A stretch of DNA of 35,050 nt, from positions 1-35,050 of the forward strand of contig JACOXP010000011.1 of NCBI GenBank assembly GCA_016182295.1. Reading direction: 5' to 3'. Positions within the stretch are counted from its first letter, which is position 1; every line of letters begins with the position of its first letter. Positions 1-35,050 of this stretch are shown here, in pieces. The translations under genes were made by a program, and so were the position numbers. Under the pieces are notes generated by a model. That model was not told where the DNA came from. It made no database searches and saw only the letters and a program-made list of their open reading frames with translations. This stretch comes from Candidatus Harrisonbacteria bacterium (GTDB lineage: Bacteria; Patescibacteriota; Minisyncoccia; UBA6257; WO2-44-18).

Positions 1-46
1 TTACAGTACTTGCAAATGCACTCGCCAAGTAAAACATCTGGTGCGC

Positions 47-80
47 GAGCGTCTCAATAAGGGGCGCTCCTTTTTATTTT
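47..80 (+). terminator. Rho-independent terminator at left edge
   Basis: A 9-bp stem (GAGCGTCTC with GGGGCGCTC, using two G-U pairs) closes a 5-nt AATAA loop at 47-69 and is followed by a T-rich run. It should end a plus-strand transcript entering from the left. Bases 1-46 are too short to identify the gene it serves: frame 3 closes at 28-30 (ending NALAK) and frame 1 closes at 58-60. Confidence 0.75.
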
Positions 81-86
81 TATCCC

Positions 87-106
87 CCATGACATCTCTA
101 CTTTTT
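87..106 (+). repeat. Degenerate 20-nt intergenic repeat, copy R1
   Basis: Starts CCATGACATC and ends CTACTTTTT. Related sequences, all on the plus strand, lie at 589-608, 952-971 and 1199-1220, so the four copies bracket the three small genes at the left of the window. Copies R1 and R2 differ at only a few positions; R3 and R4 are more diverged. Confidence 0.45.
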
Positions 107-209
107 CAATAACCAACCGCAGGGGTTTTCCTTATTTTAAGCCGTTTTTCTTGCTACGAGCCTGCCGAATTGGTCAAAATATTGAAAATGCCATGGGGGA
201 GCAAAAAAC

Positions 210-239
210 TTGACAAATACCATGCTTCCATGCTATACT
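210..239 (+). promoter_or_regulatory. Sigma70-type promoter for the gene at 286
   Basis: TTGACA (210-215), an 18-nt spacer and TATACT (234-239) put the transcription start near 246, about 40 nt ahead of the start codon, with an AAAGGAGG ribosome site at 272-279. Confidence 0.75.
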
Positions 240-285
240 GCAATAAGTTTCGCGGTTCAGCCAACCTTTTGAAAGGAGGTTCGAG

Positions 286-522
286 ATGAAATGCCGTTAC
301 TGTAGTCAAGCAGGTGGCCACTATCAGTTGTGCCCGAAGCCTGGAACGCCAGAGATGGAGATGTGGGAGCGCGGATACCGAGACGGCGCTCGGGACAAGA
401 GCAACTCTCCTTGGGCATTCAATCTCCTCTACACCATGGGGTATCGTGAAGGCAATCTTGCCTTTACGATGGAACTCGGGACCAGGCACGAGAAGCGCAG
501 GCAGATGGGGTTGCCTGTCTAA
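286..522 (+). CDS. Small zinc-ribbon-like protein, unknown function
   Basis: I do not recognise this 78-aa protein. Its N-terminus has a metal-binding look: Cys3, Cys6, His12 and Cys16 form a CxxC-x5-H-x3-C pattern. The rest is hydrophilic and rich in Arg, Gly and Glu, with no membrane segment. The start is well supported by the strong AAAGGAGG ribosome site 6 nt upstream and by a near-consensus promoter. The gene has its own promoter and terminator (528-567), so it is a complete single-gene unit. Several same-size ORFs overlap it in other frames, but only this one has a ribosome site. Confidence 0.7.
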   Translation: MKCRYCSQAGGHYQLCPKPGTPEMEMWERGYRDGARDKSNSPWAFNLLYTMGYREGNLAFTMELGTRHEKRRQMGLPV

Positions 523-527
523 TCGCC

Positions 528-567
528 AAGCCCGCTAGTAGCTATTAAGCGAACGCGGGTTTTCTTT
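528..567 (+). terminator. Rho-independent terminator after the zinc-ribbon gene
   Basis: AAGCCCGC (528-535) pairs with GCGGGTTT (555-562), followed by TTCTTT. The loop can form a small inner GCT/AGC stem. Confidence 0.65.
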
Positions 568-588
568 GTCAAAACCTATCCCTACGCC

Positions 589-608
589 CCATGACAACGC
601 TACTTTTT
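589..608 (+). repeat. Degenerate intergenic repeat, copy R2
   Basis: CCATGACAACGCTACTTTTT; close to R1 at 87-106. It lies between the terminator of the first small gene and the second small gene. Confidence 0.45.
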
Positions 609-673
609 ATTGACTAACCCACGCGACTTTGCTAATTTGTTATAAGTTCACCCACTCCAACAGGAGACAGAGG

Positions 674-910
674 ATGGCAAAATCTGTATCACGACTCAGG
701 AAGGGACAGATTGTTTGGATTGCGGTGCATGGAGCAGGCGTCACATCTTACGAAGAATACGTGGTAGATTCGGTAAGCAATGGCCGAGTACGAGTGCCTG
801 ATTTAAGCGGCCCTTTTGATGCCAAAACCGGAAAGTACCTTGGTGAAACATTTCCCGGATTTTCCCTTGAGCTCCTACTGGAAAAACCAAAGGGGTTCAA
901 AAAACATTGA
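674..910 (+). CDS. Small SH3-like or beta-rich protein, unknown function
   Basis: 78-aa protein beginning MAKSVSRLRKGQIVW. It is dominated by alternating hydrophobic and polar residues (GQIVWIAVHGAGV, EEYVVDSV, GRVRVPDL), which suggests a small beta-barrel, but I cannot assign a family. The start at 674 is preferred over in-frame codons from 629 because an AGGAG element lies 8 nt ahead of it. A -10-like TATAAG is at 641-646. The gene ends in its own terminator (916-943). Confidence 0.65.
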   Translation: MAKSVSRLRKGQIVWIAVHGAGVTSYEEYVVDSVSNGRVRVPDLSGPFDAKTGKYLGETFPGFSLELLLEKPKGFKKH

Positions 911-915
911 TCGCT

Positions 916-943
916 AAGGACGCACATGCGTCCTTTTTTGTTT
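916..943 (+). terminator. Rho-independent terminator
   Basis: AAGGACGC and GCGTCCTT form an 8-bp stem around an ACAT loop, followed by a T run (TTTTG). It sits immediately after the stop codon at 908-910. Confidence 0.8.
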
Positions 944-951
944 CTCACGTT

Positions 952-971
952 CCATGGCAACGTTACTGCTT
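952..971 (+). repeat. Degenerate intergenic repeat, copy R3
   Basis: CCATGGCAACGTTACTGCTT; about 16 of 20 positions match R2. It overlaps the stop codon of the convergent DUF1653 gene. Confidence 0.35.
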
Positions 972-1190
972 ATTGCCACGCAGATCACCCAAATACTGGA
1001 ATCGCGGCACTCTTGTACCATCAATTTCTATTTCTTCAGAAAACATTTTTGCCGGACGCGCCCACAAATCAAAATCACCATATAATGCTCGATAAATCAC
1101 CAATTCTTCCAGCGTTTCGCTGTGTCGCGCAATACCAATAACTTCATATTCTTTACCTTTGTAATGTCTGTATTTTCCTAGTTTTAACAT
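963..1190 (-). CDS. DUF1653 family protein
   Basis: 75 aa, the full length expected for this small family. The N-terminal GKYRHYKGKEYEVIGIARHS and the following ELVIYRALYG...LWARPAKMF are the conserved DUF1653 signature. The biochemical role of the family is unknown; it is a compact beta-rich, probably soluble domain. An AGGA ribosome site lies 7 nt ahead of the start codon. It is the last gene of the minus-strand run that includes argS, and it converges on the small plus-strand gene at 674-910. Confidence 0.85.
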   Translation of the reverse strand: MLKLGKYRHYKGKEYEVIGIARHSETLEELVIYRALYGDFDLWARPAKMFSEEIEIDGTRVPRFQYLGDLRGNKQ

Positions 1191-1198
1191 GTTATTTC

Positions 1199-1220
1199 CT
1201 ATGACATCTCTTACATTTTT
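1199..1220 (+). repeat. Degenerate intergenic repeat, copy R4
   Basis: CTATGACATCTCTTACATTT-like sequence in the gap between DUF1653 and argS; it includes the argS stop codon. The most diverged of the four copies. Confidence 0.3.
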
Positions 1221-2803
1221 TCTAGCTTGGAAATACCAAGAGTGTCAAAAACTTTTTCTAAAATTTGGCGAGCGGCCAGAACCAACGCCAATTTTCCCTC
1301 ATCAATACTGCCTTTTTCGTCTATGACGCGCTCCTTTTCATAAAAATTATGAAACGCCCGCGCGATTTCCGAGGCATATCGAGTCAGCCGATGGACTTGG
1401 TAATCTTCGGCCGTCTGCCTAACAACATCCGGCCACTTCACCAACTCCCGAAGCAGCGCCAATTCACTCGCGCTTTCTAACTTCTTGATACTTGACGCTT
1501 GATGCTTGATACTCTTTATTTTCGCCTTTTCCAAAATACTTCCGCACCTCACATAAGCGTATTGAACGTAATAAACCGGATTTTTCTGTGATTTTTCTTT
1601 TGCCAAAGCCAGATCGAAATCCATGTGAGTGTCGGGGGAATGCATCAAAAAGAAAAACCGGACGGCGTCCTTTCCGACTTCCCCAACCAAGTCATCCAAG
1701 GTTATGAATTCGCCGGCGCGTTTCGACATTTTCACCTCTTTCCCGCCTTCAATCAGACGCACTAATTGGGTGATGATGATTTTCAATTTTTCCGGGTCAA
1801 TACCCAATGCTTTAACGCCGGATTTTAACCGCGCTACGTAGCCATGATGGTCCGCGCCCCAAATATCAATTGCCAGACCGGATTCTCGTTTAACAAATTT
1901 GTCGTAATGATACGCAAGATCGGTAAGAAAATAGGTCGGCTGGCCGTCGGATTTCACCAGCACCCGATCTTTTTCATCGGCTATATCAGAGGTTTTGAGC
2001 CACACCGCTCCTTCTTTTTTCTCAAGCATTCCTTTTTTTTCCAAAAGATCCAGAATTTTTTTAACCTCACCGCCTTTGCGAAGCTTCTCGTATTCCGAAA
2101 ACCAGATATCAAATTCAATGCCGACAATTTTTGTAGATTTTTGAATTTCTTTCAACAAAATACTGGCCGCTTCCCGCCCGGCCTCTTCGGCATTTTTGGA
2201 TTTTATTTTTTTCGCCAAATCTTTAACATATCCCCCTTGATAGTGAGGAATGGCCCCCCCGCCTTCGCCAAGGCTTCGGCGGGCAAGCAAGACACTTTCT
2301 CCAAGAAGCTTCACCTGATTGCCGGCATCATTTATATAATATTCCCGAGTTACTTTATTGCCGGCAAGCTCTAAGACATTCGCCAAAACATCGCCCAAAA
2401 ATCCTCCGCGACCGTTGGCCATAGTAAGTGGACCTGTTGGGTTAGCGGAAATAAATTCCAGGTTTATTTTCCTTGCCCGCCAAAGCTTCAGCAAAGAATG
2501 GGGTTTTTTCGATTTCAACACCCCGTCAAGCTCCTTTATCAGCGCTTCTTTGGAAATCCAAAAATTAATAAATTTACCTTTGGCTTCGACTTTGTCGAAT
2601 AAATTCTGCTTGTCCGCCGAAGCTTTGGCGAAGGCGGAAGCTTGTCGAAGGATTTCATTTGCCAGTTTCTGGGGGTCGCCGCCAACCGAAAAGGCGACAT
2701 TTGTCGAATAATGCCCGAACTCCGGCTTTTCCGAAGCCGTCACTAAAAATCTTACACCGTCGCCAACGACTTTTTTTATTATTTCTTCAATTTTACTTAT
2801 CAT
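1211..2803 (-). CDS. argS: Arginyl-tRNA synthetase
   Basis: 530-aa class I ArgRS that charges tRNA-Arg with arginine in the cytoplasm. Visible parts are the N-terminal additional domain, the signature ANPTGPL at about 120-126, a KMSKRAG loop at 358-364 that positions ATP, WGADHHGYV at about 315-323, and a C-terminal DALR anticodon-binding domain. The HxGH signature is replaced by T-M-A-N after NPTGPL; I recall similar substitutions in related candidate-phylum enzymes. Two short segments (about residues 56-65, SAFAKASADK, and 173-182, LARRSLGEGG) are encoded by opposite-facing copies of one palindromic DNA repeat and look like in-frame insertions. An AAGGA site precedes the start. The only tRNA gene in the window is a tRNA-Arg. 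Confidence 0.95.
   Translation of the reverse strand: MISKIEEIIKKVVGDGVRFLVTASEKPEFGHYSTNVAFSVGGDPQKLANEILRQASAFAKASADKQNLFDKVEAKGKFINFWISKEALIKELDGVLKSKKPHSLLKLWRARKINLEFISANPTGPLTMANGRGGFLGDVLANVLELAGNKVTREYYINDAGNQVKLLGESVLLARRSLGEGGGAIPHYQGGYVKDLAKKIKSKNAEEAGREAASILLKEIQKSTKIVGIEFDIWFSEYEKLRKGGEVKKILDLLEKKGMLEKKEGAVWLKTSDIADEKDRVLVKSDGQPTYFLTDLAYHYDKFVKRESGLAIDIWGADHHGYVARLKSGVKALGIDPEKLKIIITQLVRLIEGGKEVKMSKRAGEFITLDDLVGEVGKDAVRFFFLMHSPDTHMDFDLALAKEKSQKNPVYYVQYAYVRCGSILEKAKIKSIKHQASSIKKLESASELALLRELVKWPDVVRQTAEDYQVHRLTRYASEIARAFHNFYEKERVIDEKGSIDEGKLALVLAARQILEKVFDTLGISKLEKM
2259..2287 (+). repeat. Palindromic insert repeat inside argS, copy 1
   Basis: 29 nt, starting CCGCCTTCGCC and ending GGCGGGCAAG. 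It matches the reverse complement of 2609-2637 at 27 of 29 positions. Six-bp arms (CCCGCC, GGCGGG) make it an imperfect hairpin. Read on the argS strand it encodes LARRSLGEGG. Confidence 0.75.
2609..2637 (-). repeat. Palindromic insert repeat inside argS, copy 2
   Basis: Inverted copy of the 2259-2287 element with two mismatches. Read on the argS strand it encodes SAFAKASADK. I recall peptides like AFAKASAD recurring inside unrelated proteins of candidate-phylum genomes, which fits a dispersed genomic repeat. Confidence 0.75.
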
Positions 2804-2856
2804 TCCCTGTCCTTACTCTACTACAATTATTTCCATGACCCAAAAGGCCAGATACG

Positions 2857-3022
2857 ATAATTCTAAATTTTGAAAATAAAAATGCCTCGCAGGATTACTC
2901 CTGCGAGGCACATGAATTGTGTCCAACCGTCCAACGGTCTAGGACTCGCACACGACGAGAAAACGATCGCCCTCACCCTACTCAAACCCGTCCCAATCGA
3001 GGCTCAAGTACCGCCCGCCGCC
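2857..3022 (-). repeat. Variable-region block, copy 1 (DGR-like VR, anchor and hairpin)
   Basis: 166 nt aligned without gaps to 23190-23355. In coding direction: GGCGGC (3017-3022), then a variable stretch 2966-3016 with 15 differences from copy 2, then 27 identical nt 2939-2965 ending in a shared TAG, then a non-coding tail with about four differences and a 12-bp hairpin. Changes are at codon positions 1 and 2 except one. This matches the VR / IMH / hairpin order of diversity-generating retroelement targets. Confidence 0.8.
2883..2910 (-). terminator. 12-bp GTAA-loop hairpin (terminator and/or DGR hairpin)
   Basis: TGCCTCGCAGGA and its perfect complement enclose a 4-nt loop that reads GTAA (a GNRA tetraloop) on the minus strand, followed by TTTTTATTTT. 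It works on paper as a terminator. It also sits where DGR targets carry a required hairpin downstream of the variable region. An identical copy is at 23216-23243. Confidence 0.8.
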
Positions 3023-3211
3023 TGGGGCGGTGACGGCTTTGTGGCCGCAAACCCGCCGGAACTCTTCACGGTTCACTCCCTGCAGATTTGCGCAAAGCAA
3101 ATCCGACAACAGACCGGACTCCAGCAGGTCCTGCAACTGTTTAGCAGGCGTCTGCTTTTGCAGGATCAGGTTCAGCACCTGATTCCCTTGTGCCAAGGTT
3201 GCGTCTTTCAT
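2978..3211 (-). CDS. Short variable C-terminus protein (DGR-type target candidate)
   Basis: 77 aa from an ATG with an AAGGGAG ribosome site 5 nt upstream. The N-terminal part (QLQDLLESGLLSDLLCANL, NREEFRRVCG) is a helical module that I recall from candidate-phylum hypothetical proteins but cannot assign. The last 13 codons fall in the variable block shared with 23272-23865. Reading ends at TAG 2978-2980. Beyond it the frame stays open through FLVVCES to a second TAG at 2939-2941, exactly where the paralogue ends; the paralogue has TGG (Trp) at the first position. So the gene is either truncated by 12 residues, read through, or carries a stop produced by diversification. It lacks the long central domain of the paralogue. 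The promoter candidate is at 3286-3314. Confidence 0.7.
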   Translation of the reverse strand: MKDATLAQGNQVLNLILQKQTPAKQLQDLLESGLLSDLLCANLQGVNREEFRRVCGHKAVTAPGGGRYLSLDWDGFE

Positions 3212-3285
3212 CGCAACTCCCTTCTTTAAAAGTGCTTACCGCGAACTCTCGCGATCAGACCCTTAAGAAACCTTAAGTTGCCCAA

Positions 3286-3314
3286 AGATTAACATATTCA
3301 ATAAAATTAATCAA
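3286..3314 (-). promoter_or_regulatory. Candidate promoter for the short variable-protein gene
   Basis: Minus strand: TTGATT (3309-3314), 17-nt spacer, TAATCT (3286-3291). The roughly 70-nt leader can form two small hairpins, CTTAAG-GTTT-CTTAAG and CGCGA-GAGT-TCGCG. I see nothing else in the 3212-3371 gap. Confidence 0.45.
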
Positions 3315-3371
3315 CCTCGCCTCTAGTAAGTTCAACAAGTAAGCGCGCCTCTATCCACTCTCTTCAGCAGC

Positions 3372-3407
3372 GCTATCCTATCGGATAGTACTATCCGATA
3401 GGATAGC
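3372..3407. promoter_or_regulatory. 36-nt perfect palindrome, double operator
   Basis: Two head-to-head 18-nt units, each built on CTATCC...GGATAG, together form a perfect 36-nt palindrome. It lies 7 nt after the stop codon of the TrpR-like repressor gene and upstream of the short variable-protein gene. The same motif occurs twice in the repressor's own promoter region (3919-3936, 3966-3993), so this is probably a repressor binding site. Confidence 0.65.
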
Positions 3408-3414
3408 AGGTTTG

Positions 3415-3906
3415 TTAATTTCTGCCCTTGCCTGTTCCACCTCTCCGATACTTTTTCGGCAACGTTGGGTTGTATTTCAAAAAATTCCAACGCGGGCCGC
3501 TGATCTGCGGAGGGTTTTCTAAAATAAAGGCTAGGTGGTCAAGCCATTCCGAAAAAATTGATTCGGATTTCTGATTTTTCACCTCGGAATGAAGGATTTT
3601 TGTTTTCCGATCACGATTCAGCGCGTAACGGCTTTTATATTCTTGATTGGCTAAAATAGTTTTCTTAACGGTGCTTATCGTCACAGGCGATATCCATAAT
3701 TTCTCGCCTATTGATTTATACGAATGGCCCTTTTTAACAAGCGAAAGTGCGGCCAATCTCCGCGCGACGCTTTCTCTTTCTTGGTCAGTCAATAGAGCGT
3801 TGAATAAACCGCCAAGCTCCCGAGTGGATTTTGCCTTAGAAAATTCTTCCAGTATTTTTTCCCAAATTATGTCTTTTAATCCTTTTGAAGTTCTAATTGG
3901 TTTCAT
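3415..3906 (-). CDS. TrpR/YerC-type helix-turn-helix repressor
   Basis: 163 aa. Residues about 35-85 (LLTDQERESVARRLAALSLV, KKGHSYKSIGEKLWISPVTI, STVKK) carry the TrpR/YerC/YecD fold signature: a helical core and then the DNA-reading helix-turn-helix. The basic C-terminal 75 residues (KNQKSESIFSEWLDHLAFIL...) are an extension I do not recognise. CTATCC/GGATAG palindromes surround the gene: one overlaps the promoter -10, one abuts the -35 and a double one follows the stop. That pattern strongly implies autoregulation. The ligand, if any, is unknown; the sites differ from the E. coli Trp operator, so tryptophan control should not be assumed. Confidence 0.85.
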   Translation of the reverse strand: MKPIRTSKGLKDIIWEKILEEFSKAKSTRELGGLFNALLTDQERESVARRLAALSLVKKGHSYKSIGEKLWISPVTISTVKKTILANQEYKSRYALNRDRKTKILHSEVKNQKSESIFSEWLDHLAFILENPPQISGPRWNFLKYNPTLPKKYRRGGTGKGRN

Positions 3907-3918
3907 AATTATTTTTCC

Positions 3919-3942
3919 ACTATCCGATAGGATAGTATCCTA
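3919..3942 (-). promoter_or_regulatory. Operator over the repressor -10 box
   Basis: ACTATCCGATAGGATAGT (3919-3936) is palindromic apart from the central C-G to T-A step. It overlaps a second 15-nt palindrome at 3928-3942 (TAGGATA-G-TATCCTA). This covers the -10 and the expected transcription start of the gene at 3415-3906. Confidence 0.7.
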
Positions 3943-3965
3943 AATAAAAACAATGTGGTTTGCAA
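3937..3965 (-). promoter_or_regulatory. Promoter of the TrpR-like repressor gene
   Basis: Minus strand: TTGCAA (3960-3965), 17-nt spacer, TAGGAT (3937-3942). It is flanked on both sides by CTATCC/GGATAG operators. Confidence 0.55.
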
Positions 3966-3993
3966 GCGGCACTATCCTATAGGATAGTGCCGC
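3966..3993. promoter_or_regulatory. 28-nt perfect palindromic operator
   Basis: GCGGCACTATCCTA and its exact complement. The core matches the other sites of the repressor. It lies immediately upstream of the -35 hexamer at 3960-3965. Confidence 0.7.
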
Positions 3994-4055
3994 GGAGTAA
4001 TGTAATGGGGTAACGGGGTGAGGAGGGGTGAGGAAAAGCGAGAAGAGATGGATTA

Positions 4056-4739
4056 CTAATCTCTTAAAAACTCTCGGCCCCAGCCGCAGTATTCACATTC
4101 GCCGTGGGTTTTTGGCATCGGGCCTTTGATGACTTCTACCGCTTCTCGCAAAACTCTGACCGCTTCATTTGGGTCAATGGTCACTCTTTTCGGCACCACT
4201 TCAAATTTCACCATCCCGTTTTCAGACACCACGCTTGGGAAATAATATATAAGGTAAGCGTAATTGTCGGGCTTCATGTTATTTTCTCTAAGCAAAAGTC
4301 CGTAGCAGTTGAGTTGATTCTGATAAAAACTTTCGCCGCCTTCCTTCGGAGGAAAACCCCGAGTTTTATAGTCCAATGGAATAAAGAGTTTTTTGGAATT
4401 TATTCCGAGGTCGTCCAAAGCGCCGCTCAAAGTGGCGCCGCTTTCCGGATCGCTCCAAGTAAGTCCGGTGCGCCAATTGCGCCATTTATTTAAAAGCTCG
4501 ATATCGGCAAAAAGCTCCGCGTCAATTTTTCCATCCACTTCCGGCGGCATTTTCCCAACTTCGCGGTATTTATCGAAATAATCTTTAATGACCAAATCCA
4601 TTCCGCCCGGCAAAGAAGGGAAAATCCCCCGCGGCCGGTGGATGTTTTCTTTTTGATCAAGCCAAAAGCATTTCGGACATTCTAAGAAAACATTAAGCGC
4701 CGAGGGTGAGAGCCGGATTTTGCCGTCTTTAGAAACCAT
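4056..4739 (-). CDS. RecB/Cas4-like PD-(D/E)xK nuclease
   Basis: 227 aa. The order of motifs fits the RecB-family nuclease fold with an iron-sulfur cluster: Cys21 and Cys24 (LECPKCFW) near the N-terminus, GALDD and FIPLDYKTRG forming the acidic/Lys active site in the middle, YQNQLNCYG giving the conserved Gln, and Cys215 and Cys218 (CEYCGW) at the end. Four Cys of this spacing bind a 4Fe-4S cluster in Cas4 and AddB-type proteins. It probably cuts or resects DNA ends. There is no CRISPR array or other cas gene nearby, so a stand-alone repair role is more likely than adaptation. TACAAT at 4747-4752 lies 7 nt ahead of the ATG, suggesting a leaderless transcript divergent from smpB. Confidence 0.85.
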   Translation of the reverse strand: MVSKDGKIRLSPSALNVFLECPKCFWLDQKENIHRPRGIFPSLPGGMDLVIKDYFDKYREVGKMPPEVDGKIDAELFADIELLNKWRNWRTGLTWSDPESGATLSGALDDLGINSKKLFIPLDYKTRGFPPKEGGESFYQNQLNCYGLLLRENNMKPDNYAYLIYYFPSVVSENGMVKFEVVPKRVTIDPNEAVRVLREAVEVIKGPMPKTHGECEYCGWGREFLRD

Positions 4740-4746
4740 TTGTCTT

Positions 4747-4759
4747 ATTGTACTATAAT
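4747..4759. promoter_or_regulatory. Overlapping divergent -10 boxes, nuclease and smpB
   Basis: Minus-strand TACAAT (4747-4752) and plus-strand TATAAT (4754-4759) lie 7 and 6 nt from the two start codons, so both transcripts should begin at or next to the ATG. An 11-nt palindrome (ACTAT-A-ATAGT, 4752-4762) spans the plus -10. Confidence 0.55.
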
Positions 4760-4765
4760 AGTTCT

Positions 4766-5209
4766 ATGAACGCATTAGCGGAAAATAGAAAAGCTTTCTT
4801 CAATTACGATATTATTGAGACCCTCGAAGCGGGCATTGAACTCAAGGGCTTTGAAGTAAAAGCGGTAAAAGCCGGCAAGGCGAGCATCGTCGGCGCTTTT
4901 GCGACTATGAAAGGCGGGGAAATTTTTTTAACCAATGCCGATATCCCGCCCTATCAGCCCAACAACACTCCCTCCGGTTATGAGCCGACCCGCCCGCGCC
5001 GGTTGCTTCTAAAAAAATCGGAAGTTAGCTACCTAACAGGAAAGCTCCAGGCCGAAAGGTTGACATTGGTGCCAATAAAGTTGTATACTAAGGGCGGTCG
5101 GGTGAAAGTAGCGCTCGCCTTGGCCCGCGGAAAACGGAAATATGAAAAGCGGGAAAAGATCAAAAAGCGCGAGACCGAGAAAGCCATCCGACGGACGTTA
5201 AAAAAATAA
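4766..5209 (+). CDS. smpB: SsrA-binding protein SmpB
   Basis: 147 aa, usual length. SmpB binds the tRNA-like domain of tmRNA and delivers it to stalled ribosomes. The N-terminus AENRKAFFNYDIIETLEAGI and the motifs ELKGFEVKAVKAGKASI and EVSYLTGKLQAERLTLVPIK are diagnostic, and the Lys/Arg-rich tail that enters the mRNA channel is present. The start at 4766 (MNALAENRK) is preferred over 4748 because it matches the family N-terminus and TATAAT at 4754-4759 would place transcription start at this ATG. The tmRNA gene follows 9 nt after the stop, so the two partners of trans-translation are adjacent. Confidence 0.95.
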   Translation: MNALAENRKAFFNYDIIETLEAGIELKGFEVKAVKAGKASIVGAFATMKGGEIFLTNADIPPYQPNNTPSGYEPTRPRRLLLKKSEVSYLTGKLQAERLTLVPIKLYTKGGRVKVALALARGKRKYEKREKIKKRETEKAIRRTLKK

Positions 5210-5218
5210 AATATTTTA

Positions 5219-5522
5219 GGGAGTGATCGGCTTCGACAAAAGAAATTTCTGATATGTTGCAGGTCGAGCTGGTCCGGCGCTCGTTAAACTCTGGACCAAA
5301 CATTTAATTGCTAACCAAAAATTAGCTCTTGCCTACGCTTAATTGACGCGGGCCATCGGCGGTTTCATTCCTCATGAGACCATCACCGGTGTTATACTCG
5401 AGGATCGTGTTTGAACAGTTCGCTTCGTACTAGTCAAACACTAAAGCCAACGAAGCAACCTTAAACTTGTCGATGACATATTGGAAATCTTTTGGATGTG
5501 GGTTCGATTCCCACCACTTCCA
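5219..5522 (+). ncRNA. ssrA: Transfer-messenger RNA (tmRNA)
   Basis: 5' GGGAGTGATCGGCTTCGACA is the tmRNA start signature. GGGAGTG pairs with CACTTCC at 5515-5521 to form the acceptor stem, and GGGTTCGATTCCC just inside is the T arm. CCA is not encoded. A GGTCC/GGACC pairing in the 5260-5300 region fits the first pseudoknot. The resume codon is probably GCT at 5310, giving tag ANQKLALAYA and TAA at 5340-5342. The tag ends in LAYA rather than the common LAA. It works with SmpB encoded immediately upstream, and a terminator hairpin follows at 5528. Confidence 0.95.
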
Positions 5523-5527
5523 CAAAT

Positions 5528-5553
5528 AAAAATGACCCCTGGGGGTCATTTTT
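5528..5553. terminator. Bidirectional terminator between ssrA and the convergent gene
   Basis: AAAAATGACCCC pairs with GGGGTCATTTTT around a minimal loop, with A and T runs on both sides so it can act in either direction. It contains the stop codon of the minus-strand gene at 5546. Confidence 0.85.
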
Positions 5554-6178
5554 GGTTTTCGTTTTTTTCTTTTTCCTTATTTCTCTGGTCGGTAATTTTA
5601 TCGGCAAGCGTCTTGGCAAGATCACGACCGAGCTCATTGAGGGCCTTTGTCCGCTTCTCCCGACTGATCAAAACATCCAAACCGGCAGAGGCTTCCTTAG
5701 TGAAGTAGAAAAGGAGTTTATTTTTGTAATAAAGTTCAACTTTGATGTAAATAGTGAGCGTAAGGTTGGCGGAATAAGCGCCGCGCAATTTGATATGCAT
5801 CGACTCGTCTTCGAGCTCTGCGGTTTTTGATTGCTTTGCCTTGTCCCGTTCTATGTACGGCTTTGGGTGGTTTTTGCAGGTTACCAATTCCAATCCTTGT
5901 TCTGTCAGTTTTGGTTCCACTTCTTGACGGACCCGTTCAAGGTTCTTGTCGAATTTCTTCCGAAGTTTTTCCATGATTTCTTCGCTCTCGGGCAATAATT
6001 CTTTAAATTCCTTGTCTTTGTACAATTCAAAACACTCAATGCAAATTTTATTGTTGTCGGGCGGTATTTGATTCACTTCCACCAGTTGACCGCTTCGAAT
6101 CGCGAACCCGCAACACACCGTGGCGGTAAGAGCGCTGACGCAAATAACAATGATCATTGCCACGCGGAATTTCCGCAT
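5546..6178 (-). CDS. Exported or membrane-anchored protein, unknown
   Basis: 210 aa. Residues about 6-25 (VAMIIVICVSALTATVCCGF) form a hydrophobic signal/anchor after basic MRKFR. The remainder is soluble: Cys46/Cys49 (ICIECF), a charged helical stretch around 55-95 with coiled-coil character, and a beta-rich part (ANLTLTIYIKVELYYKNKLLFYF). The C-terminus is very Lys/Glu-rich. The Cys pair after the segment does not fit a lipobox. I do not recognise the family. A strong AAGGAGG site is 5 nt from the start and a TATAAT lies at about 6205-6210. The stop codon is inside the ssrA terminator hairpin. Confidence 0.75.
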   Translation of the reverse strand: MRKFRVAMIIVICVSALTATVCCGFAIRSGQLVEVNQIPPDNNKICIECFELYKDKEFKELLPESEEIMEKLRKKFDKNLERVRQEVEPKLTEQGLELVTCKNHPKPYIERDKAKQSKTAELEDESMHIKLRGAYSANLTLTIYIKVELYYKNKLLFYFTKEASAGLDVLISREKRTKALNELGRDLAKTLADKITDQRNKEKEKNENQK

Positions 6179-6236
6179 ACAACCTCCTTCAAGGAACTTT
6201 TCGAATTATAGCGCTTTTGTGGATTAGTACCTACTT

Positions 6237-6265
6237 TTGACTTGCTGAAGCCTATTTGTTATAGT
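6237..6265 (+). promoter_or_regulatory. Promoter of infC-rpmI-rplT
   Basis: TTGACT (6237-6242), 17-nt spacer, TATAGT (6260-6265). Expected start at 6272-6273, which is the proposed ATC start codon of infC. Confidence 0.7.
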
Positions 6266-6272
6266 TTCTACT

Positions 6273-6776
6273 ATCCAAAATCCCAAAATAAACAACCAAA
6301 TAACGTCTTCAGAATTGATAGTGATCGACGAAACGGGCGCGGGTCTGGGAAAAATGACCAAAGAAAAAGCTCTGACTTTAGCGAAAGAAAAAGGGCTTGA
6401 TCTTATTGAAATCGTTCCTTCCGCCAAGCCGCCAGTCGCGCGCATTATGAGTTTTGATAAGTTCCGCTATCATCAGGAAAAAAAGCTCAAAAAGCAGCGC
6501 GTCCAGCAAAAGACACAGGAAATGAAGCAGGTGCAAATCAGCGTTAAAGAAGCCAAGCACGATCTTGAAATGAAAGCCGGCCGCGTCAACAAGTTTCTTG
6601 AAGAAGGTCATCCGGTGGAAATTATGATGGTCTTGCGGGGCAGGGAAAAAGCCAACAGGGGCTTCGCTCATGAGAAATTGGATACTTTCGTCAAACTGAT
6701 CAATCCCGAACACAAGGTGATCATGCAGCCGAGATCGGGAGGACGAGGAATAATAATGCACGTCGCTAAAAAATAA
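6273..6776 (+). CDS. infC: Translation initiation factor IF-3
   Basis: 167 aa when started at ATC 6273. IF-3 binds the 30S subunit, blocks 50S joining and proofreads the start codon. The usual N-terminus (QNPKINNQITSSELIVIDET) is encoded upstream of the first common start codon (TTG 6315), and the frame is open back to 6249. The C-terminal domain shows KEAKHDLEMKAGRVNKFLEE, GHPVEIMMVLRGRE and PRSGGRGIIM. ATC 6273 fits the family's habit of using AUU/AUC/AUA starts for self-control and falls at the predicted transcription start, so the mRNA may be leaderless. First gene of an infC-rpmI-rplT operon. Confidence 0.92.
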   Translation: MQNPKINNQITSSELIVIDETGAGLGKMTKEKALTLAKEKGLDLIEIVPSAKPPVARIMSFDKFRYHQEKKLKKQRVQQKTQEMKQVQISVKEAKHDLEMKAGRVNKFLEEGHPVEIMMVLRGREKANRGFAHEKLDTFVKLINPEHKVIMQPRSGGRGIIMHVAKK

Positions 6777-6797
6777 TTAGACAAGTTCACTACAACA

Positions 6798-6980
6798 ATG
6801 GTTAAAAATAGTATTTCCAGCAGAATAAAAGTTACTAAAACGGGAAAGTTAATGCGCAGAAAAATGGGGCAGGGTCATTTTCGCGCCAAAAAAAGCGGCA
6901 CCGTCCTTAATCGCAACAGCGGGAAACTGGAACTGCACGCAAGCGATAAAAAGGTCCTCATCAAGAAATACGGACTGTAA
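6798..6980 (+). CDS. rpmI: 50S ribosomal protein L35
   Basis: 60 aa, usual L35 size, very basic, with the family pattern SRIKVTKTGKLMRRKMGQGH, FRAKKSG and LHASDKKVLIKK. A component of the large subunit. It lies 21 nt after infC and its TAA overlaps the rplT start (TAATG), so translation of the two is probably coupled. Confidence 0.95.
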   Translation: MVKNSISSRIKVTKTGKLMRRKMGQGHFRAKKSGTVLNRNSGKLELHASDKKVLIKKYGL

Positions 6981-7327
6981 TGCCAAGAGTTAAACGAGGA
7001 AAAATCGCGACTAAAAAAAGAGCTAAAATCCTTCGTTACACGAAAGGTTTTCGCTGGGGCCGCAAATCAAAAGAGCGGGCCGCCAAGGAAGCGCTTCTGC
7101 ACGCTTGGTCTCACGCTTTTCGCGGCCGCAAACAGCGCAAACGCGATTTTCGAGCGCTTTGGAACGTCAAAATCAATGCTGCCAGCCGCCTTTCCGGAAT
7201 AAAATACAGCAAACTTATTAATCTATTGAAAATGGCCAATATCAAATTGGACCGCAAAATTCTCGCGGATTTGGCTCAAAACGAACCGAAGGTTTTTGAA
7301 AAAGTAGTTGCTTCAGTTAAAAAATAG
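6980..7327 (+). CDS. rplT: 50S ribosomal protein L20
   Basis: 115 aa, full length. MPRVKRGKIATKKRAKILRY and GFRWGRKSKERAAKEALLHA are the conserved N-terminus, with WNVKINAASRLSGIKYSKLI farther on. L20 nucleates assembly of the large subunit. Last gene of the infC operon; it converges on the NUDIX gene with only 6 nt between stop codons and no visible terminator hairpin. Confidence 0.97.
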   Translation: MPRVKRGKIATKKRAKILRYTKGFRWGRKSKERAAKEALLHAWSHAFRGRKQRKRDFRALWNVKINAASRLSGIKYSKLINLLKMANIKLDRKILADLAQNEPKVFEKVVASVKK

Positions 7328-7333
7328 CCGAGC

Positions 7334-7807
7334 CTAAATTACGGGTTCTTGATGGGAAATGCCGTGCTTTCCGGAATGCGTGGAGCCCTTTTTCAGGAAA
7401 TTGTAGGCCGTATCCAGGATATGGACATTTTCTTGATATTTGGATAAAAGCTTTCTCGCTTCGGAATAAGTAAACCAGCCGTATCCCTCATGTTCGTCGG
7501 AAACCGTAATGTTGGGCTGACGGGTTTCCGCTAGAAATAAAATAACCACTTTAAAAATCTGATCCTTTCCGCGGCGAAAACTAAAGCGTTCGTAAGCCCG
7601 AAAATTTCTTAATTGTCGAAGCTCGCTCGCTTTAAGGCCGGTTTCTTCCTTGGCCTCCCTAAAAGCGCTTTGCCAGCTCCGCTCGCCTGATTCCATTTTG
7701 CCCTTGGCGAAATTCCAATAACTCCGTCCGTGATATAAGAGCAAAAATTTTATCCCTTCGCGGGTGCGGCGGAAGATGATGATCCCCGCCGAAATAATTT
7801 TACGCAC
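7334..7807 (-). CDS. NUDIX hydrolase
   Basis: 157 aa. A complete Nudix box, G-x5-E-x7-REAKEETGL, lies at about residues 36-58 (GKMESGE...REAKEETGL), giving a Mg-dependent nucleoside diphosphate hydrolase. The AGIIIFRR start and the WNFAKGKMESGE context resemble diadenosine polyphosphate hydrolases, but the substrate is not certain. The start codon is GTG (7805-7807). TATAAT at 7814-7819 is only 6 nt ahead, so the transcript may be leaderless, although AAGGGA also lies there. The last 20 residues are an unusual His/Gly/Ser-rich tail. Confidence 0.9.
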   Translation of the reverse strand: MRKIISAGIIIFRRTREGIKFLLLYHGRSYWNFAKGKMESGERSWQSAFREAKEETGLKASELRQLRNFRAYERFSFRRGKDQIFKVVILFLAETRQPNITVSDEHEGYGWFTYSEARKLLSKYQENVHILDTAYNFLKKGSTHSGKHGISHQEPVI

Positions 7808-7814
7808 TCCCTTA

Positions 7815-8417
7815 TTATAAGGGATTTCGCGATTTTTTTCTATGACGAATAAAGAACCAGACGCCGACTCCCAAAATTAAAGCTACCAGCAAAATCCATT
7901 GATAACCTCTGACAAACTCCGCTACTGCCGGCCATTGTTTGCCGAGAAAATGCCCCAAGGTGACATAACCGCCAGTCCAAATCATCGCTGAGAAAACCGC
8001 TATTGGCACAAAAACCCGATAAGGAAGGTTTAAAATACCGGCGGCGACGGAAACATAGCCGCGAAGATAGGGAGTCATTCGGCCGATAAAAATCCCCAGC
8101 TTATCGTGTTTGATTAACCTTGCCTTAATTATCTCCAGTTTTTTGTTAACAAATTCCCATTTTTTAATACGTTCCATAATAAAATGTTCGAAAAAATAGA
8201 ATACTGAGAAAAGACAGGTTGTTCCGATAACGTCCGCTAAAACGGTTACAAGAAACACTATCCAGAAATTAAGATCTCCGATTTCGGTCAACGCTCCCGC
8301 AAAAATCAAAACCAACTCGTTGGGCAGAGGGACGCCAAGTTCCTGCAAAAAAACAAGTAGAAAAATTGCTAAATAGCCGTATTCATTTACAAAACCAAGT
8401 AATCCGCCGTCTGGCAT
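7815..8417 (-). CDS. DedA family membrane protein
   Basis: 200 aa, usual length. FVNEYGYLAIFLLVFLQELGVPLPNE and LVLIFAGAL form the DedA/SNARE-associated signature, followed by FIGRMTPYLRGYVSVAAGIL and a C-terminal membrane helix ending in the basic IRHRKKSRNPL. These proteins span the inner membrane and are linked to lipid translocation and membrane potential. The gene begins 1 nt after the polX stop codon, so it is likely co-transcribed. Confidence 0.9.
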   Translation of the reverse strand: MPDGGLLGFVNEYGYLAIFLLVFLQELGVPLPNELVLIFAGALTEIGDLNFWIVFLVTVLADVIGTTCLFSVFYFFEHFIMERIKKWEFVNKKLEIIKARLIKHDKLGIFIGRMTPYLRGYVSVAAGILNLPYRVFVPIAVFSAMIWTGGYVTLGHFLGKQWPAVAEFVRGYQWILLVALILGVGVWFFIRHRKKSRNPL

Positions 8418-8418
8418 A

Positions 8419-10143
8419 TTATTTCAAAAATTTTAACATTTTTTCGATCGGCCAGGCGTTAATTATATCATTTTTTTGCGCCCAACCGCGACGCGCTTGG
8501 GCTATTCCAAATTCCAGAAATTCGAATTGGCTGGCCGAGTGCGCATCGGAATCAATAGTCATCTTAACGCCCAAATCAACGCATTTTTTTATGTACTCAT
8601 CTTTCAAATCCAGCCGATCCGGAGACGCGTCTATCTCCAAAACTGTTCCGGTTTTTTTGGCCGTTTTTATAACTTCATCCATATCAACGTCGTAAGCTTC
8701 GCGCTTGTGAATTAGACGGCCCGTCGGATGAAAAATAATATCCACGTGGGGATTCGCCATCGCCTTCTTTATTCTCTCCGTCTGATCTTTCCGGGAAAGG
8801 TTAAAAAGTGAATGGACGGATCCGCCGACAATGTCCAGTTTCTTTAAAATTTCATCCGGTAAATCCATGCCGCCGTCCTTCAAAATGTCGCATTCGGTGC
8901 TTTTCAGGATTCGGAATTTGCCGCCAAATTTTTTATTCAGCGAATCTATCTCGGCCATTTGTTTCAAAATTCTTTTTTCGTCAAGCCCGCCGGTCATAGC
9001 CAAACGTTTGGTGTGATCGGTAACGGCGATGTATTCAAGACCGCGCTCCATTGCCGCTTTGGCCATTTTCTCGATGGAATCAGCGCCATCGGTCCAGTTG
9101 GTTTGCGTCTGTAAATCGCCTTTGAGGTCTCCATAGCCGATAATTTTCGGCAGCGCTTTTTTTTTCGCCGCGGCTATTTCTCCGGTCATTTCCCTCATCT
9201 CCGGCTCCACATAGTCCAGGCCAAGCGCTTTGTAAATTTCTTCTTCGCTCTTCCCAGCAATATTCTTTTTTCCTTTATAGAGCCCGTACTCGTTTAACTT
9301 ATAGCCCTTAGAAATGGCGATCTTGCGAAGCTCGATATTGTGATCTTTAGAACCGGTAAAATAAGCCAGCGCCGATCCGTAAGATTCTTTGGACACCACT
9401 CTCACGTCAATATCCATCCCGTTTTTTAAAGTAACGGACGACCGGGTTTCCCCTTTGGCGAGCACCCTGCCGACTTCCGGCATCGAAACAAAATAATCCA
9501 TAACAACTGCCGGTTTATTAGATATTACTAAAATATCGGCATCCCCCACCGTTTCCTTCCAGCGCCGCACCGAACCGGCCACTTGAGCGGCCTCTACGCC
9601 CTTTAGTCCGCGCAGACGCTTTTCCACATCTCTGATAACTGGCAAAACGAATCCCAAAACGAACCGTCCTCCGGATTTTTTGACGAACTCCAATCCTTTT
9701 AAAATATTTTCCTCGGTTTTTTCACCGAACCCTTCGAGTTTGGCAATCTTTCCGGCTTTAGCTGATTTTTCCAAATCGGAAAGATTTTTCACGCCAAGTT
9801 TTTTGTATAAAACTTTTATCTTGCGCGGTCCCAGCCCTTCAACTCTGGTCAAGCTAGCCAGATCAACGGGGGTCTTTTTTTTGAGATCCTGGTGATATTT
9901 GCATTTTCCGGTTTTTAAAAGCTCTTCTATTTTTTCAGCGATGGAGACTCCCACGCCCGGAATATCTTCAACACTTTTCAGTCCTCCTTTTTTATAAATA
10001 TCGGCGACTTCTTCTTGGAGACCTTCTATCGTCTGGGCAACTTTTTCATACGCGCGGGGTTTAAATTGAACCCCCTGCATATCCAGATACTCGCCTATTT
10101 CGTAAAGGATTTCGGCAATCTCATCATTACTTAAGCGGCGCAT
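8419..10143 (-). CDS. polX: DNA polymerase/3'-5' exonuclease PolX
   Basis: 574 aa, normal length. N-terminal helix-hairpin-helix segments (GVGVSIAEKIEELLKTG, GLGPRKIKVLYKKLG, GFGEKTEENIL) grip DNA. The X-family polymerase core has AGSVRRWKETVGDADIL and DIDVRVV with the metal-binding Asp residues. The C-terminal PHP domain from about 340 shows VTDHTKRL, CDI, GGSVHSL, FHPTGR and DSDAH. The first PHP motif reads DLQTQT, so both His of the usual HxH are Gln; Thermus-type PolX has one such Gln, so the exonuclease may be altered. The role is gap-filling in base excision repair. The start overlaps the end of the preceding gene by 17 nt. Confidence 0.93.
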   Translation of the reverse strand: MRRLSNDEIAEILYEIGEYLDMQGVQFKPRAYEKVAQTIEGLQEEVADIYKKGGLKSVEDIPGVGVSIAEKIEELLKTGKCKYHQDLKKKTPVDLASLTRVEGLGPRKIKVLYKKLGVKNLSDLEKSAKAGKIAKLEGFGEKTEENILKGLEFVKKSGGRFVLGFVLPVIRDVEKRLRGLKGVEAAQVAGSVRRWKETVGDADILVISNKPAVVMDYFVSMPEVGRVLAKGETRSSVTLKNGMDIDVRVVSKESYGSALAYFTGSKDHNIELRKIAISKGYKLNEYGLYKGKKNIAGKSEEEIYKALGLDYVEPEMREMTGEIAAAKKKALPKIIGYGDLKGDLQTQTNWTDGADSIEKMAKAAMERGLEYIAVTDHTKRLAMTGGLDEKRILKQMAEIDSLNKKFGGKFRILKSTECDILKDGGMDLPDEILKKLDIVGGSVHSLFNLSRKDQTERIKKAMANPHVDIIFHPTGRLIHKREAYDVDMDEVIKTAKKTGTVLEIDASPDRLDLKDEYIKKCVDLGVKMTIDSDAHSASQFEFLEFGIAQARRGWAQKNDIINAWPIEKMLKFLK

Positions 10144-10783
10144 GATCTTTGATATAAATTTCCTGCGGCTGATTGGTTTTTTGCTTCGGGAAAATTATAT
10201 CGGGCACCGCGAAAATTAAAGCGGCCGCCGCGAAACAAAAGAACGCTGCTAGAAAAAACACCGCGCTGAATCCAACCCAGCTGGCAAGCGCGCCTCCGGC
10301 CAAACCGGTGATTCCCGAAGCAATGCCGACCGTGGTGCTGTTTAGAGACCAATCAAGCGATTCGTGTTTCTTATCCAAGTGACGGGAAAACATTCCGGTC
10401 CAGGAAGGCACGTATAATCCAAAAGCTATCGCGTGAACTACCTCAACGGCATAAAGCTGCCAAACTTCTTTAATTTGAGAAAAAAGCAAAGCGGTGACGC
10501 CGGCTAATACTAAACCACCGACCAAAACGTAAAAATCATCTCTTTCGCCGTCGGTCTTATCTAAAAAATTGGCTATTGGTATTTGAATAAGGGATTTGAC
10601 TATCCAATAGATTGCGGCGGAAATGCCAAGAGTTACAACTGTGGCGCCAACAACTTGATTAATAACGAAAACGGCAAAAATCGGCAAAATGAATCCCCAA
10701 CCTCCTATAAAAAGCAGATCGGAAAGTACGAAAAATTTAACAAATCTGCTGACGGTAACGTGTATGTCAATTTCGAATTTCAT
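10127..10783 (-). CDS. Half-size MFS-like membrane protein
   Basis: 218 aa with about six membrane helices, roughly half of a normal 12-helix major facilitator transporter. Segments such as GWGFILPIFAVFVINQVVGA, IANFLDKTDGERDDF (an MFS loop-like D-x-x-D/R pattern) and SLNSTTVGIASGITGLAGGA support the fold. Both ends look natural, with no frameshift visible, so it may act as a homodimer. The substrate is unknown. It lies 8 nt after the Clp-like ATPase gene and overlaps polX. Confidence 0.75.
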   Translation of the reverse strand: MKFEIDIHVTVSRFVKFFVLSDLLFIGGWGFILPIFAVFVINQVVGATVVTLGISAAIYWIVKSLIQIPIANFLDKTDGERDDFYVLVGGLVLAGVTALLFSQIKEVWQLYAVEVVHAIAFGLYVPSWTGMFSRHLDKKHESLDWSLNSTTVGIASGITGLAGGALASWVGFSAVFFLAAFFCFAAAALIFAVPDIIFPKQKTNQPQEIYIKDHAPLK

Positions 10784-10791
10784 CGTTATTT

Positions 10792-13275
10792 CTATTTTTT
10801 ATTAAATACGAATTTTCCTCCTTTTAATGATACTACCAAATTGCTGCCGCGCACCACTTCTCCTTTGAGCACTTTTTCGGCAAGAACACTTCGTAATTTG
10901 TCGGAAATCACGCCGCGAAGCGGACGGGCGCCAAAAACCGGATCATATCCCAATATTGAGATTTCTTTCACGACCTTCTCGTCGAATTCCAGGTCAACGC
11001 CCTGGCCTTCCCGCAAATTGGCCGCCAGGTCGGAAAGCTGGATTTTGGCGATTTTGGCGATATGTTCTGGCAGAAGAGAACGAAAAACAATAATTCCAGA
11101 AAACCGGTTTAAAAGCTCTGGTTTGAAATAGGTCGTCAGCTTCTTTTTAAGATCTTCGGAGATTGTTCGCATTTCTTTCCCGCTTTCAATTTCGGATTTT
11201 ACAAATTCCGAATGGGCGTTGCTGGTGGAAATGATAATGGTATTGGTAAAATCCACCGTCTTTCCCAAACTGTCGGTCATTCTACCGTCGTCAAAAACCT
11301 GCAGAAAAAGATTTAAAATATCCGGGTGCGCTTTCTCGAATTCGTCGAGTAGAATCAAGCTGTAGGGCTTTTCTTTAATCGCGTCCGTTACATTGTCCAA
11401 AAGTCGGTTTACCGTTGATTTATCCTGATATTCCGACATATCGAAACGAACCATCGCTTCGGAAGAGCCGAACTGAATTCTGGCGAGAATTTTAGAAAGT
11501 TCGGTTTTACCGACGCCGGTTGGGCCGACAAAAAGGAAACTGGCGATCGGCCCGCCTTTTCGCCCAAGACCGCTTCGATATTCTCTCAACGATCGGGCAA
11601 CTGCTTTAACCGCTTCTTCCTGATCAATCAGCCGCCGATGGATTTCGTCTTCAAGATTCAAAAGTTTCTCGGCCTCGTCTTTTCCGGCGCGATGGATCGG
11701 CACGTTAATTTTTTTCTCCGCGACCGCTATCAGATCTTCGGCATTAAGCACTTTGTCGCCCTTGCCACGAACATCGGCCAAAGTTTCCTTTAACAAATCT
11801 TCGGCGCTGGCCGGCAAAAGTTTCTGATGAAAGTATTTTTTAGCGAGCGTTACCGCTTGTTTGATAGCGGCAAAGCTGATAATCGTTTTGTATTCCTTCT
11901 CCAAAAGCAAACTGCTGTAAACCAAAAATCTGATAGCTTCCGCTTCGCTGATTTCCTCAACGCGTATTACTTCAAAAGCGCTGACAAAATCGCTATTGGT
12001 TTCTATTTGTTGCTTGAATTCCCGCGGATAAGTCGATCCAATCACGGAAAAAGCGCCGCCCTTAATCGCCGGAATGAAAGCATCGGCCGCGCTTAACCGC
12101 TGGGGGCCGGAGGTCTTTAGCAGATTATGAATATCGGGGATGTAAAGCACAATGTTGCCGGCGGAAACTATTTCGTCAATGACTTTTTTGACGCGCTCTT
12201 GGATTTCCGCTTCTGACGCTCCGGCAATCAAACTGCTGATTTCCAGTTTCACCAAACGCTTGTCAAAAAGCGGCTGGGGCACTCTGTCTTTGACAATCTC
12301 AAAAGCCAAATGGGCGACCAGCGTTGATTTCCCCGATCCCGGCTCGCCAACCAAAAGCGCGTTCGGCCGGCCCGGCCTCGAAAGAACATCGACTAAACGA
12401 TCGTATTCGTTCGCGTGGCCGATTAGAAACCCGACTATTTCCAAACGAGCGAGATCGGTAATATCTTCGGCGAAACGGTCCAGAAACGGCGTCGGGCGAG
12501 CCGTCCAGGAACGGTTCATCACCCGATGGCGCAATTTATACGGCCGTCCAACCAGTCCCACCAAACTCGCCGGCATTTTTTTCAATTTCCAGAAAAGTGA
12601 GCGGTAGCGGCTGAAAATTAGCGCATGCTCGAGGTCTTCATCGTCTATTTCCAAGAGATCAAAAATTCGGGAAATTTTTTCTCCCCCCACGACGCTCAAC
12701 GCGGAAAACAAATCTTTTGGCTCGATTTGATTGCTTCCGAATTTATAAGATTTTAAAAACGCGGTTTTAATTAAATCTTCCGCTTGTTTCAGAATATCGG
12801 CGCGGGAAGCTTTTTGGCTTTCGCCGCCCTTCAAAGCATTGTCAATTTGATCAATCAATTCTTCCGGCTTGGCGTCCATTCTTAAAAGACCCTCTCGAAT
12901 ATCTTTTCGTCCGGCGAGACGACGCGCCGCGTAAAGGAAAAATTTTTCTCCGTCCAGCATTGCCCTGTCAAACGCCCATTCCACTACTCCGAAACTTGAC
13001 GGGGGAAGATAATAAGCGGCATTAATCGCGCCTTTCGGCAAATTCGCCAAAGAACGTTCCGCGCGGCCCCAATGAAAAAACCGATCGATTAAAAAAATAA
13101 TTATTAGAATTCCGGCGGCGCGAAGCAGGGACAAATCGCTCAAAACACTAATGATTGATCCGACTATGAACACGCCGTAAACGGAAAAGGAAACCAGACG
13201 GACCACAAAACGTCCCGCGATGGTCATCTTCAGCCGCGGTTCTTTAAAATAAATTTCTTGTTTTAACGCGTTCAT
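10792..13275 (-). CDS. Membrane-anchored Clp-like double AAA+ ATPase
   Basis: 827 aa from ATG 13275, chosen over the upstream in-frame start at 13323 because it forms an ATGA overlap with the preceding gene. One or two hydrophobic helices near residues 25-65 anchor it. A Clp-N-like region follows, then AAA1 with GEPGSGKST and AAA2 with GPTGVGKTE, LILLDEFEKAHPD, the Arg finger context FKPELLNRFSG and sensor GARPLRG. AAA1 Walker B reads YIPDIH instead of the canonical IDEIH, so this ring may bind but not hydrolyse ATP. I see no LGF/IGF-type ClpP loop. An unfoldase or disaggregase at the membrane is the likely role, with the small membrane protein at 13272 as probable partner. Confidence 0.85.
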   Translation of the reverse strand: MNALKQEIYFKEPRLKMTIAGRFVVRLVSFSVYGVFIVGSIISVLSDLSLLRAAGILIIIFLIDRFFHWGRAERSLANLPKGAINAAYYLPPSSFGVVEWAFDRAMLDGEKFFLYAARRLAGRKDIREGLLRMDAKPEELIDQIDNALKGGESQKASRADILKQAEDLIKTAFLKSYKFGSNQIEPKDLFSALSVVGGEKISRIFDLLEIDDEDLEHALIFSRYRSLFWKLKKMPASLVGLVGRPYKLRHRVMNRSWTARPTPFLDRFAEDITDLARLEIVGFLIGHANEYDRLVDVLSRPGRPNALLVGEPGSGKSTLVAHLAFEIVKDRVPQPLFDKRLVKLEISSLIAGASEAEIQERVKKVIDEIVSAGNIVLYIPDIHNLLKTSGPQRLSAADAFIPAIKGGAFSVIGSTYPREFKQQIETNSDFVSAFEVIRVEEISEAEAIRFLVYSSLLLEKEYKTIISFAAIKQAVTLAKKYFHQKLLPASAEDLLKETLADVRGKGDKVLNAEDLIAVAEKKINVPIHRAGKDEAEKLLNLEDEIHRRLIDQEEAVKAVARSLREYRSGLGRKGGPIASFLFVGPTGVGKTELSKILARIQFGSSEAMVRFDMSEYQDKSTVNRLLDNVTDAIKEKPYSLILLDEFEKAHPDILNLFLQVFDDGRMTDSLGKTVDFTNTIIISTSNAHSEFVKSEIESGKEMRTISEDLKKKLTTYFKPELLNRFSGIIVFRSLLPEHIAKIAKIQLSDLAANLREGQGVDLEFDEKVVKEISILGYDPVFGARPLRGVISDKLRSVLAEKVLKGEVVRGSNLVVSLKGGKFVFNKK

Positions 13276-13619
13276 GATTGTCTTCCGAAAATTACAATTA
13301 AATAAATTGGAGCCGCGGCCCAAGCAAGATAAATCGCGGCGCCTGTTAAAACTATAAAAAGATAAATAGCGCCGCCTATCAAAATTCGGCCGGTCCGGAA
13401 AATAAATCCCAGTAAATAGCCAAGAAAATTGTAATCCTGATAAAGCGGTTTAAAGAGATTGCGAAGCGTTATTTTTAAAGCGAAGGATCGGTCAAGCCGC
13501 TCCAAAGCAGTGAGGGTTTTGTGGACAACCGCGAAAAAACCATCAACATACCAGTGCCGAATAAATTCGAAAACGCGATAAAAAAATCTGATTATAAGGT
13601 AAAATGCGGAAAACGACAT
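13272..13619 (-). CDS. Small membrane protein paired with the Clp-like ATPase
   Basis: 115 aa. A partly amphipathic N-terminal half (FYLIIRFFYRVFEFIRHWYV, LERLDRSFALKITLRNLFKP, LYQDYNFLGYLLGF) is followed by two hydrophobic helices (ILIGGAIYLFIVLTGAAIYL, AWAAAPIYLIVIFG). I do not know a named family. Its TGA overlaps the ATG of the ATPase gene (ATGA), which implies coupled translation and a shared complex at the membrane. No signal cleavage site is apparent. Confidence 0.75.
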   Translation of the reverse strand: MSFSAFYLIIRFFYRVFEFIRHWYVDGFFAVVHKTLTALERLDRSFALKITLRNLFKPLYQDYNFLGYLLGFIFRTGRILIGGAIYLFIVLTGAAIYLAWAAAPIYLIVIFGRQS

Positions 13620-13646
13620 TACTTATTATATTAAGGGAAAGACGGC

Positions 13647-14258
13647 TCAATACCAAGAAACCTTATTTTTCTTAAATAAATTTATAAGCCTTACCATGGT
13701 TTTTCCAACATGCGATGCGTCTTCGTTTGCCCACTTGGGATGGCCCTCTTTAGCTGTAATCGACCCTCCTGGCGCCCACATAATTCCCCACGGAGGAATT
13801 AAAACTCCCATTTGCGTTAATGCTGCCACCATAGATATCGCCGCCATCTCCATTCCTCCTTCATTTTCCTTAGATGCCGCAATAAAGGCGGCTACCTTTC
13901 CTTCTAATTTGAAGTTGTCATTTTCTAAAGCGGTCAAATGATCAATGAAATCTTTCATAACACCGCTCATGTTTGCCCAATAAACTGGGGTGGCTAACAC
14001 CAGCCCATCAGCCCTAATCAGATCAGGATAAATTTTTGTTATTCCATCCTCCGGCATATTTGCCGGCACTTCTTTTTCGGGATCTTCGCTGTATAATCCT
14101 TGCTCATGAATGATGGAAAGATCATATAGATGAACTAATTGGGTTTCCGCGCCGTTCTCCCGCGCGGCTTCTAAAACTTCCATCAAAAGTTTTGCCACCA
14201 AACCATTTTTATGAGGAGAGCCATTAATACCGATTATGTGTGCTTTTTTTATTGACAT
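13647..14258 (-). CDS. NADPH-dependent FMN reductase-like flavoprotein
   Basis: 203 aa with a flavodoxin-like fold. GINGSPHKNGLVAKLLMEVL is the phosphate-binding loop and DGLVLATPVYWANMSGVMKD contacts the FMN ring; KDFIDHL is the conserved continuation. No Cys pair for an iron-sulfur cluster is seen, so it is nearer the plain NAD(P)H:FMN reductases than the Fe-S flavoproteins. It probably works in electron transfer or quinone reduction; the partner is unknown. It sits between the UDG and the Clp-linked pair on the same strand, with 28-nt gaps on either side. Confidence 0.88.
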   Translation of the reverse strand: MSIKKAHIIGINGSPHKNGLVAKLLMEVLEAARENGAETQLVHLYDLSIIHEQGLYSEDPEKEVPANMPEDGITKIYPDLIRADGLVLATPVYWANMSGVMKDFIDHLTALENDNFKLEGKVAAFIAASKENEGGMEMAAISMVAALTQMGVLIPPWGIMWAPGGSITAKEGHPKWANEDASHVGKTMVRLINLFKKNKVSWY

Positions 14259-14286
14259 CCTTAAAATATATTACTTATAAAGTATA

Positions 14287-14904
14287 TCAAAAAAGCTTGG
14301 ATTGCGGAGCTTCCTTTTTTTGAAACGCTTCAACGGGCACCTCTCTTAAAAGCTCGTCAAATTTTTCCAATATTTTAGGTAGTTTTTTAAATTCCGCCTC
14401 GTATTCCGAAATTAGATTGGGGTTACGAAGAACCGCGGCTGGGTGATAAAAAGGGACGAAGAGGCGGCCGTTCATACGAAAAACCTTGCCGTGATCGCGG
14501 CTGATTTTGAGATTGGGATTGAAATAAGCCATGGAAAAACGGCCTAAAGTGGCGATAATTTTGGGGTTAATAATTTCTATTTGCTTTTGAAGATAGGGCT
14601 GGTAAGTCGCAATCTCTTCCGGCAAAGGATCGCGATTATTGGGCGGCCGCCGTTTTACTATATTGGTAATGTAAACATCTTCGCGCTTCCAGCCGATCTT
14701 TTCGATCATTTTATTGAGTAATTGACCACCGCGTCCGACAAACGGCCGCTTTTGGATGTCTTCTTGTTCCCCCGGTGCTTCTCCGATAAACATCACCGCG
14801 CAGTCGGGGCTTCCCTCTCCGAAAACTAAATTGGTAGAAAGCGACAAGGATTTGTCACCGGTCATCTCTGATTCTATTTTTTTTAATTCTGTTTCTTTAT
14901 TCAT
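14287..14904 (-). CDS. Family 4-like uracil-DNA glycosylase without Fe-S cysteines
   Basis: 205 aa. Motif GEAPGEQED with RPFVGRGGQLL at about residues 40-60, TNIVKRRPPNNRDPLPEE and the later FYHPAAVLRNP motif identify a family 4/5 uracil-DNA glycosylase, which removes uracil from DNA. Family 4 enzymes bind a 4Fe-4S cluster through four Cys. Here the two N-terminal ones are absent, the third is Arg (VKRRPP where VKCRPP is usual) and the fourth is Tyr (TYQPYL for CxPYL). Only one Cys exists in the whole protein, at about residue 35. The fold must be held without a cluster. Its stop-start neighbourhood overlaps the hydrolase gene by 4 nt. Confidence 0.9.
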   Translation of the reverse strand: MNKETELKKIESEMTGDKSLSLSTNLVFGEGSPDCAVMFIGEAPGEQEDIQKRPFVGRGGQLLNKMIEKIGWKREDVYITNIVKRRPPNNRDPLPEEIATYQPYLQKQIEIINPKIIATLGRFSMAYFNPNLKISRDHGKVFRMNGRLFVPFYHPAAVLRNPNLISEYEAEFKKLPKILEKFDELLREVPVEAFQKKEAPQSKLF

Positions 14905-15449
14905 AAAACCGATTTCAAACTTTCTAAGATAATGTTGTAACTATCTGGATCGTGAAAATGACCCCAATTATTATAAGTAACGAGTGTCGCGCCCAATTCT
15001 TTGCTTATATCCACTCCTTGCTGGTAATCAATGGCTTCATCGTCGGTGGAATGTAAAACGATAAACTTTTTAGCTAATTTTTTTATTTTTTCAATATCAA
15101 CGGGATATTCAAAAAAATCCGGATAAGGCCCAATTCGATTGAGGGCGCAATTATTATTGAAAGGCGCTATTAAGAGCACTGTGTCAGCTTTTTTCTCGAA
15201 TTTATCCAAATACAATAATACCGCCCGTGTTCCCAAGCTATGCCCGATTAAAATAATCGGTTTTGAGGTTTTTCCCGCTTCTTCGTTGATAACTTTCAGC
15301 CACTCGGCGCTGTGAGGGCTTATTCCACCCGGAAGGTCGGGGATAGAATAATCCAGTCCTAATTTATTCAGTTCTTTGGAAATGTTCGGATACCAATCCC
15401 TCTTTGAAGAAGACGTATATCCATGAACAAATATAATTTTCTTGTTCAT
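14901..15449 (-). CDS. RBBP9/YdeN-type serine hydrolase
   Basis: 182 aa. The alpha/beta-hydrolase triad is visible: Ser in GHSLGTRAV at about residue 77, Asp in HSTDDEAIDYQ and His in WGHFHD near the C-terminus. The N-terminal IIFVHGYTSSSKRDWYPNI gives the oxyanion-hole region. The substrate is unknown; related proteins are small cytoplasmic esterase-like hydrolases. The gene starts right after tRNA-Arg on the same strand and overlaps the UDG gene by 4 nt. Confidence 0.88.
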   Translation of the reverse strand: MNKKIIFVHGYTSSSKRDWYPNISKELNKLGLDYSIPDLPGGISPHSAEWLKVINEEAGKTSKPIILIGHSLGTRAVLLYLDKFEKKADTVLLIAPFNNNCALNRIGPYPDFFEYPVDIEKIKKLAKKFIVLHSTDDEAIDYQQGVDISKELGATLVTYNNWGHFHDPDSYNIILESLKSVL

Positions 15450-15453
15450 TTTG

Positions 15454-15525
15454 TGCTCTCGGGGGGAATCGAACCTCCACCGCCTCCTTCGGAGGGAGGC
15501 ATTCTATCCATTGAACTACGAGAGC
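15454..15525 (-). tRNA. tRNA-Arg (anticodon CCG)
   Basis: GCTCTCG and CGAGAGC make the acceptor stem. The D arm contains AGTTCAATGGATAGA. The anticodon stem CCTCC/GGAGG closes the loop CTCCGAA, reading CCG for codon CGG. The T arm is GGAGGTTCGATTCCCCC-like, and the discriminator is A. CCA is not encoded, so it must be added after transcription. The first nucleotide overlaps the stop codon of the O-antigen ligase-like gene, so the tRNA is probably cut from a long transcript. Confidence 0.95.
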
Positions 15526-16784
15526 TAGTTTTGAGCCAGAGAACTTGCCTTATTTAATCCTAAAACCAAGCCGATCGTCAACCAGAGCATTAGCCAGCCG
15601 GGCTGAAGATCCCATAAGAAATGATCGGTGAAACCGAAAATTAAAAGAGCGCCAAGCATAAACGAGGCGATACCGCCCTTGTAGGAAAACATATTGCGCG
15701 CGAGAAACAGCAGAAAAGCCGCCGCCCCGAAAATGCTTATCTCTGCCGCCATTAAAATATAGAAATTGTGTATCGGTTGCTTCTCCCACGGCTGGTTCAG
15801 GCCGTATTTTTGATACAATCCGGCTGATTCGGAGTAAAAAACCTGATTCCCTAATCCAACGCCCAAGGGATGATTTTTAATCAAGTCCCAGCCGATACGA
15901 TTGTAATCAAAACGCGCGGCGATTGCTGACTCCTCCAAAGAAAAAGTCGCTCGGGGCAGAATATAATCTTTAAACTGCCAGAAGAAAATTCCTAAAATCG
16001 CGATTAGCAAAATCAGCAAGCGCGTTGACTGAATGACGCGAATCCTGAAAAAAAGCGAATAAAAAATAAATATAATCGAGATGGCAAGCGTGATCAGCCA
16101 GGCCGATCGCGAAAAGGAAAATAGAATGCCGAGCAAAATAATAAATATCGCGGAGCCGAAAAATAAATCGCTTAAAAGGTTCCGAAAAGAAGAAAAAATT
16201 TTCCATTCTGAAGCGCGGCGAAGCCAGAAAAAATAAGCCGCCAAAAGTCCTACGATTAGAAAGCCTGCCAGAACATTGGGATGGGGCAGAGTGCCATAAG
16301 CCCGCAAAAACTTTCCGCCATCAATATCCACCTTGGCTACTCCCGCCAGAGTTGGACTCAAAGAGGACTCGCCCAGGAACGAAAGGCCGAGATCGGATTG
16401 GAGCATAAATTGTCCGACGCCGATTATCGTCTGGAAAATGGCGGCTATAACAAGGATTGCCATTATAAAACTGGGTTTGACGGCTTCAACGCTCAACGCT
16501 TTGTAAATCGCCGTCGCCGCCAAGATAGCCATCAAAAAACGAATGAATACCGCGATGTGCGCCGGGCCGTAAAAAAGCGACGCTCCGATAGCAACCACGA
16601 AAATCGCCAAGAAAATCAACCCTTTCGGCGACCTACCGACTTGGGGTATTTGCCGTTTCGTGAAAATAACGGTTATTAAAAACAGAATCAGAAAAACGTC
16701 GCTGATCCGCTGGGCCAGCGGAATGGAAAGAAGGAAACCGATTAAGGAAACTTTAAGAAAATTCGATAATAATTTCTGCCACAT
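15525..16784 (-). CDS. O-antigen ligase/polymerase-like membrane protein
   Basis: 419 aa with about ten to twelve membrane helices. The large loop before the last helices contains RFDYNRIGWDLIKNHPLGVG and LGNQVF, then PIHNFYILMAAEISIFGA, the pattern of the WaaL/Wzy family, which transfers or polymerises lipid-linked glycans on the outer face of the membrane. A candidate-phylum cell would use it for a glycan coat, not necessarily true O-antigen. It overlaps the zinc-ribbon gene by 32 nt upstream and ends on the first base of tRNA-Arg. Confidence 0.85.
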   Translation of the reverse strand: MWQKLLSNFLKVSLIGFLLSIPLAQRISDVFLILFLITVIFTKRQIPQVGRSPKGLIFLAIFVVAIGASLFYGPAHIAVFIRFLMAILAATAIYKALSVEAVKPSFIMAILVIAAIFQTIIGVGQFMLQSDLGLSFLGESSLSPTLAGVAKVDIDGGKFLRAYGTLPHPNVLAGFLIVGLLAAYFFWLRRASEWKIFSSFRNLLSDLFFGSAIFIILLGILFSFSRSAWLITLAISIIFIFYSLFFRIRVIQSTRLLILLIAILGIFFWQFKDYILPRATFSLEESAIAARFDYNRIGWDLIKNHPLGVGLGNQVFYSESAGLYQKYGLNQPWEKQPIHNFYILMAAEISIFGAAAFLLFLARNMFSYKGGIASFMLGALLIFGFTDHFLWDLQPGWLMLWLTIGLVLGLNKASSLAQN

Positions 16785-17283
16785 CGCTTGGTTCCGGCGC
16801 GAATTTCACGCGGGATTTTAATTTGCTAAAAACACTTTTTATTTTTCTCGCAAGTTTGTTGGCAAGCTCGTTTTCGGTTGTGGTGATTACCCAATTGCCG
16901 CTGACTTTTTCCACTTTGATTACCCGATCCATTGGATCGCGGTCATAAGCGCGATCGCCAAATCCGCTAACTAACTCTTCAAGTTTGGCAACGGAATTAC
17001 TCGGAAAATTTTTTATCGTGATCCGGCCTTCGTATTGATGATTTTTAATCATCTGGCAAGCCGGGCAGGGCAAGAAACGCAAATTTTTCTCTTTTTTAAA
17101 TTCAGAAATGCTGATGGTTTCGGATTTGTTTAATTTCTCCAAGCCATGATGCCAATGTTTCTTCCAATAAACTGCGCCGCAGTCGGAACAAATCAAAATT
17201 CCTTTTTTCGCGTAAAATTCCTCAACTTCACTTCGCGCTTTGGGAAGCTTAACGTCGTAGGTTTTTTTAAAAATTTTCGCCAC
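16753..17283 (-). CDS. NMD3-like zinc-ribbon protein
   Basis: 176 aa. Two CxxC pairs (LICSDCGAVYWKKHWHH at about 31-47 and LPCPACQMI at about 72-80) form a zinc ribbon resembling the N-terminus of the ribosome export adaptor NMD3. After it comes a mixed alpha/beta part ending in VKFAPEPSDVAEIIIEFS. The role in bacteria is not established; RNA or ribosome binding is a guess from the ribbon. It starts 4 nt after the permease stop codon and overlaps the next gene by 32 nt. Confidence 0.7.
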   Translation of the reverse strand: MAKIFKKTYDVKLPKARSEVEEFYAKKGILICSDCGAVYWKKHWHHGLEKLNKSETISISEFKKEKNLRFLPCPACQMIKNHQYEGRITIKNFPSNSVAKLEELVSGFGDRAYDRDPMDRVIKVEKVSGNWVITTTENELANKLARKIKSVFSKLKSRVKFAPEPSDVAEIIIEFS

Positions 17284-17287
17284 GTTT

Positions 17288-18385
17288 CTAAATTAAACTG
17301 ATAATTTCGTAAATGATCGCGATTTCAAATACCAACAGCAACGGCGCCACCCAGGGTTTCTGAAGGATCGAAAACTTATTGGCTCTTAGCCACATAATAA
17401 TTAAGAAAATTCCCTCCAATCCCAAAAAAATCCCGCCGACAATGCCCACCATTGCGATAAAATTGGACAATCCCGCGAAATATAAAGCCAGAGGCGCGAA
17501 AAACACCAACCCGAACTGCAGCCAACGGGGGAAACGCAAATCAAAAGCCAAGCTTTTGTAAATATCGAAACCGATAGTTATATAAGAACTTAAGAGCGAT
17601 AAAATTCCGAGAATGCCGATCGCGATCATAATTTCGGCCGGCACAAAAACGGTTAAACCGGAAACGGCGTCTTCAGAAACCAGCGGGGAAACCGCCAGAA
17701 CGCTAACCACAAAAAGACCGTAAACAATCGCCGGTATGACTGTCCCCCAAACAATGGCTTTTCTCGCTGTGGACGGACTTAACTTCATCATTGATGGAAT
17801 GGCTACCCGACCGGAAAGGGCGAATAAAATCGCTCCGAAAGGCAAAAATACTTGGAACCAATTTGGCGCGATAGGAATACTCTCAAAAAAACGGGCGCCG
17901 GTCAGAGCCAGAATAAACACGATGATAAAAATTCCTATCATTCCAGCGGTTATTAAAAATTCCAGCCAGGCAATCTTGCGCAAACTAAGAAAAATCGCCG
18001 TTGAACCAAGAAGCCAAAAAATAATCATTTTTTCGATGCCTTCGCCAAAACCGGTAATCAAATTGGCAAAACTCTGGGCCAAAATCAGATAAATAGTCAG
18101 CACTAAAATCATTTCGACAATAGTCATTAAAATCGCCAGCCAAGACCAATTTTCTCCAAGATGAATTCTGGTATAACCAACAAAACGGTGATCGCCTTTA
18201 GTTTTGGAAACAACATCGGCGTACATGAAATAAACGGCGATGTAGACCGCGGCAGCCAGAGCTAGATAAAAAAAGCCGATTGAAAGCCCGGCGGATTTAA
18301 AAAGATATGGCAAGGAAAAAACTCCGGCGCCGATAATCGTGCCGGCCAAAATACTGGTGGAAAGAATAAAATTTTTAATCCTCAT
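17288..18385 (-). CDS. Amino-acid permease (tryptophan/tyrosine permease-like)
   Basis: 365 aa from ATG 18385, about 11 membrane helices. STSILAGTIIGAGVFSLPYL is the substrate-binding unwound helix typical of APC-superfamily aromatic amino-acid and SLC38-like carriers. It probably imports an amino acid with protons or sodium, which suits a host-dependent cell with few synthesis pathways. A TTG five codons upstream (18400) is an alternative start. Either start lies within the end of the MgtC gene, so the two are probably translated together. Confidence 0.87.
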   Translation of the reverse strand: MRIKNFILSTSILAGTIIGAGVFSLPYLFKSAGLSIGFFYLALAAAVYIAVYFMYADVVSKTKGDHRFVGYTRIHLGENWSWLAILMTIVEMILVLTIYLILAQSFANLITGFGEGIEKMIIFWLLGSTAIFLSLRKIAWLEFLITAGMIGIFIIVFILALTGARFFESIPIAPNWFQVFLPFGAILFALSGRVAIPSMMKLSPSTARKAIVWGTVIPAIVYGLFVVSVLAVSPLVSEDAVSGLTVFVPAEIMIAIGILGILSLLSSYITIGFDIYKSLAFDLRFPRWLQFGLVFFAPLALYFAGLSNFIAMVGIVGGIFLGLEGIFLIIMWLRANKFSILQKPWVAPLLLVFEIAIIYEIISLI

Positions 18386-18848
18386 CTTCCGCGTGCTCAA
18401 AAGAAGTAAATTTTCTGACCAATTTGTGTTCTATAAACCAAAGGAAGAAGAGAACGAAAACGGCTATGAAGGTTGCGAAGATGGCTATTTGGTAAAAACG
18501 GTATCCAACGGCCATACCAATGGCGGCGGTTACCCAAAGACCGGCAGCGGTGGTCAGACCGCGCAATTTTTGCTGATTGAAAATTATGATACCGGCGCCG
18601 ATGAAACCGATTCCTACCACGACTTGGGAAGCGATACGAGACGGGTCGTAAGGAGTGCCGATAAACGACGACGCGGCGATCTGCGAAAGCGTCGTAAAAA
18701 GCGCCGATCCCAGAGCCACCAGGGCGAAAGTTCGCATACCGGCTGTCTTTCTGGCCAATTCACGCTCCACGCCGATCAAAGCGCCAAGAAGCGTTGCCAA
18801 AGCCAGCTGGCCGAAAAGTTCCAAATTTTCCGGTGAGAAAAATTCCAT
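18375..18848 (-). CDS. MgtC/SapB family membrane protein
   Basis: 157 aa. The N-terminal LALATLLGALIGVERELARK and TAGMRTFALVALGSALFTTL are the MgtC signature (conserved GxERE and AGxRT), followed by helices GIGFIGAGIIIFNQ and VTAAIGMAVGYRFYQIAIFA. About four to five membrane helices; the soluble C-terminal domain of longer MgtC proteins is missing, as in SapB types. Linked to magnesium or acid-stress physiology in other bacteria; its role here is not shown. Confidence 0.9.
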   Translation of the reverse strand: MEFFSPENLELFGQLALATLLGALIGVERELARKTAGMRTFALVALGSALFTTLSQIAASSFIGTPYDPSRIASQVVVGIGFIGAGIIIFNQQKLRGLTTAAGLWVTAAIGMAVGYRFYQIAIFATFIAVFVLFFLWFIEHKLVRKFTSFEHAEDED

Positions 18849-18855
18849 TTATCTT

Positions 18856-19152
18856 TTATTCCGCGTCGTAAATCTCGTCGCCCTCGCGGACCTTTTCTTT
18901 AACCTTGATACCGATTTCCTGCCCTTTTTTAGCTGAAGCAATATCCTTGTGGTCGTACTGCATCGAACTAATCGTCTGGTCAAAGTCGGTGGTGCCTCCG
19001 CAGAAACAAACTTTGGCGCCTTTTTTAACGGCTTTATTAAATTTCACAATCGCCACGCCAAGGCCGCCGTAATAATGCGTTACTTTGCCGATCGGTTTTT
19101 CTTTTTTACTCGAAACTTTACTTTTTTTAACGGTTACTTTTTTCTTAGGCAT
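18856..19152 (-). CDS. EF-Tu domain 2-like protein
   Basis: 98 aa. After a Lys/Ser-rich N-terminus (MPKKKVTVKKSKVSSKKEKP), GKVTHYYGGLGVAIVKFNKA, KKGAKVCFCGG, TDFDQTISSMQYDH and GIKVKEKVREGDEIY form the beta-barrel found as domain 2 of elongation factor GTPases and at the end of U32 peptidases. There is no GTPase domain, so it is a stand-alone barrel and perhaps an RNA or ribosome ligand. It overlaps the LOG-type gene by 8 nt. Confidence 0.8.
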   Translation of the reverse strand: MPKKKVTVKKSKVSSKKEKPIGKVTHYYGGLGVAIVKFNKAVKKGAKVCFCGGTTDFDQTISSMQYDHKDIASAKKGQEIGIKVKEKVREGDEIYDAE

Positions 19153-19717
19153 TTTTTTCTTTCTCTATTAATAATAACAATTTTTCGACCATTTTTTTAG
19201 GATTGGGTTCGTAAATAATTTTTCCAGGACCGCGCTGAGCTTTTTCGACTATCCCCTTCACTTCGTCAGCCATACCGCCGGTGCCGGTTAAAACGCCTAT
19301 CGGTTTATTGTCTTCAAAAGCAATCGTAAATTCATTAAGCGTTCCCATTCGGCCGCAGATAGTTATCACAGCGTCGGCCGATCGGGTAAGTAAGAGGTTG
19401 CGACCGGAATACTCAAAACCGGTATAGACAATAAGATCATGGTAATCTGTCGGCAATTTATAAGTTTTTACATGAGCGGCTTCGGAAGCGGCCGGCGATA
19501 AACCGATCACAATGCCCCCAGCTTCTTTCGCGCCTTTAGCCGCCCAGTAAGGGATGCCGGTGGTGGCGCCGGTTACCAAAACCATTCCCGCTTCAGCGAC
19601 CGCGCGTCCGATTTGCTCGGCTTTTTCCAGAGCATCAGCGGCGCAATGGCCTGTTTCAGCGGCGCCGGAGACGCAAATTTTATATTTAAGGTGTTTGCGC
19701 TGATTTAATCTGGCCAT
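19145..19717 (-). CDS. LOG/TIGR00725-type nucleotide-binding protein
   Basis: 190 aa from ATG 19717 (MARLNQRK), better than the open frame reaching 19789 because family members begin just before KICVSGAAE. Rossmann-type KICVSGAAETG, then GMVLVTGATTGIP, then the nucleotide motif GRMGTLNEF in place of GGxGTxxE. Relatives are LOG (cytokinin-type phosphoribohydrolase) and DprA-like proteins; the actual substrate is unknown. A 20-nt inverted repeat covers its AGGA ribosome site and the start codon. Confidence 0.82.
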   Translation of the reverse strand: MARLNQRKHLKYKICVSGAAETGHCAADALEKAEQIGRAVAEAGMVLVTGATTGIPYWAAKGAKEAGGIVIGLSPAASEAAHVKTYKLPTDYHDLIVYTGFEYSGRNLLLTRSADAVITICGRMGTLNEFTIAFEDNKPIGVLTGTGGMADEVKGIVEKAQRGPGKIIYEPNPKKMVEKLLLLIEKEKNA

Positions 19718-19735
19718 AAGTCCTACAGGACTTAT
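19716..19735 (-). promoter_or_regulatory. Hairpin over the ribosome site of the LOG gene
   Basis: Nine-bp perfect arms, ATAAGTCCT and AGGACTTAT, separated by 2 nt. On the mRNA it includes AGGA and the AT of the ATG, so folding would hide the start. It lies between the beta-CASP gene stop (19740) and the LOG gene. Confidence 0.5.
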
Positions 19736-19739
19736 TTTA

Positions 19740-21107
19740 TCACAATTCCTCGGCCATGCCCTCATCGGGAACTTTGGCGTCAATTCCAAATTGATCGCTT
19801 ATTTTCTTCGCCAAAATCATCGCTTGATCTTCTTCGCCCTGCACCGTAAATACTTTTTTTAGGGTCGCTTTCATCGGTTTGATCCAGTCAAGCAATTGAG
19901 GCTGGTCCGCGTGGGCGGAAAAAGAACCAATGGCCTTTATATTACAGCGCACCGGCACATCCTCGCCGTGGATTCTCACATTGAATGGCTTGCCGGATTT
20001 CTTGCCATCCAAAATCTGGCGGCCAAGCGATCCCCTCGCTTGAAAACCAACTATTAAAAGCGTGCTCTTGGGATCGGGAAGATATCTCTTTTCATGGTGA
20101 AGAATTCGGCCGGCGGTAGACATTCCGGCTCCGGCAATAATCACTTTCGGCGACGGCACATCGTTTATCGCTTTTGATTCTTCGGTGGTCATCGTCAGTT
20201 TCAAACCGGGAAAACTGAAAATCGCGTCCCCGCCGCGCAATTGGTCTTGAGCTTCTTTATTGAAATATTTTGAATGCTTTTTATAAATTTCCGTTAGTTT
20301 AATGGCGAGGGGGCTGTCTAGAAAAATAGGGATCTTCGGTATGCGGCCGCTTTCGGCAAGATTATTGATATCAAATAAAAGATGTTGGGTCCGCTCCATC
20401 GCGAAAGCCGGAATCATTAAAGTGCCTCCGTTTTTTATTGTTTCTTCGATTAAACTTTTAATAACGCCTTCTCGTTCCTTAATCGGTTCGTGAATTCTTC
20501 CGCCGTAAGTGGATTCAACAAGACAATGAGTGGCACCCTCGGTAAGGTTTTCCCGAGCGTTGATAATTGGCGCTGGCGAGTTTCCTAAATCGCCGGAAAA
20601 AATCACTTTTTTATTTTCAGCTTCGACAACAATAAAGCTCGATCCCAAAATATGACCGGCGTCGTAAAAAGTGGCGGTGAAACTTTTACCAACTTTTATT
20701 GACTTGTGATATTCAACGCCTTCCCAGCGCGCCATTAATTCTTCAATGTCTCTCACGCCATACAACGCCGGCAACCGAAAACGCTCGGCGTCTTGAAGCA
20801 GTATATGTTCCGAATCAAGAAGCATTTCTCTGGCGAAATCACGGGTCGGCGGAGTGGAATAAACCTTGCCGACAAAGCCGTCTTTCACCAACTTCGGTAA
20901 ACGGCCGGTGTGGTCTATATGGGCATGGGTTATCAAAACCGCCGATATTTCCGCCGGATTATAAGGGAAATTTTCCCAGTTGTGTTTTTCGCAAAAATTG
21001 CTCCCCTGGTGAAGACCGCAGTCAATCAAAATTTTCTCGCCACCCGATTCCAACAGATAATTGGCGCCAGTAACCATTTTGGCCCCGCCGTGAAAAGTTA
21101 GTGTCAT
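19740..21107 (-). CDS. MBL-fold beta-CASP RNA nuclease
   Basis: 455 aa. The metallo-beta-lactamase metal site is clear: HAHIDHTGRLP, AGHILGSS and FSGDLGN. The beta-CASP insert and motifs follow: STYGGR, AFAMERTQ, AGAGMSTAGRILHH, FSAHADQPQLLDWI and VQGEEDQ. Such proteins (CPSF73/YSH1-like) are zinc-dependent RNA endo/exonucleases for RNA processing. It overlaps murE by 4 nt upstream and is followed by the LOG gene. Confidence 0.92.
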   Translation of the reverse strand: MTLTFHGGAKMVTGANYLLESGGEKILIDCGLHQGSNFCEKHNWENFPYNPAEISAVLITHAHIDHTGRLPKLVKDGFVGKVYSTPPTRDFAREMLLDSEHILLQDAERFRLPALYGVRDIEELMARWEGVEYHKSIKVGKSFTATFYDAGHILGSSFIVVEAENKKVIFSGDLGNSPAPIINARENLTEGATHCLVESTYGGRIHEPIKEREGVIKSLIEETIKNGGTLMIPAFAMERTQHLLFDINNLAESGRIPKIPIFLDSPLAIKLTEIYKKHSKYFNKEAQDQLRGGDAIFSFPGLKLTMTTEESKAINDVPSPKVIIAGAGMSTAGRILHHEKRYLPDPKSTLLIVGFQARGSLGRQILDGKKSGKPFNVRIHGEDVPVRCNIKAIGSFSAHADQPQLLDWIKPMKATLKKVFTVQGEEDQAMILAKKISDQFGIDAKVPDEGMAEEL

Positions 21108-22306
21108 TTTCTAAGGATATCACGAACAACTTCCGCTTCGTTCCAGGAAATGGTCTTGCCGTGGGCTATATGAATAGAGGTTTCACTGCCCTTTCCGGTG
21201 AGAATTGCCGTATCACCCGGTTTGGCGGAATCAAGAGCCTGGCGAATTGCTTCTTTGCGATCTAAAACTTTAAAAACTTTCGGCCCCGGCAAAATTCCCG
21301 AAGCGATTTCATCTAGAATGGCGGTGGGGTTTTCGTCATAGGGATCCTCGTCGGTCAAAAAAATAAGTTTGCAATATCGTGAAGCAACCTTGCCCATCAC
21401 CGGACGCTTCCATTTATCCCTTCCTCCTCCCGCCGCTCCCAAAACACAAATTAATTTTTTACCGCTATCCCGCGGGGTGGCGGCCAGGGATTTATAAATT
21501 TGCTCGAGCGAATCCGGAGTATGAGCGTAATCTACCACCACCCGAAATGGCTCTGGTTGAATCGTTTCCATTCTACCCGGCACACCTTTGAAAAAAGCCA
21601 GCGCTTGCTTGATAACGCTCCAAGAAATCCCCTGCGATTTGGCAAAGGCAGTCGCGGCGGCGGCGTTTTCCAGATTAAAATCGCTCGAAAGCCAATCGCC
21701 GATTGATTCGCTTCCTTTGTTTAATTCGTTTTCGATAAATTTTTCGCGGCTAAAAAAAACAACTTCGCCAGAACCGCTTGCTTCGGCAAAATAGCGGGCG
21801 TTTTCGTCGGCTTCGTTTATAAAGAAAAGTTTGCGTCGATGGGTGGCAACGTATTCAAAAAAGCTCAATTTGGCGTTGCGGTATTTTTCGAAGGAGCCGT
21901 GGGATTCGATATGCTCCGGGTGAAGATTTAAAAATATCGCCGCGTCCCAATCAATAAATTTATGGCGATACTGGCCAAAACCCTGTGAGGTTGCCTCAAT
22001 AATGGCGTATTCACATTTTTTATTTACGGCTTTTCTCAAAAAACTTTGGAGCGCGAGGCGGCCCGGCATGGTATTGCCGGTCGTGTTTTTTTGATTTTCC
22101 TCGTCGATTTTAAACCGAATCGAAGACGTAAGAGCTGTTTTCTTTCCCGCTTTTTCCAAAATGGCGTTAATCAATTCCACTACCGTGGATTTTCCTTTTG
22201 TTCCCGTAATTCCAATCACAAAAATTTTCCGGGAGGGGTTTCCGTAAATAACATTACCTAAAAATGCGAGGCACCAATGATAAATACTTTTTAGAAAGGA
22301 AATCAT
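21104..22306 (-). CDS. murE: MurE-like Mur ligase
   Basis: 400 aa. Central ATPase domain with GITGTKGKSTVVELINAILE (P-loop), TGNTMPGRLALQSFLRKAV, IIEATSQGFGQYR, FLNLHPEHIESHGSFEKYRN (carbamylated-Lys context), NAAAATAFAKSQG and FKGVPGRME; the C-terminal domain has VVDYAHTPDSLEQIYKSL, GAAGGGRDKWKRPVMGK, TDEDPYDENP and GKGSETSIHI. It adds the third residue to UDP-MurNAc-dipeptide in wall synthesis. The N-terminal UDP-binding domain of about 90 residues is missing, and the DNPR motif for diaminopimelate is EDPY, so substrate or acceptor may differ. Overlaps the nuclease gene by ATGA. Confidence 0.87.
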   Translation of the reverse strand: MISFLKSIYHWCLAFLGNVIYGNPSRKIFVIGITGTKGKSTVVELINAILEKAGKKTALTSSIRFKIDEENQKNTTGNTMPGRLALQSFLRKAVNKKCEYAIIEATSQGFGQYRHKFIDWDAAIFLNLHPEHIESHGSFEKYRNAKLSFFEYVATHRRKLFFINEADENARYFAEASGSGEVVFFSREKFIENELNKGSESIGDWLSSDFNLENAAAATAFAKSQGISWSVIKQALAFFKGVPGRMETIQPEPFRVVVDYAHTPDSLEQIYKSLAATPRDSGKKLICVLGAAGGGRDKWKRPVMGKVASRYCKLIFLTDEDPYDENPTAILDEIASGILPGPKVFKVLDRKEAIRQALDSAKPGDTAILTGKGSETSIHIAHGKTISWNEAEVVRDILRK

Positions 22307-22319
22307 TATCTAAACTATG

Positions 22320-22378
22320 CCAGGAAGTAGAAACTCGAGCAATTCCTTACGCAAACAACCCGAGTTTCTACTTTCTGG
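22320..22378. repeat. 18-bp inverted repeat with 23-nt loop
   Basis: CCAGGAAGTAGAAACTCG (22320-22337) and CGAGTTTCTACTTTCTGG (22361-22378) pair at 17 of 18 positions. There is no T run on either side, so it is not an obvious terminator. It sits upstream of murE, just after the terminator at 22401-22435 on the minus strand. Confidence 0.6.
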
Positions 22379-22400
22379 TATGACAAATGACGGTGGCAAT

Positions 22401-22435
22401 AAAAAACCCCCGGGCACATTGAAGTGCCTCGGGGG
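22401..22435 (-). terminator. Strong rho-independent terminator
   Basis: On the minus strand CCCCCGAGGCAC and GTGCCCGGGGG form a stem with a single bulge around TTCAAT, followed by TTTTTT. It ends transcripts coming from the gene at 22646 and the structured region before murE. Confidence 0.9.
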
Positions 22436-22630
22436 ATGCGACTGATATTTTAGCCAAGTGACCCGTCGCCGATCACCGGCGTACCTCTGTCTTAACTCCC
22501 GTTCGAGGCCGAGGATCGCCTTCAGGTGGGAGCCCGACTGTTATTCATCCCTATAACCCGTCGGCGTTATCCATAGGGATGCCTAGCTGTTCAGTCTTGC
22601 TAAAGAGCCCGCTAGGCGGCTTTTAGCATG
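22401..22630 (-). ncRNA. Candidate structured RNA upstream of the murE operon
   Basis: About 230 non-coding nt between the basic-protein gene and the terminator. On the minus strand several helices are perfect or nearly so: GCTAAAAGCC/GGGCT...TTTAGC (22600-22630), an alternative GCCTAGC/GCTAGGC pairing, GACTG/CAGTC enclosing CATCCCTAT/ATAGGGATG, CTCCC/GGGAG, and CGCCG/CGGCG. A CGACGGGT motif occurs twice. Mutually exclusive helices at the 5' end and the terminator at the 3' end look riboswitch- or sRNA-like. I could not match it to tmRNA, RNase P, SRP or a named riboswitch. Confidence 0.5.
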
Positions 22631-22645
22631 ATGATCAATGTACAA

Positions 22646-23062
22646 CTACCAAGAGATTGTGATTTCGGACACAAACCGCCTTGTGTCAATTTTGCGTTTC
22701 TTTTCGTATTCTTCCCATCCTTCAATGTCATGTCTGCCAGGCAATGTTTCGCCAAGGGGCATGTCATAAATTGCGCACATCTTGAGGCCAACCTTAAAAC
22801 CTTCTTTTTCAAGCTCTTGAAAAAGAATGGTGGCAGTATCCTGAGATAATTCGCCAGCGCCTAATCGTACGGCATCAATACGGACTGTTCTTCGTCCTTC
22901 TTGGGAAGCTCTTTCCACTTCATACGAAATCTTTCTCTTAATTGGCGCGACTTCACGACTAAGTTCTTTTACTAAAGAAGCTCGTCTTTTGTTTTTCGCG
23001 TTTTCATTTTTCGCAGTAGCTTTCTTGGCTTGGTCACGAAACTTCTTGGCCTTATTCGTCAT
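22646..23062 (-). CDS. Basic protein of unknown function
   Basis: 138 aa. The Lys/Arg-rich N-terminal half (MTNKAKKFRDQAKKATAKNE, AKNKRRASLVKEL) suggests nucleic-acid binding; the second half is mixed alpha/beta (RTVRIDAVRLGAGELSQDTA, TILFQELEKEGFKVG, RRFVSEITISW). I recognise no family. Expression signals are unusually strong: GGAGG 5 nt before the start and a consensus TTGACA-17-TATAAT promoter at 23090-23118 whose -35 overlaps a duplicated ruvA stop codon. Confidence 0.75.
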   Translation of the reverse strand: MTNKAKKFRDQAKKATAKNENAKNKRRASLVKELSREVAPIKRKISYEVERASQEGRRTVRIDAVRLGAGELSQDTATILFQELEKEGFKVGLKMCAIYDMPLGETLPGRHDIEGWEEYEKKRKIDTRRFVSEITISW

Positions 23063-23089
23063 AAATCCTCCTAGTCAAAGAACGCCGTA

Positions 23090-23118
23090 ATTATAATACA
23101 AGCATATACCAATGTCAA
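23090..23118 (-). promoter_or_regulatory. Consensus sigma70 promoter
   Basis: Minus strand TTGACA (23113-23118), 17-nt spacer, TATAAT (23090-23095). Both hexamers are perfect. The -35 is part of the 55-bp direct repeat shared with the end of ruvA. Confidence 0.88.
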
Positions 23119-23167
23119 GCTTTAGCTTTTTTAAGAGCCTCTTTCAAACGTTCCTTGAATCCTTCTA
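23113..23167 (-). repeat. Duplicated 3' end of ruvA (direct repeat A)
   Basis: 55 nt, 54 identical to 23977-24031. It encodes the last residues of RuvA (GFKERLKEALKKAKA) and its TGA. Together the two copies flank an 809-bp segment holding the variable-protein gene, as a direct-repeat pair left by insertion or tandem duplication would. Confidence 0.9.
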
Positions 23168-23189
23168 ATTCTGTGTCGTCATTTTTATA

Positions 23190-23355
23190 ATAATTCTAAC
23201 TTTTGAAAATAAAAATGCCTCGCAGGATTACTCCTGCGAGGCATATGAATTGTGTCCAACCGTCTAACAGTCTAGGACTCGCACACGACGAGAAAACGAC
23301 AGTCCCCATGCCAGTCAAACCCGCACCAATAGAGGCTCGAGTCCCACTCGCCGCC
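23190..23355 (-). repeat. Variable-region block, copy 2 (DGR-like VR, anchor and hairpin)
   Basis: Gap-free partner of 2857-3022. Variable stretch 23299-23349, identical anchor 23272-23298, then the tail with hairpin 23216-23243. In this copy the second small hairpin after the stop keeps its stem by a U-G pair where copy 1 has C-G. Confidence 0.8.
23216..23243 (-). terminator. 12-bp GTAA-loop hairpin, second copy
   Basis: Identical to 2883-2910, followed on the minus strand by TTTTTATTTT. It lies 28 nt beyond the stop codon of the variable-protein gene. Confidence 0.8.
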
Positions 23356-23865
23356 AACGAGCCAGGCGCAAGGAACGCCACCCCAGAAGCCAAGAAGTAC
23401 GATGGGGTACTTTCTCAGCTCACCGGGGTTGGCCGCTATGAAAGCGCGAAATTCCGGCTGGGTGGCAGGGCGTTCCCCGGCTTTCTTAAATTCGGAGATG
23501 GCGTCCTCGGAGCTAATCCAACGATTGAAATGGCGAAGCTTCATGTTGAGCTCGACCCTGTCGCCTCGCTTGTCACTCGGGAAATGCTTCTCGTTGATGT
23601 CATCGTTCTTCCGGTCATACTTCCCGGCGGAGATCATCTCTGCCCGGGATTTGGAGTAATCCACGACTACCTTGAAGAGGTTGCCGACGACTTTCTTTCC
23701 GTCCATCATCAGAGCCCCGATCTTCTTTCGAAGCTCGGGATCGGTCTCGAGGCGGCGAAGATCCTCATCGGACCCGCCTGCATCCGAAACCGCATTGGAG
23801 AGGGCCTTGAAGACCCTCGCGCACACATCGAACGCCGAAACGAACCGACTCTTTTTCTGAGCCAT
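23272..23865 (-). CDS. Variable C-terminus protein (DGR-type target candidate)
   Basis: 197 aa. A start with GGAGG 7 nt upstream is well supported. The N-terminal half is helical (FDVCARVFKALSNAVSDAGG, RKKIGALMMDGKKVVGNLFK). Then VVDYSKSRAEMISAGKYDRK, NDDINEKHFP, VELNMKLRHFNRWISSEDAI and ERPATQPEFRAFIAANPGEL lead into KYPIVLLG, a module I recall as common and multicopy in candidate-phylum genomes. The C-terminus, rich in Trp, Gly, Asp and Cys (GGEWDSSLYWCGFDWHGDCR, FLVVCES), resembles the end of a C-type-lectin-fold DGR target. Its last 27 codons are the DGR-like block shared with 2978-3211. The gene is bracketed by 55-bp direct repeats of the ruvA end. The ligand is unknown. Confidence 0.8.
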   Translation of the reverse strand: MAQKKSRFVSAFDVCARVFKALSNAVSDAGGSDEDLRRLETDPELRKKIGALMMDGKKVVGNLFKVVVDYSKSRAEMISAGKYDRKNDDINEKHFPSDKRGDRVELNMKLRHFNRWISSEDAISEFKKAGERPATQPEFRAFIAANPGELRKYPIVLLGFWGGVPCAWLVGGEWDSSLYWCGFDWHGDCRFLVVCES

Positions 23866-23976
23866 AACACACCTCCATTTTGGCCTGCCTTCTAGTCCGA
23901 CGAAATGCCGAACTCCAAGGCCTACCTGCTTTGATTGTCAAATTACCTGCCCATCCTAACACAAATAAACCTATTT

Positions 23977-24031
23977 TGTCAGGCTTTAGCTTTTTTAAGA
24001 GCCTCTTTCAAACGTTCCTTGAATCCTTCTA
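23977..24031 (-). repeat. 3' end of ruvA (direct repeat B)
   Basis: The copy belonging to intact ruvA. The single mismatch to repeat A turns the promoter-like TTGACA of A into CTGACA; with TAGGAT 18 nt downstream this could still drive the variable-protein gene. Confidence 0.9.
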
Positions 24032-24560
24032 TTTTTGGATCAATTCTAGAAATGGCGTTTTTGGCTTGCTGTTTGGTGTAACCGAGCGAAACCAAAGTTT
24101 CTTCAAGTTCCAAATCCGATTCCATTAAGTTGAGAGTGGTTTTGGGGGACGAACCGGAGGTCAGCTTACCCTTAAGATCAATGACTACTCGCTCGGCCGT
24201 TTTCCTCCCCACGCCTCCGGCCCTGGTCAGCAAGTCCACCTTCCCTTCATTAATAGCGACAACCAACTGATCTATTGGAGCGACATTGAGAATAGCCATC
24301 GCCGTGCGGGGCCCGATGCCGCTGACCGTGTTCAATCTTTCAAAAAGATACAGCTCTCCTTCAGTCATGAAACCATAAAGCTCAAACGGCTCGTTTTCCC
24401 TATTATAGAGCGAACAGAAAAGTTTGATATTGGAGCCGATTTGCGCTAAACTTTGGGCGGCTCGCTGGGACAACAATACCTTAAAACCGATCCCCGCCGA
24501 CTCCAAAACAATAAAACCCTCTTTTTTGCCCGCTAATTTGCCAGAAAGCGAATAAATCAT
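23979..24560 (-). CDS. ruvA: Holliday junction complex subunit RuvA
   Basis: 193 aa, normal length. MIYSLSGKLAGKKEGFIVLE starts the OB-fold domain; YGFMTEGELYLFERLNTVSG and GIGPRTAMAILN plus GGVGRKTAERVVIDLKGKL are the two helix-hairpin-helix motifs that hold the junction; the C-terminal domain III (LEETLVSLGYTKQQAKNAIS) binds RuvB, encoded at 33362. TATAAT 8 nt ahead of the ATG suggests a leaderless transcript, divergent from uvrB. Its last 55 nt are duplicated downstream. Confidence 0.96.
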   Translation of the reverse strand: MIYSLSGKLAGKKEGFIVLESAGIGFKVLLSQRAAQSLAQIGSNIKLFCSLYNRENEPFELYGFMTEGELYLFERLNTVSGIGPRTAMAILNVAPIDQLVVAINEGKVDLLTRAGGVGRKTAERVVIDLKGKLTSGSSPKTTLNLMESDLELEETLVSLGYTKQQAKNAISRIDPKIEGFKERLKEALKKAKA

Positions 24561-24580
24561 TACTTATTATTATACAGCAA
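24561..24580. promoter_or_regulatory. 20-bp divergent promoter gap, ruvA and uvrB
   Basis: Minus TATAAT (24569-24574) and plus TATTAT (24565-24570) overlap in the AT-rich 20-bp gap. The spacing leaves almost no room for leaders or ribosome sites on either gene. Confidence 0.5.
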
Positions 24581-26371
24581 ATGTTCAAACTCGTTTCTAA
24601 TTTCAAGCCAAAAGGCGATCAGCCCCAAGCCATCGAAAAGCTTGTTGAAGGAATCGAAGCCGGTCACAAAAACCAGGTTCTTTTGGGCGTTACCGGATCC
24701 GGTAAAACTTTTACGATGGCTTCGGTCATCGAAAAGATCGGCTTGCCAACTTTAATTGTTTCGCCCAACAAAACTCTTGCCGCCCAGCTTTATCAGGAGT
24801 TTAAGCAATTTTTTCCCAACAACGCCGTCCATTATTTCGTTTCTTATTATGACTACTATCAACCCGAGGCCTTTATTCCCCAAACTAATACCTACATTCA
24901 AAAAGACGCGCGCATCAACCAAGAAATTGACAAGCTGCGGCACGCGGCGATTCAAAGCGTTTTGAGCCGCAAAGATACGATTGTCATCGCTTCGGTTTCC
25001 TGCATTTACGGCATCGGCGACCCAACCGAATATCAAAAAGCTAGATTTGAATTGAAAACCGGCCAGAATATTTCACTGAAGGATTTAGAACGGACTTTGA
25101 TTTTTCTTCAATACGAACGCACCGGAAAATTTCCCCTGCTTGGCCAATTTAGGATTTTGAAAACGGCAATCGAAATTTATCTTGTTACCGGAGAATTGAT
25201 TCACTTAGAATTGGCGGGAAAGCGGATCAAGTTTATAAAAAAGGTTGATCCCAAAACAAAAGCCGCTGAAGAAATAACCTCCGTAAAAATTTTCCCGGCC
25301 AAATTTTGGGTAACGCCCCAGCAAAAATTAAAATTGGCGCTTAAAAATATTAAAGCTGAAATGGATGACCGCGTTGAAGAACTGCAATCGGCCGGAAAAT
25401 TTCTTGAAGCCGATCGTCTGGAAAAACGCACTAAATTCGACTTGGAAATGCTTGCCAAAAAAGGTTATATCAACGGCATCGAAAATTATTCCCGTCATTT
25501 GAGTTTCCGCGAGCTAGGCGAACCGCCAATGACGCTTTTGGATTATTTCCCGCGACCGTTTCTTTTGTTTATCGATGAATCGCATATCGCCATTCCCCAG
25601 CTTCAAGGAATGGAGCACGGTGATCGCCAGCGTAAACAAACCTTGGTGGAATACGGTTTCCGTTTGCCTTCGGCGTTGGATAACCGCCCGCTAAAATTCG
25701 GCGAATTCTCCGAAAGGATCGGCCAGGTGATTTGCGTTTCGGCCACTCCCGGCCTTCATGAAATAGACAACTCCAACCAAATAGTCGAACAATTGGTCCG
25801 GCCGACTGGCATTTTGGATCCGCAAATAGAAATCCGATCGGCAAAAAACCAGGTCAAAGACCTGGTGGGAGAAATTAAAAATCGGGTGGAAGCGGATGAG
25901 CGAGTTTTGGCGCTAACGCTGACTAAGCGTTCGGCTGAAGATCTTACCGAATATCTTTTGAATCAGCGGATTAAAGCGCAATATCTTCATTCGGAAATAA
26001 AAACTTTGAAACGGCCGGAAGTTTTGCAAGCGCTTCGCCGAGGGGATGTGGACGTTGTTGTCGGAATCAATTTGCTTCGCGAGGGTTTGGATTTGCCGGA
26101 GGTAAGTTTGGTGGCGATTTTAGACGCCGATCGGGAGGGGTTTTTGCGAAATTATCGCGGCCTAATTCAGATGGCCGGCCGAGCGGCGCGCTCGATCAAT
26201 GGAAAAGTAATTCTCTACGCCGACTTGCTGACCAATTCCATTAAAAAAACAATGGCGGAAACTTTGCGCCGCAGGAAAATTCAGGAAGCTTTCAACAAAA
26301 AAATCGGCGTCGTGCCGAGGGCCATTAAAAAAGAAATACTCGAGCCGATTTTGGCAAGAGGCGAGGAGTAG
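24581..26371 (+). CDS. uvrB: Excision nuclease subunit UvrB, lacking UVR tail
   Basis: 596 aa against about 660-670 usually. UvrB loads on damaged DNA after UvrA and recruits UvrC. Helicase motifs are intact: LGVTGSGKTFT (Walker A), the beta-hairpin YYDYYQPEAFIPQTNTYIQK, FIDESH (motif II), ATPGLHE, GINLLREGLDLPEVSLVAIL and the QMAGRAARS motif. The protein stops at AIKKEILEPILARGEE, so the C-terminal UVR domain that contacts UvrC is absent, and no continuation is readable in other frames. UvrC contact or recruitment must differ. Divergent from ruvA with a 20-bp gap. Confidence 0.96.
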   Translation: MFKLVSNFKPKGDQPQAIEKLVEGIEAGHKNQVLLGVTGSGKTFTMASVIEKIGLPTLIVSPNKTLAAQLYQEFKQFFPNNAVHYFVSYYDYYQPEAFIPQTNTYIQKDARINQEIDKLRHAAIQSVLSRKDTIVIASVSCIYGIGDPTEYQKARFELKTGQNISLKDLERTLIFLQYERTGKFPLLGQFRILKTAIEIYLVTGELIHLELAGKRIKFIKKVDPKTKAAEEITSVKIFPAKFWVTPQQKLKLALKNIKAEMDDRVEELQSAGKFLEADRLEKRTKFDLEMLAKKGYINGIENYSRHLSFRELGEPPMTLLDYFPRPFLLFIDESHIAIPQLQGMEHGDRQRKQTLVEYGFRLPSALDNRPLKFGEFSERIGQVICVSATPGLHEIDNSNQIVEQLVRPTGILDPQIEIRSAKNQVKDLVGEIKNRVEADERVLALTLTKRSAEDLTEYLLNQRIKAQYLHSEIKTLKRPEVLQALRRGDVDVVVGINLLREGLDLPEVSLVAILDADREGFLRNYRGLIQMAGRAARSINGKVILYADLLTNSIKKTMAETLRRRKIQEAFNKKIGVVPRAIKKEILEPILARGEE

Positions 26372-26650
26372 TTAGACGAGCCAACTCGCCTTTTCTCGTC
26401 AGCGCTATTTCTCGCTTCGAGCATAAATCTTTCGCCTCGCTATAGACCTCGTTTCACTCGGCCGCTCGGCTCACCTCGCCCCGATGGCCATCGGGGCTCT
26501 CGTCCGCCTTTTGGGCGGACTCGGGCTTCGACTCGAAAAAGGTATCTTGAACGCTGACTCCGAAAAGGCGGGTTGGCTCAAAGCTATCGCAAGTTTCCCG
26601 ACAAGAACTCTCGGAGACGTTTCCGAGAGTTCTACGGCCAGGAAACTACA
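26372..26650. other. Hairpin-rich non-coding region after uvrB
   Basis: No gene with a ribosome site is found. Several perfect inverted repeats crowd here: GACGAG/CTCGTC (26378-26402 area), the 18-nt palindrome CCCCGATGGCCATCGGGG at about 26479-26496, GTCCGCC/GGCGGAC just after it, and AACTCTCGGA/TCCGAGAGTT at about 26605-26632. Many CTCG/TCG words recur. It may serve as a terminator zone for uvrB or as an unrecognised RNA. Confidence 0.4.
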
Positions 26651-26685
26651 TATAAAAAAGCCCCCGATGCTATTAACATCGGGGG
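26651..26685 (-). terminator. Rho-independent terminator of the basic protein gene
   Basis: CCCCCGATG and CATCGGGGG form a perfect 9-bp stem; on the minus strand it is followed by CTTTTTTATA. It lies 22 nt beyond the stop codon of the gene at 26708. Confidence 0.88.
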
Positions 26686-26707
26686 TTACTACGGAGCACG
26701 GATGTCC

Positions 26708-27073
26708 CTAGTTTTCGGAGTTGGCCCTCTCTGCCCTCAACCGCTCTGCGAGCTGATCCAGCGGGTTGGGCGCGGCGATGGTTGTGATCGGTACCGAAAC
26801 GGTCTTGGGTTTCCGCGTTCGCACCAACGGCATCTGGAGCAAATGGGCCTTCGAAGCCAGCTTTTCCGCTTCCACGCGGCGAAAAATCGACATCCAGCCA
26901 TATTTCGCTGCCCACTCGGCGGCCGCGGCGCTTCCGCTCGAATGGTAGATGCGGCGGATCTTTTTCTCCGCCAACTGCTCCCCGAAGAAACGGGAATAGT
27001 TCCGTTTCTGCTTTTGCTGCTGTTTTTGTTTCCGTTGCTGCTCTTTTTTCCTGTCGTTTCCTCTTCGAGCCAC
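26708..27073 (-). CDS. Basic Gln/Lys-rich protein, unknown function
   Basis: 121 aa from GTG 27073 (VARRGNDRKKEQQRKQKQQQ), preferred because AAGGAG lies 6 nt ahead and TATAAT is at 27090-27095; an open frame continues to 27148 without such signals. The N-terminal 30 residues are a polybasic, Gln-rich coil. Then FFGEQLAEKKIRRIYHSSGS, AAAAEWAAKYGWMSIFRRVE and a Pro-rich stretch (RTRKPKTVSVPITTIAAPNP). The AEWAAKYG segment may be a short structured core. Family unknown; nucleic-acid binding is only a guess from charge. Confidence 0.65.
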   Translation of the reverse strand: MARRGNDRKKEQQRKQKQQQKQKRNYSRFFGEQLAEKKIRRIYHSSGSAAAAEWAAKYGWMSIFRRVEAEKLASKAHLLQMPLVRTRKPKTVSVPITTIAAPNPLDQLAERLRAERANSEN

Positions 27074-27157
27074 GTCTTTCTCCTTAAAAATTATATGGCA
27101 AAGTACTGAAACTGATGTTATTATAGACGAATCGGAATTATTTGTCAATTCTTCTAA

Positions 27158-27796
27158 ATGATTGGCGTTGCTTCTAAAAAAGACTTTCTGTTGGTATCAA
27201 TCATCGGCATCATCTTCGGCGCTTTTGCCATACCAATTCTTGAAAATATCAATCCCTCCGGATGGAGGCTTACTTTTGTCAGCGCTGCGATTCTCATCGG
27301 CGGTTTTTTTATTTTCGCCAATTTCGCCATTTTTATCGCCGGCCTTATCGGAAAAAAAATCCCATCGCTTTTTCAATTTGCCAAATACGCCGCCACTGGC
27401 GCGATGAATTCTTTCACCGATCTCGGCCTTTTCAATTGGCTAACAATGATATTTCAAATTTTCTCCGGTCCGCTGATTATCGTCATCAATACAATATCTT
27501 TTTCAATTGCCGTTACTAACTCTTATTTTTGGAATAATCTTTGGGCTTTTAAAAGAGAGGGCGGGAAATTGAGCATCGCCGAATTCGGCAAATTTTTGGG
27601 CGTGACCATAGGCGGAGTCATTCTTAATAATCTTATCGTTTATGTGGTAACGACTGTTATCGGTGCTCCCGACGAAGTTACTCCCCAGCTTTGGGAAAAT
27701 GCCGCCAAGCTTTTCGGAGTGCCAGTGGCAATTATGTGGAATTTCTTCGGGTATAAGTATTTTGTCTTTAAATTGCCTCTTGCAAAAAATCTCTAA
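27158..27796 (+). CDS. GtrA-like membrane protein
   Basis: 212 aa. Two extra N-terminal helices precede the GtrA core (QFAKYAATGAMNSFTDLGLF through NSYFWNNLWAFKRE to MWNFFGYKYFVFK), giving about six membrane helices in all. GtrA proteins move lipid-linked sugars across the membrane or assist glycosyltransferases in cell-surface glycan synthesis, consistent with the O-antigen ligase-like gene in this window. The start has no clear ribosome site. Confidence 0.85.
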   Translation: MIGVASKKDFLLVSIIGIIFGAFAIPILENINPSGWRLTFVSAAILIGGFFIFANFAIFIAGLIGKKIPSLFQFAKYAATGAMNSFTDLGLFNWLTMIFQIFSGPLIIVINTISFSIAVTNSYFWNNLWAFKREGGKLSIAEFGKFLGVTIGGVILNNLIVYVVTTVIGAPDEVTPQLWENAAKLFGVPVAIMWNFFGYKYFVFKLPLAKNL

Positions 27797-27800
27797 ACTC

Positions 27801-27821
27801 TATACCCTATACCCTATACCC
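27801..27821 (+). repeat. Three tandem TATACCC units
   Basis: Exactly three 7-nt copies between GtrA and rpsT, with a partial fourth. Short and of unknown meaning. Confidence 0.6.
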
Positions 27822-27830
27822 TAATCATTT

Positions 27831-28082
27831 ATGCCAGTAAGCAGATCAGCTAAAAAAGCGTTGAGGCAAACAGTTCGCCGCCGGGCGAAAAATTTAAGCG
27901 TTAAAAAAACGCTTTCGGAAACGGTAAAAAAGTACAAAAAATCTCCTTCAGCGGAGCTTTTGGCGGCAGTTTATCAAAAGCTTGATAAGGCCGCGAAAGT
28001 TAACGTCATTAAAAAAAATAAAGCGGCTAGGTTAAAATCGCGTCTGTCAAAGCTTCTGGGTACTCGAGTTTCCCGCTCTTAA
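27831..28082 (+). CDS. rpsT: 30S ribosomal protein S20
   Basis: 83 aa, normal length, very basic and helical: SAKKALRQTVRRRAKNLSVK, KTLSETVKKYKKS and KAAKVNVIKKNKAARLKSRL are the S20 pattern. Binds 16S rRNA early in assembly. Its 3' end overlaps the convergent holA gene by 56 nt. Confidence 0.94.
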   Translation: MPVSRSAKKALRQTVRRRAKNLSVKKTLSETVKKYKKSPSAELLAAVYQKLDKAAKVNVIKKNKAARLKSRLSKLLGTRVSRS

Positions 28083-28773
28083 TGGCCGCGTCATAGTCGG
28101 CCATTTTTGATTTGGCCGCCGGAGTTCTAGCGGAAGCGGCCAGCATGTTGAAAATCATCGCTGGTTCTTCTTTTTCAAGCAGAATGCTCAAAGCGGCAAG
28201 ATCTCTGTTGCGAGCTCGTTCAATAAGTCCAAAAAAATTATAAGGGCTTCCGGGATTATCAAAAGCTCCGCCGAGAGCCAACCTATCAAGCTCGGTAACA
28301 AGCCCCCAGCTGTTGCCCGCGTAACCGGCGGCAATAGCTCTTAAAACATTGTCGTTAAAATTCAACTTGCGGTCAGCGGCTTCTTTTTTTACAAACTCTA
28401 AAAATCCCGCCGGGGAAAGATTTTCAAAACTTTGCGCTTTAATGTCTTTTTTGGAAAGCGGTTTTATTTCTTTGGGAAGTTTTTTAACGGAAGAAATCAC
28501 CAGGGTCAACGATTTCGATTCGGCGGCCAATTCCAAAATCGGATTGATAGCCGCGGGTTCAATTTCGTTAACGTCATAAAGGATTCCGAATTTTGAACTG
28601 TCAAAAAGCGACTGGGCGGTGGAAAAATCTTTAAGTCGGGAAAATTCTTCCTCTTCCGATAAATAAAACCGCGCCACCGAAAGATCGGAATGTTTTTCCC
28701 TGTATTTCGCCAGAATTTCTTTTAACTTTTCCTGCCGCCGATAATCATCGGGGCCGTAAAGATAGATAATCAT
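28027..28773 (-). CDS. holA: DNA polymerase III delta subunit
   Basis: 248 aa from ATG 28773 (MIIYLYGPDDYRRQEKLKEI), chosen because it forms ATGA with the mutM stop and matches the family N-terminus. It is shorter than the E. coli protein (about 340). Delta opens the beta clamp as part of the clamp loader. Recognisable parts are YLYGPDDYR, DVNEIEPAAINPILELAAES and NSWGLVTELDRLALG. The C-terminal collar domain is reduced. The last 56 nt overlap rpsT on the other strand. Confidence 0.82.
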   Translation of the reverse strand: MIIYLYGPDDYRRQEKLKEILAKYREKHSDLSVARFYLSEEEEFSRLKDFSTAQSLFDSSKFGILYDVNEIEPAAINPILELAAESKSLTLVISSVKKLPKEIKPLSKKDIKAQSFENLSPAGFLEFVKKEAADRKLNFNDNVLRAIAAGYAGNSWGLVTELDRLALGGAFDNPGSPYNFFGLIERARNRDLAALSILLEKEEPAMIFNMLAASARTPAAKSKMADYDAAIKSGKLEYPEALTDAILT

Positions 28774-29678
28774 GCCTTTTGACACTTCGGGCAAAAATGC
28801 GCCGACCTCCCGCCCATTTTAACACGCTTGATTTTGGTTTTGCAGCGAGCGCAAGGTTCATCTTCTCTCTGATAAACCAAACGGACATTGCCGTATTTTC
28901 CCTTCAGGCCGGCAGTGTCGCGAAAATCGCTGGTGGAGGTGCCGCGAAGTTTCAAGGCGCGAGGCAAAATTTTATGAATCGCCTGCCAAATTCCTTTTAA
29001 CTCTTTCTCGGAAAGTTTCTTTGCCGGTTTGAAGGGATGGACCTTTGCCGCCCATAAAATATCGTTGGCATAAATGTTGCCAATTCCGGCAATCACTTCT
29101 TGATCCATTAAAACTTGGTAGATTTTCCGATTATTGGACTTTATTAACTTTACAAACTGCACGAACTTTAAACTCGGGTCCAACGCGTCCGGACCGAGGT
29201 TTTTTAATTCCGGCAAATTTTCAATTTGCTCAACTGGACCGGCAATGGCTTTGGCAAATTTCCGCAAATCGGAAAGCGCCAGCATTTTTCCATTATCTAA
29301 ATATAAAATTAAATGAACGTAACTATTATAAGGATCGGAAATCGCGGCTGGCGGTTCTACCGGTTTTGCTTTTTTGCCTTCGATTTTCCATTTGCCAACA
29401 AGCATGTGCCCGGTCATTTTTTGGTGAATTAAAAGCAGTTTATCGTGGGAAAGATAGATTAAGATATTTTTACCTTTCCGGCGGGCTTTGGCAATTTTTT
29501 CGCCTTTTAAAAATTTCTCAAATTCAGCCACATGCTTATGAGCCACTTTTTTCTTGCTTTGGTCCAGCGGATCTTTAATAATTTTCGGCCAGTCGAACCA
29601 AACGCCGGTAATCCGGCGTCCTAAAACTTTCTTATTAAGGTCGTTAACGACCGTCTGGACTTCTGGAAGTTCCGGCAT
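28770..29678 (-). CDS. mutM: Formamidopyrimidine-DNA glycosylase
   Basis: 302 aa. N-terminal MPELPEVQTV supplies the catalytic Pro2 and Glu3. HQKMTGHMLVG, DLRKFAKA and the H2TH region (MDQEVIAGIGNIYANDILWA) follow, then a zinc finger (CARCKTKIKRVKMGGRSAHF, CPKC) near residue 280. It removes oxidised purines such as 8-oxoguanine and cuts the backbone. It overlaps holA by 4 nt and is separated by 6 nt from the histidine kinase gene. Confidence 0.95.
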   Translation of the reverse strand: MPELPEVQTVVNDLNKKVLGRRITGVWFDWPKIIKDPLDQSKKKVAHKHVAEFEKFLKGEKIAKARRKGKNILIYLSHDKLLLIHQKMTGHMLVGKWKIEGKKAKPVEPPAAISDPYNSYVHLILYLDNGKMLALSDLRKFAKAIAGPVEQIENLPELKNLGPDALDPSLKFVQFVKLIKSNNRKIYQVLMDQEVIAGIGNIYANDILWAAKVHPFKPAKKLSEKELKGIWQAIHKILPRALKLRGTSTSDFRDTAGLKGKYGNVRLVYQREDEPCARCKTKIKRVKMGGRSAHFCPKCQKA

Positions 29679-29684
29679 TGGACA

Positions 29685-30389
29685 TCACTTGGGCATCGGG
29701 AATAAGAGGTAAAAAGTTGTCCCTTTTCCCAATTCCGATTCTACCCAAACCTTTCCTCCGTGTTTTTTTATTATCTCTTTTACTAAATACAAACCAAGAC
29801 CGCTTCCTTTAACCTTGCCTGATTGAGGCGTTTCCACCCGATAAAACTTGTTAAAAAGTTTTTTAATTTCGTTCTTGGGTATGCCTATGCCGGTATCGGA
29901 AACAGTCGCTAAAAACTCTCCCCTTTTTTCGTTGGCTTGCACCTTAATGGACACGCGACCGCCCGGCCTGTTGTATTTAATAGCGTTGTCGATCAGGTTA
30001 AAAAAGACGATTTCAAGTTTTCGCGCATCGCCATTGATAACTGCCTGCTCGCCATCTGGCGATTCAAGAAAAAGTTGGACGTTATAAGTTTTGGCGATAA
30101 ATTCCGTGTCTTCAATAACCGTTCGGAGAAGTCCGATCAAATCCATCGTCTCCAGCTGGTAATCGAAAATCCCTGATTCCATTTTGGCAAGATTTAAAAC
30201 ATCGTCTACTAAACGAGAAAGGTGCTCGCTGGTCTTAACGCCCATTTTTACCAAATTGTCGCGCTCTTCCGGAGTCGGATTTTTTTTAAGATTTTCAAAA
30301 ACCCACCTAACGGCGGTTAATGGAGCGCGCATTTGATGGACCAGCGCGGCGATATCATCAATAGTTATTTTTTTCTTAAATCCAAACAT
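29685..30389 (-). CDS. Soluble sensorless histidine kinase
   Basis: 234 aa. The H-box (LVHQMRAPLTAVRW, His18), N-box (FNLIDNAIKYN), G1 (VSDTGIGIPKNEIKKLFNKF) and G2 (GSGLGLYLVKEIIKKHGGKV) show a complete HisKA-HATPase core. There is no membrane helix, PAS or HAMP sensor, only about 12 residues before the H-box. No response regulator gene is in the window, so it is an orphan. It lies between mutM and the polymerase, so it may be transcribed with repair genes. Confidence 0.9.
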   Translation of the reverse strand: MFGFKKKITIDDIAALVHQMRAPLTAVRWVFENLKKNPTPEERDNLVKMGVKTSEHLSRLVDDVLNLAKMESGIFDYQLETMDLIGLLRTVIEDTEFIAKTYNVQLFLESPDGEQAVINGDARKLEIVFFNLIDNAIKYNRPGGRVSIKVQANEKRGEFLATVSDTGIGIPKNEIKKLFNKFYRVETPQSGKVKGSGLGLYLVKEIIKKHGGKVWVESELGKGTTFYLLFPMPK

Positions 30390-30399
30390 AGCTATGGTT

Positions 30400-31746
30400 T
30401 TACAATTCCGACCAATTTTTTCCGGATCCGCCCGCCACTTTTAACGGGACGGCCAATTGATAGGCGTTCTCCATTTCCGATTTTATAACCGAAATGGCTT
30501 CTTTCAGAATATCATCGGTGATTTCAAATACCAACTCGTCGTGAATCGTCAAAAGCATCCTCGCTTTTCCGGCAGGCCACTTTTTCTTTTTGAAAGCGGC
30601 GGTGATTTTAATCATGGCGATTTTAATGATATCCGCGGCCAATCCCTGAATGGGCATGTTGATCGCGACCCGTTCCGCTTCCGCTGCCAAGAAACGACGG
30701 TCGGAAAGAATATTGGGCAAAAGGCGTCGGCGGCCATTGAGATTTTCCACATAGCCGACCCGTCTCGCTTTTTGAATGGTTTTTTCCTGCCAGCGCTTGA
30801 TATCGGCAAAATCGCTGAAATATTCTTTTATAAATTCTTGCGCTTTTTCGCGCGGCAAACCGCTGGTTTTGGCAAAAGCGTCGGCGCCCATTCCGTAAAT
30901 CACGCCGAAGTTTAAAGTTTTGGCAACGTTGCGCATTTCGGGCGTGACCTTTTCCAATGCTGTATTGAAAACGTTCGCGGCCGTCATTTTATGAATATCT
31001 TCGTCGTTTTTAAAAGCGGAGGTCATTTTGGGATCGCCGGAAACCGTCGCCAAAACACGAAGCTCAATCTGGGAATAATCGAAAGCAACCAGCGAAAATC
31101 CTTTATCGGCGATAAAAGCTCGCCGAACTTTTTCGCCCCATTCTCCGATAATCGGAATGTTTTGCAGATTTGGAGTTTGCGAGCTTAATCTGCCGGTGCC
31201 AGTGCCGGTCTGCACAAAGGTTGTGTGCAGCCGATTATTTTTATCGGCAAGCTCTTGAAACGGATCTATGTAAGTGGATTTTATTTTAAACAATTCTCGA
31301 TATTTCAAAATTGGCCCAATGACTGGATGGCGGTCTTTGATCGTCGAGAGGGATTCGGCATCGGTTGAGCGAAGGCCGGTTTTGGTCTTACGGACGCCGC
31401 TATCTTCAATTTTTAAGCGATCAAAAAGCACTTCCGACAATTGTTTCGGGGAGTTTAAATTAAACTCACCGTTGGCAAGCTTGTATATTTTCTTAACTAA
31501 TTCCGAAATTTCTTTTTCCAAAGCTTTTGAAAGTTTCGCAAGATAATCCAAATCAACCTTGATGCCGATTTCTTTCATCTCTTCAAGAATCGGCGCCAGC
31601 GGCAACTCAATTTCCTCAAAAATTTTCATCAGCCCGTTTTCTTCCAGCTTCTTTTCCAAAAAATCCCAATCGGTAGACAATTCCAATTGCTTATCAGGGT
31701 CAATCAGCCACTGCGCCAATTCTATTTTTTTAGCTTTAAAATTCAT
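30400..31746 (-). CDS. polA: Family A DNA polymerase, polymerase domain only
   Basis: 448 aa. Motif A (FDYSQIELRVLA), motif B (RNVAKTLNFGVIYGMG) and motif C (TIHDELVFE) form a complete Klenow-type polymerase. The N-terminus (LPLAPILEEMKEIGIKVDLD) is the thumb region; the 3'-5' exonuclease domain is missing. The 5' nuclease is a separate overlapping gene (31743-32627), so DNA polymerase I is split into two polypeptides with ATGA coupling. It would fill gaps and finish Okazaki fragments without proofreading. Confidence 0.94.
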   Translation of the reverse strand: MNFKAKKIELAQWLIDPDKQLELSTDWDFLEKKLEENGLMKIFEEIELPLAPILEEMKEIGIKVDLDYLAKLSKALEKEISELVKKIYKLANGEFNLNSPKQLSEVLFDRLKIEDSGVRKTKTGLRSTDAESLSTIKDRHPVIGPILKYRELFKIKSTYIDPFQELADKNNRLHTTFVQTGTGTGRLSSQTPNLQNIPIIGEWGEKVRRAFIADKGFSLVAFDYSQIELRVLATVSGDPKMTSAFKNDEDIHKMTAANVFNTALEKVTPEMRNVAKTLNFGVIYGMGADAFAKTSGLPREKAQEFIKEYFSDFADIKRWQEKTIQKARRVGYVENLNGRRRLLPNILSDRRFLAAEAERVAINMPIQGLAADIIKIAMIKITAAFKKKKWPAGKARMLLTIHDELVFEITDDILKEAISVIKSEMENAYQLAVPLKVAGGSGKNWSEL

Positions 31747-32627
31747 TTCTCCAAACGTTCAACTAAACTTTTAAAACCGAGTTTTGTAAATTCCTGTTTC
31801 AGCAATTCTTTATTAAGCGGCGGGGTTTTTATTTCGCCAAGATTTTCGATTTTTACGGAAGCGTCGCGGCGCATGGTAGCGAGCCGTTTTGATAAAAGAG
31901 CGATTTTTTCTTTGTTTTCGAGTTTTTTTACAATTGATTTGTTGGTGTTGATTGCTAAATCCTCGAAAACTTTTTCCACTGTTTCATATTCTTTTAAAAG
32001 GGCACTCGCGGTTTTAGGGCCAATGCCGGCAACGCCGGGAATATTATCGGAAACGTCCCCGACAAATCCTTTGTAATCCGGGAGTTGAATTGGTTTGATC
32101 CCGTATTTTTTCTCAACCGCCGCCTCATCGTAAATAACCGTTTCGGTAACGCCGGTCTTTAAAAATTGGACAACTACTTTCTCGCCTTCAACGAGTTGAA
32201 GGTTGTCTAAGTCGCCCGACAGAATAACTACCCGCAAGTCGGGTTCGGTTTTAAATTTATCCGTGAGAGTGGCGACAATATCATCAGCTTCAAAGCCGGG
32301 AATTTCATAAGTTTTTACGCCAAACCAGCCAAAAACTTCATGAGCGATTATTATCTGCTGAACCAATTCCGACGCTGTTGGCGGCCGCTGAGCTTTGTAT
32401 TCCTTGTATTCTTCTTCACGAAAAGTTTTTTCCGGCCGGTCAAAAGCGGCGGCGATATAATCCGGACTTTGCTCGCGAATAATTTTTAAAAGCACTCCAG
32501 AAAGGCCGTAGAGGGCGTTGGTGGGTTGGCCGTTGGGAGCGGTAAATGGCGGCAAAGCGTGGAAAAAACGATGAATCAGCGAATTGGCGTCAATAAGCAA
32601 TAAAACGTTCATTTTCTTTTCTGCCAT
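31743..32627 (-). CDS. 5'-3' exonuclease (separate Pol I nuclease domain)
   Basis: 294 aa. LLIDANSLIHRFFHAL, AAFDRPEKTFREEEYKEYKA, GFEADDIVATL, LSGDLDNLQLV and the helix-hairpin-helix DNIPGVAGIGPKTASALLKE match the Pol I N-terminal flap nuclease with its metal-binding Asp residues. It removes RNA primers and flaps. Stop and start of the next gene overlap by 4 nt, so the two parts are made together. The start at 32627 (MAEKKMNVLL) overlaps tsaE by 38 nt; MNVLLLIDAN at 32612 is an alternative. Confidence 0.92.
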   Translation of the reverse strand: MAEKKMNVLLLIDANSLIHRFFHALPPFTAPNGQPTNALYGLSGVLLKIIREQSPDYIAAAFDRPEKTFREEEYKEYKAQRPPTASELVQQIIIAHEVFGWFGVKTYEIPGFEADDIVATLTDKFKTEPDLRVVILSGDLDNLQLVEGEKVVVQFLKTGVTETVIYDEAAVEKKYGIKPIQLPDYKGFVGDVSDNIPGVAGIGPKTASALLKEYETVEKVFEDLAINTNKSIVKKLENKEKIALLSKRLATMRRDASVKIENLGEIKTPPLNKELLKQEFTKLGFKSLVERLEK

Positions 32628-33006
32628 GCCTAAAGTTTACCCAAATAGCGTCTTTCGGCAAAATTTTCCTTATTTTTTCGGCCCACTCGATAAGCAAAAT
32701 ATTTTCTGATGAATTCAAAATAGATTTAAAATTTAAAACATCTAATTCTTTCGTCGAATGAATGCGATAGACGTCAACGTGATAAAAATTTTTATATTTT
32801 CTAAATATTAAGAATGTTGGGCTGACCATTCGGCTTTTTATGCCAAGCGCTTTGGCAAACCCTTGCACGAAGGTTGTTTTTCCGGCGCCAAGCTCGCCCG
32901 TCAGAGCAATAACCCGAGCGTGTTTCTGATGCGGTTTTTCTTTAAGAATTTTTTTGGCAAGCTTAGCGGCGATTTTTTTAGTTTCTTGCGCGCTCTTGGA
33001 AATCAT
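32590..33006 (-). CDS. tsaE: tRNA threonylcarbamoyladenosine ATPase TsaE
   Basis: 138 aa from ATG 33006 (MISKSAQETKKIAAKLAKKI). The P-loop GELGAGKTTFVQG and SPTFLIFRKY, YHVDVYRI and LLIEWAEKI are the TsaE pattern. It is the ATPase of the TsaB/D/E complex that forms t6A37 on tRNAs. TsaD and TsaB are not in the window. A CATAAT 3 nt before the ATG hints at a very short or absent leader. Divergent from the small membrane protein at 33048. Confidence 0.92.
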   Translation of the reverse strand: MISKSAQETKKIAAKLAKKILKEKPHQKHARVIALTGELGAGKTTFVQGFAKALGIKSRMVSPTFLIFRKYKNFYHVDVYRIHSTKELDVLNFKSILNSSENILLIEWAEKIRKILPKDAIWVNFRHGRKENERFIAY

Positions 33007-33047
33007 GGGATTATGGTAACGTACTTTGAAAGTTGGAGGAAGTGGCA

Positions 33048-33338
33048 ATGAGCGCAGTTCTGACTTATTTTATTCCCATAGCGTTTGCTATCGTGATTTT
33101 AATATTCTTAGTTAAAAAATTCAACAAACCTCGGCCGGAAAAAGGCGAAACGGCTTCATCCGGTCCTCTTTTCACAAGTGATGCCGGACTGGAAATGATT
33201 TCCATTACATCGGCTTTATCCTCGAAAATCCGGGACCGCGCGATTCAGCACGCTCAAAAAAAAGGAATTGATTTGATCAGCAAAAGATTTATCAGAGAAA
33301 TTTATAAAGAAATCCTGGTCGAAGAATCCAGGAAGTGA
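33048..33338 (+). CDS. Small single-pass membrane protein, unknown
   Basis: 96 aa from ATG 33048 (MSAVLTYFIPIAFAIVILIF), with GGAGG 8 nt upstream. One N-terminal membrane helix (residues about 4-24) is followed by basic VKKFNKPRPEKGE and a helical cytoplasmic part (MISITSALSSKIRDRAIQHA, QKKGIDLISKRFIREIYKEI). Family unknown. It has its own terminator and lies on the opposite strand to its neighbours. Confidence 0.7.
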   Translation: MSAVLTYFIPIAFAIVILIFLVKKFNKPRPEKGETASSGPLFTSDAGLEMISITSALSSKIRDRAIQHAQKKGIDLISKRFIREIYKEILVEESRK

Positions 33339-33363
33339 AAGGAGCGCCAAGCGCTCCTTTTTT
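33338..33363. terminator. Bidirectional terminator
   Basis: GGAGCGC and GCGCTCC around CAA, with AAA on the left and TTTTTT on the right. It separates the small membrane protein from convergent ruvB, whose stop codon starts at 33362. Confidence 0.85.
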
Positions 33364-34360
33364 ATAACAGCGCTCCTTCGGGAATATCCATGCCTAAATG
33401 TTTATAAGCTAATTTAGTCGCCATTCTTCCCGAAGAAGTGCGCGCGATAAGTCCAAGACGCATCAAATACGGCTCATAAACTTCTTCAACGTTTCCCCGC
33501 TCGTCGTTGAGAGCGGCCGCCAAAGTGTTTAATCCAACCGGTCCGCCGTTAAATTTTTTCACGATAACTTCCAACAATCGCCGGTCGTGCGGCTCAAGAC
33601 CAAGATTATCAATTTCCAAAAGCTCCATAGTTTCTTTAGCGGCTGCCGCGTCGATTTCTTTAATGGCATTAACTTCAACATAATCACGGACGCGTTTTAA
33701 AAGACGGTTGGCGACGCGGGGCGTGAACCTGGAAGCCGCGGCTATTATTTTTACGGCCTCCGAGGTGATTTTCAGATTCAAAAGTTTGGCCGAACGTTGA
33801 ATAATCACTTCGATATCAGCCGGCTCGTAGTAATCCAGTTTAAAAGTGGCGCCAAAACGGGAGCGTAAAGGACCGGACAAAAGATCGGCGCGGGTGGTGG
33901 CGGCAATTAAAGTAAAAGGAGGTAGATCTAAAGTAAGCATACGGGCCGCCGGACCTTTTCCAACCATCAGGTGTAATTTGCGCGCTTCCATCGCCGGATA
34001 TAAAACTTCCTCAATCGTCTTATTGAGACGGTGAGCTTCATCTATAAACAAAATGTCTCCTTGCCCAAGATTCGTAAGCACCGCCGCAAGGTCAGCCATT
34101 TTCTCCAAAGCGGGACCGGAGGTTATTTTTATGTCGCCGCCAAGCTCTCTGGAGACCAAATGGGCCAAGGTGGTCTTGCCAAGACCCGCTTGACCGTAAA
34201 AAAGCAGGTGATCACAGGCCTCTTGACGCTTTTTCGCCGCTTCGAGGATAATTTTAAGATTCTGCTTGGTTTTTCCTTGGCCGATATAATCATCCCAGCC
34301 AACGGGACGAAGCAGAGAGTCAATAGTCAGGTCTTCTTTAATTTTAGGTTTTTTATCCAT
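33362..34360 (-). CDS. ruvB: Holliday junction branch migration helicase RuvB
   Basis: 332 aa, normal length. The AAA+ core has FYGQAGLGKTTLAHLVSREL (Walker A), GDILFIDEAHRLNK (Walker B), PPFTLIAATTRADLLSGPLR (sensor 1) and RSRFGATFKLDYYE (Arg finger), and the C-terminal winged helix GGPVGLNTLAAALNDERGNV, EEVYEPYLMRLGLI is complete. Partner of RuvA encoded at 23979, though the genes are 9 kb apart here instead of being in a ruvAB operon. RuvC is not in the window. Confidence 0.97.
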   Translation of the reverse strand: MDKKPKIKEDLTIDSLLRPVGWDDYIGQGKTKQNLKIILEAAKKRQEACDHLLFYGQAGLGKTTLAHLVSRELGGDIKITSGPALEKMADLAAVLTNLGQGDILFIDEAHRLNKTIEEVLYPAMEARKLHLMVGKGPAARMLTLDLPPFTLIAATTRADLLSGPLRSRFGATFKLDYYEPADIEVIIQRSAKLLNLKITSEAVKIIAAASRFTPRVANRLLKRVRDYVEVNAIKEIDAAAAKETMELLEIDNLGLEPHDRRLLEVIVKKFNGGPVGLNTLAAALNDERGNVEEVYEPYLMRLGLIARTSSGRMATKLAYKHLGMDIPEGALL

Positions 34361-34364
34361 AAAG

Positions 34365-34393
34365 TTGACAAAATTTGTTGTTTATGCTAGAAT
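34365..34393 (+). promoter_or_regulatory. Strong sigma70-type promoter without a coding gene
   Basis: Plus strand TTGACA (34365-34370), 17-nt spacer, TAGAAT (34388-34393), giving a start near 34400. That is the first base of a 23-bp helix whose other arm is 140 nt downstream. Confidence 0.75.
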
Positions 34394-34399
34394 TCCACC

Positions 34400-34568
34400 A
34401 GTTCAATTCATTGATCTGCGGGCGGGAATCTTTCTTAGATACTTCGGACGGCCTGGCTCAGGCTCGGCCGCTCCTCGGGAAAATTCTAACCTTTTTTGAA
34501 TCTGATTCAAAAAAGCATCACACTTCCCTAATCTTTTGGGGATTGCCCGCAGATCAATGAACTGAACG
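34400..34568 (+). ncRNA. Long-hairpin RNA candidate, possibly 6S-like
   Basis: About 168 nt with no plausible ORF. The first 23 nt (34401-34423) and the last 23 (34545-34567) pair with one mismatch. Inside lie CCTG-GCT-CAGG within a GGCC/GGCC frame and an 11-bp TTTTTTGAATC/GATTCAAAAAA hairpin. Length, own promoter and closed long stem resemble 6S RNA, which mimics open promoters to hold RNA polymerase, but I could not verify the central bubble. Read on the other strand the mismatch becomes a G-U pair, so the minus strand is not excluded. Confidence 0.5.
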
Positions 34569-34574
34569 CCGATA

Positions 34575-34829
34575 TTACCACCGCAGAGGACCGGTCAGAT
34601 TCTCAACTTCATCAAAGGTGGTTACTCCAGACATCACTTTTAAAATTCCGTCTTGTTGCATGGTTACCATTCCTTGTTTTAACGCTTGTTTGAAAACAGC
34701 GCCTTCGCTTACCACCGGCGAAATCATTCCTTCAATCGCGTCACCCACTTCCATTAATTCGAAAATCGCGATTCGCCCCCGATAGCCGATATTGCCGCAT
34801 TTTTTACATCCTTTGGGCTTGTAAATGGA
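34575..34829 (-). pseudogene. GspE/PilB-type ATPase, C-terminal fragment
   Basis: About 85 residues, [35 protein letters not shown], then VFKQALKQGMVTMQQDGILK and VMSGVTTFDEVENL to the stop at 34575. This is the tetracysteine-domain end of type II secretion or type IV pilus assembly ATPases; here only one CxxC pair is left because the rest, including the Walker motifs, is missing. The 5' part runs into aspS sequence near 34810-34830, so it is truncated by a junction. Confidence 0.85.
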
Positions 34830-35050
34830 TGATGCACTGCAACATACTTTTGCTCTTCCTCACTCCATTCAATGAGAGGAAAATCAGTTACCCACACAAA
34901 ATTAAAATGGTTGTTGTCAATAAGGTTCAATCTTTTTGCAATCTCAATCCTTAAATAGCCAAGTGAATCATTTACAACTTTATGGCTTGGGTCAGCAACA
35001 AAAAGGAGCAAATCATCTTTCTTGGCGTTTGCTGCCTTGAGCAATTCCTT
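34809..35050 (-). pseudogene. aspS: Aspartyl-tRNA synthetase, internal fragment
   Basis: The frame is open to the window's right edge: [52 protein letters not shown] and [11 protein letters not shown], matching residues around 370-450 of bacterial AspRS. After FTSPK the reading turns into a shadow of GspE ([18 protein letters not shown]), so the last quarter of AspRS with its catalytic motif 3 is missing. The N-terminal part would lie beyond the window. Confidence 0.85.

Follow-up and report, generated by a model that had tools for sequence, protein, structure and literature searches.

Diversity-generating retroelements (DGRs) are abundant in Patescibacteria, where Roux et al. (2021, PMC8144416) reported targets without recognised domains; in nanoarchaea, Paul et al. 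(2015, PMC4372165) described fragmentary ones. DGR variable proteins usually adopt the C-type lectin fold (PMC6328139, PMC5006420). The DNA considered here is a stretch of 35,050 nucleotides from a Candidatus Harrisonbacteria bacterium (GCA_016182295.1, contig JACOXP010000011.1), termed the window, to which all coordinates refer unless a contig is named. It carries two similar blocks, one at a locus designated A and the other at a gene designated B, which are very probably the variable regions (VRs) of DGR targets whose cassettes have since been deleted, with B frozen intact and A broken. The kind of system is already known; what is new is its fossil state and the deletion scars.

Relatives of this genome resemble the clade 2 DGRs of Patescibacteria (CPR; PMC8144416) in reverse transcriptase (RT), Avd, template repeat (TR) and adenine-specific change, and also in having domainless targets and more than one DGR per genome. 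This is in contrast to the assembly under study, which is without RT, Avd and TR and retains targets and RT remnants only. The nanoarchaeal DGRs (PMC4372165) are alike in the presence of several DGRs and fragments, homologous VRs and a reduced genome; their targets differ, and loss is documented here by synteny and RT scars. The DGR of phage BPP-1 (Guo et al. 2011, PMC3240598) likewise has its VR at the 3' end of the target and a hairpin downstream, although the hairpin in the window resembles an intrinsic terminator and lies beyond the TTGGAC-like repeat.

The two blocks, 2857-3022 and 23190-23355, both on the minus strand, align without gaps over 166 nt with 19 differences, of which 15 fall inside the 51 coding nucleotides 2966-3016, none in the next 27 coding nucleotides and four in the 82 nt of non-coding flank. 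Realignment bears out the sequence-only reading, which had counted 15 nonsynonymous changes in 51 nt, 14 of them at codon positions 1 or 2, followed by 27 identical coding nucleotides and a flank with some four differences. The codon positions of the changes are 2,1,1,2,1,1,2,3,2,1,2,2,2,1,2, and no change is synonymous; in a simple substitution simulation, zero synonymous codons together with at most one third-position change had P = 0.0065. The Fisher p for the variable 51 nt is 5.6e-6 against the remaining block and 1.7e-4 against the non-coding flank only. The non-A bases at the 15 sites (G13 T6 C4) occur in the same proportions as the bases that replace template A in relatives (G 124, T 54, C 40 over the 13 TR/VR pairs tallied by base). 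A DNA search of the own assembly found no TR for A and B, nor did a search of 244 genomes from the order, and because of this the 15 sites are no more than consistent with A-specificity. With relatives' TRs in place of an own template, A stands at 8 of the 15 changed sites and at 10 of the 36 unchanged ones (p = 0.08), which is suggestive only of a coincidence between changed sites and template adenines. Among the 15 changes, three or four (CGG/TGG, TTG/TCG, GAC/GAG, TGG/TAG) resemble ordinary mutation or decay. The 3' flank shared by A and B falls outside the TR/VR homology and requires a separate duplication or recombination.

The family of B is present in 16 of the 61 genomes searched, the own genome counted, and in several of them, G004 (C6, C4), G055 and G020, an RT lies within about 1-3 kb of a B-family target. 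Between target and RT, relatives have a near-copy of the target 3' end in which differences are nearly confined to adenines: template A accounts for 25/26 TR/VR mismatches in G004, 17/17 in both G003 and G042, 13/13 in G009, and 237 of 259 when 14 TR/VR pairs are pooled. The small gene between TR and RT is Avd by its matches to NF033474 (1.6e-14) and PF22296, and the RTs contain LGNLTSQ, the SQ form of motif 4 being typical of DGR RTs. The loci of relatives are ordinary, complete DGRs, and the B family is among their target families. Genes of the target family also occur with no RT detected in G001, G002, G006, G007, G011 and G028, which with this genome makes 7 of the 16 target-bearing genomes RT-less. 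Stranded targets may be common in the order, and they are missed because DGR surveys need an RT adjoining the target.

Gene B (23272..23865, minus strand) encodes an intact variable protein of 197 aa, whose 44-48% identical relatives adjoin TR, avd and RT. The part of its variable region common to A (23272..23355, minus strand) aligns with the TRs of relatives, and the VR of the family reaches farther upstream than this shared part. The common 3' flank follows (23190..23271, minus strand) and includes a hairpin terminator with arms at 23208-23251. Searches of Pfam, NCBIfam and PHROGs with B gave zero matches, and a PDB sequence profile search yielded no convincing match. In the predicted model of B examined with Foldseek, a helical N-terminus precedes a C-terminal C-type-lectin-like domain; B is without 5+2 residues of the family's domain, and its likeness to C-type lectins is similar to, but weaker than, that of its relative L087. 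The model of L087 has a pLDDT of 85.6, and its C-terminal ~140 residues match C-type lectins; the Foldseek matches listed are C-type lectin domains (probability up to 0.99, E 0.015), and VIA-align gives Z up to 8.4 against C-type lectins. All ten targets aligned together were too diverse for the collection scan, which worked with a four-sequence alignment. On predicted models, the variable domain has the C-type lectin fold that is usual, not universal, for such proteins. The family also includes targets paired in cis with a TR and an RT, and this homology supports B as a member of a DGR target family. We also note a 61-nt direct repeat of 95% identity, 23113-23173 (minus strand) and 23977-24037, in which the 3' end of ruvA flanks B on both sides; the duplication is a scar of insertion, duplication or replacement.

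Repeats of CTT(T)GG type occur in the 60 nt past target stop codons with a mean of 1.7, and at least two are found at 12 of 25 targets, 0 of 14 TR flanks and 1.6% of shuffles, numbers that are optimistic as the motif was picked post hoc. The flanks of A and B (2857-2938, 23190-23271) carry GTTGGAC-type repeats after the stop. Such TTGGAC/CTTTGG-type repeats stand ~8 nt apart between target stop codon and terminator, also in the L047-L097 flanks, and none is seen at TR flanks. They are a candidate target-recognition element.

The sequence-only reading had placed the blocks at the ends of two genes, and this stands for B only. At locus A, the reading frame (2978..3211, minus strand; 77 aa, start 3211) is stopped by a TAG at 2980-2978, a TGG to TAG change that is one of the 15 and lies within the variable region, 12 codons ahead of the shared stop; the sequence-only reading had passed over it. 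The first 60 aa of A are 82% identical to the target adjoining argS in G005; this homology gives out near 3039, and at 3022 the shared VR block begins. The end of the variable region, through the shared stop codon, occupies 2939..3022, and the 3' flank with its hairpin terminator 2857..2938, both on the minus strand. Locus A is not a working gene; in it, a deletion has joined the beginning of a G005-type target to the end of a variable region. Between its terminator and argS lies a scar of an RT C-terminus (2811..2857, minus strand), which reads SYL, a one-base frameshift and GLLGHGNNCSRVR. It matches the conserved RT C-terminus SYLGLLxHGN, and G005 has an RT at the equivalent place. The match is the best to this motif in the six frames of the window and was reached by 0 of 12 shuffled windows.

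Comparison of gene order indicates where the cassettes stood. In G005 the order is pdd-target-TR-avd-RT-argS, and in the window pdd-trpR-A-RT scar-argS. In G003, uvrB-ruvA-target-TR-avd runs into a contig break, and another contig opens with RT-murE; the two contigs presumably join. The window has uvrB-ruvA-B-(138-aa gene)-murE at B, with neither TR, avd nor RT. The interval from B to murE (22307..23189, minus strand), which corresponds to the TR-avd-RT place of G003, holds no DGR part, and no remnant of avd, RT or TR between B and murE was above chance. A 138-aa gene of unknown family occupies this place (22646-23062). We infer that cassettes are ancestral at the places of both A and B. The simplest account of these gene orders is that several cassettes were deleted in the lineage and their targets stranded.

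Other targets in the genome indicate that the mutagenesis operated here as well. The distant relative G052 supplied the TR reference. Contig C7 starts with a full VR of a second target family, to which the copy on C4 also belongs. Of the 128 sites of the C7 VR aligned with the G052 TR, 23 are changed, and template A underlies 19 of these (hypergeometric p 2e-12); in the VR remnant on C4, 78 sites show 7 changes, 6 of them at template A (p 6e-4). Because these differences concentrate at template A, a DGR acted in this genome. C7 (L101, G000:C7, 1-302) opens inside its target, with an initial 85 nt that match the broken target on C4 exactly; identical bodies with unlike VRs argue for recent mutagenesis. 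C4 carries a truncated, frameshifted target, a VR remnant, an RT C-terminus remnant (1e-5) and then rpe and tkt, the equivalent order in G004 being target-TR-avd-RT-rpe-tkt. The target frame on C10 is open, as is that of B, and the targets of A and C4 are dead. A 136-nt 5' leader of 94% identity is common to targets of different families on C10 (L009, 2660-2795) and C4 (L074, 4576-4711), and the target genes look modular, with common leaders, common 3' flanks and unlike bodies. The start of contig C19 (L117, 1-99) is identical over 99 nt to L009 2133-2231, just downstream of the C10 target, and is a further assembly branch at a DGR target. The adenine-directed mutagenesis proposed from the two blocks is upheld by the changes on C7 and C4, together with the A-specific TR/VR pairs of relatives and the lectin-like fold.

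The genome is a MAG of 91% completeness in 19 contigs, and the search of all contigs for the RT and template that had been expected elsewhere in the genome found no RT, avd or TR. Avd gave 0 matches in the own genome and matches in 35 of the 61 genomes. The RT traces in the genome are the C-terminal remnants on C4 and in the window, and no RT remnant was found near C10 or in the target regions of the RT-less relatives G001 and G007. The assembled genome gives no support for a complete DGR, and because RT, avd and TR are all missing from it, the system is read as mainly decayed. An RT could lie in the unassembled part, given the 91% completeness of the MAG and a contig, C7, that begins within a DGR target; we infer that this part, too, is without one. 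If present there, RT and TR in the missing ~9% could still rewrite B, C7 and C10 in trans. Such activity is doubtful, though it is the best of the alternatives. Contigs break at DGR targets, as where C7 starts inside a target that shares 85 identical nt with that of C4, the C4 and C7 VRs differ mostly at template A despite gene bodies identical over 85 nt, and the frames of B and C10 are open; against this, no contig carries RT, avd or TR, the three cassette places of relatives are empty or hold RT remnants only, and A has both a stop and a deletion. The sequence-only reading had also favoured an RT acting in trans, which the contigs do not bear out; the cassettes of relatives are local to both places, and an RT remnant lies at A. 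An active trans-acting DGR is kept as a rival and is less favoured than decay.

The broken targets A and C4 have a further feature in common, in that the deletion endpoint lies inside the VR and the 3' end of the VR and the terminator are spared. DGRs may have been lost from this lineage through failed mutagenic retrohoming, with B, C10 and C7 surviving as a frozen repertoire. Truncated cDNAs anchored at the 3' end would then have been joined upstream at the wrong place. This is an unlikely reading and, with two cases behind it, no more than a lead. An assembly artefact, in which two target genes were merged at a repeat into a chimeric A, is improbable: the assembly graph does branch at target genes in this MAG, but A differs from B along the flank too, has a stop and the RT scar beside argS, and in both scar and N-terminus agrees with the syntenic locus of G005. 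Ordinary paralogues under diversifying selection or flank gene conversion, with no retroelement, could produce a nonsynonymous excess alone, and the flank similarity suggests recombination between copies, but this is very improbable given that relatives pair the same family with A-specific TRs, avd and RT, that the C7 and C4 VRs are template-A-specific and that RT remnants lie at syntenic places. Plain diversifying selection is rejected on the template-A pattern in the same genome.

The reading preferred here, of deleted cassettes and stranded targets, would have the following course. A DGR-type RT, together with Avd, would in an ancestor have reverse-transcribed a template-repeat RNA with errors at adenines, and the mutated cDNA would have taken the place of the targets' 3' coding end. 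The result would be amino-acid changes on a C-type-lectin-like domain, with the last codons of the VR and the 3' flank constant; A and B probably once used one template. Later, the cassettes at both places would have been deleted. B would have been left as a frozen, intact variant, and A would have lost its middle by a deletion ending in the VR, gained a stop and kept the RT scar beside argS. The family and its architecture, the A-specificity in relatives, the A-specific VR copies elsewhere in the own genome and the absence of a cassette from both sites are observed.

It was from VR sequence alone that a DGR with vanished cassettes was suspected, and synteny with relatives locates the loss. 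The finding gives the poorly annotated DGRs of Patescibacteria a target family with a predicted C-type-lectin-like domain, and it offers a way to ask if hypervariable proteins keep their use after diversification stops.

Follow-up and report, generated by a model that had tools for sequence, protein, structure and literature searches.

The question raised by this locus is why a gene for a small TrpR-like DNA-binding protein should lie between perfect palindromes, and whether these are simply operators of the encoded repressor. The window (the whole stretch of 35,050 nucleotides analysed here, from Candidatus Harrisonbacteria) is contig C17 of a draft genome, G000, of 632 kb and 91% completeness. 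On its minus strand, the genes follow one another in the order of a PD-(D/E)XK protein gene (4056-4739), the TrpR-like gene (3415..3906), an ORF of 77 aa (2978-3211) and argS (1211-2803).

The locus and its protein

A perfect palindrome of 36 nt (3372..3407, hairpin fold z -7.8), consisting of two 18-nt sites placed back to back, is found 3' of the TrpR-like gene. On the 5' side, an inner site, ACTATCCGATAGGATAGT (3919..3936), adjoins the start codon and is overlapped by a 15-nt palindrome (3928-3942), while an outer, perfect palindrome of 28 nt, GCGGCACTATCCTATAGGATAGTGCCGC (3966..3993, hairpin fold z -7.2), lies further upstream. All palindromes named by the first-pass annotation were present at the positions given there, and their number is far above chance: with up to three mismatches allowed, the motif CTATCCKATMGGATAG has an expectation of 0.18 occurrences in the window, against five found; four of these are exact, all at the TrpR-like locus. 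The proposed palindrome-gene-palindrome unit spans 3366..3993 on the minus strand, has an architecture common to 59 of the 97 long homologs considered below, and sits in the junction between the PD-(D/E)XK gene and argS. These two genes abut in relatives G001 and G003 and are separated by about 1.25 kb in the window, so the arrangement in the relatives can be read as an empty version of the locus. The 77-aa ORF is probably not part of the element, since G005 has a relative of it (58 aa, 84% identity), likewise located downstream of the PD-(D/E)XK gene.

The same annotation had described this neighbour as a DGR-like target gene whose expression the repressor might control. Neither that description nor the link to the repressor is supported: no match to a reverse transcriptase (RVT_1) was found in G000, which is 91% complete, and searches of Pfam and PHROG returned no family for the 77-aa protein.

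Two further observations were made at this junction. In G005 (contig C11, L286), the place of the window's TrpR element downstream of the PD-(D/E)XK gene is taken by a gene judged transposase-like by eye, and the junction may be a hot spot for insertion. Separately, the argS gene of the window contains two in-frame, near-palindromic stretches of another family (2613-2638 and about 2258-2283), which encode AFAKASAD and an SLGEGGG-type stretch and were not seen in the compared argS regions of G001 and G003; another protein-coding palindrome family may be present here.

The TrpR-like protein is 163 aa long, with a TrpR domain at approximately residues 10-87 and a tail in which no domain is recognised. 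Pfam Trp_repressor (PF01371) was matched at 5.8e-11 over residues 15-87 (42.7 bits against a cutoff of 27), as it was by all 21 aligned homologs. The protein was originally assigned a TrpR/YerC helix-turn-helix; membership of the Trp_repressor superfamily stands, but the scores fall below the equivalog cutoff of NCBIfam TrpR (TIGR01321; 23.1 vs 67.25 bits) and the curated cutoff of YerC/YecD (TIGR02531; 25.7 vs 42.2 bits). An AlphaFold2 model built with 14 sequences predicts the TrpR domain confidently (block means of about 89-93, residues 11-80) and the tail mostly with low confidence, the exception being a helix at 118-130 predicted with moderate confidence. The best PDB matches retrieved with Foldseek were YerC-type and TrpR structures, all with E >0.001 and a probability near 1. 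No catalytic domain was recognised in the protein by Pfam/PHROG, AlphaFold2, Foldseek or homolog profiles. The tail is modelled with low confidence, and no nuclease-like structure is among the top Foldseek matches. A viral origin was set aside, as one scan of viral contigs returned no relative of the protein.

Matched palindromes in relatives and their probable recognition

Relatives of the TrpR-like protein were found in 17 of 61 genomes by protein search and in 64 of 285 by a class-wide profile search. Named relatives obtained with a profile include Parcubacteria groups such as Harrisonbacteria, Wolfebacteria and Liptonbacteria. The comparison sample consisted of draft genomes, one per species and mostly from different genera. 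Long, perfect palindromes were observed on both sides of the gene in these relatives, with a core that varies from gene to gene. This was quantified by requiring one 14-nt near-palindrome, with at most one mismatch, in both flanks within 300 nt. Long homologs (at least 112 aa) were compared with short, YerC-type homologs of about 104 aa and with control ORFs of the same loci. A matched core on both sides was obtained for the 59 long homologs mentioned above, for 0 of 19 short homologs and for 2 of 141 control ORFs (Fisher tests, with kinship ignored, 3e-27 against controls and 2e-7 against short homologs). An earlier, stricter version of the test had given 54/121 against 1/145 controls and had missed the window's own gene, because its 3' palindrome, as a double site, is centred differently; the rule was loosened after this, and the controls were subjected to the identical rule. 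Among the 38 long homologs that fail the test, several, including L021, L015 and L033, have matched palindromes that are farther off or interrupted.

The position and sequence of these palindromes suggest how they may be used. A TATAAT-like hexamer occurs within 16 nt after the 5' palindrome at 22 of 52 loci, against a background of 11%. Residue 75 of the predicted recognition helix (V75 in the window) varies together with a base of the half-site: glutamine is found with G at a ratio of 20:1 and other residues at 2:12, the pairing being that of Gln with TATG and of Asn/Ser with TATC (p=1.3e-6, kinship ignored). The underlying table was compiled by automatic matching of a half-site pattern; for eleven loci, the core was read manually. 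The switch was also seen within one closer group, in which L014 and L017 combine Asn with TATC and L028 combines Gln with TGTG. This covariation is good, if not final, evidence that the TrpR-like protein reads the palindrome. Autoregulation, which the first-pass annotation had considered a strong case, is plausible in view of the promoter position and the residue-base covariation. It would account for only part of the picture, however, as copies of the palindrome are also found 3' of the gene, between genes, in repeats and within genes.

Copies elsewhere and insertions in genes

The genome scan that had been proposed for defining a regulon was carried out, and it revealed few sites, distributed non-randomly and resembling inserted repeats, which is neither a simple regulon nor the random scatter that would have spoken against the motif. 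G000 contains eight exact sites, four at the TrpR-like locus and one each on C5, C15, C16 and C19. Those on C5, C16 and C19 form the tip of a dispersed hairpin repeat of about 80 nt, which adjoins tRNA-Arg on C5 and tRNA-Ser on C16; no tRNA was found beside the repeat on C19, where it lies between two copies of a stretch of about 100 nt. These two copies (L008, 1376-1680) are near-identical and correspond to the end of a coding gene. The C15 copy is located within a different structured repeat. A further core, CTGACGCGTCAG on C5, has no cognate gene detected in G000. A two-mismatch match to the motif inside what appears by eye to be an HtpX-type gene (L001 236-251; G000:C5:1372-1387) may be due to chance.

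When the search was extended to 61 genomes with a degenerate core pattern, matches were obtained in 11, of which 10 possess a TrpR-like gene, and a reversed control pattern gave none in the same 61. Background probably explains the matches in G005, where the core is unlike that of its gene, and in G059, for which no gene was found. Across the remaining nine genomes, most scattered cores equal or nearly equal the core of a resident gene; cores with no cognate gene detected in their own genome were found in G002 (one) and G006. Of 43 scattered sites inspected, 31 were intergenic and 12 fell within ORFs, one or more of which may be spurious. The copies sit between convergent genes, within larger repeats and in frame within housekeeping genes, and it is the copies between convergent genes and inside coding genes that prevent a regulon from being the whole story.

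G008 contains 19 identical cores, four of them at the gene, and across all 19 the 16-bp core is invariant, even though several of its inner positions were unconstrained in the search pattern. Outside the core, both sides have changed in 8 of 16 arm pairs; 3 of 500 shuffles attained this value, and the scores of slid controls were far lower. Repair of near-palindromes by template switching would also fit such paired arm changes. In G006, one element is present at two different places; its copies are 96% identical over 260 nt, and their palindromes show compensatory differences. The similarity begins 11 nt outside the 5' palindrome; directly upstream of this point the two sequences differ. A tRNA-adjacent scaffold repeat has one position that either lacks a palindrome or contains different palindromes, and both states occur within G004. 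For two of the tip palindromes of G004, no cognate gene was detected in that genome. A hairpin repeat of the form GCCGCACCCCG...CGGGGTGCGGC was seen to adjoin tRNA or tmRNA genes in several genomes (L215, L216, L217, L218, L222, L230 and L232). On its far side, part of the tRNA 3' end appears to be duplicated, and the repeat may constitute a separate, tRNA-targeting element.

Insertion within a coding gene is best illustrated by trmH. One loop of the encoded protein contains, in frame, the palindrome of the resident TrpR-like gene in G031 (GGCACTATCACGCGTGATAGTGCC) and, in G052, the palindrome of one of the genes of that genome (GCTACAACTTGCGGTAGC). The trmH of G050, which belongs to the same genus as G031 and encodes an 83% identical protein, and those of other aligned relatives have a shorter loop with no palindrome. 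With up to two mismatches, GCTACAACTTGCGGTAGC occurs in 10 copies in G052 and in none of six other genomes, one of which is from the same family. The ksgA gene of G052 contains two palindrome copies in one linker. It was discarded as a clean empty-site case, since the palindrome occupies a loop of variable length that is of similar length in G050, and trmH is for this reason taken as the main example. Compared with its relatives, the KsgA protein of G031 (L233) also has another, unrelated insertion (CRRPPEGREVIISVPAGHLPKGDK, about 25 aa), and a similar SGHLPQGD-type insert is found elsewhere in the KsgA of G005. No target-site duplication was found.

A proposed repressor-centred palindrome family and its alternatives

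The palindromes are specific to each genome, occur as matched copies flanking the gene and are present or absent at comparable sites. The bracketing palindromes, the copies elsewhere, the matching pattern in relatives and the insertions in housekeeping genes point to an apparently self-spreading family built around a repressor rather than a known transposase. We therefore regard it as fairly likely that the locus is a gene-bearing copy of a REP-like family of palindromic elements, the cognate gene of which encodes a TrpR-type repressor. In the window's genome, exact copies beyond the locus number only four. This counts against the interpretation, as do the failure to find a target-site duplication, the lack of a recognised catalytic domain, the palindromes with no cognate gene detected in their own genome, the variable ksgA loop and the 38 long homologs that fail the matched-palindrome test. 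In the proposed scheme, the repressor gene would be placed between two copies of the palindrome that its product recognises, and a dimer of the protein would bind the 16-18 bp core and repress its own promoter at the 5' copy, as promoter position and covariation suggest. Comparing filled with empty sites indicates that the palindrome, alone or within larger repeats, has spread to other genomic places and, in relatives, also in frame into genes. The arms would be kept self-complementary by selection or by a copying process, in which case a hairpin or cruciform form probably matters for spreading. In the least certain step, the protein, having no recognised catalytic domain, would most likely mark or protect the hairpins, and host replication or repair enzymes or some recombinase would copy them. 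A bolder proposal is one we would put forward only tentatively: that a stand-alone TrpR-type protein with no known transposase domain is itself the agent by which its cognate hairpin spreads, in-frame insertion into host genes included, in a new class of mobile element.

The alternative that survives best, and which we consider a credible if less probable account, is that an unrelated recombinase or replication template switching moves the palindromes, with the TrpR-like protein being a passenger repressor that has adapted to bind them. The lack of a recognised catalytic domain and the palindrome sets with no detected cognate gene would both be expected in that case, and the perfect arms and compensatory changes fit template-switch correction of near-palindromes. 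However, core and protein differ together between genomes, and copies are largely confined to gene-bearing genomes, which suggests that the protein matters for persistence. An ordinary autoregulated TrpR-family repressor with a small regulon, for which all palindromes are operators, appears unlikely. It would agree with the TATAAT-like hexamers at the 5' palindromes, the residue-base covariation and the small number of copies in the window's genome, but it does not explain why most long homologs have a matched copy 3' of the gene, why many scattered copies lie between convergent genes or within genes, why copies occur in a tRNA-adjacent repeat with a varying tip palindrome, or why trmH has an in-frame insertion in two genomes. 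Mobilisation by an IS200/IS605-type HUH (Y1) transposase encoded elsewhere in the genome, as suggested by the resemblance in layout to RAYT genes, which lie between two inverted REPs (PMC2817692, PMC3733652), is very improbable: Y1_Tnp (PF01797) was not found in G000, G001, G002, G004, G031, G034 or G052 (incomplete drafts), all of which have TrpR-like genes, and its presence in 19 of 61 genomes showed no clear association. That the palindromes are transcription terminators or chance occurrences is scarcely credible, since, despite their good folding as hairpins and a terminator-like call at 3372-3407 on the + strand, TTTT follows within 10 nt of only 4 of 52 3' palindromes, and identical cores on both sides of a gene, specific to each genome, are not expected by chance.

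Returning to the reading of the locus as a repressor-bearing palindromic family, the protein-site pairing is specific enough to match genome by genome, which allows the spread of short hairpins to be tested directly, and the repressor-site pairs form a natural series that can be used for specificity studies. Recurrent in-frame insertion would moreover be taking place in some of the smallest bacterial genomes, those of Patescibacteria, and, were the TrpR-like protein itself shown to drive movement, the element would belong to a new class. No description of a TrpR-type gene with matched palindromes was found in open-licence PMC papers. Compared with the YerC/YecD and TrpR repressors, the protein has the same Pfam superfamily and helix-turn-helix fold but an extra tail of about 60-75 residues, and matched flanking palindromes accompany the long genes and not the YerC-type homologs of about 104 aa. 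The system resembles REP/RAYT in that a cognate gene is flanked by two repeat copies, extra copies are scattered, often downstream of or between convergent genes, and compensatory changes preserve the palindrome, with some copies within genes (PMC2817692, PMC3733652). It differs in that the gene is a TrpR-type repressor with no HUH Y1 domain, the defining feature of RAYT, and in that a GTAG or CGTC tag was not noticed by eye in the listed copies. Palindromic repeats with no known transposase were known earlier, in the form of CGTC REPs (PMC3733652); in those described here, the kind of cognate gene that accompanies them is unexpected. Rickettsia palindromic elements (RPE) are likewise inserted in frame in protein-coding genes (reviewed in PMC10969869), as is the case for trmH here, but they are about 150 bp long, whereas the present palindromes are of about 18-32 bp and come with a dedicated DNA-binding protein gene.

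Follow-up and report, generated by a model that had tools for sequence, protein, structure and literature searches.

A probably orphaned DGR target gene, its variable region frozen or in decay, in the ruvA-murE interval of a Candidatus Harrisonbacteria genome

A 197-amino-acid open reading frame between ruvA and a Mur-ligase-like gene (here called murE) in Candidatus Harrisonbacteria is probably an orphaned target of a diversity-generating retroelement (DGR), and its variable region (VR) is probably frozen or decaying. The gene is found in a 35,050-nucleotide stretch of contig JACOXP010000011.1, termed here the window (Table 1). It belongs to an unannotated multicopy protein family that is tied to DGRs by direct comparisons of template repeat (TR) and VR in related genomes. 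Neither a reverse transcriptase (RT) nor a TR was detected in the assembly of this genome, which is 91% complete, and an RT remnant persists in it.

Table 1. Positions of the target genes, slot features and RT remnant (window coordinates unless a contig is named)
Feature	Position	Strand	Remarks
DGR target (variable protein), 197 aa	23272-23865	minus	predicted helical N-terminus and C-terminal C-type-lectin-like domain, ~residues 61-197
Variable region (VR), 19 codons 5′ of anchor	23299-23355	minus	15/57 positions unlike second copy
Fixed 3′ anchor RFLVVCES and stop	23272-23298	minus	same in both window copies
Terminator-like hairpin: 13-bp stem, 4-nt loop, T run	23215-23244	minus	~27 bp past target stop
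ruvA	23979-24560	minus	upstream border of slot
Mur-ligase-like gene (murE)	21104-22306	minus	downstream border of slot
138-aa ORF, function unassigned	22646-23062	minus	between target and murE
61-nt copy of ruvA 3′ end, 95%	23113-23173	unstranded	downstream of target
ruvA 3′ end, partner copy of 61-nt direct repeat	23977-24037	unstranded	
Broken second target: N-terminus of the family type, no lectin core (deletion), in-frame TAG in tail	2939-3211	minus	ORF end 2978
VR of broken second target	2966-3022	minus	tail match to window target
RT C-terminal remnant, ~22 residues, including SYLGLLKHGNT	C4:83426-83491		directly upstream of rpe

The reading frame described in a preliminary description of this DNA was verified at 23272-23865 on the minus strand; its C-terminus is GGEWDSSLYWCGFDWHGDCRFLVVCES, and the motifs ISSEDAI, ERPATQPEF and YPIVLLG are all present. 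The tail occurs again at 2862-3022 (minus strand) with 88% DNA identity and an E value of 2e-54, so that the likeness is not due to chance. In the 19 codons preceding the RFLVVCES anchor, the two copies differ at 15 of the 57 positions, and 14 of these differences affect codon position 1 or 2. Past the VR just 3 of 90 nt differ (anchor and 3′ flank). Read from the two sequences, this pattern is that of a hypervariable segment beside a fixed anchor and is far from chance.

The hairpin 3′ of the target might represent a DGR target-site hairpin, by analogy with the spacing in the DGR of the Bordetella phage BPP-1 (Mtd; PMC3240598). In both cases the 3′ part of the VR is fixed and a hairpin is found downstream. 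Unlike BPP-1, the window gene has no RT or TR, and its hairpin is terminator-shaped with a loop, GTAA, that does not fit GRNA; any role in homing is putative.

Searches of Pfam, NCBIfam and PHROGs with the 197-amino-acid protein returned no match, and no relative was found in phage records. A profile search of PDB sequences gave weak matches only, the best to an OspC3 fragment (E 0.015) and another to a capsid protein; neither was taken for a relative. Rfam matches were below threshold and were judged to be chance.

In AlphaFold2 models of the window protein (pLDDT 79.7) and of the relative L066 (pLDDT 85.7), the N-terminus is helical and the C-terminal domain is of mixed alpha/beta type. Foldseek returned weak matches to both models, none with E <0.001. 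The top rows of the VIA-align structural alignment are C-type-lectin or link domains nearly throughout, the best being Bdellovibrio Bd2740 (Z 7.7 and 8.4). Although Z values of about 8 are modest, the uniformity of these rows supports a predicted C-type-lectin-like fold with the VR at its C-terminus, as the preliminary description had proposed; no DGR variable protein appears among the rows shown, which does not speak against such a relation. The C-type-lectin fold is reported for DGR targets generally (Roux et al., 2021; PMC8144416). In the TRs of relatives, fixed codons for L and W alternate with mutable ones, and this alternation of variable and hydrophobic codons argues for variable residues being exposed at the surface. 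The protein would have bound a variable ligand.

Family members were located in seven of the eight genomes of the same Patescibacteria family and in 68 of the 244 genomes of the order, which bears out the suggestion of a multicopy family in candidate-phylum genomes. Records matched in a collection scan with a four-row alignment carry titles that point to Patescibacteria. The cassette in the relative G004 carries target, TR, bAvd and RT within 2.4 kb, with the bAvd gene (PF22296, score over the cut-off) on the opposite strand. Nine TR/VR pairs were found in other genomes of the order, two of them from divergent members (G005 C17 and G007). These pairs contain 85 mismatches in total; 84 fall on TR adenines, and codon position 3 is never affected. 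A tenth pair, G005 C1, has 18 of 20 mismatches at TR adenines over 120 nt. RTs are present in 43 of 68 target-bearing genomes compared with 64 of 176 target-free genomes of the order (odds ratio 3.0, p 1.8e-4, relatedness not corrected). The DGR cassettes and the adenine-specific differences identify the family as DGR targets, and the co-occurrence with RT agrees. Variability in relatives is confined to particular codons on a fixed backbone rather than spread over the whole protein, as had been expected of a DGR-type target. It is very improbable that the window gene is no DGR product but belongs to an ordinary multicopy family of surface proteins whose variation stems from recombination or positive selection: no TR was found in this genome and the adenine test is weak here, but the TR/VR pairs of the same family in several other genomes of the order disfavour such an origin, as does the RT remnant in this genome.

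Several further features of the family were observed. G004 has a second DGR on its own contig C4 (L027 2877-4168), in which the target is of another type and is accompanied by a separate TR and a bAvd gene; an RT is nearby at 1376-2509. Two other targets in that genome (L026 3112-3789 and L027 5059-5745) have the scaffold and the 3′ flank in common, and most of their differences are in tail codons of the NNC/NNT type; a TR of their own was not found in the loci fetched. The genome G019 (L047, L048, L066, L069 and L071) has 11 family matches and three RTs. Two IMG/VR contigs carry family members with a C-terminal extension past the anchor (L105 2968-3474 and L106 2923-3483). Motifs of the CTTGG/TTGGACC type occur in the 80 nt past the stop of targets (e.g. 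L066, L069 and L071), 51 times compared with 6.5 expected from shuffles and in 22 of 31 family members; they are perhaps part of the target site.

Neither RT nor TR was detected in the Harrisonbacteria assembly. An RVT_1 profile search of the 91% complete genome gave zero matches even at E 10, a degenerate TR pattern with up to three mismatches returned only the three VR tails, the loci scanned yielded no TR/VR pair, and tblastn of the slots compared found no Avd. With the G004 RT as query, a short match appears on contig C4; the RT C-terminus as query finds the same match, 64% over 22 residues (E 3e-4). The motif SYLGLLKHGNT in this remnant is the same as that of the G007 RT in 11 of 11 residues. 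Immediately ahead of the remnant is a reading frame, and between the two is a tail that resembles a second target type in another frame. At the corresponding rpe site, G004 and G005 carry an intact RT, and G001 has a target without RT. By these comparisons the C4 site is a broken target with an RT remnant, probably the scar of a lost DGR.

The ruvA-murE slot is found in several states. It is empty in five relatives, where ruvA directly adjoins murE. In G005, ruvA, target, TR and an incomplete avd are at the end of one contig, and a second contig starts in avd and carries RT and murE; since inspection shows an overlap of about 20 nt between the two ends, the slot probably holds an intact DGR. 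In G007, murE is directly adjoined by a C-terminal RT remnant. In the present genome, the slot contains the window target, the 61-nt ruvA repeat and the 138-amino-acid ORF, the last seen in this genome only among the slots compared. The downstream copy of the repeat overlaps a perfect TTGACA-17-TATAAT promoter-like site before this ORF. Flanking direct repeats do not characterise targets in general, as among 35 targets only the window gene has them. The 61-nt repeat might be an insertion footprint. It suggests a separate insertion of the window target, which a tree places apart from the G005 target; the shared slot may therefore not mean shared ancestry of the two targets.

The second tail in the window had been taken for the end of a different, shorter N-terminal body, and two bodies on one variable tail for the sign of a multi-target system. 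The shorter body is not borne out, and a working multi-target DGR is not supported here. The short ORF consists of 77 amino acids (2978-3211), with a TAG inside the VR at the fifth codon before the anchor. Its N-terminus is 51% identical over 76 amino acids to that of the full-length, 207-amino-acid relative L074, which indicates that the lectin core has been deleted. On this alignment the short copy is a deleted family member with a stop in its VR, not a second architecture or a working target; in addition, RT and TR were not found in the assembly, and both window tails are altered at codons that DGRs leave unmutated. Contig C10 carries a third, weaker tail copy (80% identity across 59 nt, E 8e-9) in a family member with its reading frame kept. 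A fourth gene, on C11, has part of the scaffold common to the family and no variable tail.

Codons that are fixed in the TRs of relatives (R, L and W) are changed in one or other of the window tails. Differences at non-DGR positions make up 4 of 15 between the window tails versus 1 of 85 in the pairs of relatives (p 0.0016), the former being a comparison of VR with VR and the latter of TR with VR. The conserved SVWR...GR stretch is deleted from the window protein. Departure from the framework is greater in members from RT-less genomes (p 0.013 by protein and 0.021 by genome, relatedness not corrected), and the window protein and its C10 paralogue, with divergent fractions of 0.34 and 0.29, are among the most divergent members tested. 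An earlier framework test (p 9e-4) was discarded as biased towards RT-positive references, the balanced version being weaker. The framework-codon changes and the divergence of RT-less members suggest that DGR writing into the window VR has stopped.

The following course of events is proposed. In relatives, the RT would copy the nearby TR with random bases at adenines, and the mutated copy would overwrite the end of the lectin domain, such that binding-surface residues change and the backbone and 3′ anchor stay fixed. In the present genome, RT, Avd and TR would have been lost, with a scar remaining beside rpe on C4. The window VR, once written by a DGR, would then be a frozen product of past diversification that is now gathering ordinary point mutations as a consequence of this loss. 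Several observations do not sit easily with an orphaned target. The incompleteness of the genome leaves room for an unassembled RT/TR locus, and the gene in the window has kept an intact ORF, which may mean that it is still under selection. The variable sites of the window match the adenine-rich TR sites of relatives weakly (p 0.03 overall and 0.36 for codon positions 1 and 2 only), and the tree and the 61-nt repeat set the gene apart from the G005 target.

It is unlikely that, after loss of the RT, selection has maintained a single lectin variant as a binding protein of fixed sequence, even though the 197-amino-acid ORF is open, the target-only state is common (RT is missing from 12 of 33 near-complete genomes that have a strong target) and the C11 paralogue exists without a variable tail. 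The framework divergence of the window protein and its C10 paralogue, the broken sister copy and the deletion of a conserved stretch from the window protein all speak against a maintained function. It is also improbable that the DGR is still active, with RT and TR located in the ~9% of the genome that the assembly lacks, or else in other cells of the population, and the window gene diversified in trans. The incomplete assembly, the open reading frame and the retained anchor and hairpin would fit such activity, for which there is a precedent in Thiohalocapsa PB-PSB1, where remote or incomplete loci are diversified in trans or in variant cells (PMC10907252). But the ruvA-murE and rpe sites are both fully assembled, neither with an intact RT, an RT remnant exists in the genome, and the framework-codon changes seen in both window tails would tend to disappear if homing from a TR were still going on. 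Thiohalocapsa likewise has targets with no RT close by; its diversity is explained by trans activity or by variant cells, whereas here a second RT/TR was not found.

An orphaned target also compares with other known systems. The clade 2 DGRs of Patescibacteria/CPR (Roux et al., 2021; PMC8144416) similarly have cell-encoded Patescibacteria targets with C-type-lectin-type VRs and no recognised conserved domain. Unlike these, the present genome has no RT or TR in its assembly, and the likeness is one of targets. VR-bearing fragments without RT are found in DUSEL4 nanoarchaea, where they have been proposed to be fossils or remote targets (Paul et al., 2015; PMC4372165). In contrast to DUSEL4, the host here is a bacterium, and the RT 3′ remnant together with the comparison of intact, remnant and empty slots favours a fossil. 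RT-less DGR fragments of this kind were already known from nanoarchaea, and the Harrisonbacteria gene adds a bacterial one in which an RT remnant is visible. RT-anchored surveys miss RT-less target genes; Roux et al. (PMC8144416) say of their own approach that remote targets would escape it.

It is conceivable, if doubtful, that Patescibacteria repeatedly lose the DGR RT but retain individual lectin variants, then fixed in sequence, that function as binding proteins. If so, each DGR would represent a single bout of protein engineering, and its products would persist after the machinery is gone. Within one bacterial family, a single genomic slot displays intact, target-only, RT-remnant and empty states, and these states open DGR loss and the fate of DGR products to study.
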